A model generated the notes under the pieces. That model was given only the letters and a program-made list of their open reading frames with translations. It was not told where the DNA came from and did not search any database. The position numbers and the translations under genes were made by a program. A stretch of DNA of 32,952 nucleotides. It comes from Gemmatimonadaceae bacterium (GTDB lineage: Bacteria; Gemmatimonadota; Gemmatimonadetes; Gemmatimonadales; Gemmatimonadaceae). Within the stretch, counting starts at the first letter, position 1; every line of letters begins with the position of its first letter. This document shows, in pieces, positions 1 to 32,952 of this stretch. Where the stretch lies: positions 1 to 32,952 of the forward strand of contig JANWLO010000156.1 in assembly GCA_025450815.1 (NCBI GenBank), read 5' to 3'.

Positions 1-327
1 CCCCGCGCGCTGCCGGAGAGCGACGATGTCGGCGGCTGGGGAATAGATGTCCTCGCCGTCGAGCAGGATCTCGCCCGCGTGCCGCGCGCCGGGGATGAGC
101 GCGTTGAGCCGGTTAATCGAGCGAAGCAGCGTGGACTTCCCGCACCCTGATGGACCGATGAACGCGGTCACGGCGCGTGCGGGAATCGTGAGGTTTACAC
201 CGAAAAGCGCCTGCTTCTCGCCGTATAAGAACGAAAAGTCCTTCGCGACGATCGTTCCGGGATGCGCCGGCTCCTCCATCGCGGTTACGACCGGCGGACG
301 CTCGAGTGTGGCACTGGCGTCGCTCAT
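1..327 (-). CDS. pstB: Phosphate ABC transporter ATPase PstB, second copy (partial, N-terminal 109 residues)
   Basis: This is the nucleotide-binding subunit of the PstSCAB high-affinity phosphate importer, acting at the inner face of the cytoplasmic membrane. The visible part carries an aromatic A-loop region (FLYGEKQAL, residues 33-41) and a Walker A motif GPSGCGKST at about 58-66, followed by the RSINRLN stretch typical of PstB. The signature motif and Walker B lie beyond the left edge of the window. The ATG start at 327-325 overlaps the TGA stop of the upstream pstB copy (ATGA), so the two ATPases are probably translationally coupled. The N-terminus has about 24 residues before the ABC core that differ from the first copy, so this is a diverged paralogue and not a recent duplicate. 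The rest of the pst operon, perhaps phoU, would be expected further left; that is inference. Confidence 0.93.
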
Positions 328-1157
328 CCGAACCGTCCCGTGATGTAGGCCTCGGTGCGCTCATCGGCGGGTGTGGTGAAGATCCGGTTCGTCTCGTCCA
401 TCTCTACAAGCTCGCCGTGGAGGAAGAATGCCGTCGAATCCGAGACGCGGGCCGCCTGCTGCATGTTGTGCGTCACGATCACGATTGTCATATCGCTTCG
501 GAGCTCGTACACCAGCTCTTCCACGGCCTGAGCGCTGATGGGATCGAGCGACGCGGTCGGCTCGTCGAGAAGCAGCACCGTTGGGTCCGTAGCGAGTGCG
601 CGGGCGATGCAGAGGCGCTGCTGCTGGCCGCCAGAAAGACCAGTGGCGCTCGTCGACAGGCGGTCCTTCACCTCATCCCAGAGTGCGGCGCGCACGAGCG
701 CGCGCTCCACGACCTCGTCGATCTTGGTGCGCGACGGGCGGCCGCTTTCCAGCGCGCGCAGCCCGGCGGCGACGTTGTCGCGAATCGACATCGTCGGAAA
801 GGGAGTGGGCCGCTGAAACACCATCCCGATGTGCCGGCGTACCGCTATGGCGTTCACTCCGCGCGCGTAGATGTCGCGGCCGTCGAGCTCCACTTCGCCC
901 TCCACGCGTGCCGTCGGAACCGTCTCGTGCATCCGGTTGAGGCAGCGCAGGAACGTGGACTTCCCGCATCCCGACGGGCCGATGATCGCCGTCACTCGCC
1001 GGTCGCGCACGTGCATGTTCACACCCTTCACCGCGTGCACGCTGCCGAACCACGCGTCGAGCGAGTCGACGCGCATGCGCGGAGCGGGAGAGTCGGCAAC
1101 CGGAGTGGCGCTCACGAGCGAGACGTCGTCCGCTGCGACCGCGCGTTCAGTCGCCAC
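324..1157 (-). CDS. pstB: Phosphate ABC transporter ATPase PstB, first copy
   Basis: This is the complete PstB ATPase, about 277 residues from the chosen GTG start (E. coli PstB has 257). Visible motifs are Walker [10 protein letters not shown] (60-68), Q-loop FQRPTPFP (115-122), signature LSGGQQQR (174-181), Walker B VLLLDEP (194-200), D-loop SLD and switch His at about 230. The GTG at 1157-1155 overlaps the pstA stop by 11 bases, matching the overlaps elsewhere in this operon. The open frame runs on upstream inside pstA and reads as low-complexity Ser/Arg, so it is not coding there. An alternative start is the ATG at 1076-1074, which would give a 250-residue protein closer to E. coli PstB. 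It energises phosphate import by the PstC/PstA channel. Having a second PstB directly downstream is the unusual feature. Confidence 0.95.
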
Positions 1158-2010
1158 CGCCTGTCGAGAAGCGACTGCGCGTTGCGACGCGCGCGATGAG
1201 ACTGATGATGAAGATGAGAGCGATGAGGACGAGCGCTCCCGCCCAAGCGAGGGAATGCCATGAGTCATAGGGGCTGATCGCGTAAGAGAAGATTTGCAGT
1301 GGAAGCGCAGCGATTGGTTGGCGGAGCGACAGACTCCAGAACTGGTTGCCGAACGCGGTGAAGAGCAGGGGAGCTGTCTCGCCGGCGATACGCGCGATCG
1401 CCACGAGCGCACCGGTGACGATCCCCGCGCTCGCCGTGCGGAGAACGATCGCGAGCGAGGTGCGCCAGCGCGGATAGCCGAGTGCGAGCGCGGCCTCGCC
1501 CAGTGCGACCGGGACGATTCCGACCATCTCTTCGGTGGTCCGCGCCACCATCGGGATCATCATTGCGCCAAGCGCCGCACCGCCGGCCAGCGCGGAGAAA
1601 TGACCCACGGGGCGCACGAGGAATTGCCAGGCGAAGATCCCCATCACGATCGATGGCAGCCCGTTGAGCACATCCGACAGAAAGCGCACGCCGTTGGCGA
1701 GCTTCGAACCCTTTTGCTCGGCGAGGAATAGTCCCGCGCCCACGCCAATCGGTAGTCCCACCGCGCTCGCGAGCCCGATCAGGATGAGCGTCCCGCTGAT
1801 CGCGTTCGCGAGTCCGCCGCCCGCCTCGCCCACCGGCTTGGGCATCTTCGTGAAGAAGTCCCACGACAGCGAGCCGATGCCGAGCTTGAGCAGGTGAAGG
1901 AAGATGAAAATGAGCGGCAGCACGGCGAGCACCGCGGCGCCCACGAACACCGCGAGCATGACCGCGTTCACGATTCGCCGGCGCTTCAGCGTACGCGCCA
2001 CACCAGCCAT
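1147..2010 (-). CDS. pstA: Phosphate ABC transporter permease PstA
   Basis: PstA is one of the two membrane subunits that form the phosphate channel. The 287-residue protein starts with a short basic segment and a hydrophobic helix at about residues 16-38. It has further membrane segments across its length and the permease coupling loop ([13 protein letters not shown], near residues 172-184) that docks onto the PstB ATPases. Length and the ends of the frame fit the family. The ATG start overlaps the end of pstC by 25 bases, and the stop overlaps the start of the first pstB, so the gene sits in the middle of a coupled pstS1-pstC-pstA-pstB1-pstB2 operon. The upstream Pho box of pstS1 is the likely control point. 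Confidence 0.95.
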
Positions 2011-2957
2011 CGCGCGATCGCGTTCACGATTACGGTGATGAGAAAGAGCACGAAGCCCACGGCCATGAGCGCGGAGAGATGCGCGTCGCTCGAGGCCTCG
2101 CTGAATTCATTGGCGAGCAGCGATGCCATGGTGTAGCCCGGAGCAAAAAGCGACGCCGCGATCTCCGGCCGGTTACCGATGAGCATCGTCACCGCCATCG
2201 TCTCGCCGAGTGCGCGACCGAGTCCGAGGATGATGCCGCCGACGATTCCCGAGCGCGCGTACGGCAGCACGGCGCCCCAGATCGATTCCCATCTCGTGGC
2301 TCCGAGCGCGAGCGCCGCCTCGCGCTGTGATCGCGGTACCGCGAGCAGCACCTCGCGCGACACCGACGCGATGTACGGCAATACCATTATCGCGAGGATG
2401 ATCCCGGCGGCCAGCATGCTCGGTCCATACGCCGGACCGGAGAAGAGACCGGTCTTGTCGAGGTGCAGGGTGTCGCGAAGGAAGGGCATCACGGGATCGC
2501 GCAGCACTGGAAGCAGCACGAAAATCCCCCAGAGCCCGTAGACCACGCTCGGAATCGCGGCGAGCAGGTCGACGAGAAATCCAACCGGCTGGCGCAGCCA
2601 TCGAGGCGCGAGCTCCGACAGAAAGAGCGACACGCCAATCGCGAGCGGCGTCGCGAGGACGAGAGCGATGATCGACGACACAATGGTGCCGTAGATCGCG
2701 GGCGCGGCTCCGAACTCGCCCTGCACCGGATCCCCGTCGCTCGACGTGAGAAAGCCGAATCCGAACTTGTGGAGCGCAGGCCATCCGGCTGAGCCGATCT
2801 CCCATGCAATCGCGAGGAGCAGGAACGGGATGCACAGCGCAAAGAAGGTGATCGCGCCGGAGTACACGCGATCGCCGATCGCCGCGCCCTGGATTCGAAG
2901 CGTCACACCATCATCCTCTTGCCTCGTCGCGATGATTGCACGCTCGGGCAACGTCAC
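1986..2957 (-). CDS. pstC: Phosphate ABC transporter permease PstC
   Basis: PstC is the partner permease of PstA, 323 residues, with a first membrane helix at about residues 33-53. The extracytoplasmic segment KFGFGFLTSSDGDP, the VYGLWGIFVLLP helix and the coupling loop EAALALGATRWESIWG are all typical of PstC. The start is a GTG at 2957-2955 that overlaps the pstS1 stop (GTGA), so translation is probably coupled to the binding protein. No defect is visible. The gene is followed by pstA with a 25-base overlap. Its role is to pass periplasmic phosphate, delivered by PstS, across the inner membrane at the expense of ATP hydrolysed by PstB. Confidence 0.95.
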   Translation of the reverse strand: MTLPERAIIATRQEDDGVTLRIQGAAIGDRVYSGAITFFALCIPFLLLAIAWEIGSAGWPALHKFGFGFLTSSDGDPVQGEFGAAPAIYGTIVSSIIALVLATPLAIGVSLFLSELAPRWLRQPVGFLVDLLAAIPSVVYGLWGIFVLLPVLRDPVMPFLRDTLHLDKTGLFSGPAYGPSMLAAGIILAIMVLPYIASVSREVLLAVPRSQREAALALGATRWESIWGAVLPYARSGIVGGIILGLGRALGETMAVTMLIGNRPEIAASLFAPGYTMASLLANEFSEASSDAHLSALMAVGFVLFLITVIVNAIARWLVWRVR

Positions 2958-4027
2958 GGCGCGCTACCCGCCGATATCGAATCGATGCGCGACGTGAGCA
3001 TCGCAATGATGGGCTGCGGAAGCGGAGCGTAGTCGAGAGACGCCGCGCTCTGCTCGCCCTTCGCGAGATACCACCGGAGAAAGTCGGTGATCTGCTTCTG
3101 CTTCCTGGCGCTGGCGATCGTGCGGGGCACGAGCAGCCAGGTGAACGACGAGATTGGATACGCACCGGCCCCCGGTGCATTCACGATCGAGATGCGGAAG
3201 TCGGTGTTCGCGGGAAGATTCGCGCCTATTCCCGCCGCCGCGGCCGTAGCGGACTCGATCGACGGCTCCACGTACTCGCCCGCCGCGTTCTGGATCGCCG
3301 CGGTGGCGAGATGGTTCTGCTTCGCGTACGCGAGCTCGGTGTAGCCGATCGCGCCGTCCGTCTGCTTTACCTGCCCGGCCACTCCCTCGTTTCCCTTCGC
3401 GCCAATGCCAACGGGCCACGACAGCTCCTTCCCCTTTCCGGGCGCGCTCGTCCACGCGGGGCTCACAGTGCTCAGGTAGTCGGAGAAGATGTAAGTCGTG
3501 CCGCTGCCGTCCGAGCGGTGAACGATCAGCACGTCCTTTTGCGGAAGCTTGACTCCCGGATTGAGCGCCGCGATGCGCGAGTCGCTCCACCTCGTGATCT
3601 TCCCCGCGAACAGATCCGCGATCACGTCTCCCGTGAGCCGGAGCGGCTTCGTGATCTCGGGAAGATTGTACGTGATCACGACAGCGCCCAACACTGTCGG
3701 GAAGTGCAGGATCGGTCCTTTCGCCTTGGCGAGCTCCGCATCCGTCATCGGCGCATCCGACGCGCCGAAGTCGACGGTGCCTTCGGTGAGCTGGCGAATT
3801 CCGCCACCCGAGCCGATCGACTGATAGTTGATCTTGACGCCGGTAGCCGACGCGTAGTCCGAGAACCACTTGCTGTAGATCGGATACGGGAAGGTTGCTC
3901 CGGCGCCCGTGAGGTCGGCGCCGCTCGACGATCTCACCGTCGCCGTATCGGTGGTGCCGGCGCGGTGCTCGCCGCCACAGGCGAGCACCGCAGCCATCAA
4001 AATCGCCAGCAGAATACGTGAGTTCAC
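2954..4027 (-). CDS. pstS: Phosphate-binding lipoprotein PstS (copy 1, operon with pstCAB)
   Basis: This is the phosphate-binding protein of the Pst importer, 357 residues from the GTG start at 4027-4025. That start has GGAG seven bases upstream, and its first residues VNSR match the start of the paralogue at 6503. An upstream ATG at 4063 is open but lacks such support. The hydrophobic N-terminus ends in a lipobox (AVLAC, Cys17), so the mature protein should be lipid-anchored. The mature part has the PstS ligand motifs GAGATFPYPIYSKWF, SIGSGGGIRQL, DFGASDAPM and RSDGSGTTYIF. It shares long nearly identical stretches with pstS2. It heads pstS1-pstC-pstA-pstB1-pstB2, with a Pho-box-like site about 77 bases upstream. 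The copy in this operon is the lipoprotein, whereas pstS2 has an ordinary signal peptide. Confidence 0.95.
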   Translation of the reverse strand: MNSRILLAILMAAVLACGGEHRAGTTDTATVRSSSGADLTGAGATFPYPIYSKWFSDYASATGVKINYQSIGSGGGIRQLTEGTVDFGASDAPMTDAELAKAKGPILHFPTVLGAVVITYNLPEITKPLRLTGDVIADLFAGKITRWSDSRIAALNPGVKLPQKDVLIVHRSDGSGTTYIFSDYLSTVSPAWTSAPGKGKELSWPVGIGAKGNEGVAGQVKQTDGAIGYTELAYAKQNHLATAAIQNAAGEYVEPSIESATAAAAGIGANLPANTDFRISIVNAPGAGAYPISSFTWLLVPRTIASARKQKQITDFLRWYLAKGEQSAASLDYAPLPQPIIAMLTSRIDSISAGSAP

Positions 4028-4103
4028 GAATGCACTCCGGGAATTCGAGAGGGAGACATGCATGAAAGATGCGACCCGCCGTCCACATCATGAGGCCGGC
4101 CCT

Positions 4104-4133
4104 GTAACAGCATCGTCACAGGCCCGGTCACGC
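4104..4133 (-). promoter_or_regulatory. Pho-box-like PhoB site upstream of pstS1
   Basis: Read on the minus strand, CTGTGAC and CTGTTAC are separated by four bases (11-bp period, 4121-4104). That is the spacing and close to the sequence of the enterobacterial Pho box. A third GTGAC lies 12 bp further upstream (4133-4127). A weak -10-like CATGAT follows about ten bases downstream. The site lies 77 bases before the pstS1 start. The match is by eye and no matrix was run. Confidence 0.7.
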
Positions 4134-4216
4134 CGGTGTCGCTTTTCGAATTCTTCGGTGATAGTTGGTGAAGCGCTTAGGGAACTGCCGCTCGGGCTGG
4201 CGCTAAGTCAGGTCCC

Positions 4217-5431
4217 TCAAAAAACGAGATTCCAGTGCAGGAACCAGGACTCGGCCTTCGCGCCCGAGAGACCGTTCTTGGGCGTCTGGCTCTGATAGTC
4301 GAGGGCCAGCGTCACCTTGCGGGTGGGCTCCCAGAACACGCCTGCCACGAGGAATTGCGCATATCCACCCAAGTCCTTGTTCGGCTTCCAGTGGTCGTAG
4401 CGCACCAGCGCACCGAACGACTGCCTCATGTCAGGCCTCGTGAGCTCGAGCGGGCGCACGATCACGAACGCATCGTAGAGCTGACCCGTGGTGTTCACGA
4501 TCTGATCGAGCGTGACATCCGTTGTGTTGCTGTCGCCACCATCCTTCCGCTCGGCGTACTCGCCGCCGAACGTCAGGCCGCGATCCTTGTTGCCGACGAA
4601 GAGTCCGTAACGGTCTTTCTCGAGGCGATCCGTGATGGGGCTCGTGGCGCTGTTGAGGAACACGCTCGAGTTGCCGCCATACGAGTACCAGGGAGAAATC
4701 GTTAGCGTCTTGAGAATCGACGTCGACTTGGCGAGCGGCGTGAGGGTGACGCGCGCCTGGAAATCCTTGTACTTGTTGTTTTCCGGATTGTCGTATCCCG
4801 AGCCGTTCACGACGTCGGCGTAGATCTCACCGAGCTTGTTTGGAAGCGTGATGCCGGTGGAGATACCGATGTCCGCGGAGGTAAAGAAACCGTTTCTCTC
4901 GACGGCGGTTTGCGCGAGGAAGCGCGGCCAGAAGTTTTCCTCGTGATCCACCAGCACCGTGTGCAGAACGCCGAGTCGCGCGAAGGCGGACGCGCCGTTG
5001 GTGTTGGGCTTCATGTAGTCGTATTGCAGGTACGCGTACTTGAGGCGAACCAGCCAGCCCTTGTACGAATCGGTGCCCCCGCCCTGCTTGATGTCGGTTG
5101 TCACGCGATACGATGCACGATCGCCGAGCGGCCCCTTGAACGTCAGATACGCTCGGCCAATGTCGAACTTGTTCGGACTCGAGCCGCCGTTAGCCGCTTT
5201 CGCGGCATCGTCGGTCTGATACTGGAAGTCGCCGAACAGCCACGCCGAAAAGTCGAGTCCCGGCGTCGCAGGCTTCGCGGCCGCGGGGGCAGGTGGTGGC
5301 GCGTCCGGTTTCTTGGTCGTGTCGGACTTGGCGCTCGTGTCGGCGCCGGCGTACTGCGCGGCGAGAGACATCGGCGCCGCCAGGAGCAGTGCTGCGAGGA
5401 GCGCGGACCACGACGAGATGGTTCGTGTCAT
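4217..5431 (-). CDS. Outer-membrane porin, phosphate-selective OprO/OprP-like
   Basis: This is a 404-residue outer-membrane beta-barrel protein. From the ATG at 5431-5429 there is a Sec signal peptide (hydrophobic stretch ending SLAAQ), then a Pro/Ala/Lys-rich linker (about residues 30-55). The barrel begins at FSAWLFGDFQYQ and ends with the aromatic terminal Phe (WNLVF) that the BAM machinery recognises. Alternating strands with Tyr/Trp girdle residues and Gly/Asn/Asp turns are visible throughout. The longer frame upstream overlaps pstS2 and reads as Arg-rich noise, so it was excluded. The gene starts 37 bases after pstS2, so both are likely one transcript under the pstS2 Pho box. Assignment to phosphate or polyphosphate uptake rests mainly on this context; as a family I am confident only of a porin of the OprO/OprP type. 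Confidence 0.85.
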   Translation of the reverse strand: MTRTISSWSALLAALLLAAPMSLAAQYAGADTSAKSDTTKKPDAPPPAPAAAKPATPGLDFSAWLFGDFQYQTDDAAKAANGGSSPNKFDIGRAYLTFKGPLGDRASYRVTTDIKQGGGTDSYKGWLVRLKYAYLQYDYMKPNTNGASAFARLGVLHTVLVDHEENFWPRFLAQTAVERNGFFTSADIGISTGITLPNKLGEIYADVVNGSGYDNPENNKYKDFQARVTLTPLAKSTSILKTLTISPWYSYGGNSSVFLNSATSPITDRLEKDRYGLFVGNKDRGLTFGGEYAERKDGGDSNTTDVTLDQIVNTTGQLYDAFVIVRPLELTRPDMRQSFGALVRYDHWKPNKDLGGYAQFLVAGVFWEPTRKVTLALDYQSQTPKNGLSGAKAESWFLHWNLVF

Positions 5432-5468
5432 TCGAGTCTCAATGGTTGGTGTGGTGGTGCGAGATCGT

Positions 5469-6503
5469 TCAGCGTGATGCCATCGTGATGGTGCCCAGGC
5501 GCTTCTCAAGCTGCGCGGCCATCCTCGCGGGGAGCGGCGAGTAGTCAAGCGCCGCCGCGGATTTCTCCCCATCGCGGAGGTACCAGCGTAAGAAGTCGAC
5601 TAGCTTCCTGCCCTTCGCCGCATCCGGCTGCACCTGATAGACCAGCAGGAAGGTGAAGGACGCGATTGGATACGCGCCCTTACCGGCGGCGTTCACGATC
5701 GAGATGCGATAGTCGCTGTTCGCAGGGAGCTTAGCCGCGGCCGCAGCGGCAGCCTTCGTCACCGACTCGATCGTTGGCGTAATGAACTCACCGTCGGCGT
5801 TCTGCAAGTCAGCGAACGGGAGCGAATTCTGCTTTGCGTACGCGAGCTCGACGTAACCAATCGAGCCAGCCGTCTGCTTCACCTGACCTGCGACGCCCTC
5901 GTTACCCTTGCCGCCGAGGCCAACCGGCCACGCGAGCTCCTTCCCTTTGCCGGGCGCCTGCGCCCAGCTCGGGCTCACGCTCGACAGATAGTCCGAGAAG
6001 ATGTATGTGGTACCGCTGCCATCGGTGCGATGAACTACGAGGATGTCGCTGGACGGAAGCTTTACGCCCTTGTTCAGATTCGCGATCTGCGGGTCGTTCC
6101 ACTTCGTGACCTTCCCTGCGAAGATGTCGGCGACGAGCGGACCGGTGAGCCGAAGCGCCTTCGTGACGCCGGGAATGTTGTATGTGATGACGACGGCGCC
6201 GAGCACGGTGGGGAAGTGCAGCACCGGCGACTTGAGCTTCGCCATCTCGGCGTCGCTCATCGGTGCGTCGGAAGCTCCGAAATCCACCGTTCCCTCGGTG
6301 AGCTGGCGAATTCCGCCCCCCGAGCCGATCGACTGATAGTTGATTTTCACGCCAGTGGACGTTGCGTAGTCCGCGAACCACTTGCTGTAGATCGGATATG
6401 GGAAAGTAGCGCCGGCGCCGTTCAGATCCTGCGCCAGCAGGCTGCCAGCGAATGTGCCGGCCAGCACGCCCGCAAGGGCGATCATGCGCACACGAGAGTT
6501 CAC
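5469..6503 (-). CDS. pstS: Phosphate-binding protein PstS (copy 2, operon with porin)
   Basis: This second phosphate-binding protein has 344 residues and starts at GTG 6503-6501, with GGAG eight bases upstream. The signal peptide ends near SLLAQ (residue 24) without a lipobox Cys, so it should be a soluble periplasmic protein, in contrast to copy 1. The PstS motifs GAGATFPYPIYSKWF, SIGSGGGIRQL, DFGASDAPM and RTDGSGTTYIF are intact. A poly-Ala run (KAAAAAAAKL) in the second half is longer than in copy 1. It is followed by the porin on the same strand. A cluster of GTNAC repeats lies 48-87 bases upstream. It presumably feeds the same PstCAB channel, since no second permease set is visible. Whether the two copies differ in affinity cannot be seen. 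Confidence 0.94.
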   Translation of the reverse strand: MNSRVRMIALAGVLAGTFAGSLLAQDLNGAGATFPYPIYSKWFADYATSTGVKINYQSIGSGGGIRQLTEGTVDFGASDAPMSDAEMAKLKSPVLHFPTVLGAVVITYNIPGVTKALRLTGPLVADIFAGKVTKWNDPQIANLNKGVKLPSSDILVVHRTDGSGTTYIFSDYLSSVSPSWAQAPGKGKELAWPVGLGGKGNEGVAGQVKQTAGSIGYVELAYAKQNSLPFADLQNADGEFITPTIESVTKAAAAAAAKLPANSDYRISIVNAAGKGAYPIASFTFLLVYQVQPDAAKGRKLVDFLRWYLRDGEKSAAALDYSPLPARMAAQLEKRLGTITMASR

Positions 6504-6550
6504 GTTTTACTCCGCGAAGGTTGTTCGTCCGCGGATATTGCGACTCGCTC

Positions 6551-6590
6551 GTAACCGGCGCTTTGTAACGGAGTAACGGTCGCGTCACGA
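6551..6590 (-). promoter_or_regulatory. Pho-box-like PhoB site cluster upstream of pstS2
   Basis: Read on the minus strand, CGTGACG, four bases, then CGTTACT form an 11-bp-period pair (6589-6573). Two more GTTAC copies follow at 6569-6565 and 6555-6551, the last 22 bp (two periods) from 6573. A -10-like CAATAT lies at 6540-6535. The pattern matches the site upstream of pstS1. The pstS2 start is 48 bases downstream of the cluster. Confidence 0.65.
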
Positions 6591-6620
6591 CGAGGTTTGG
6601 CGGGCAACTACAACTGAATT

Positions 6621-6801
6621 ACCGCAGAGGCACAGAGGTTGAAAAGAGAGACGCAGAGGCTACCGCGACCAACTGTCAGTGGCTATCGACGTCGCGCGAC
6701 TCAATTGTTGGAAAAGGCGTGATGACGATACGTCTCTGGAATGGCGTCCCTCCAAATTCTTTCCTCTGCGCCTCTCCTTTCAGCCTCTGTGCCTCTGCGG
6801 T
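6621..6801. repeat. Inverted-repeat element with 39-bp arms between phoR and pstS2
   Basis: The left arm (6621-6659) and right arm (6763-6801) are imperfect inverted repeats. The outer 18 bp (starting ACCGCAGAGG) match exactly, and 18 of the inner 21 match. Each arm is itself built from repeats of the GCAGAGG type. A 103-base spacer contains no ORF of note. The right arm ends eight bases beyond the phoR stop, so in the phoR transcript it could form a large hairpin and terminate or stabilise the RNA. No transposase is present. The arm sequence resembles short dispersed repeats I recall from several environmental bacterial genomes, but I cannot check that here. The rest of the 6504-6809 gap holds only the pstS2 promoter region. 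Confidence 0.8.
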
Positions 6802-6809
6802 GTGGCAGT

Positions 6810-8519
6810 TTACCCGGCCGCTTGCGGAAAGAACGCCGACACCGTCGTCCCCACGCCAACCGTGCTCGTGACACTAACTCTGCCGCGGTGCGCCTCCACG
6901 AGGTGGCGCACGATCGCCAGTCCGAGTCCGGTGCCGCCCGAATCGCGCGCGCGTCCGGAGTCGGCGCGGTAGAAACGCTCGAAGATGCGCGACAGATGCT
7001 CCGGTGCGATCCCAATGCCGGTGTCGCGCACGCCGATCGTCGTCCCGTTCTCAGCCCTCTCGCCGAAGACTACGATCGAGCCGCCCGCATTCGTGTGACG
7101 AATCGCGTTGTCCACCAGATTCGCGTACACTTGCCGCACAGCGGTCGGATCCGCGAACGCGCGCTCCGCGCCGGATGCGATGCTTACCGTGAGCCGCACG
7201 TCTTTCGCGAGCGCCGAGGCCTGACGGCCGAGCGACACCTCGCTCGCGATCGTGGGGAGGTCCACCGCAACCGGATTCGGCACCCACCCGCCTGACTCGA
7301 TTCGCGAGAGATCGAGCAGGTCATCCACGATCTGCTGCATCCGCCTGGCGTTCGACTGAATCGCCTCGGCGAAGCGCTGGCTCTGTTCCGCCGACACATC
7401 GCCCGCCGCGAGCGTCTCGGCGAATCCGAGGATAACGGTGAGCGGCGTCTTGAGCTCGTGCGAGACGTTGGCCACGAAATCGCGGCGCACGGCCTCTACG
7501 CGCCGCGTCGCCGTCAGATCGAACACGGCGAGCACAACTCCGCCGTCGCCGAGCGCGCGCGCGGTGAGCATCATGCTCTGCCCGTCCACGGCAATCTCGG
7601 TGGGCTCTGCAGACTCGCCCGCGAGCGCCGCGGCGAGCGACTCGCGCAGCGTGCGATCGCGCGGAAGCCGGTCAGCAGGGAAGGGTACGGGATCGGTGAG
7701 CCGGAGCATGCGCCGCCCGCTCGCGTTCACGCGAACGATCTGGCGTCGCGCGTCGACGGCGATCACACCTTCCTGAAGCGACTCGATCACGGCGATCATG
7801 TGCATGTCATCATCCTCGAGCGCCTTGAGCCGGCTCGCGAGCTGCTCGGCCATGCGGTGCACGGCGACGGCAAGGTCGCCCACCTCGCCGGGAGCGGAGA
7901 GCGCCGGGCGGCGCGAGAAGTCGCCGGCGGCGAGAGCGCGCGCGACGTCGCGAAGCTCTACGACGGGGGCCGAGACTGAACGCGAGAACGCGGCCGCAAG
8001 CGCGAGCGCCGCGATCAGGGCGATGCAACCGGAGATGAGCACGTCGCGGCGCGCGCGCGCGACGCTCGCATCAAGGCTCGCGGGGGTGATGGAGACGCGC
8101 GTCACACCGTACGGCGAGCGCACGGCGACGTAGAGCTCACTGTCACCGGCGGATGGGCTGCGGCGATCGGCACTCCCAACCCCATCGCGTACGGCCGTCA
8201 TTACCTCGGGGCGAGTGCTGTGATTCTCGAGTCGCTCACGCGCCGCGCCGCGAAACTCCGAGTCGCCGATGACATGTCCCGTGGAATCGATGAGCGTCAC
8301 GCGGTGTCCGATCGCCGCGCCAGCGCTGCCGGCTAGCGCGTCCGCGTCCACCGTCGGCGTCCACTCGCGTGCTATCAGCCGCGCCTCCTTCGTGAGTTGC
8401 CCGATCTGGAGATCCTCGAGCCGACGGCCCATGCGCACACCGCTCAGCGCAACGAGCGCGACGATGAGAACGGTGACCACGAGCACCGCTCCAAGAAGTA
8501 AGCGGTGCGCCAGCCTCAT
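6810..8519 (-). CDS. phoR: Phosphate-regulon sensor histidine kinase PhoR
   Basis: This is a membrane sensor kinase of 569 residues. The layout is TM1 (about 8-28), an extracytoplasmic domain (about 30-158), TM2 (160-179), HAMP (about 180-233), PAS-like (about 240-335), HisKA with phospho-acceptor His354 (NVSHELKTPL), then HATPase_c. The ATPase domain shows its N box (NLVDNAIRH, 467-475), G1 (DTGIGIA, 499-505) and G2 (GGTGLGL, 528-534). All catalytic motifs are intact. E. coli PhoR has almost no periplasmic domain; the one of about 130 residues here resembles Gram-positive PhoR/WalK proteins. The ATG start overlaps the phoB stop (ATGA). The kinase should phosphorylate PhoB when phosphate is short. 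The PhoR assignment, against a generic kinase, rests on the pst/porin context. Confidence 0.9.
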   Translation of the reverse strand: MRLAHRLLLGAVLVVTVLIVALVALSGVRMGRRLEDLQIGQLTKEARLIAREWTPTVDADALAGSAGAAIGHRVTLIDSTGHVIGDSEFRGAARERLENHSTRPEVMTAVRDGVGSADRRSPSAGDSELYVAVRSPYGVTRVSITPASLDASVARARRDVLISGCIALIAALALAAAFSRSVSAPVVELRDVARALAAGDFSRRPALSAPGEVGDLAVAVHRMAEQLASRLKALEDDDMHMIAVIESLQEGVIAVDARRQIVRVNASGRRMLRLTDPVPFPADRLPRDRTLRESLAAALAGESAEPTEIAVDGQSMMLTARALGDGGVVLAVFDLTATRRVEAVRRDFVANVSHELKTPLTVILGFAETLAAGDVSAEQSQRFAEAIQSNARRMQQIVDDLLDLSRIESGGWVPNPVAVDLPTIASEVSLGRQASALAKDVRLTVSIASGAERAFADPTAVRQVYANLVDNAIRHTNAGGSIVVFGERAENGTTIGVRDTGIGIAPEHLSRIFERFYRADSGRARDSGGTGLGLAIVRHLVEAHRGRVSVTSTVGVGTTVSAFFPQAAG

Positions 8520-9232
8520 TGAATGCGCGCCGACGGTGCGCGAAGTCGATAGCCGAAGCCTCGCACGGTCTCGATCAGATCGGACGCGACGCCTAGCTTT
8601 ATGCGCAGCCGCTGGATGTGCATGTCAACCGTGCGCGTCTGGATATCGGGCGCGGCATCCCACACCGTCTCGAGCAGATGCGCGCGCCCTTGCACGCGTC
8701 CGCGTCGCTCGGCAAGGGTGAGGAGCAGCTTGAACTCCGTGGCGGTGAGCTCGATCTCCTGCCCGTCGATCCTCACGAGGTGCGCCGAGCGATCGATCTC
8801 GATCGGCCCGATGGTGAGCGCATCGTTCGCCGACGTGCCCGCGGCGGACACGCGCCGCAGGATCGCGCCCACGCGTAGCACGAGCTCCTGTGGGCTGAAC
8901 GGCTTGGCGAGGTAGTCGTCTGCGCCGAGCGACAGGCCGCGAATGCGATCGGCCTCCTCGCGCCGCGCGGTGAGCATGAGCACCGCGACGTCGCGCGTAT
9001 TTTCTGCGGCGCGCAGCTGCTCGAGCACGTCGAAGCCGGACATGCCGGGGAGCATGAGGTCGAGTACCACCATCGCGGGACGTTCCTCGCGCGCGGCCTG
9101 CAGCGCCTCGCTGCCCGTGGACGCCGTGGAAACGCGGTACCCGCTTTTCGCGAGGTGGTACGCGACGAGCGCAACGATGTCCTTCTCATCATCGACCACG
9201 AGCACGCGCTCTCCACCGGCCGCCGCGGTCAC
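8516..9232 (-). CDS. phoB: Phosphate-regulon response regulator PhoB (OmpR family)
   Basis: This is a DNA-binding response regulator of 238 residues. The receiver domain (about 8-122) has the acidic pair DDE (14-16), phospho-acceptor Asp58 (VVLDLMLPG), the Thr of MLTARR and Lys of AKPFSPQE. The winged-helix domain (about 140-232) shows ELTATEFKLL, the recognition-helix region DIQTRTVDMHIQRLRIKL and the terminal hairpin VRGFGYRL. The GTG start at 9232-9230 overlaps the udk stop (GTGA). The much longer open frame upstream lies in udk and is not coding. It is expected to bind the Pho-box-like sites upstream of pstS1, pstS2 and its own operon. Confidence 0.93.
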   Translation of the reverse strand: MTAAAGGERVLVVDDEKDIVALVAYHLAKSGYRVSTASTGSEALQAAREERPAMVVLDLMLPGMSGFDVLEQLRAAENTRDVAVLMLTARREEADRIRGLSLGADDYLAKPFSPQELVLRVGAILRRVSAAGTSANDALTIGPIEIDRSAHLVRIDGQEIELTATEFKLLLTLAERRGRVQGRAHLLETVWDAAPDIQTRTVDMHIQRLRIKLGVASDLIETVRGFGYRLRAPSARIQ

Positions 9233-9852
9233 GAGATCACCGATCGCACGCGCTCCTGGATCCTGGTCGCGATCATTCCGATCGCGACCTCGTTGTAGCC
9301 GCCATGCGGCACGATCACATCGGCGAATTGCTTCGAAGGCTCCACGAACTCCTCGTGCATGGGTCGAACGGTGTGCATGTATTGATCGAGAATGTCCTTC
9401 AACTGCCGTCCGCGCACGCGCATATCGCGCCCAATGCGGCGGATGAGCCTTATATCCGCCTCCACATCCACGAAAATCTTCAGATCGCAGATCTCGCGGA
9501 TGCGCACGTCCCAAAAAAGCAGAATGCCGTCGACGACAATTACGTCCGCGCTCGCAACGGCCTCCGTCCGCGATGAACGAAGGTGATTGACGAAGTCGTA
9601 CACCGGCTTTCGAATCGTCTCGCCTCGCGTGAGAGCCTCGAGCTGGTCGGCGAGCAGCTGCATGTCCACCGCATCCGGATGGTCCCAGTTAAGCTGCCGC
9701 CGCTCATCGAGCGTGAGCTGCGTCATGTTGCGGTAGTACGCATCCATGCTCACCGACGCGACCGAAACATCGGTCAGTCGTTCCGCGACCTTTCGGGCAA
9801 CGGTCGTTTTCCCTGATCCGGAACCACCGGCAATGCCGACGACCAATGTCAT
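9229..9852 (-). CDS. udk: Uridine kinase
   Basis: This enzyme phosphorylates uridine or cytidine to UMP or CMP in pyrimidine salvage, in the cytoplasm. The 207-residue protein has the P-loop GGSGSGKTT at 9-17, the MDAYYRNM motif, NWDHPDAVD (substrate binding), the VVDGILLF segment, RRIGRDMRVRGR (lid) and the terminal region PHGGYNEVAI, all typical of Udk. The ATG at 9852 has AGGAG about nine bases upstream; the longer frame was rejected. It is the first gene of a coupled udk-phoB-phoR unit, which is an unusual partner for PhoBR. A Pho-box-like pair lies about 60 bases upstream. Together with the divergent nucleotidase operon this suggests that nucleosides released during phosphate scavenging are salvaged. 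Confidence 0.93.
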   Translation of the reverse strand: MTLVVGIAGGSGSGKTTVARKVAERLTDVSVASVSMDAYYRNMTQLTLDERRQLNWDHPDAVDMQLLADQLEALTRGETIRKPVYDFVNHLRSSRTEAVASADVIVVDGILLFWDVRIREICDLKIFVDVEADIRLIRRIGRDMRVRGRQLKDILDQYMHTVRPMHEEFVEPSKQFADVIVPHGGYNEVAIGMIATRIQERVRSVIS

Positions 9853-9912
9853 TGCGCGTGCTCCTCGACCGGATGTTCGCGTACCGAGTCGCAATTGAGA
9901 AGCGCACAGCGC

Positions 9913-9928
9913 GTCACGATCATGTAAC
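9913..9928 (-). promoter_or_regulatory. Pho-box-like site between udk-phoBR and the 5'-nucleotidase operon
   Basis: Read on the minus strand, GTTAC (9928-9924) and GTGAC (9917-9913) lie at an 11-bp period, as in the two pst promoters. The GTNAC core is nearly symmetric, so orientation cannot be fixed. The site is 60 bases before udk and 90 before the 5'-nucleotidase and may serve either or both. I could not place convincing -10 elements. Confidence 0.5.
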
Positions 9929-10017
9929 CCATTCCTCGAAGTTGTCGCGTTCTCGTGTCGCGGTCAACGACGGCTCGCGCACTCGCACGGTGATGGCGGG
10001 CCAGCTAACTTTTCCCG

Positions 10018-11700
10018 ATGCGATCTCCGGTACGCTCGGCGCTCATCCTGGTCACGCTGCCTGTCTTGCTGACATCGGCGAGTCGATGGACGGCGGGGCA
10101 ACCGGGGGACATTACCCTGCTGGTCGCCGCCACGACCGACGTGCACGGCCATCTCGTGGGCTGGGACTACTACGCGAACAGGGCGGACACCGCCCGCGGC
10201 CTCGCGCGCGCCGCTACGATTGTCGACTCGCTGCGCGCGGCAGCGCCGGAGCGCGTGGTGCTCGTGGACGCGGGCGACATGCTGCAGGGCACTCCGCTGA
10301 CGTACGTTGCAGCGCGGCGCGACACGTTCCTGGTTCACCCAGTGATGGCCGCGATGAACGCAATGCACTACGATGCGGTTGCGGTGGGCAATCACGAGTT
10401 CAATTACGGACTACCGTTTCTCCGCACCGTGGCGAAGGAGGCGCACTTCCCGCTCCTCGCCGCGAACGCCTATCCCGCCGCCGGCCCCCCGCCGTTCGCC
10501 GGTCGTACGATCGTCGAGCGCGGTGGCGCGCGCATCGCGATCATCGGCGCCACGACGCCCGGCTCCAATGCCTGGGATCACGACAATCTCGCCGGCAAGC
10601 TCACGATCGGCTCCATAGTCCCCGCCGTGCGCGCGCAGGTCGACTCCGCACTCCGCGATCGCGCCGACGTCACCATCGTGGTGGTGCACAGCGGGCTCGG
10701 AGAGCCCTCGAGCTACGACACCGTCGCCACGAGGCTGCCGAGCGAGAACGTGGCGGCGGAGATCGCCCGCGCAGTGCCGGGAATCGATCTCATCGTGTAC
10801 GGTCACTCGCACAAGCAGATGGCCGACACGTTGATCGCGGGCGTGCTCCTCATGCAGCCCAAGAGCTGGGCGACGAGCGTCGCCGTCGCCGAGCTGCAAC
10901 TAACGCGCGAGGGCGTCAGGTGGCACGTGACGGCCAAGCGTTCGTCGCTCGTGCAGTCTGCTGGCCACGTGGAAGATCCGAAGGTGCTTGCGTCCGTGGC
11001 GTCGGGAGATACCGCGGCGCGAAAGTACGTCGCGACGGAGATCGGGACCACTGACGTACGATGGAGCGCCGATTCCGGGCGCGTCGAGGACACGCCGATC
11101 ACGGATCTGGTGCTCGAGGTGGAGCGCCGCGCCGCGCACAGCGATCTCGCCTCCACCGCGGTATTCGACATGAACGCGAAGATCGATTCCGGCGCGGTCA
11201 CCGTGGGCGAGATCGCGCGACTTTACCCGTACGAGAACACGCTGAGCGCAGTGCGCATCACGGGCGCACAGCTCCGCGCCTACCTCGAGTTCAGTGCGCG
11301 GTACTACGGCACCTACGGCAGCTCCGAGCCGCCCGTGCACGACGACATTCCCGGCTACAACTTCGACATCATCGCGGGCGCCGACTACACGATCGATCTG
11401 TCGCGCCCCGCAGGCAGCCGAATCACTGCACTCGCGGTGCGCGGCAAGCCCGTGAGCGATGGCGATAGCTTCACGCTCGCGCTCAACAACTACCGGCGCT
11501 CGGGCGGCGGCGGCTACGCGATGCTGAAAGGCGCGCCCGAGGTCTACACCGGCACCGCGGAGATCCGTGACTTGCTGATCGCCGAGGTCGAGCGACGTCG
11601 CCACATCTCGCCGGCGGACTATTTCGAGAAGAACTGGTCGATCGTTCCCGCAGCGGCGATCGCGCCGGCATATGCCGCCACCCACCACTGGAAGCCATGA
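10018..11700 (+). CDS. Secreted 5'-nucleotidase / 2',3'-cyclic phosphodiesterase (UshA/CpdB family)
   Basis: This is a two-domain metallophosphoesterase of 560 residues that releases phosphate from nucleotides outside the cytoplasm. A hydrophobic N-terminus (about 6-22) is a signal peptide. The catalytic domain carries the dimetal motifs TTDVHGHL, DAGDMLQGTP, VGNHEFNYG, VVVHSG and YGHSHKQM. The C-terminal 5'-nucleotidase domain has the substrate-stacking region (YPYENTL, LNNYRRSGGGGYAML). The start ATG at 10018 has no clear ribosome-binding site and could be leaderless. It overlaps the next small gene (ATGA), so it heads a four-gene operon. It is divergent from udk-phoBR with a Pho-box-like site between. 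Its product nucleosides can be used by the two enzymes downstream. UshA-like and CpdB-like activity cannot be told apart from sequence alone. Confidence 0.92.
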   Translation: MRSPVRSALILVTLPVLLTSASRWTAGQPGDITLLVAATTDVHGHLVGWDYYANRADTARGLARAATIVDSLRAAAPERVVLVDAGDMLQGTPLTYVAARRDTFLVHPVMAAMNAMHYDAVAVGNHEFNYGLPFLRTVAKEAHFPLLAANAYPAAGPPPFAGRTIVERGGARIAIIGATTPGSNAWDHDNLAGKLTIGSIVPAVRAQVDSALRDRADVTIVVVHSGLGEPSSYDTVATRLPSENVAAEIARAVPGIDLIVYGHSHKQMADTLIAGVLLMQPKSWATSVAVAELQLTREGVRWHVTAKRSSLVQSAGHVEDPKVLASVASGDTAARKYVATEIGTTDVRWSADSGRVEDTPITDLVLEVERRAAHSDLASTAVFDMNAKIDSGAVTVGEIARLYPYENTLSAVRITGAQLRAYLEFSARYYGTYGSSEPPVHDDIPGYNFDIIAGADYTIDLSRPAGSRITALAVRGKPVSDGDSFTLALNNYRRSGGGGYAMLKGAPEVYTGTAEIRDLLIAEVERRRHISPADYFEKNWSIVPAAAIAPAYAATHHWKP

Positions 11701-11951
11701 CGCGCATCATCCCCGTATTCGTAAACTCGCAGAGAGTCGAGATAGCCAATGACGCTACCGCGCTCGATGCCGTGCGACTCTGGAGCGAGAGCGCGGCAGA
11801 GGAGGTCGCCAGCGGATCGCGCATGCTGCTCGACGATCGCGGATTGCCAATCGATCCGTCCACGACGGTGCACGGCGGCTCGATCTTTCGCCTCGTTCCG
11901 GCGCGCACTGCCGGCGAACAGGCGCACGACGCGGACGATGCGGCGGAATAG
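11697..11951 (+). CDS. Small unknown protein, possibly beta-grasp-like, in the nucleotide salvage operon
   Basis: I do not recognise this 84-residue protein. Its start overlaps the stop of the 5'-nucleotidase (ATGA), and adenosine deaminase begins three bases after its stop, so it is very probably a real, co-translated gene. The pattern IIPVFVNSQRVEI, ATALDAVRLW, then LDDRGLPID and GGSIFRLVPA reads as strand-strand-helix-strand-strand. It resembles ThiS/MoaD-type beta-grasp folds. It lacks the C-terminal Gly-Gly needed for sulfur carrier activity and ends in an acidic tail (DADDAAE). No signal peptide or membrane segment is seen. Position suggests a helper of the purine salvage enzymes, but that is only context. 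Confidence 0.75.
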   Translation: MTRIIPVFVNSQRVEIANDATALDAVRLWSESAAEEVASGSRMLLDDRGLPIDPSTTVHGGSIFRLVPARTAGEQAHDADDAAE

Positions 11952-11954
11952 TTA

Positions 11955-12995
11955 GTGGCCGATCTCACGCACGAGCTGCTGCGGCGCCTTCCGAAGGCGG
12001 AGCTGCACTGTCATCTCGATGGCTCCGTCCGTCCGCAGACACTGCTCGATCTCGCTGCTGAGCGCGACGTGCCGGTACCCGCGCGCACCGCGCGCGAGAT
12101 GGACGACTACATGATCGTGCGCAACGCACACAATCTCGAGGAGTACCTCGCCCGCTTCTCGGTGACGCTGTCGGTGATGCAAGACGCTCCCGCACTCGAG
12201 CGCATCGCGCGCGAGTTGATCGAGGACGCGGCCCGCGATGGCATACGCTACATCGAGATCCGCTACTCGCCCGTGCTCAACACGCAGGACGGTCTGTCGC
12301 TCGACGAAACGGTGGAGGCGCCACTACGCGGAATCGCTGCGGGCACGCGCGAGACGGGAACGATTGGCCGCGTCATCATCTGCGCGCTCCGGCATCTCGA
12401 GCCCGCTGTTTCGAGCGAGCTGTCGCGACTCGCCGTCGCGTATCGTCATCAGGGTGTGGTCGGCTTCGATCTGGCGGGGGGAGAGTCCGGCCATCCCGCG
12501 CGCGATCACGCCGAGTCGTTCGCGTACGCGCGCGCCCACGATCTCGCCGTGACTGTGCACGCAGGCGAGGGCTACGGCGCAGAGTCCATTCGCCAGGCGG
12601 TGCACGACTGCGGCGCCAATCGCATCGGGCACGCGACGCGGCTCTTCGAAGATCCGTCGCTCTCCCAGTACGTGAACGACCGCCGAATTGCACTGGAGAT
12701 CTGCCTCACCAGCAACGTGCAGACGCACGCGGTCGCATCCTACGAGACTCATCCCCTGCGCGCGTATTTCGACGATGGGCAGAATGTGGTGCTCAGCACC
12801 GACAATCGCCTCATGAGCGGCACGACGCTCACCGACGAATACGCGCACGCCGCGCACTCGCTCGGCTTTTCACTCCCAGAGCTCGCAGAGATCGCCCGCA
12901 ACGGATTCGAAAGCGCGTTCCTGCCGTGGCACGAGCGCGTCGCGCTCCTCGAGTCCGTGGATCGCGAGCTGTCGTCGGTCCTCTCGTCGTCGTGA
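11955..12995 (+). CDS. add: Adenosine deaminase
   Basis: This cytoplasmic zinc enzyme converts adenosine or deoxyadenosine to inosine or deoxyinosine. The 346-residue protein has the metal site HCHLDGS near residue 18, the substrate Gly region (DLAGGESGHP), VTVHAGEGYG, the catalytic His in RIGHATRL and the metal/catalytic Asp in LSTDNRLMSGTTL. The second Asp of the classical Asp-Asp pair is Asn here; this TDNRLMS form is, from memory, common in actinobacterial adenosine deaminases and need not mean loss of activity. The start is a GTG at 11955, three bases after the upstream stop. The stop overlaps the start of the purine nucleoside phosphorylase (GTGA). It supplies inosine to that phosphorylase. 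Confidence 0.94.
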   Translation: MADLTHELLRRLPKAELHCHLDGSVRPQTLLDLAAERDVPVPARTAREMDDYMIVRNAHNLEEYLARFSVTLSVMQDAPALERIARELIEDAARDGIRYIEIRYSPVLNTQDGLSLDETVEAPLRGIAAGTRETGTIGRVIICALRHLEPAVSSELSRLAVAYRHQGVVGFDLAGGESGHPARDHAESFAYARAHDLAVTVHAGEGYGAESIRQAVHDCGANRIGHATRLFEDPSLSQYVNDRRIALEICLTSNVQTHAVASYETHPLRAYFDDGQNVVLSTDNRLMSGTTLTDEYAHAAHSLGFSLPELAEIARNGFESAFLPWHERVALLESVDRELSSVLSSS

Positions 12996-13852
12996 GCACG
13001 CACGCGGACACCGTCGCGCGAGCCGCGGAGCTCGTACGCCACAAGCTCGGCGACGAGCACGCCGTCGCGATCATACTTGGCTCGGGGCTCGGCGCGCTCG
13101 CCGAACGTCTCGAGGATCCGGTGTCGTTGCCGTTCCGCGCGATCCCCGGCTTCCCGCCGGTGAGCGTCTCGGGGCACACCGGTCGCCTCATCGCCGGAAC
13201 GCTAGGCGCGACGCGCGTAATCGTCGCGGCAGGTCGGTACCACCTCTACGAGGGACATTCGCTCGACACCGTCGTGCTCCCCGCGCGCGTGCTGCATGCC
13301 GTGGGCGCGCGCACGCTCTTCGTCTCGAACGCGGCGGGCGGAATCAACCGAACGATACGCCCCGGCGACCTGATGATCATCGAAGACCACATGAATCTCA
13401 CGGGACGCTCGCCGCTCTCCGGCCCGCAGCTGCCGAACGAGACTCGATTCCCCGACATGTCCGCACCGTATGATCCCGCGTTGATCGCGATGCTCCGCGA
13501 CACTGCGCTCGACGCGGGCATCCCCATCTCGAGTGGCGTCTACGCGGCGCTGCTCGGGCCGTCGTACGAAACCCCGGCCGAGGTGCGGATGCTCGAGAGG
13601 CTGGGGGCGGACGCGGTTGGGATGTCCACCGTGCCTGAAGTTCTCGTCGCGCGGGCCCTCGGGATGAGGGTCGCTGGCGTCAGCTGCATCACGAACACCG
13701 CCGCCGGGATGAGCAACAGTCCGATCAGCCACGCCGAGGTGCTGGCGACGACAGCTCGCGCGGCGGTGAGCTTTGAGCGGCTCGTTACAGCCTTCGTGCA
13801 GAGACTCGCCGGCCGTGAACATAGCGATGCGGAACGCGAGGCCGAGCTGTGA
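12992..13852 (+). CDS. punA: Purine nucleoside phosphorylase (trimeric class)
   Basis: This enzyme cleaves inosine or guanosine with phosphate to the free base and ribose-1-phosphate. The 286-residue protein starts at a GTG overlapping the add stop. Motifs of the trimeric PNP class are present: GSGLG, the phosphate-binding HTGRL and GRYHLYEGH, NAAGGIN, EDHMNLTGRSPL, YETPAEVRML, VGMSTVPE and the purine-selecting Asn in CITNTAAGMS. The last eight residues (DAEREAEL) and the stop codon lie in sequence homologous to the dispersed ~300-bp repeat that follows, so the native C-terminus has probably been replaced by repeat-derived codons. It closes the nucleotidase-deaminase-phosphorylase chain. Confidence 0.95.
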   Translation: MSTHADTVARAAELVRHKLGDEHAVAIILGSGLGALAERLEDPVSLPFRAIPGFPPVSVSGHTGRLIAGTLGATRVIVAAGRYHLYEGHSLDTVVLPARVLHAVGARTLFVSNAAGGINRTIRPGDLMIIEDHMNLTGRSPLSGPQLPNETRFPDMSAPYDPALIAMLRDTALDAGIPISSGVYAALLGPSYETPAEVRMLERLGADAVGMSTVPEVLVARALGMRVAGVSCITNTAAGMSNSPISHAEVLATTARAAVSFERLVTAFVQRLAGREHSDAEREAEL

Positions 13853-14114
13853 GACTATGAGCCGATAGCTTGGAGTCCTGAGCTTACGGACGCGAGCATC
13901 GCGGGGCCGGTCTGGATCGAGAGGCGGAACGCGAGCCCAAGCTATAAGCCTGTGAGCAGATGGGCTTGAGCCTTGAGCTTGCGCCGGCGGGGATTCCGCG
14001 CATCCCTTTCGCCTGTAGGAAAGGGATGCTCGAGAAGGGGCGGTAAGGGCTCACATCTCCAGGCTATCGGCTCTCAAGCTATCTGCTTGGGCTCGCCTTC
14101 CGCCTCTCAATGCC
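13822..14114. repeat. ~300-bp dispersed repeat, copy 1
   Basis: This is an unrecognised intergenic element. It recurs in inverted orientation at 20139-20442, roughly 85-90% identical by eye. Inside are inverted repeats of 24 bp (13919-13942 and 14085-14108, 23 of 24 matching, beginning GAGAGGCGG) and a central hairpin of 11 bp (14000-14010 with 14019-14029, GCATCCCTTTC). A CTTGAG/CCTTGAG tandem near 13964-13976 has two units here and three in the other copy. The left edge overlaps the last codons of the purine nucleoside phosphorylase gene. It sits between convergent genes. There is no ORF worth calling and no transposase, so it looks like a MITE-like or structured non-coding repeat. Confidence 0.85.
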
Positions 14115-14148
14115 GGCGGGGGATCGAGATGCGGCTTGTCATCTCCCG

Positions 14149-14937
14149 CTAATCCGCCCAGTGATTCACCGGCCCGTGCCCCCCGCCCAGCCCCGGCGCC
14201 GTCGCGATCGCGCGGTGCACCCACTCGATCGAGCGCTCCACCGCCGCTTCCAATTCCTCGCCGCGCGCCAGCAGCGCGGTGATCGCAGCGGAGAGCGTGC
14301 AACCCGTGCCGTGCGTGTGCAGCGTGCGGAGCCGCGGATGCGTGAACGTGCGCACGCGGTCGCCGTGCACGAGAATATCGATGGCAGCATCGCCCACGAG
14401 ATGGCCGCCCTTGATCAGCGCCGCCGTCGCACCACGCGCCACAAGCGCGCGCCCCGCGCGCTCCATCGCGTCGACATCGCGCACCGTCTCGCCGTGCAGG
14501 ATCTCCGCCTCGTCGAGGTTCGGCGTGACGAGCGTCGCGAGCGGAATCAGCATCGCACGCATGGCGGCCACGGCGTCCGGATCGAGTAACGCGTCCCCCG
14601 AAGCGGACACCATCACCGGGTCGACGACGAGTGGTGCGAGCGCGTGGCGGCGAATCGCGGCGGCCACCAACTCGACCACGTCCGCGTCCGCCAGCATGCC
14701 AGTCTTGAGCGCCGCTGGTCGCAGATCGGTGGCGACCGCGTCGATCTGCATGTCGATCATCTCGAGCGCCACCGGCACCCATCCCGCCACCTCACGCGTG
14801 TTCTGCGCGGTGACCGCCGTGATCACCGACGTCCCGAACACGCCGAAATGCTGAAAGGTCTTGAGATCTGCCTGAATGCCGGCGCCGCCTCCGGAATCGG
14901 AGCCGGCGATCGTCAGTCCGATTGCGGGAATCGCCAT
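14149..14937 (-). CDS. thiD: Hydroxymethylpyrimidine/phosphomethylpyrimidine kinase
   Basis: This ribokinase-family enzyme phosphorylates HMP to HMP-P and HMP-PP in thiamine pyrophosphate synthesis. From the ATG at 14937 the protein has 262 residues, the usual size. It begins with the hallmark IAGSDSGGGAGIQADLK, followed by VTAQNT, VDPVMVSASGDALL and the ATP/anion-hole motif HTHGTGCTLSAAI with the catalytic region. A longer frame upstream was rejected because family members begin at this ATG. It stands alone on the minus strand, convergent with the salvage operon. I see no TPP riboswitch upstream: the ~100 bases before the gene lack the conserved CUGAGA and ACCUGA elements. Confidence 0.95.
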   Translation of the reverse strand: MAIPAIGLTIAGSDSGGGAGIQADLKTFQHFGVFGTSVITAVTAQNTREVAGWVPVALEMIDMQIDAVATDLRPAALKTGMLADADVVELVAAAIRRHALAPLVVDPVMVSASGDALLDPDAVAAMRAMLIPLATLVTPNLDEAEILHGETVRDVDAMERAGRALVARGATAALIKGGHLVGDAAIDILVHGDRVRTFTHPRLRTLHTHGTGCTLSAAITALLARGEELEAAVERSIEWVHRAIATAPGLGGGHGPVNHWAD

Positions 14938-15054
14938 AGATGATAACAATGCCCGATTCCGCCCATTGCGACAACGCCGCGTGACCCCCGCCAGCAGGGG
15001 GCCGTCATCTCTCACCGGCATCATCCTCGCCATTTCCGTTTCGTGTGGTGCATC

Positions 15055-15951
15055 ATGGATCTTCAGCCGATCGCAGCCCTGCTCGTCACCGGTGACTCAC
15101 CAGCCTCGCGCCTGTTGAGCGCGTCGCTCGCGCCCTCGGTGCCGTCGCGCCTCCCCGCCTTCACTCTCGTTCCAGTGCCAATGGGCGATGAGGCGCTCGC
15201 GAGACTCGCGGACCAGCGCGTCGATGTCGTGCTGCTCGATCTCACGGGGCCGCTGGACGTCGCCATGGACGTGCTCGTGCGCATGCGCATCCAGGCTCCA
15301 GATGTGCCCGTGGTGGTGCTGGTCGAGCCAGGACACAAGGGCGAGTCGAACGGTGCCGCTGCAATCGAAGTTGGCGCTTGCGACTCTGTCGTGAAAGAAG
15401 AGCTGAGCAGCGCGCTGCTCACTCGCGTGCTTCACTACGCGATCGAGCGCTATCGCCTGCACGCGACGCTCGAGCAGCTCTCGCTCACCGATCCGCTCAC
15501 AGGTCTCTACAACGCGCACGGCTTCCGCACGCTGGCCGAGCATCATCTCAAGCTCGCGCACCGCACCCGCGGACTCGTGGTCGCGGTGGCCGACGTACAA
15601 TCGCTTGCCGAGATCAATGCGTCGCACGGCCGCGACGAGGGCGACCGCGCGCTCGTGGCCGCGTCGCAGGTGCTGCGCGAGACCTTTCGCGCGTCCGACG
15701 TCATAGCCCGCATCGGCGACGATGACTTCGCGACGCTCATGCTCGATGCCGCCGACGACACCACCGACGTCGTCGCGCCACGGCTGCGTGAGCGGCTCGA
15801 CCATCATTTCCAGGCGCATCGCGGATCGCCGTGGAAGCTCGCGATGACAGTCGGAATCGTCCGCGTGGCGCCGGGGATGCACCCCGCGATCGAAGATCTC
15901 CTCGCGCAGGGCGCAGCGGTCGCCGCGGCGGAGCGGGCGCGCGTGGCGTGA
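15055..15951 (+). CDS. Receiver-like protein with degenerate GGDEF domain
   Basis: The 298-residue protein has a response-regulator-like N-terminal half (about 5-125, with VVLLDLTG around Asp62) and a GGDEF domain (about 140-290) that starts at the typical LTDPLTGLYN (144-153). The active-site loop reads GDDDF (221-225) instead of GG[DE]EF. The KxxND motif region is AEINAS, keeping the Asn but not the following Asp. Diguanylate cyclase activity is therefore doubtful; a binding or scaffold role is more likely. No inhibitory RxxD site stands out. I chose ATG 15055; a GTG at 15043 is also possible and neither has a good ribosome-binding site. It is monocistronic, about 120 bases before the methyltransferase. 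Confidence 0.85.
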   Translation: MDLQPIAALLVTGDSPASRLLSASLAPSVPSRLPAFTLVPVPMGDEALARLADQRVDVVLLDLTGPLDVAMDVLVRMRIQAPDVPVVVLVEPGHKGESNGAAAIEVGACDSVVKEELSSALLTRVLHYAIERYRLHATLEQLSLTDPLTGLYNAHGFRTLAEHHLKLAHRTRGLVVAVADVQSLAEINASHGRDEGDRALVAASQVLRETFRASDVIARIGDDDFATLMLDAADDTTDVVAPRLRERLDHHFQAHRGSPWKLAMTVGIVRVAPGMHPAIEDLLAQGAAVAAAERARVA

Positions 15952-16069
15952 ACCGCCGACGCGCACTCGGATCACGCGCGTTATTGTAGTTCGCCGGCAT
16001 TGCGCCATCTTCACGTACGACCTGCGCGGCGCGCCGCTCCGCCGCCAACATTTCCCTCATCCCGCCCCC

Positions 16070-16834
16070 ATGTCCGCGAAGCTGCTCACCATTGCCCGCG
16101 ATCTGCAGCGTCGAAAGGCGCGCGAGCGCCAGCAGCTCTTCGTGTGCGAAGGGGTGCGAGCCACCGAGGAGCTCGTTCGGAGCCCGCTCGTGATCCGTGG
16201 CGTGCTTGTGTCGCCAGCGCTAGTCGCCGCGACTCGCGGGGCCGAGCTCCGCAACTCGATCGACGCGCTCGGCATTCCCGTTCTCGAGCTCGACGAATCG
16301 GAGTTCGCGAGCGCGGCGTCCACGGATTCCCCACAGGGCGTGCTCGCGATCGCGGAGATCCCGAACGTCAACGCCGAATCGCTCGAGATCCCCGGGCGCC
16401 CCCGACTCCTGGTGCTCGATGCAGTGCAGGACCCGGGCAACGCCGGCACCATGCTGCGCACCGCCGCAGCGCTCGGCGCAGCCGCAACTCTAGCCGCGCC
16501 GGGTACCGTTGACCTGTGGAACGCCAAGGTCGTCCGTAGCGCAATGGGTGCTCTCTTCTACTATCCCGCGCTCTCCGTCTCCTGGGATGCGCTCGACGGC
16601 ATGCTCGCTGACCGGCAGATCCCGCTCTGGGGCGCCGACGCAACCGGCCAGCCCGTCGATAGTATCGCGCCGCCCACCTCGGTGGCGCTCGCCGTCGGCA
16701 ATGAGGGCGCCGGACTGTCGGCGGACGCGCGCACGCGCTGCGCGCGGCTGGTCGGCATTCCGCTAGCGCCAGGCATCGAATCGCTCAATGTCGCCGTCGC
16801 CGCCGGCATTCTCCTTCAGCACTTCCGCGAGTGA
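16070..16834 (+). CDS. TrmH/SpoU-family RNA 2'-O-methyltransferase
   Basis: This is a SAM-dependent RNA ribose methyltransferase of the SPOUT superfamily, 254 residues. The N-terminal part (KARERQQLFVCEG, residues 16-28) is the substrate-binding L30e-like domain typical of rRNA enzymes of this family. The catalytic trefoil-knot domain carries VLDAVQDPGNAGTMLRTA (motif 1), ALAVGNEGAGLS (motif 2) and IPLAPGIESLNVAVAAGILL (motif 3). The target nucleotide, 23S rRNA or tRNA, cannot be decided. The stop overlaps the start of the prepilin peptidase (GTGA), opening a four-gene overlapping operon. Confidence 0.92.
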   Translation: MSAKLLTIARDLQRRKARERQQLFVCEGVRATEELVRSPLVIRGVLVSPALVAATRGAELRNSIDALGIPVLELDESEFASAASTDSPQGVLAIAEIPNVNAESLEIPGRPRLLVLDAVQDPGNAGTMLRTAAALGAAATLAAPGTVDLWNAKVVRSAMGALFYYPALSVSWDALDGMLADRQIPLWGADATGQPVDSIAPPTSVALAVGNEGAGLSADARTRCARLVGIPLAPGIESLNVAVAAGILLQHFRE

Positions 16835-17679
16835 CCGAAGCCTTCGCTCCGCCCGGTGCCTGGTATTTCCCGCTGATCGCGTTTCTCTTCGGCGCCTGCA
16901 TCGGCTCCTTCCTCAACGTGTGCGTGAGCCGGTGGCCGCTCGATCAGTCGGTCGTAAAGCCGCGCTCGCGATGCCCGAAATGCGGACACGAGATTCCATG
17001 GTACGAAAACATCCCGCTCGTGAGCTGGGTCGCTCTCCGGGCGCGTTGCAGCGGCTGCAGGAATCCCATTTCGCCGATTTATCCCCTGCTCGAGCTCGTG
17101 GTCGCGCTCGGGTGGCTCGGCGCGGAGCTTCACTACGGCGCGACGCTAACCGCATTTCGAGTCGCAGTGTTCGGCACGATCCTGCTCGGCATCATGATCA
17201 CCGACGCCACGCACTACGTGATTCCCGACGGCTTCACGGTATTCGGATTCCTCTTTGCGCTCGTGGCCGCAGGGGCCGGCACGCTGCTTAGTGAAACTCT
17301 TCCGTTCGCCACCCTGTATGATTCAGTCATAGGGGCGTGCGTTGGCGCCGGCGCCATCTCGATCATCGGATGGCTCGGCGAGCTCGCTCTGAAAAAAGAA
17401 GCGATGGGCTTCGGCGACGTGACGCTCATGGCGATGGTGGGTGCCTACCTCGGGCCGGGGCGCACGCTGCTGACGATCTTCATTGGCGCGTTTCTCGGCG
17501 CAGTGATCTTTCTCGCGGTGGTCTATCCCATCACGTGGTTGCGCTGTCGCAAACGCGGCGTTCCCTTCGAGCCACCGCTCGTGCCATTCGGAGTTTTTCT
17601 TGCACCGGCCGCGATGATAGCCCTTTTGTGGGGGAGTCAGATGATGCACTGGTACGCCCACGACGTGCTGAAGCTGTGA
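16831..17679 (+). CDS. pilD: Type IV prepilin peptidase / N-methyltransferase
   Basis: This inner-membrane aspartyl protease (A24) cleaves and N-methylates type IV pilins and type II secretion pseudopilins. The 282-residue protein starts at GTG 16831. It has the first helix with FGACIGSFLNVC, the cytoplasmic methyltransferase domain with both Cys pairs (C48/C51 and C73/C76) and PLVSWVALR. The catalytic aspartates lie in ITDATHYVIPD (Asp125) and MGFGDVTLM (Asp196), within a set of about seven membrane helices. Both enzymatic halves look intact. No pilin or secretion genes are in the window. It overlaps its neighbours on both sides by four bases. Confidence 0.95.
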   Translation: MTEAFAPPGAWYFPLIAFLFGACIGSFLNVCVSRWPLDQSVVKPRSRCPKCGHEIPWYENIPLVSWVALRARCSGCRNPISPIYPLLELVVALGWLGAELHYGATLTAFRVAVFGTILLGIMITDATHYVIPDGFTVFGFLFALVAAGAGTLLSETLPFATLYDSVIGACVGAGAISIIGWLGELALKKEAMGFGDVTLMAMVGAYLGPGRTLLTIFIGAFLGAVIFLAVVYPITWLRCRKRGVPFEPPLVPFGVFLAPAAMIALLWGSQMMHWYAHDVLKL

Positions 17680-18875
17680 GCTTCGCCGACATGCTGCGGC
17701 CGAGCGGTGACACGCTCGCGCGTTTCACGCGTGATCTCACTGCGGAGGCACGTGCGGGCAGGCTCGAGCCCGTTCGCTGCCGCGACAACGAGATCGCGCG
17801 AGTGATTGACATCCTGCTGCGCCACGGGAAGAACAATCCTGCGCTGGTGGGTGCGGCTGGAACGGGGAAGACGGCGATCGCCGAGGGATTCGCGCAGCGC
17901 ATCGCCGGCGGCGCTGTTCCGTTCGCGCTGCGTAACGCGCGCGTGCTCGCTCTGGACCATGCAGGACTGCTCGCGGGCACGATGTATCGCGGGCAGTACG
18001 AGGAACGGCTCACGGCGATCGTCTCCGCGTGCTCAGAGGACCCGAGCATTATCCTGTTCATCGACGAGCTGCACAATCTCATCGGCCAGGGCGCGGCGAT
18101 GGGCGTCGCCATGGACGCGGCGAACATGCTCAAGCCTGCTCTCGTGCGCGGCGAGTTCCGTGTGATCGGCGCCACCACCGACGAGGAATACCAGCGCTGG
18201 ATCCTCGGCGATCCCGCGCTCGAGCGCCGCTTCCAGAAGATCACGGTCACGGAGCTTTCCGCGGAAGACACGCTGGCGATCCTCCAGGCGCGGCGTGAGA
18301 GACTGGAGCGCCACCACAATGTGTCGATCGCGGACGAAGCGCTCACCGCGTCGGTGACGCTGACGGATCGCTACGTCACTGATCGGGTGCGCCCCGACCG
18401 CGCGATCGACGCGCTGGACGAGGCCTGCGCGCACGCGCAGGCGACGGCGACGTATTCGCACACGACCGAGACGCTCATCCGCGAGCGCCTCGCGCTCCTG
18501 CGCGACGTCCAGCGAGTGGGGGCGCCGGTGCCGCAGCGAGAGCAGGTCGCCGAGGCGAGTCCCGATGAGGCGCTCGAGCGCATGGCGCGCTCGGGGCTTG
18601 CGGCGCTCGAGCGCTTCGGCCTCGAGCTCGAAGCGGCGTTCACTGGCGTGCGCACGCCGGAGCCTGCTCCCGCTGCCGCGCCGCCGGCGCCGGCGCCCGA
18701 CTTGCCGCGCGCTGCGAATCCCGCGCCCAGCGTCGCGCTGCCCCGCGGCGCTCGACTCGCCACCGTGGAGAGCGAACTGCAGCGGCGTTTGGTGGAAGAG
18801 GGACTGGTCGTGCGCGCGCTCGACGTCGCGCGCGTGGTCGCCGTCGCAACGGGCCGGACGGTCGAATGGCCGTGA
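17676..18875 (+). CDS. Clp-like AAA+ ATPase with a single (D1-type) ATPase domain
   Basis: This 399-residue protein resembles the first ATPase domain of ClpA/ClpB/ClpC. It starts at GTG 17676 (GTGA overlap with pilD); the longer frame upstream lies in pilD and is noise. Visible motifs are EPVRCRDNEIARVIDIL, Walker A GAAGTGKT (59-66), pore-loop region GTMYRGQYEERL (101-112), Walker B IILFIDE (125-131), sensor-1 IGATT (164-168), arginine finger ALERRFQ (181-187) and the D1 small domain with RPDRAIDALDEACA. A Pro/Ala linker (about 325-348) follows. The final segment (ARVVAVATGRTVEWP) recalls the VVSRWTGIPV motif that in ClpB and ClpC sits just before D2. There is no D2 domain, no N-domain and no ClpP-binding loop. 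Function unknown; the following lipoprotein protease overlaps its end by ten bases. Confidence 0.85.
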   Translation: MSFADMLRPSGDTLARFTRDLTAEARAGRLEPVRCRDNEIARVIDILLRHGKNNPALVGAAGTGKTAIAEGFAQRIAGGAVPFALRNARVLALDHAGLLAGTMYRGQYEERLTAIVSACSEDPSIILFIDELHNLIGQGAAMGVAMDAANMLKPALVRGEFRVIGATTDEEYQRWILGDPALERRFQKITVTELSAEDTLAILQARRERLERHHNVSIADEALTASVTLTDRYVTDRVRPDRAIDALDEACAHAQATATYSHTTETLIRERLALLRDVQRVGAPVPQREQVAEASPDEALERMARSGLAALERFGLELEAAFTGVRTPEPAPAAAPPAPAPDLPRAANPAPSVALPRGARLATVESELQRRLVEEGLVVRALDVARVVAVATGRTVEWP

Positions 18876-20131
18876 AGGGTCGCATCGGCCGGTGTGTTGT
18901 CGTCGCGCTGCTGTCGCTGCTCATCGCCGCGTGTGGACATCGCGACTCCGCCGCCGCGCAGGGTCCGTACGCGCGCGAGGTGGCGGATGCGATCCCCAAA
19001 ATCGAGAAAGCGACGGGGCTCACATACAAGCGCCCGCCTGTGGTGCAGCGCAAGACGAAGGAGGAGGTCCGCCAGTTCCTCCTCAAGCAGTTCGAGGACG
19101 AGCGCTCGCAGGAAGATCTGAACGCGCAACAGATTCTGTTGCGCCGCCTCGGGCTCGTGCCCGACACTTTCGACCTCCGCAAGACGATGCTCGATCTCTA
19201 CACCGAGCAGATCGTCGGCTTCTACGATCCGGAGACGAAGGTGCTTTACGTCGTGGACGGCGCGAAGCCGGAAGAAGTGGGATTCGTCATCGAGCACGAG
19301 CTCGTGCACGCGCTGCAGGATCAGTACACGAATCTCGATTCGCTGCTGCACATCAAGGGCGACGATGACCGCGTGCTGGCGGCGCAGTCAGTGATGGAGG
19401 GTCAGGCGACACTTGTGCCGCTCCAGACGATGCTCGGGCCCGCGGCCCAACTGCCCGGCGGCTGGGAGAAAGTGCGCGAGATGATTCGCGAGAATCAGAG
19501 CTCGATGCCGAAGTTTGCCGCGGCGCCCGAAGTGCTGCAGGAGACGCTCATCTTCCCGTATCTGAGCGGCGCGGAGTTCATGCGGCGGTTCGACGATCAG
19601 GAGCCGGGCAAGATGCCGTTCGGATCGGCGATGCCTGTGTCGTCGACACAGATCCTGCACGTGAACGCGTATTTCGGATCGCACCCTGAGCTCCCGTTGT
19701 CGATTACGCTCCCCGCTCCGCGCGGCGCGACGAGCACGTACCAGAACGACATGGGTGAGTTCGAAACTCGTCTCTTTTTCTTCCATCATCTCCAGGATCA
19801 GAACGAGGCGATCACCGCCGCGGCGGGATGGAGTGGGGACCGCTACGCGATCCTCCACTTCCCGCACGGCGACGGGATTGCGTGGGTCACCGTCTTTCGC
19901 TCGGCGGTGGATGCGGGCGAGTTCAGCGCGGCCATGCAGAAAGTGTTCGCCGCGCGCTACCCGAACGCGAAGCCCGTCGAATCACCGTCGGGAACGCACT
20001 TCACCGCGTCCGGGCGATCGATCTCGCTCGTGGGCGGCGAGGTGGGCGGACACACGGTGGTGGTGTACGTCGACGTTCCTGAGGGGGATCGCACGGATGT
20101 GTACGATCTTTCGAAGATCGAGATTCGCTAG
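18866..20131 (+). CDS. Lipoprotein zinc metalloprotease-like protein (HExxH)
   Basis: The 421-residue protein has a signal sequence ending in a lipobox (LIAAC, Cys23), so it should be anchored in an outer or inner membrane leaflet facing the periplasm. A HELVH zinc motif is at 144-148 (IEHELVHALQDQY). A Glu in MEGQAT (178) could be the third ligand, a gluzincin-like arrangement. The region TEQIVGFYDPETKVLYVV precedes it. The C-terminal 150 residues hold beta-rich sequence without a family I recognise. The start ATG overlaps the Clp-like ATPase gene, so it is the fourth gene of the overlapping operon. The stop is followed within eight bases by copy 2 of the dispersed repeat. Protease activity is inferred from the motif alone. 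Confidence 0.85.
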   Translation: MAVKGRIGRCVVVALLSLLIAACGHRDSAAAQGPYAREVADAIPKIEKATGLTYKRPPVVQRKTKEEVRQFLLKQFEDERSQEDLNAQQILLRRLGLVPDTFDLRKTMLDLYTEQIVGFYDPETKVLYVVDGAKPEEVGFVIEHELVHALQDQYTNLDSLLHIKGDDDRVLAAQSVMEGQATLVPLQTMLGPAAQLPGGWEKVREMIRENQSSMPKFAAAPEVLQETLIFPYLSGAEFMRRFDDQEPGKMPFGSAMPVSSTQILHVNAYFGSHPELPLSITLPAPRGATSTYQNDMGEFETRLFFFHHLQDQNEAITAAAGWSGDRYAILHFPHGDGIAWVTVFRSAVDAGEFSAAMQKVFAARYPNAKPVESPSGTHFTASGRSISLVGGEVGGHTVVVYVDVPEGDRTDVYDLSKIEIR

Positions 20132-20138
20132 GCGGTCT

Positions 20139-20442
20139 GGCATTTAGAGGCGGAAGGCGAGCCCAAGCAGATAGCTGGAGAGCCGATTGCTGTGAGATCT
20201 GAGCCGTTGCCGCCCCTTCTCGAGCATCCCTTTCCTACGGGCGAAGGTGATGCGCGGAATCGCCACCGCTACAAGCTCAAGGCTCAAGGCTCAAGGCCAT
20301 CCGCTCACAGGCTTATAGCTTGGGCCCGCCTTCCGCCTCTCGATCCCTGCCGGCCTCGCGATGCTCGCGTCCATAAGCTCAGGACTCAAAGCTGTCGGCT
20401 CATAGGCTCACAGCTCGCCTTGGCCTTCCGCCTCCCGATGCC
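20139..20442. repeat. ~300-bp dispersed repeat, copy 2 (inverted relative to copy 1)
   Basis: The reverse complement of this stretch aligns along its length with 13822-14114. The ends read GGCAT...GAGGCGGAAGGC and GCCTTCCGCCTC...ATGCC, so it has imperfect terminal inverted repeats. An internal arm is at 20318-20341, pairing with 20147-20168. It carries three CTTGAG-type heptamers (near 20276-20296, read on the minus strand) against two in copy 1. The central hairpin is weaker here because one arm is changed (GAAGGTGATGC). It lies between the convergent metalloprotease and DUF445 genes, ending 17 bases before the DUF445 stop. No ORF or transposase is seen. Confidence 0.85.
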
Positions 20443-20458
20443 GAAGCTACCCCAGCCC

Positions 20459-21751
20459 CTACCCGATGAACTTCGCTAGAGCGTAGATCACCAATCCCGC
20501 CAACCCCCCAACGATCGTGCCGTTGATGCGGATGAACTGGAGGTCCTTTCCGATCGCGAGCTCCACGCGATCCGATGTCACTTCGGGATCCCATGACGTG
20601 ACCGTTTGCGCGATGAGCTGCGCGACCTCGCCCTGGTACCGATCCACGAGGTGCAGCGCAACGTCGGCGATCAACGCATCGATGCGCGCGAGCAGCGCCT
20701 CGTCGCGCGACACGGCCTCGCCGAGCGACACGAGGCCGCGCTCGATGGCGGTGGGCGCGAAGGCGTTCGGCGCGTCGGCGTAGCGGAAGAGCGCGGCCTT
20801 CGCGTCGTCCCAGATCGACGATGAAAATCGACGCACCGCCTCCTTGTCCAGAATCTCCAGCTTGATTCGCTCGGCTCGCGCGCGCACTTCGGGTGACTCG
20901 TTCAGCTTGCGCACGAAGTTCGCGAGCGCGTCGTCGAAGCGGCGCCGCAGTGGATGGTCTGGATCGTCGCGCACGGCCGTGAGGGTGTGGTCCAGCCCCG
21001 TCACGATCTTCCGGTGGATCCGGTCGTCGACCATCCCCGGCACCCACCACGGGCTCTCCTCTTCGAGGCGCTCGCGAATGAGATCCAGATTCTGATCCAC
21101 GGCGCGAGCGAGCAGCCCTATCGCCTCGTCCAGCAGCTCCTGATGGCGATCGCCGGCGGTGAGCAGCGAGAGCATCTGTCCGAGCAGCGGAGCTACCTCC
21201 GTGTTGCGAATGCGCTCCTCGATAACGCGGTCGATGAGCTCCTGAACGTCTTCGTCGGCTAGCATGCGCGCACCGTTCGCGAGTCCGGTGGCGGCATGGC
21301 GCGCGAGCGTGCGGCTGTTCTCCGGCACTGAGAGCCATAGCGCGAGATGCTCGGCCACGTGGAGCGACGAGAGCCGAGCCGCGAGCACGTCGCGACTCAG
21401 GAAGTGTCGCGAGACGAAGTTGCCGAGGCTGCGCCCGATCTGATCCTTGCGCGCGGCGACGATCGCCGTGTGCGGAATCGGAATGCCCATCGGATGCCTG
21501 AAGAGCGCCGTGACCGCGAACCAGTCGGCGAGCCCGCCGATCATCGAAGCCTCCGCCGTCGCACGGACGTACGCGAGCCACGGGTAACGCGACACGAGTA
21601 GCGAGCTCGCGATCCATACTGCGGTGGCGATAAGTAGCAGCCCGGTCGCGCGCCCCTTCATCCGCGCGAGCTGCTTGCGCTTGGTCGCCTCGTCGAGCGG
21701 TGGCAGCGGCGAGCTCAGGGCGCGCCCGGGGAGTGCCGCTGGCTCAGTCAC
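20459..21751 (-). CDS. DUF445 family membrane protein
   Basis: The 430-residue protein belongs to the DUF445 family, whose function is not established. After a charged N-terminus there is a membrane helix (about 36-52, ATGLLLIATAVWIASSLL). Next comes the family hallmark ASMIGGLADWFAVTALFRHPMG, then a long charged helical region with RNTEVAPLLGQ-type segments. A C-terminal hydrophobic helix (about 412-428, GGLAGLVIYALAKF) follows the family ending INGTIVGG. The GTG start at 21751 overlaps the lon stop by eight bases, so it is likely co-transcribed with and coupled to lon. Copy 2 of the dispersed repeat begins 17 bases past its stop and could act as its transcript end. Confidence 0.9.
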   Translation of the reverse strand: MTEPAALPGRALSSPLPPLDEATKRKQLARMKGRATGLLLIATAVWIASSLLVSRYPWLAYVRATAEASMIGGLADWFAVTALFRHPMGIPIPHTAIVAARKDQIGRSLGNFVSRHFLSRDVLAARLSSLHVAEHLALWLSVPENSRTLARHAATGLANGARMLADEDVQELIDRVIEERIRNTEVAPLLGQMLSLLTAGDRHQELLDEAIGLLARAVDQNLDLIRERLEEESPWWVPGMVDDRIHRKIVTGLDHTLTAVRDDPDHPLRRRFDDALANFVRKLNESPEVRARAERIKLEILDKEAVRRFSSSIWDDAKAALFRYADAPNAFAPTAIERGLVSLGEAVSRDEALLARIDALIADVALHLVDRYQGEVAQLIAQTVTSWDPEVTSDRVELAIGKDLQFIRINGTIVGGLAGLVIYALAKFIG

Positions 21752-24206
21752 CCGTTTCGATCGGACGTTCGCGCTCGTCGTCGCTGCCGCGGCGCTCCGG
21801 CTCCGATTCCTTCGCTGGCTTCAGATCGGCCGGCGTCGGAACCACCGACGGCAGCATCGCGAGATGCAGCACCTCGTCCATGTACATCACGAACGTGAAC
21901 ACCATGTTCTTGCGCACTTCCTCGGGGATCTCGCGCAGATCCTTCTCGTTCGCCTTCGGCAGAATCACCTCGCGGAGCCCGGCACGATACGCGGCGAGAA
22001 CCTTCTCCTTTACGCCGCCAATCTCGAGCACGCGGCCGCGCAGCGTGACCTCGCCCGTCATCGCCACGTCGCGGCGCACCGGGCGCTCGCTCAGAGTGCT
22101 CGCGATTGCCAGCGTCACCGTGATCCCCGCGCTCGGACCGTCCTTGGGAATCGCGCCGGCAGGGAGATGGATGTGCAGGTCGTAATCGCGGAACATGCGA
22201 TCGTCGATCCCGATCGACCCCGCGCGCGAGCGCACGTACGAGTACGCGGCGTCCACGCTCTCTCGCATCACGTCGCCCAATTGCCCCGTCACGATCAGAC
22301 GGCCAGTGCCGGGCATCTTGAGCGCTTCGATTGTCATCAGCTCGCCGCCAGTAGCCGTCCACGCGAGCCCCGTGGGCGCGCCGATCTCCGGCTCCTTCTC
22401 CGCTTCATCGCGCGCGTATCGGGCGACGCCCAGGATCTTTTCGACCATTGCGGCGTCGACCACCCACGCGCCCTCCTCATCCATCGCCTTGCGATGAGCG
22501 CGCTTCAGCATGATCGCTTCGATGTTGCGCGAGAATCCGCGCAGCCCCGCCTCGCGCGAGTAGCCGCTGGAGATGAGGCTCAGCATCTCATCGGTGAACT
22601 GCAGATCCATGTCCGTGATGCCGTTCTCCTCGAACAGCTTCGGCAGCAGGTAGCGCCACGCGATCTCCACCTTCTCCTCGATCGTGTAGCCCGCGATGCG
22701 AATCACTTCCATCCGGTCGCGCAGCGGCGCGGGGATGTCGAAGAGATTGTTCGCCGTGCAGATGAACAGCGCGGACGATAGATCGAACGGAAGATTCAGA
22801 TAGTGATCGACGAACGAGTGGTTCTGCGACGGATCGAGCACCTCGAGCATCGCTGCCGTTGGATCGCCGCTCATGCCACCGTGCGTCATCTTGTCCACCT
22901 CGTCGATGAGCAGCACCGGGTCCTTCACGCCAACGCGCTTCAGTGCGCTGAGCAAGAGCCCCGGCATCGCGCCGACGTACGTGCGACGGTGCCCGCGGAT
23001 CTCCGCCTCATCGCGCACCCCGCCAACCGAGATGCGGTAGAACTCGCGCCCGATCGACGTCGCGATGGCCTCGCCGAGCGACGTCTTGCCAGTGCCGGGC
23101 GGTCCGACGAAACACAAAATAGGCCCGTGCGTGACGCCGCCGCGCAGCTTGCGCACGGCCAGATACTCGAGGATGCGCTCCTTGGCCTCGCCGAGTCCGT
23201 AGTGCCGCACATCCAGCGCCTCCTGGACCTTCGCGAGCTCGATCGCCTCCGACCCCGACCGCTTGTTCCACGGCAGCGCGACGATCCAGTCGAGATACGT
23301 GCGGATCACCTGATACTCGCTCGCGGCGGGCGAGAGCATGCGCATGCGCTCCGTCTCGCGCTTCGCCTCCTGCGCCACCTTCTCGGGAAGGTTGGCCTCG
23401 TCGATCTTCCTCATCAGATCGTTGGCTTCCTTCTCGCCCGGATCGGATTCGCCGAGCTCCGCGAGAATCGCCTTGAGCTGCTGGCGCAGATAGAACTCCC
23501 GCTGATGCTGCTCGATCTTCACCTCGGTCTGGCGCTTCACGTCCTCCATCACGCGCGCGCGACCGACTTCGCGCTCCAGACGTGTGAGCACGAAGCGGAT
23601 CCGCTCGCCGATGTCGAGGCGCTGGATGACCTCGTCCTTGTCCTGGATGCGGAAGTTCATGTTCGTGGCCGCGAGGTCGGCGAACCGCCCCGGGTCGGAC
23701 ATGTTCATCTTGAGGATTGCGGGAACCTCGTCCGGGATGCGGTCCACCAGCTCGGCCAGCGTCTCGGCGGCATTCACGAGGCGCGCCATCAGCTCCTCGC
23801 CATGCACCGGATCGAGCGGGATCTCGGCCGCCGGCTTCACCCTCGCCACGGGATACGGATCGCGCTGCTCCACGCCCTCGATGACGATGCGCCGCAGCCC
23901 CTGGAGGGTGATCTGCACCGTGTCGCCAGGGAGGATGATTCGCTCATGGACGCGGGCCGCAACGCCCACCCGGCCCAGGAACGCGCTAGGATCGATCGCC
24001 TCATCGTGGTCGCCGCTTGCGACCACGAGTCCAACGATCAAGCCGGCCTCGTCATGGGACCGGATGATCGCGAGGTTTTCCGGAGCTCCCATCTGCACCG
24101 CGATAGTGCCGAGCGGGTAGACGATCGTGGATCGAAGCGCCATCAACGGGAGCGTTGGTGGCAGCTCGGACTTGAGGATCTCTTCCTTGCGCTGGGCGCG
24201 GGCCAT
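21744..24206 (-). CDS. lon: ATP-dependent protease Lon
   Basis: This is the cytoplasmic AAA+ serine protease for damaged and regulatory proteins, 820 residues, typical for LonA. The N-terminal substrate domain starts LPLMALRSTIVYPLGTI. A coiled-coil segment (about 195-270, REFYLRQQLKAI) precedes the ATPase domain with Walker A GPPGTGKTS, Walker B VLLIDEVDK and the sensor region. The protease domain has the catalytic Ser in PKDGPSAG and Lys in GGVKEKVLAAYRAG. Everything needed for activity is present. The C-terminus carries an acidic/Arg tail (about 35 residues) beyond the usual end. It is divergent from ffh across an 81-base gap and followed by DUF445. No heat-shock operator such as CIRCE was found upstream. 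Confidence 0.97.
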   Translation of the reverse strand: MARAQRKEEILKSELPPTLPLMALRSTIVYPLGTIAVQMGAPENLAIIRSHDEAGLIVGLVVASGDHDEAIDPSAFLGRVGVAARVHERIILPGDTVQITLQGLRRIVIEGVEQRDPYPVARVKPAAEIPLDPVHGEELMARLVNAAETLAELVDRIPDEVPAILKMNMSDPGRFADLAATNMNFRIQDKDEVIQRLDIGERIRFVLTRLEREVGRARVMEDVKRQTEVKIEQHQREFYLRQQLKAILAELGESDPGEKEANDLMRKIDEANLPEKVAQEAKRETERMRMLSPAASEYQVIRTYLDWIVALPWNKRSGSEAIELAKVQEALDVRHYGLGEAKERILEYLAVRKLRGGVTHGPILCFVGPPGTGKTSLGEAIATSIGREFYRISVGGVRDEAEIRGHRRTYVGAMPGLLLSALKRVGVKDPVLLIDEVDKMTHGGMSGDPTAAMLEVLDPSQNHSFVDHYLNLPFDLSSALFICTANNLFDIPAPLRDRMEVIRIAGYTIEEKVEIAWRYLLPKLFEENGITDMDLQFTDEMLSLISSGYSREAGLRGFSRNIEAIMLKRAHRKAMDEEGAWVVDAAMVEKILGVARYARDEAEKEPEIGAPTGLAWTATGGELMTIEALKMPGTGRLIVTGQLGDVMRESVDAAYSYVRSRAGSIGIDDRMFRDYDLHIHLPAGAIPKDGPSAGITVTLAIASTLSERPVRRDVAMTGEVTLRGRVLEIGGVKEKVLAAYRAGLREVILPKANEKDLREIPEEVRKNMVFTFVMYMDEVLHLAMLPSVVPTPADLKPAKESEPERRGSDDERERPIETGD

Positions 24207-24287
24207 GGACGCGGGGTATGGGTGGGTCGGCGCGGGAGTGAGTGCTCGGATTGCCCTAAATACTAACTGCGCATATGTTTAAAGGCT
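24207..24287. promoter_or_regulatory. Divergent lon/ffh promoter region
   Basis: This is an 81-base gap with an AT-rich core (24255-24282). For ffh, TTGCCC (24251-24256) and TATGTT (24274-24279) are 17 bases apart, giving a sigma70-like pair, but this would start transcription almost at the ATG and conflict with the AAAGG ribosome-binding site. For lon, a TATTTA on the minus strand in the same core is possible. Which elements are used is uncertain. Confidence 0.35.
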
Positions 24288-25634
24288 ATGTTCGATGAAC
24301 TGAGCGAAAAGCTCGACGCCGTATTTGCGCGCCTTCGCGGGCGCGGTGTGCTCAACGAAGCCGACATCAAGGAGGGGCTGCGCGAGGTTCGGCGCGTCCT
24401 CCTGGAGGCCGACGTCAACTTCCAGCTTACGCGCGAGTTCCTGGAGCGCGTGGAGCAGAAGGCGGCCGGTGTCGCGGCACTCCGGAGCGTGTCGCCGGGA
24501 CAGCAACTCGTCAAGATCGTGCACGACGAGCTGGCCACAATGCTGGGCGAACGCCGTGAAGGGCTGCGAATCGGTACCGTGCCACCCGGCGTCGTGCTCA
24601 TGGTCGGGCTGCAGGGCTCCGGAAAGACGACCACCGCGGCGAAGCTGGCGCGCAAGCTCAAGGCGGAGGGGCGCCCCACGCGGCTCGTTGCGGCGGACGT
24701 CTATCGTCCCGCCGCAATCGATCAGCTCGAGACGCTGGGTAAGCAGATCGATGTTCCGGTCTATGTCGATCGCGAAAGCAAGGACGTCGTAAAGATCGCG
24801 AAGCGCGGAATCGAGGATGCGCACCGCGCGCGCGATCGCGTCGTGATCGTAGACACCGCGGGACGGCTTCAAATCGACGATGAGATGATGAACGAGCTTC
24901 GCCGCCTCAAGGAAGCGGTGAAGCCCGACGAGATCCTCTTCGTCGCCGACGGAATGACGGGGCAGGACGCCGTAAAGATCGCGAAGGGATTCGACGACGC
25001 GCTCGGCATTACCGGCGTCGTGCTCACGAAGATGGACGGCGACGCGCGCGGTGGAGCGGCACTCTCGATCTACGGCGTCACGAAGAAGCCGATCAAGTAC
25101 ATCGGCGTAGGCGAAAAGGTGGATGCGCTCGAGGAGTTCCACCCCGAGCGCATGGCTGGGCGAATTCTGCAAATGGGTGACATCGTCACCCTGGTTGAGA
25201 AGGCGCAGGAGTCGTTCGACACCGAGGAGTCGAAGAAGCTCGAGAAGAAGGTGCGCCGCGAAGGTCTCGACCTGGAGGATTTTCTCTCGAGCATGCGGCA
25301 GATGCAGAAGCTCGGACCGCTGGAGGGCGTGCTCAAGATGCTCCCTGGCGTGAACGCGAAGATGCTCAAGCAGGCGAACATGGATCCGAAGCGCATGAAG
25401 CACGTCGAGGCGATCGTGCTCTCGATGACGGTGGAGGAGCGCAAGAATCCCCACGTCCTGAACGGGTCGCGCCGCGCGCGCATCGCGAAAGGGTGTGGCC
25501 GCCCGGTGAGCGATGTGAATCGACTGCTCGAGCAGTTCCGCGAGATGCAGAAAATGATGAAGAAGATGGGGAAGGGCGGGCGGATGGGATTTCCCGGTAT
25601 GCCGGGAATGACACCGCCGCGCATGGGTCGTTAG
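24288..25634 (+). CDS. ffh: Signal recognition particle protein Ffh
   Basis: This is the GTPase subunit of the signal recognition particle, which delivers nascent membrane and secreted proteins to FtsY. The 448-residue protein has the N domain (1-90), then the G domain with GLQGSGKTTTAAKLA (G1), DVYRPAA, DTAGR (G3), TKMDG (G4) and the closing GVGEKVDALEEF. The Met-rich M domain follows (about 300-448), with the RNA-binding segment NGSRRARIAKGCGRPVSDVN and a Met/Gly-rich tail. The start ATG at 24288 has AAAGG just upstream. It leads the rpsP-rimM-trmD genes on the same strand after a 93-base gap, a frequent arrangement. Confidence 0.97.
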   Translation: MFDELSEKLDAVFARLRGRGVLNEADIKEGLREVRRVLLEADVNFQLTREFLERVEQKAAGVAALRSVSPGQQLVKIVHDELATMLGERREGLRIGTVPPGVVLMVGLQGSGKTTTAAKLARKLKAEGRPTRLVAADVYRPAAIDQLETLGKQIDVPVYVDRESKDVVKIAKRGIEDAHRARDRVVIVDTAGRLQIDDEMMNELRRLKEAVKPDEILFVADGMTGQDAVKIAKGFDDALGITGVVLTKMDGDARGGAALSIYGVTKKPIKYIGVGEKVDALEEFHPERMAGRILQMGDIVTLVEKAQESFDTEESKKLEKKVRREGLDLEDFLSSMRQMQKLGPLEGVLKMLPGVNAKMLKQANMDPKRMKHVEAIVLSMTVEERKNPHVLNGSRRARIAKGCGRPVSDVNRLLEQFREMQKMMKKMGKGGRMGFPGMPGMTPPRMGR

Positions 25635-25727
25635 CTAGCTTTCGAGCGCCACCCGGGTGCGCACCGGAAACACCGGAATGCGCGATGAGCCCGCGTACCA
25701 CGTCACACCCTCAGGGGAGCAAATCGT

Positions 25728-26042
25728 ATGGTCAAGATTCGCCTTCGCCGCGTCGGACGGAAGAAGCTGCCCGTCTATCGCATCGTCATCGCAGACTCGC
25801 AGAGCCCGCGCGACGGCCGCTTCATCGAGTTGATCGGCCAGTACAATCCCCGCCTTCCCGACAACGGGCTGAAGGTTGACGCGGCACGCGCGAACTACTG
25901 GCTCGACGTCGGCGCGCAGCCCACGGACACGGTTCGCTCGCTGCTCCGTCGTGCGGGTGTGCTCAAGGCGCGTCACGAGACACGAGTGGCGTCCAAGCGC
26001 AGCGCGGGCGCCGTCGCGGTGAAAGAGACGAACGCGGAGTAA
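25728..26042 (+). CDS. rpsP: 30S ribosomal protein S16
   Basis: The 104-residue protein starts [18 protein letters not shown] with the typical [13 protein letters not shown] and IGQYNPR motifs. A strong ribosome-binding site (GGGGAG) lies eight bases before the ATG. The last 20 residues are a loosely conserved Lys/Ala tail. It is followed four bases later by rimM. The 93-base gap before it holds only this ribosome-binding site and no terminator I could see, so it may be transcribed with ffh. Confidence 0.97.
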
Positions 26043-26046
26043 TCGC

Positions 26047-26580
26047 GTGTCGTCGCCCGAATTGGTCATCGTCGGGCGCATGCGCAAGTCCCACGGGCTC
26101 CGCGGTGAGCTGATCGTGGAGCCGATCACGGACGCGCCGGCCGAAGTCTTTTCGGCCGGCCGTCGTCTTTTCGCTGGCGACGCCGACGGCGAGCCGCTCC
26201 CCGAGCCGCCCGAGCTGATAGTCCGCGAGTCGCGGGCGCACAACAACGGACTGCTGATCGTGCTCTTCGAGGGAATGCGCGACCGCGACGAGGCAGCGCG
26301 CTGGACCACTCGCTACATCGTCGCGCCCGCAGCGGAGCTCGAGCCGCCGGCGAGGGGCGAGGTGTACGTGCACGAGCTGGTGGGGATGCGTGTGGTGCTC
26401 GAGTCGGGCGAGCTCGTAGGTACGGTGAGCGATGTCTTCGAGCTCCCGCAGGGGCTCGCGCTCGACGTCGAGCGCGCCACCGGAACGGTACTGATCCCGT
26501 TCAACGCTGCGTTCATCCACGAGGTGCAGCGAGACTCGCGCACCGTCGTGATCGCACCGCCGCCGGGGCTGCTCGACTGA
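26047..26580 (+). CDS. rimM: Ribosome maturation factor RimM
   Basis: This 30S assembly factor acts on the S19/head region. The 177-residue protein starts at a GTG four bases after rpsP. The N-terminal RimM domain shows VGRMRKSHGLRGELIVEP. The PRC-barrel C-terminal domain has VYVHELVGMRVV, GTVSDVFELPQG, LIPFNAAFIHEV and the end RTVVIAPPPGLLD. Length and both domains are normal. Its TGA stop shares one base with the trmD ATG, so translation of the two is probably coupled. Confidence 0.95.
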   Translation: MSSPELVIVGRMRKSHGLRGELIVEPITDAPAEVFSAGRRLFAGDADGEPLPEPPELIVRESRAHNNGLLIVLFEGMRDRDEAARWTTRYIVAPAAELEPPARGEVYVHELVGMRVVLESGELVGTVSDVFELPQGLALDVERATGTVLIPFNAAFIHEVQRDSRTVVIAPPPGLLD

Positions 26581-27254
26581 TGCTGCGCGTCTCGATCGTC
26601 ACGATCTTCCCCGAGTTCTTCACGACCACGCTTGCGCTCAGCATCCCGTCGCGGGCGGCGGCAGCGGGAGGCGCGTCGTACAACGTGGTCGATCTTCGTG
26701 CGTTCACACACGACCGGCATCGCACGGTGGACGACTATCCTTTCGGCGGCGGGGCAGGGATGGTGATGAAGCCCGATCCGTTCTTCGAGGCAGTGGACTC
26801 CATCGGCGCAACGTCGCCCATAGTGCTCGTCTCCGCGCGCGGCCGCCCGTTCGAGCAGGGCGACGCCGTGCGCTACGCCGCGGGCAGCGAGCTCACGATC
26901 CTTTGCGGGCACTACAAGGACGTCGACCAGCGCGTCGCGGACCATCTCGCCACCGAGGAGATCTCGCTCGGCGACTTCGTGCTGAGCGGCGGCGAGGCGG
27001 CGGCGCTCGTGATCGTGGACGCCACGGTGCGGCTGCTACCTGGCGCGATGTCGGACATGGACAGCGCGCGCACCGATTCGTTCTGGGACGGGAGTGAGTT
27101 GAGCGCCCCGAGCTACACGCGGCCCGCCGAGTATCGCGGTCGCAAGGTCCCGGATGTATTGATGTCGGGCGACCACAAGAAGATCGCCGAGTGGCGCGCG
27201 GCGGAGGCGGAACGACTATCGAGGGCGCGTGTGCGAGGGGAAAAAGAGGGGTAA
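26580..27254 (+). CDS. trmD: tRNA (guanine-N1)-methyltransferase TrmD
   Basis: This SPOUT-family enzyme makes m1G37 in tRNAs, guarding against +1 frameshifts. The 224-residue protein has VSIVTIFPEFF, the DYPFGGGAGMVMKPDP loop, the SAM-binding knot (LCGHYKDVDQRV and ISLGDFVLSGGEAAALV), and SFWDGSELSAPSYTRPAEYRG and VLMSGDHKKIAEWR at the end. The knot loop has Lys-Asp where most TrmD proteins have Glu-Gly; Lys occurs there in Bacteroidetes from memory, so I read it as lineage variation. In most genomes rplS follows directly; here it lies 2.4 kb away, with a riboswitch-controlled protease between. Confidence 0.96.
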   Translation: MLRVSIVTIFPEFFTTTLALSIPSRAAAAGGASYNVVDLRAFTHDRHRTVDDYPFGGGAGMVMKPDPFFEAVDSIGATSPIVLVSARGRPFEQGDAVRYAAGSELTILCGHYKDVDQRVADHLATEEISLGDFVLSGGEAAALVIVDATVRLLPGAMSDMDSARTDSFWDGSELSAPSYTRPAEYRGRKVPDVLMSGDHKKIAEWRAAEAERLSRARVRGEKEG

Positions 27255-27580
27255 AGACGGGCGTAGAGTGCAACATTACGTGCCCATTTTTATGAGGTTT
27301 TACTCATGGGCATGGTCATCCGTCTCTCGTGTAATCGCGCCGAATGAGGGGAGCGGGAGCTTCTTGTCTGGCCGCTCAGTCAGTTCGATGAAGTAGCTCG
27401 TTTCTGCTTCTGTTCTTTCGTTGTGCCAGGCAGTACCCTGGGGCCAACACAACGACGCCGGATTTTCAGCACGAATTCGTTTCGCTGCACGCTGGTTCGG
27501 TCGCTCACTTCTGAGCGACCGTATCCGAAAGCTGTTGTGTTCACCAATTGCTGTCGCACGGTTACTGAGCCGATGGTTTA
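27255..27580. other. Lower-GC intergenic stretch before the riboswitch
   Basis: This stretch between trmD and the riboswitch is visibly poorer in G+C than its surroundings. It contains a nested inverted repeat at 27282-27311 (GCCCA with TGGGC, TGAG with CTCA) that could end the trmD transcript. A perfect 10-bp stem with a CTTC loop (27498-27507 and 27512-27521, CGGTCGCTCA) is not followed by a T run. On the minus strand an open frame ends at 27300 and covers residues such as CWPQGTAWHNERTEAETSY. Its codons (AGA, ACA, TCA) are unlike the neighbours, so it could be a remnant of a foreign gene. I could not identify it. The promoter of the riboswitch transcript must lie here, but I could not place it. 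Confidence 0.45.
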
Positions 27581-27669
27581 GTGACGAGGGCAAAGCCGTC
27601 GAAAGGCGGCGACGCAAAGCCACGAGGCTAACGCATCACTCGCTGATGCCACGCCAGTCGAGCTGTCGC
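27581..27669 (+). promoter_or_regulatory. Cyclic-di-GMP-I (GEMM-I) riboswitch
   Basis: The stretch matches the GEMM-I aptamer in order and pairing. P1 is GUGAC (27581-27585) with GUCGC (27665-27669). The conserved GGGCAAA is at 27588-27594. P2 is GCCGUC (27595-27600) closed by a GAAA tetraloop onto GGCGGC (27605-27610). The invariant GACGCAAAGCC is at 27611-27621. In P3, CGA/UCG and GGC/GCC flank an AG bulge, then the UAAC/CAC receptor region, then a perfect 6-bp stem (27633-27638 with 27644-27649). It lies in the 5' leader of the subtilisin-like protease, ending 17 bases before the GGAG ribosome-binding site and 28 before the ATG. No terminator lies between, which favours control of translation. 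Confidence 0.92.
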
Positions 27670-27697
27670 GCGGACCCTGTACCCATGGAGTCCCACG

Positions 27698-29488
27698 ATG
27701 AAACGCCTCCTCGCCGGATGCCTTGGCATCCTCTCGCTCGCCGCCTGCAACGACGCCACCGCGCCGTCTCCCGTGCAGTCGACTCCTCCCCACACCACCG
27801 CCAACTCGCCGAACGCGGACGTCTGGGCGGGGCACTACATCGTCGTTCTCAAGTCCGGCTCGGCGACTCCCGAGAATCTGCTGCATCGAATTTCCTTCCG
27901 GCACGCGTTGATGCTCGATCAGAAGTTCGGCACGGTGATGCACGGCTTCGCCGCCGCCGTCGACTCGGGCGACCTCGATAAGCTGCGCGCCGACCCGGAC
28001 GTCGATCGCATCGAGCCCGACCGTTTCGTGAAGCAGATGGGCAGCCAATCCGGAATGGGCTGGGCGCTCGACCGCCTCGACCAGCATGGTCTGCCGCTCA
28101 ACAACACGTTCAGCTACGGCGCTACGGGTACCGGCGTGAACATCTACATCGTCGACGGCGGCATTCGGTACACACACTCGGAGTTCGGCGGACGCGCACA
28201 CCTTGCCTTCGATGCGCTTGGCGGCAACGGCTCCGACTGCAATGGACACGGCACCGGCGTGGCCGGCATCGCGGGTGGCAGTGTGCACGGCGTCGCGAAG
28301 AGCTCCACGATCTGGTCTGTTCGCGTCTTCCCATGCAGCGGCAGCACTCCGCTATCCACCATCCTCGCCGGCGTCGATTGGGTGACTGCTCACCACAGAT
28401 CGCCTGCGGTCGCCAACCTGAGCCTCGGCGCCGGCACGGCTCCGATTCTCGACAGCGCCGTGTCCAAGTCGATTCAGTCTGGCGTCACGTACGTCGTCGC
28501 GGCCGGCAACAGCGGTGTCGATGCGTGCACGTCGTCGCCCGCCAAGGTAAAGACTGCGATCACCGTCGGCGCGATCGACGTCACCGATCTTCGCCCGTCA
28601 TGGTCGAACTACGGCTCCTGCGTCGCGCTATTCGCCCCGGGCGTCAACGTTCCCGCGGCGGACTATTACTCGGACGCGTCGCTCGCGAACTGGACCGGCA
28701 CCTCCATGGCAGCGCCCTACGTCGCCGGCGCCGCAGCACTCTACTTGAGCGAACACCCAACCGCGTCGCCCGCCACCGTCCGCAGCGCCCTCACGAGCAA
28801 CACGACGAACAGTCTGCTCGCGAATCTCCTGGGCTCGACCAACAAGCTCCTCTACACCGGGTGGATTGGCGGTACCAGCGCACCGGCCGCCGCGCCTGCG
28901 AAGCCGGCTCCCAAGCCGCCGTCGATCACGCCAGTGGGCGGCGTAGGTGCCGAATACGCATGCGCCTCGCGTGTCTGCTCGTTCGACGCCGGCGGATCCG
29001 GGCCCACGGGCGGGGTCACCAGCTATCTCTGGTCGTTTGGCGACGGAACCACGGCGTCGAGCCGCTCCGCCACGCACACGTACGGCGGTACGGTCTCGAG
29101 CGTCGCCTTCAGTCTCTCGATTGTGACGGGCACTGGGAAGAAGTACTACGTGAGCAAATCGATCGCTCCGGCGAGTTCATCCGGGTCGGCTACCAGCACA
29201 GTTCCCACGTACGTTCCGCCCTCCACGCCTCCGAGCTCGAGCAACAACATCTCACCGTCTTTCACGGCGACGTGCACCAGGAGCCACGTTTGCGCATTCA
29301 ACGCCTACAAGTCCGTGGTGCCCAAGGGTGTCTCGTCCTATCGCTGGGCGTTCGGGGATGGCTACACCGGCAGCGCGGCCGCGTGGACGCACACCTACTC
29401 AGGCAGGAAAACGGTGAGCGTCACGCTGACGATCGTCGACAAGTCGTCAGCCTCCAAGTCGGTGACGAAGACGATCGCAGTGCCATGA
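27698..29488 (+). CDS. Subtilisin-like serine protease (S8, proteinase K type), lipoprotein with two PKD domains
   Basis: This is a 596-residue secreted protease. The signal sequence ends in a lipobox (LSLAAC, Cys17), so it is probably lipid-anchored at the cell envelope. An I9-type propeptide (about 42-112, GHYIVVLKSG to VDRIEPDRF) precedes the S8 catalytic domain with Asp153 (IVDGGI), His184 (NGHGTGVAG), oxyanion Asn271 (AAGNSG) and Ser336 (GTSMAAPYVAG). A Pro/Ala linker leads to two PKD domains (about 420-495 with SYLWSFGDGTT, and 520-596 with SYRWAFGDGYTG), which often bind polymer substrates or other surfaces. The ATG has GGAG seven bases upstream. A cyclic-di-GMP riboswitch sits in its leader and a strong terminator follows, so it is an independent unit inside the trmD-rplS cluster. 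Its substrate is unknown; a surface adhesin is conceivable by analogy with c-di-GMP-controlled proteases elsewhere. Confidence 0.95.
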   Translation: MKRLLAGCLGILSLAACNDATAPSPVQSTPPHTTANSPNADVWAGHYIVVLKSGSATPENLLHRISFRHALMLDQKFGTVMHGFAAAVDSGDLDKLRADPDVDRIEPDRFVKQMGSQSGMGWALDRLDQHGLPLNNTFSYGATGTGVNIYIVDGGIRYTHSEFGGRAHLAFDALGGNGSDCNGHGTGVAGIAGGSVHGVAKSSTIWSVRVFPCSGSTPLSTILAGVDWVTAHHRSPAVANLSLGAGTAPILDSAVSKSIQSGVTYVVAAGNSGVDACTSSPAKVKTAITVGAIDVTDLRPSWSNYGSCVALFAPGVNVPAADYYSDASLANWTGTSMAAPYVAGAAALYLSEHPTASPATVRSALTSNTTNSLLANLLGSTNKLLYTGWIGGTSAPAAAPAKPAPKPPSITPVGGVGAEYACASRVCSFDAGGSGPTGGVTSYLWSFGDGTTASSRSATHTYGGTVSSVAFSLSIVTGTGKKYYVSKSIAPASSSGSATSTVPTYVPPSTPPSSSNNISPSFTATCTRSHVCAFNAYKSVVPKGVSSYRWAFGDGYTGSAAAWTHTYSGRKTVSVTLTIVDKSSASKSVTKTIAVP

Positions 29489-29545
29489 GCTGAATTCGTC
29501 CGGCCGCGTGCCCTGTGCGCGCGGTGCAGCAAATCGAGCGATCAT

Positions 29546-29581
29546 GAGGGCGATCAATGGCTTCGGCTATTGATCGCCCTC
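29546..29581 (+). terminator. Strong intrinsic terminator after the protease gene
   Basis: A 16-bp stem (29546-29561 with 29566-29581, one G-T wobble) is closed by a C(UUCG)G tetraloop and followed by a T-rich run (CTGTTCTTGATT). It separates the protease transcript from rplS, which therefore needs its own promoter in the ~70 bases that follow. Confidence 0.88.
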
Positions 29582-29653
29582 CTGTTCTTGATTAGCTTGC
29601 CAGACTCCCTACGACACTTTTTCCGGGCCCCGAAATACGGCCCCGAGCTCCCC

Positions 29654-30016
29654 ATGCATGTATTCATCGAAACCCAGAAGGAATATCTCCGCACCGACAT
29701 TCCGCCCTTTCGTGCGGGCGATACGCTGCGCGTGAACGTACGCGTAAAGGAAGGAGAAAAGGAGCGGCTGCAGGCCTTCGAGGGCGTGTGCATCGCCAAG
29801 CGCGGTAGCGGCGTGAGCGAGACCTTCACGGTTCGCAAGATCTCCAACGGCGTCGGCGTCGAGCGAATCTTCCCGCTCCACAGCCCGATGCTTGGCGACG
29901 TGCACGTGGTTCGCCGTGGCCGCGTTCGCCGCGCGAAGCTCTACTATCTGCGTGCCGCCACCGGTAAGGCAGCGCGGATCAAGGAGCGCAAGATTCAGAT
30001 CGCCAAGCCCGCGTAG
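29654..30016 (+). CDS. rplS: 50S ribosomal protein L19
   Basis: The 120-residue protein starts at the ATG at 29654 ([17 protein letters not shown]) and shows the L19 signatures [50 protein letters not shown] and [11 protein letters not shown]. An open frame upstream begins inside the terminator hairpin and was rejected. Separation from trmD by the protease cassette is unusual, and the upstream terminator means it must have a promoter between 29582 and 29653. I could not identify that promoter. The rnhB gene follows after 25 bases. Confidence 0.97.
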
Positions 30017-30041
30017 CTCGCACGCCGCCGGGCCGCCGCTA

Positions 30042-30740
30042 GTGCACCGCGCGCGCTGGACGACGATCGAGCGGGAGCTGCGCCTCAGCGGCGGTGCGCT
30101 CATCGCCGGAGTCGATGAAGTCGGACGGGGCTCCCTTGCGGGCCCCGTCGTCGCATGCGCCATCGTCATGCCATCCGACACACGTGCGCTGCGGGGCGTG
30201 GATGATTCCAAGGCGCTCACGCCGCTCGCCCGCGAGCGCCTCGTCACACTGATCGTAGAACGCGCCGTGAGCCTTGGGTTGGGCGCAGCATCCGCGCGGG
30301 AAATCGACCGCCTCAACATCTACCACGCGAGCGTGCTCGCGATGCGCCGCGCGCTCGCACGGCTTCGCGTCGCGCCCGATCACATCCTCGTCGATGGCCG
30401 CCCGATACGCACGCTCGGCGTCGAGCACCACGGCATCGTGGACGGCGATGACAAGTGCTTCAGCATCGCCTGCGCATCGATCGTTGCGAAGGTCACCCGG
30501 GACCGGCTCATGGCCTGTCTCGCGCGCCGCCACCCGCACTACGCGTGGGACCACAATTGCGGCTACGCAACACGTCGTCACATCGACGCACTACACGCGC
30601 ACGGACCCTGCGCGCATCACCGCCAGTCGTTCGTCGTGAAGGCGCTGCTGCCGGGTGGAGAGATGGTGTTGGAGGTCATCGAAAGTTCGGACGCACATCA
30701 CAACAGGGACTCGTTATCGGAGCATGAAGCCGCGATGTGA
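30042..30740 (+). CDS. rnhB: Ribonuclease HII
   Basis: This enzyme removes ribonucleotides and RNA primers from DNA. The 232-residue protein begins at the GTG at 30042 and has the acidic catalytic residues in IAGVDEVGRGSLAGPVVACAI (DE pair), in ILVDGRPI, and in the SIVAKVTRDR segment with the following HPHYAWDHNCGYAT. Length is slightly above E. coli RNase HII (198) because of a C-terminal extension (about 30 residues after QSFVVKALLP). The GTG lacks a clear ribosome-binding site; the open frame upstream overlaps rplS. It follows rplS closely, the common gene order. Confidence 0.94.
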   Translation: MHRARWTTIERELRLSGGALIAGVDEVGRGSLAGPVVACAIVMPSDTRALRGVDDSKALTPLARERLVTLIVERAVSLGLGAASAREIDRLNIYHASVLAMRRALARLRVAPDHILVDGRPIRTLGVEHHGIVDGDDKCFSIACASIVAKVTRDRLMACLARRHPHYAWDHNCGYATRRHIDALHAHGPCAHHRQSFVVKALLPGGEMVLEVIESSDAHHNRDSLSEHEAAM

Positions 30741-30857
30741 TCGACTCGGTGCGACCCCCGTGAGGGCTGTCACAGTGGCGCACCGGGGCATGCTTCTAGC
30801 ACAGGATGTAGCGCAGCAGGGGTCGGATTCGGTCAGGGCGTCTTCATGGAGAAAAAG

Positions 30858-31505
30858 ATGATCAACCATTTCAAGATGTTTGCGGCAATCGCGCTCGTGG
30901 CACCGGTGATGGCCGGATGCGCCACCAAGGGGTTCGTTCGGGAGCACGTCGCCGCCGAGCAGGCGCGCGCCGACGCACGCACCGATTCCGCCGTGAGCGC
31001 CGAGCGCTCCGCGCGTATGTCCGGTGACAGCTCGCTGACGCTCGATGTCGCGTCGCTTCGCAAGGACCTGGACAGCCTTCGCACTGAGTATGGCGCCAAG
31101 ATCACGGCGCTCGAGAGCGGGATGCAGTTTGCCCTTCCCGTGCACTTCGCGTACGACGACGCGACGGTTCGCGATGAGGACAAGGCGGCGCTCGACCGCT
31201 TCGCCAAGGTCGTCACCAAGTACTATCCCGGCTCGGTCATCACGGTCGAAGGCTTTGCCGATCCGGCTGGCAGCCAGAAGTACAACCTCGACCTCTCGAA
31301 GCGTCGTGCTGGTGCCGTTCAGGGTTACCTCTCTTCGAACGCCGGCGTGACGGATGAGATTCGCGCGGTTGGTTACGGCAAGGCGCGCCTCGTGGTTCCG
31401 AACGCCTCCAAGGATCAGCCGGGCGCGGATCAGAATCGCCGCGTCGTGTTCGTGGTCGAGAGTGCCCAGGCTCCTGCGCAGGGCGTCGCGATGACGGGCC
31501 AGTAA
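30858..31505 (+). CDS. OmpA-family peptidoglycan-binding lipoprotein
   Basis: The 215-residue protein starts at the ATG at 30858, which has GGAG six bases upstream; an ATG at 30846 overlaps that site and is less likely. A signal sequence ends in a lipobox (VMAGC, Cys21). A helical, probably coiled-coil segment (about 25-90, with AEQARADARTDSAVSAERSA) follows. The C-terminal OmpA/Pal domain (about 98-205) shows VHFAYDDATV, VEGFADPAGSQKYNLDLSKRRA and the peptidoglycan-contact Arg in DQNRRVVF. It probably tethers the outer membrane to the wall. Without neighbouring tolB or tolA genes I do not call it Pal. It is followed by a terminator. Confidence 0.9.
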   Translation: MINHFKMFAAIALVAPVMAGCATKGFVREHVAAEQARADARTDSAVSAERSARMSGDSSLTLDVASLRKDLDSLRTEYGAKITALESGMQFALPVHFAYDDATVRDEDKAALDRFAKVVTKYYPGSVITVEGFADPAGSQKYNLDLSKRRAGAVQGYLSSNAGVTDEIRAVGYGKARLVVPNASKDQPGADQNRRVVFVVESAQAPAQGVAMTGQ

Positions 31506-31530
31506 GCTCTACCGCTTCATTGCTGTAAGC

Positions 31531-31558
31531 ACGCGGCGCGCCCCCGGGCGCGCCGCGT
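31531..31558 (+). terminator. Intrinsic terminator after the OmpA-family gene
   Basis: A GC-rich 12-bp or longer stem (31531-31542 with 31547-31558, starting ACGCGGCGCG) with a tiny C-rich loop is followed by TTGCTTTT. It lies 26 bases after the OmpA-family stop and 27 before the end of the convergent flippase-like gene. Confidence 0.85.
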
Positions 31559-31584
31559 TGCTTTTGGCCCCCGTGTGGACCCAG

Positions 31585-32598
31585 TCACTCAGCCCGGTCC
31601 GACGCGCGACGATGGTGCGTGCCGTCCGATTCCATGCGGCCGCGACGTTCGCGCCAGTGCAGCAGCAGGTCGGGTGCGATGGCGACCGCGAGCAGCGTCA
31701 CCGGAAGGTTCTGGATGAGCTGCAACAGCAGCGCGACCGCCACGGCCGAGTCGCGGTTGAGGCCGAGCGCCTGGGCGGTGACGCCGTAAACCATCTGAAA
31801 GACGCCGACGTTGCCGGGCGTCGCGCGCACGAGAAACCCCACGTTGGCGGTGATGAGTGTGGTCACGCTGCCAACGATAGTGATCGGAAAGTGCGCCGCC
31901 ACCGCGACGAGGTGATACGTCGCGATTTGCGCGGCCCAGTTCACGAGCGCAAGCGCCATCGCGAACGCGATGCGCTCGAGCGTGAGGATGTTGCGCACGC
32001 TCTCCATGAATTTGCCGAGATAGCTGCGCATTCGACCGAGGAGCGTGGCCGGATACACCGTTGCCGCGACGACTCCGGGCGCGCGGCGCAGGAGAACGGC
32101 GAACAGCACGATTATGCCAAGCAGCGCGCCCACGGCAACGAAGCGCCAGCGCGCGATCTCATGCGGCATGGGAAGCAGATACGCGGCGCCGGCCATCAGC
32201 ACGATGTAGCCGATCAGATCGAACAGCCGCTCGAGCGCGAGCGCCGCGAGCACGGCGGCGCTCGACGCGCCGGATGCGCGCGTCACGAATACGGCGCGCG
32301 CGGCGTCGCCGCTATTCGCGATGAGAATGTTGTTGAGCCCCGCGCCGGCCACGGTAGCCTTGACCGCGAGCGAGAGCGATGGGACTCCAACGGCTCGGAG
32401 GAAAATCCACCACGTGACCGCCTTGGCGCCGAGCGTCACGAAGTTCGCGAGCGTGGCGATGAGGAGGATCGGCCATGAGGCGGAGCGGATCGCGGTCCAC
32501 GCCGAGCTCCAGTCGATGGTGCGACCGTAGAGCACGACCGCAACGAGCATGGCGATCGAGAAGATCCAGCGAATCGCGCGCTTCGTTCCAGCGTGCAT
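31585..32598 (-). CDS. Lysylphosphatidylglycerol synthase-type transmembrane (flippase-like, UPF0104) protein
   Basis: This 337-residue integral membrane protein has eight or so hydrophobic helices (the first at about 10-25). It belongs to the family of the MprF N-terminal flippase domain, with the characteristic ALERLFDLIGY, NSGDAARAVFV and FLVRATPGNVGVFQ motifs. No synthase domain is attached, so it is a stand-alone member; such proteins have been linked to lipid translocation but substrates are mostly unknown. The C-terminus is basic and polar (about 30 residues). The ATG is at 32598, 74 bases after the end of the GlcG/HbpS-type gene on the same strand. Confidence 0.88.
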   Translation of the reverse strand: MHAGTKRAIRWIFSIAMLVAVVLYGRTIDWSSAWTAIRSASWPILLIATLANFVTLGAKAVTWWIFLRAVGVPSLSLAVKATVAGAGLNNILIANSGDAARAVFVTRASGASSAAVLAALALERLFDLIGYIVLMAGAAYLLPMPHEIARWRFVAVGALLGIIVLFAVLLRRAPGVVAATVYPATLLGRMRSYLGKFMESVRNILTLERIAFAMALALVNWAAQIATYHLVAVAAHFPITIVGSVTTLITANVGFLVRATPGNVGVFQMVYGVTAQALGLNRDSAVAVALLLQLIQNLPVTLLAVAIAPDLLLHWRERRGRMESDGTHHRRASDRAE

Positions 32599-32672
32599 CA
32601 GCGTGCGCCGATGATGACGACGTCCGACTTGTGCGTGCTCACTCTGCCTTTGCGTGGGGCGCGAATGGCGCG

Positions 32673-32952
32673 TCAGCGCGCGAACGCGGCGAGTCCGATC
32701 TGTGCGACCTGCTCATCCTGCACGGCGGTCACGCCGCTCACGCCAATCGCGCCGATCACCTGCTGCTCGACTATGATGGGCAGTCCGCCCTGCATCGGGA
32801 TGACGCCCTCGAGCGAAAGGAGCGAGACGCGGCCGCTGGCTACGGAGTCCTCGAGCAGCTTCGAGGGGCGCTTGAATCGCGCCGCCGTGCGTGCCTTGCC
32901 GATCGCGATCGACTCGCTCGCCGGCTGAGTGTTGTCGAGGCGGTGGAAGACA
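32673..32952 (-). CDS. GlcG/HbpS family (DUF336) protein, C-terminal part
   Basis: The last 93 codons before the stop at 32675-32673 are inside the window; the gene runs off the right edge. The visible part has ESIAIGKARTAARFKRPS, EGVIPMQGGLPIIV and the family hallmark GAIGVSGVTAVQDEQVAQIGL. HbpS of Streptomyces binds heme and GlcG is linked to glycolate use, so the role here is open. The reading is in frame from the edge with no stop. Confidence 0.88.
   Translation of the reverse strand, partial: VFHRLDNTQPASESIAIGKARTAARFKRPSKLLEDSVASGRVSLLSLEGVIPMQGGLPIIVEQQVIGAIGVSGVTAVQDEQVAQIGLAAFAR

Follow-up and report, generated by a model that had tools for sequence, protein, structure and literature searches.

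ClpD1, a Clp-type AAA+ family of Gemmatimonadota that ends at the D1/D2 boundary and may act as a single-ring remodeller

The window analysed here, a stretch of 32,952 nucleotides from a Gemmatimonadaceae bacterium, encodes a 399-aa D1-only protein for which we use the name ClpD1. By sequence ClpD1 could pass for a truncated Clp subunit, yet it forms a separate family, whose members consist of a single complete D1 AAA+ module of the ClpB/ClpC (HSP100) type and have neither N-domain nor D2. Quite possibly, although we propose this only tentatively and from sequence, it is a lineage-specific HSP100 paralogue cut to one D1 ring, which would serve as a cytosolic single-ring threading ATPase or remodeller beside the usual Clp machines. 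The gene, its segments and its immediate neighbours lie in the window as follows.

16070..16834, + strand: SpoU-type rRNA methyltransferase, conserved upstream neighbour (Pfam, synteny)
16831..17679, + strand: prepilin peptidase PilD (A24_N_bact + Peptidase_A24), fixed upstream neighbour (Pfam, synteny)
17676..18875, + strand: ClpD1, D1-only HSP100/Clp-type AAA+ ATPase, 399 aa (GTG start; phmmer, Pfam, alignment, AF2 model)
17706..18500, + strand: D1 AAA+ core and proximal lid of ClpD1, residues about 11–275 (motifs, Pfam, alignment)
18501..18740, + strand: variable Pro/Ala-rich insert of ClpD1, residues about 276–355, at the place of the ClpB/ClpC M-domain (alignment, AF2 model)
18741..18872, + strand: conserved C-terminal tail of ClpD1, residues 356–399, equivalent of the D1/D2 linker (alignment, AF2 model, tail HMM)
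18866..20131, + strand: HExxH protein with a signal-peptide-like start, fixed downstream neighbour of ClpD1 (synteny, alignment, model)

The ClpD1 frame runs from a GTG at 17676 to a TGA at 18873–18875; judged by eye, its product has no signal peptide, and the D1 module starts at about residue 12. The motifs that we take to be Walker A (GAAGTGKT, residues 59–66), the pore loop (GTMYRGQ, residues 101–107), Walker B (LFIDE, residues 127–131) and the Arg-finger pair (R184 R185) follow in order. The solved structure closest to ClpD1 is ClpB (phmmer E 2e-77, query residues 13–255), and Pfam assigns AAA and AAA_lid_9, the latter to residues 195–273. ClpD1 therefore has the D1 features of HSP100/Clp class 1, namely Walker A and B, the Arg pair and AAA_lid_9, and it lacks the second ring of that class. 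NCBIfam models for ClpB, ClpV and ClpA match the protein over their D1 parts, far below cut-off. Neither Clp_N nor ClpB_D2-small is among the Pfam families matched by 20 ClpD1 orthologs, and AAA_2, a D2 family, is matched weakly in one of the 20. The M-domain of ClpB and Hsp104 is likewise missing, its place being taken by the Pro/Ala-rich insert, which contains no M-domain sequence. The ClpP-binding loop of ClpC and ClpA sits in D2, so the lack of D2 leaves ClpD1 without such a loop.

The C-terminal end of ClpD1 is a conserved property of the family. Motifs and end points were compared across 36 loci, comprising the window and 35 others. The stop falls before any D2, 1–7 residues past a conserved [VIL]-x-W, in 35 of them (the window copy ends G-R-T-V-E-W-P); in the 36th, G030, the gene is spread across two contigs: the frame runs off the end of one, and a tail-like match is found at the end of another contig of the same genome. 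Walker A and the aromatic pore residue are present in 34 of the 36 loci, the other two being cut by contig ends before these motifs, and Walker B and the Arg pair in 35, with one contig-cut. In an alignment of 20 sequences, the invariant tail residues are Gly376, Ala385, Arg386, Val388, Gly393 and Trp398. We built an HMM of this tail from the ClpD1 family and searched 87 two-ring Clp sequences at a permissive cut-off (E up to 10), which returned 82 domain hits. The TGxPV linker was covered by 52 of these hits and by 0 of 18 hits on shuffled sequences; individual hits are weak (best E 0.001), and it is their position that counts. On this sequence comparison, the last ~45 residues of ClpD1 are homologous to the D1/D2 linker. 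A sequencing error or a lost D2 was considered and rejected, because orthologs in other genomes end alike and the downstream gene overlaps the stop. The first-pass annotation had described a Clp-like ATPase with all D1 motifs that stops at the D1/D2 boundary in a segment like the VVxxxTGxPV linker and lacks D2, the N-domain and the ClpP-binding loop. Each part of that description holds: homologues share the end point, and none was shown to carry an in-frame D2 there.

Structure prediction, which had been proposed as a check, agrees with this architecture. The AF2 model of ClpD1 has a mean pLDDT of 83.4 and a confident core. Tail residues 361–399 are modelled as helix–strand–helix with pLDDT of about 93–98. 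The insert, by blocks of ten residues from residue 281, has pLDDT of 43–77 and contains one helix of middling confidence at 296–323. The best structural matches are ClpC, Hsp104 and ClpB NBD1 (Z 30.7–31.1). In the superposition on ClpC (9a66, an integrative model; Z 31.1, rmsd 2.4, 281 aligned), residue 399 of ClpD1 aligns to ClpC residue 491, and in Clp structures the counterpart of the tail is the final part of the D1 module. We read the model as showing a protein that is not cut short of its fold, a predicted complete D1 module in which a variable insert replaces the M-domain.

Selection on the gene was estimated by the Nei–Gojobori method from the window and two same-genus genomes (three pairs), with values that are rough for short segments. 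The dN/dS ratio of the ClpD1 gene is 0.13–0.14, and those of its neighbours over the same pairs are 0.13–0.18 (PilD), 0.26–0.31 (HExxH gene) and 0.07–0.11 (Lon). Within ClpD1, compared between the window and G002 only, the ratio is about 0.07 for the D1 core (dN 0.059, dS 0.88), about 0.09 for the tail (dN 0.091, dS 0.97) and about 0.63 for the insert (dN 0.39, dS 0.62). The D1 core and tail are under purifying selection and the insert is weakly constrained.

ClpD1 was found in 23 of 41 genomes (its own and 40 relatives, some incomplete) and not in the other 18; G003 and G004 contain only a contig-cut part. In a sample of 150 Gemmatimonadota genomes, 26 pass E<=1e-90, and one more, G124, has a partial copy. 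ClpD1 thus occurs in at least 27 of 91 genomes of one Gemmatimonadota order (16/54, 9/35 and 2/2 in families f1, f2 and f3). Outside that order it was found in 0 of 59 sampled genomes at E<=1e-90, a threshold that could hide members as distant as ClpB or short contig-cut copies. Presence differs even inside genera, such as g14 (G092 with, G017 without) and g45 (G098 with, G133 without). In a scan of GTDB contigs for ClpD1-like loci, of which the best 80 of at least 594 pattern matches were considered, one of these 80 was D1-only: L094, from a Gemmatimonadetes MAG, with a match to residue 398. The other 79 are of two-ring length and extend at least 537 aa beyond the start of D1.

In a tree built from D1 sequences (53 rows, of which 21 are D1-only and others include six Gemmatimonadota ClpB and two ClpC rows labelled by M-region length), the D1-only rows group as a single clade (100/100), separate from both the ClpB and the ClpC rows. 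This clade lies outside the ClpB rows, so that a ClpB/Hsp104 assignment is not borne out; long branches meet at the clade, and its sister group is therefore unsure. Across 33 genomes including the window, pairwise ClpD1 distances correlate with those of SpoU, PilD and the HExxH protein (r 0.81–0.86; 0/999 permutations as high), and the three neighbours correlate among themselves at r 0.84–0.90. The ClpD1 distances fit vertical inheritance. On a tree of the three neighbours combined (54 rows, quick method), presence and absence of ClpD1 amount to 10 changes, at least six by well-supported branches. Our reading is one old origin followed by repeated loss, although the method does not tell gain from loss. 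ClpD1 has apparently been kept since early in the history of this order, beside normal two-ring Clp proteins, and its scattered presence indicates a dispensable role.

The surroundings of the gene are strikingly constant. SpoU and PilD precede ClpD1 in 33 of the 35 fetched loci besides the window (two contig-cut), and the HExxH gene directly follows it in 34 of 35 (one contig-cut), so that the order SpoU–PilD–ClpD1–HExxH is strictly kept and looks like an operon; the random neighbourhood that would have spoken against the first-pass annotation did not occur. As had been pointed out, ClpD1 overlaps both flanking genes in the window, sharing 4 nt with the prepilin peptidase gene and 10 nt with the HExxH gene; many relatives instead have gaps there, with alignment ends up to 300 bp apart. 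The proposed coupling to a lipoprotein protease is less firm than the kept gene order suggests: the link is only positional, and all 18 genomes without ClpD1 retain SpoU, PilD and the HExxH gene in unchanged order. There, the distance between the PilD and HExxH alignments is 32–283 bp in 15 genomes and about 3.0–3.4 kb in three. Lon, Ffh, TrmD, adenosine deaminase and other surrounding genes are also syntenic in many loci, and conserved order is therefore cheap evidence here. Because its neighbours persist without it in all 18 genomes, ClpD1 is a dispensable gene in a fixed slot, whose absence leaves the neighbours undisturbed.

Several other features of these loci were recorded. The slot between PilD and the HExxH gene is filled by ~3 kb in G031, G035 and G039, which have no ClpD1 (L194, L195 and L197). 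In G031 (L194 2991–5844), Pfam identifies an ECF sigma factor, a zf-HC2 (anti-sigma-like) protein and two DUF4097 proteins, and the ORFs of the G035 slot look like those of G031. Upstream of SpoU in the window, 15043–15951 encodes a response-regulator-like + GGDEF protein, matches to which were confined to L041 and L042, the two same-genus loci that extend far enough. Two substrate-binding-protein-like (PBP_like_2) genes lie on the minus strand of the window at 2954–4063 and 5472–6503, and the same stretch also encodes two BPD_transp_1 permeases, as well as a HAMP/HisKA sensor kinase that adjoins a response regulator.

The downstream HExxH protein is present in all 41 genomes searched. Its motif reads HELVH in 16 of 17 aligned copies, and the invariant columns are H144, E145, H148 and E178. 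DUF6782, a putative metallopeptidase family, matches 16 of the 17 copies at E<=0.01, with the window copy below the curated cut-off; the protein also resembles the Hvo_1808 family, well below the NCBIfam cut-off. No Pfam or NCBIfam match of the window copy attains the curated cut-off. The predicted structure (pLDDT 87.5) has a gluzincin-like N-terminal part that gives weak matches to collagenase and M1-type peptidases (Z 6–7) and a best match to the putative hydrolase 3cmn (Z 10.8), and a C-terminal domain like those of MucB/RseB, PknH and LpqN (Z 7–10). Judged by eye, a lipobox-like IAAC is present in the window copy; in some others, for example three from f3, the signal-peptide-like start has no lipobox. 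The HExxH protein is probably an exported protease, and a direct physical partnership with a cytosolic ClpD1 ring is unlikely.

In most but not all cases, ClpD1 comes on top of ClpB and ClpC. Two or more additional Clp-type matches occur in 18 of the 23 genomes with ClpD1 and in 17 of the 18 without it. Exactly one other match was found in four of the 23 (G003, G038, G025 and G030), and G036, which is 80% complete, has none. G025 and G030 (99% and 98% complete) each show one two-ring Clp of ClpC length, and no ClpB-length frame was seen in them. Replacement of ClpB by ClpD1 was considered with these two genomes in mind and set aside as not general, given the 18 genomes with at least two other matches. 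D1 identity between ClpD1 and two-ring Clp proteins is about 44–57%. A third HSP100 paralogue (900–984 aa or contig-cut) is present in 8 of 23 genomes with ClpD1 and 3 of 18 without, with no clear link by a reading of the counts.

Possible partners were sought among the 41 genomes with Clp_N and PilT searches, and no client, adaptor or co-occurring partner of ClpD1 was found by these means. Every ClpB/ClpC-class D2 (E<=1e-50) in the 23 genomes with ClpD1, some of them incomplete, shares its frame with a D1 match, and no D2-only frame of that class (PF07724, E<=1e-50) was found in them. One short D2 frame without a D1 match, G011:C302 (239 aa), whose D2 match starts inside the profile, possibly lies at a contig end; it belongs to a draft genome without ClpD1. 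Standalone Clp_N frames (PF02861) of about 80–320 aa occur in G018, G020, G024, G033, G034, G008, G012, G019 and G029 among the matches listed, in some genomes with and some without ClpD1 and with no visible pattern among those matches; by sequence they might be free adaptors or, possibly, contig-end artefacts.

These observations suggest how ClpD1 might work. The protein would form a head-to-tail oligomer like the D1 ring of ClpB and ClpC, with the Arg pair acting in trans, and would hydrolyse ATP. The aromatic pore loop would grip and pull unstructured segments of cytosolic clients, which may be picked by the pore, the variable insert or an adaptor. Because the ClpP-binding loop is missing, clients would be released remodelled or unfolded and not handed to ClpP. 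The tail would close the D1 fold, and its invariant Gly and Trp may cap the face that otherwise meets D2. ClpD1 would then be an accessory quality-control or remodelling factor, inessential to pilin processing or to the work of the HExxH protein. A putative specialised role as a single-ring unfoldase or chaperone, as had been suggested, is plausible. With more reserve, we propose that ClpD1 could be a stand-alone bacterial HSP100 that remodels or unfolds clients with nothing but its D1 ring, having been selected to function in the absence of D2, N-domain and M-domain, the Gly/Trp tail being a cap adaptation on the orphan D1 face.

The chief rival to this reading is that ClpD1 has no motor role and is a regulatory subunit: using the D1 interface that it has in common with full-length ClpB or ClpC, it would join or cap their D1 ring and modify their activity. 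Its Clp-like Arg pair and D1 sequence, its lack of N-, M- and D2 domains and the presence of at least one other Clp-type match in 22 of 23 genomes with ClpD1 would all suit such a subunit. However, strong constraint on Walker A, Walker B and the pore residues is unexpected in a passive cap, identity to the two-ring D1 is just about 44–57%, 18 genomes have two-ring Clp proteins without ClpD1, and G036, though incomplete, has ClpD1 without another Clp-type match. We therefore regard a regulatory subunit as unlikely. Another alternative, that ClpD1 works together with PilD and the HExxH protein in processing prepilins or assembling type IV pili, is suggested by the near-invariant flanking genes and by the translational overlap in the window. 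We consider it improbable, because PilD and the HExxH gene adjoin each other without ClpD1 in 15 of 18 genomes and keep their order in all 18, the HExxH protein looks exported and the synteny extends to Lon, Ffh, TrmD and others in many loci. PilT is present in all 41 genomes regardless of ClpD1, which makes co-occurrence uninformative.

Two further explanations carry little weight. ClpD1 could be one half of a split Clp whose D2-only and N-domain proteins act in trans, as with plastid ClpC1/ClpC2 of Nannochloropsis; ClpD1 has the same architecture as that ClpC1 as far as the available text of the source describes it (PMC3999925), and standalone Clp_N frames do exist in some genomes. The lack of any D2-only ClpB/ClpC-class frame in the 23 genomes makes this very improbable, as do G005, G026 and G028, which have ClpD1 and four Clp_N matches each, all in frames of 830–942 aa. 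A decaying Clp fragment without function would account for the scattered presence and the missing D2. Its low dN/dS shows that ClpD1 is no such fragment, and the conserved end point and intact motifs across three families point the same way; purifying selection refutes decay, to which we give almost no credence.

How work is shared between D1 and D2 in ClpA, ClpB and ClpC has usually been studied with mutants or with single domains engineered for the purpose. A D1-only protein shaped by natural selection would reveal which functions D1 can perform independently, and ClpD1, if it does act on its own, would be a natural test of the D1 ring's capacity. Its recognition also fixes an annotation trap, as ClpD1 could be mistaken for a truncated Clp subunit.

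Compared with known systems, ClpD1 is like NBD1 of ClpB/Hsp104 in its D1 fold, catalytic motifs, aromatic pore loop, Arg pair and linker-type tail, and the spacing from the D1 start to the TG of the tail is similar to that of ClpB. It differs from ClpB/Hsp104 in lacking the N-domain, M-domain sequence and D2 and in forming a separate clade. With ClpC and ClpA it shares the D1 fold, its last residue aligning within ClpC as described above, but it has no D2, and hence no ClpP-binding loop, and no N-domain for adaptors. Isolated NBD1-M of Thermus thermophilus ClpB, as described in the available portion of PMC4239642, is also a D1 without D2; it binds nucleotide, forms nucleotide-induced oligomers and hydrolyses ATP, the trimer is its smallest active unit and the Arg pair is needed for oligomerization. 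This construct gave trimers, and a stable D1-only hexamer is therefore not assured; unlike ClpD1, it is a laboratory construct and keeps the M-domain. In the literature searched, which was mostly without subscription papers and so is not proof of absence from print, no bacterial D1-only Clp family was noticed, and the only natural D1-only Clp noticed was plastid-encoded ClpC1 of Nannochloropsis. According to the available text of PMC3999925, that protein has 384 aa, no N-domain and no identifiable M-domain, as in ClpD1, but it is accompanied by the D2-only ClpC2 and a candidate N-domain ORF. A D1-only Clp thus has a precedent in Nannochloropsis plastids, from which ClpD1 differs in being bacterial and usually additional to two-ring Clp proteins, with no D2-only partner found in the 23 genomes that carry it.

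Follow-up and report, generated by a model that had tools for sequence, protein, structure and literature searches.

A natural G20/U92 variant of the GEMM-I riboswitch, with a predicted start-codon hairpin, precedes a subtilase lipoprotein gene between trmD and rplS in Gemmatimonadaceae

Can a riboswitch be assumed to sense c-di-GMP because its family does, when the base that should pair with the ligand has changed, and in which direction would it then act on the gene behind it? This question is raised by a cassette lying between trmD and rplS in the draft genome of a soil bacterium of the Gemmatimonadaceae (68.5% complete, with four RF01051 copies). A preliminary description of the contig concerned, whose 32,952 nt we refer to as the window, had proposed there a lipoprotein protease under direct RNA control by a c-di-GMP riboswitch. 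The aptamer does lie directly upstream of the protease gene, and control by the RNA is still the straightforward reading; what that description missed is that U replaces C at the ligand-pairing base in the whole protease lineage, so that membership of the family is not by itself enough to assign c-di-GMP as the ligand. The parts of the cassette and its two flanking genes are on the forward strand.

The location of the cassette was confirmed by its flanks, trmD (26580-27254; PF01746, E = 3.4e-49) and rplS (29654-30016; PF01245, E = 7.2e-50), with Ffh, rpsP and rimM before it alongside trmD and RNase HII after it alongside rplS. The gap between the two flanking genes is 2403 nt here. Of eight sister-family genomes with a readable gap, seven have 48-63 nt and one has 119 nt, and the gap measures 105-179 nt in five other Gemmatimonadaceae; this comparison implies that the riboswitch-protease cassette is an insertion. 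The close trmD-rplS spacing expected from the preliminary description was thus recovered in these genomes, whereas the gap is longer in other members of the family. Elsewhere in the window, positions 15043-15951 encode a response-regulator-like protein with a GGDEF domain of degenerate signature (GDDDF).

RF01051 (c-di-GMP-I, or GEMM-I) was the sole Rfam match returned by cmscan in the whole window, with 70.1 bits (E = 5.4e-12; gathering cut-off, 35 bits) over the full model (positions 1-87). The aptamer is therefore complete, as previously proposed, with bounds of 27579-27670 in place of 27581-27669, and its end is separated from the start codon by 27 nt. Alignment to the Rfam consensus places the equivalent of G20 (Vc2 numbering) at 27589, where G is kept and the A that is the hallmark of GEMM-Ib is absent. 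The equivalent of C92 falls at 27666 and, like C75 in the Geobacter aptamer, immediately precedes the 3′ strand of P1; the C that is typical, if not absolute, for RF01051 at this position is absent, and U stands in its place. In the structures known for the family, this very residue (C92 in Vc2, C75 in Geobacter) pairs with one base of the ligand, which for C92 is the second base, a guanine in c-di-GMP. The P1 helix beside the pocket is short, with three pairs and one G-U pair among them, and 90.9% of its alignment cells are paired, a value for which slides of -3 and +2 are equally good.

The gene behind the aptamer (27698-29488, from an ATG at 27698 to a stop codon ending at 29488) encodes a 596-aa subtilase with the lipobox LSLAAC, a propeptide (Inhibitor_I9), an S8 catalytic domain (Peptidase_S8, 1.1e-35) and two PKD domains (PKD_4 in two stretches), in agreement with the subtilisin-like lipoprotein described earlier. 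Its best PDB relative is aqualysin-I (4dzt, E = 2.4e-93), to which VDGG, NGHGT and GTSMA, the motifs of the catalytic Asp, His and Ser, all align. The 16-bp UUCG hairpin that had been taken to close the unit was also found at 29546-29581, as a 16-pair stem with a TTCG loop; it is terminator-like, the T tract after it being weak, and long hairpins likewise stand 3′ of the protease in relatives.

RF01051 is present in 40 of the 60 relatives, with up to nine copies per genome. All five sampled genomes of the genus show the order trmD-riboswitch-protease, and rplS stands behind the protease in the four whose fetched stretch extends that far. In a second Gemmatimonadaceae genus (g22, n = 6), the riboswitch was found in every genome and the protease in five, one of them cut by a contig end; here, rplS follows the riboswitch-protease pair where it could be read, and an aldehyde dehydrogenase gene lies between trmD and the riboswitch. 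The protease of G134 (G134:C735; L171, 900-1700) has decayed to a short remnant, and a U92 riboswitch is kept there ~220 nt before rplS. Related proteases also follow trmD in G014, G016 and G019, with rplS seen behind them in G016 and G019, and no recognisable riboswitch was found before these three trmD-linked genes; a search for a hidden weak riboswitch before them and before the trmD-linked protease of G020 returned none.

Across both genera, proteases linked to the riboswitch group together in one clade (support 100/99), and because they go back to a single shared ancestor, the eleven U92 copies do not represent eleven independent events. Between the genera, the catalytic domains are ~45% different, and the sequence 5′ of the element aligns poorly and lacks a comparable conserved block, conservation beginning sharply at 27554, which together argue that the element is under constraint.

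All eleven protease-linked copies (G134 with its decayed protease counted) combine U at position 92 with G at position 20, and the ordinary GEMM-I copies within the same genomes have C at 92. Twin patterns differing solely at base 92 retrieved 12 U copies (one per genome) versus ~62 C copies among close GEMM-I copies of 179 family genomes; across a sample of 395 genomes of the phylum, U92 turned up in G006, in G407 and otherwise in no genome outside the two genera. Since the patterns are strict, these results are lower bounds. The U is fixed in 11/11 copies while the adjacent P1 and J1/2 bases vary, and G20, GGCAAA and GACGCAAAGC (pocket core, contains A47) are equally invariant. In three copies (G004, G025 and G138), position 14 is A and can no longer pair with C93 in P1. 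In one of them (L056, G004:C353), J1/2 moreover reads ATTGT, not ACGAG, and since A18 is lost and the 14-93 pair broken, this copy may not bind ligand. By its sequence, the protease-linked GEMM-I RNA forms a subclass of its own (G20, U92); with an altered ligand-pairing base, the switch may differ in sensitivity or even respond to another signal.

The same base recurs in the predicted expression platform. A hairpin spanning 27665-27699, which we call the OFF hairpin, is predicted with the same fold in all eleven copies (-11.4 to -15.3 kcal/mol); it pairs G91-U92-C93-G94 with CGAU and GGAC with GUCC, and encloses the Shine-Dalgarno sequence GGAG (27687-27690), itself invariant in 11/11. In the window, the paired CGAU includes the AU of the AUG, with U92 predicted to pair with its A; CGAU persists in G002 and G004 despite a start codon shifted by 2 nt. 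Changing U92 to C in silico weakens the hairpin by 1.7-2.5 kcal/mol. In a comparison of hairpin energy, the U92 set reached -12.4 versus -7.1 for shuffled sequences and the C92 set -6.1 versus -5.9, so that a Shine-Dalgarno hairpin in the ordinary C92 copies was rejected as not above shuffles. Within the alignment, 94.6% of the cells of the OFF hairpin are paired, and whole-structure covariation is 0.111 against 0.051 when shuffled (1/500 shuffles reach it), a signal that supports the inner tip only, because the innermost variable pair (columns 162/169: CG 5, UA 4, GU 1) accounts for each of the five double changes. Nine of the remaining pairs are invariant and the other two show no covariation; the outer pairs give none since they never vary, and for those predicted at the start codon, the support comes from their invariance and folding energy, with the retained CGAU of G002 and G004 and the weakening by U92C also bearing on them. 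Two other candidates were discarded: a transcription terminator, for which the 27 nt from aptamer to start leave no room, and a general change in Shine-Dalgarno accessibility upon binding, with no net effect among 60 copies (6 up, 8 down).

On the 5′ side, the conserved block beginning TCGCACGGTT... (27554-27585) contains an 11-bp anti-P1 hairpin, in which 27561-27571 pairs with 27575-27585 and thereby occupies the P1 5′ strand and J1/2. Formed by a GUUAC-type with a GUGAC-type sequence, it is predicted in all eleven U92 leaders (-9 to -22 kcal/mol), and 96% of its cells are paired, as against 27-64% when slid. Because column shuffles are not exceeded and reach its score, proven covariation was rejected, and the helix counts as conserved pairing.

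In the predicted folds, both hairpins are mutually exclusive with the aptamer through the P1 strands. The reading that we favour, and to which we assign about an even chance, is that of a translational riboswitch of the G20/U92 subclass, probably ligand-ON, which would bind c-di-GMP with altered affinity and control the cell-envelope subtilase lipoprotein. Without ligand, G91-U92-C93-G94 would pair with CGAU at the start codon, the Shine-Dalgarno sequence would lie inside the same hairpin, the upstream hairpin would sequester the P1 5′ strand, and translation would be low. Binding of a cyclic dinucleotide, most likely c-di-GMP with a G-U wobble at 92, would let P1 form, free the start-codon region and allow the protease to be translated. 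We infer the ON sign from the competition of hairpins and aptamer for the P1 strands, since ligand binding should then free the start-codon region, and we infer the ligand from the GGDEF domains read in seven genomes, 43/43 of which have the canonical Asp at the residue that marks Hypr enzymes, making c-di-GMP the expected signal. The model would offer two compatible explanations for U92, namely, a lock on the AUG by the ligand strand and an altered binding, with c-di-GMP weakened by the wobble or a mixed G/A ligand favoured. For the copy in the window, the P1 state is modelled as ~11 kcal/mol less favourable than the free state, so that switching would need co-transcriptional control.

With P1 forced, the inner Shine-Dalgarno hairpin is still paired and modelled Shine-Dalgarno accessibility is equal in both states, so that the probable ON sign rests on the release of the start-codon pairs only. 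The persistence of this hairpin would suit the opposite sign, with the same aptamer and ligand, in which c-di-GMP represses the protease and adhesins remain on the surface at high c-di-GMP; the class I riboswitch of PPEP-1 in C. difficile is likewise an OFF switch, adhesins being shed at low c-di-GMP. We consider this unlikely, because release upon P1 formation is the sole change predicted for the start-codon region, and the stretch from aptamer to start contains neither a terminator nor any other OFF device.

A change of ligand is a more doubtful alternative. If G20 reads a G and U92 an A, the RNA would bind 3′,3′-cGAMP (or linear pGpA) in an orientation opposite to that of GEMM-Ib, and the natural G20/U92 subclass would be one whose ligand-contact base doubles as a start-codon lock and whose preference has moved towards cGAMP or pGpA. 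Position 92 indeed pairs with one base of the ligand in Watson-Crick fashion, the fixation of its U amid varying neighbours would fit, structures of Vc2 C92U exist (3MUR, 3UD3 and 3UD4), and the Vc2 double mutant G20A/C92U binds c-di-AMP, which shows that base changes at 20 and 92 do move specificity. Start-codon pairing, however, accounts for U92 without a new ligand, and no Hypr-type (cGAMP-making) domain occurs among the 43 GGDEF domains of the seven genomes, so that we regard the shift in ligand, and the subclass defined by it, as improbable. The least probable reading is that the aptamer is decaying or no longer switching while the conserved hairpins keep translation at a low, constant level: the loss of A18 and G14 in G004, the short P1 with its G-U pair and the lost protease of G134 would agree with it, but GACGCAAAGC and G20 are invariant in 11/11 with no comparable conserved block upstream of the element, and scored aptamer copies reach 64-71 bits.

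In the favoured ligand-ON reading, the protease might trim co-regulated Ig-like surface lipoproteins. By a strict rule, 50 of the 65 close G20 copies in relatives precede lipoprotein-like ORFs (versus 2/45 control ORFs), usually at a distance of 17-27 nt from aptamer to ORF, and Pfam matches among 65 downstream proteins comprise Big_2 (35), Big_1 (20), S8 with PKD (8) and ricin-type lectin (5). The Ig-like lipoproteins behind GEMM-I in Gemmatimonadota look like a surface regulon. Among the relatives in families f1 and f2, most of the sampled c-di-GMP-I riboswitches are followed at a distance of 17-27 nt by a lipoprotein with many bacterial Ig-like domains.

Several other GEMM-I arrangements were seen in the relatives. 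A20 (GEMM-Ib-like) aptamers occur at G014:C199, G014:C477, G016:C87, G024:C51, G027:C1 and G032:C425 (L074, L075, L078, L094, L098 and L104), most with a divergent GCAC...CGCAAAGCCAGGA core and one preceding a weakly STAS-like protein. Tandem aptamers, two or three at ~160-180 nt from each other, were found at L111 and L112 (G036:C3 and G036:C36) and in G053 and G051, those of G036 having A20 and GACGCAGAGC and standing before long lipoprotein-like ORFs. An aptamer with C20 (L052, G003:C224:1132-1222) has its nearest downstream ORF, pilin-like, 225 nt off. A long imperfect inverted repeat of ~143 bp (L225 4718-4860, G016:C95) attracts false microRNA matches.

Changes at position 92 were previously made in the laboratory in Vc2, and a natural, conserved C92U with G20 retained offers a direct means of asking whether such changes are how GEMM-I specificity or affinity evolves; if a cGAMP or pGpA preference of G20/U92 were true, it would be a further natural specificity route for the GEMM-I fold. 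The predicted platform suggests a compact design for translational control, with ligand and start codon in competition for the same base. The downstream genes point to a c-di-GMP regulon of surface lipoproteins that extends throughout the Gemmatimonadaceae and in which another version of the switch governs the protease. A literature search, itself incomplete, found no prior description of such a competition or of such a lipoprotein regulon.

Compared with known systems, the protease resembles the aqualysin-I/proteinase K family (S8), its catalytic domain being aligned across 272 residues with three complete motifs, and differs from it in the lipoprotein signal and the two C-terminal PKD domains. 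The RNA shares with Vc2-type c-di-GMP-I (RF01051) the three-helix aptamer, the conserved P2/P3 sequences, G20 and a place directly 5′ of an envelope-related gene, but departs from it in the natural U at C92, the predicted pairing of the ligand strand with the start codon and the upstream anti-P1 hairpin. As in the GEMM-Ib cGAMP riboswitch (Geobacter pilM type), the same fold has an altered ligand-contact base; GEMM-Ib, however, has A at position 20, whereas here 20 stays G and 92 changes. The closest parallel in arrangement is C. difficile, where PPEP-1/ZmpI (CD2830), a secreted adhesin-shedding protease, is under a class I c-di-GMP riboswitch (PMC11477304): in both cases a secreted-type protease stands directly behind a GEMM-I RNA and other c-di-GMP riboswitches precede surface proteins. 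PPEP-1 is a metalloprotease with known adhesin substrates under a transcriptional OFF switch, unlike the subtilase lipoprotein described here with its short, translational-type leader. By analogy, a differently tuned protease switch next to adhesin-like proteins under ordinary switches would resemble PPEP-1 and its adhesins. Riboswitch control of a secreted, adhesin-shedding protease is thus already known from C. difficile, and what is new here is the U92 subclass with its predicted start-codon platform.
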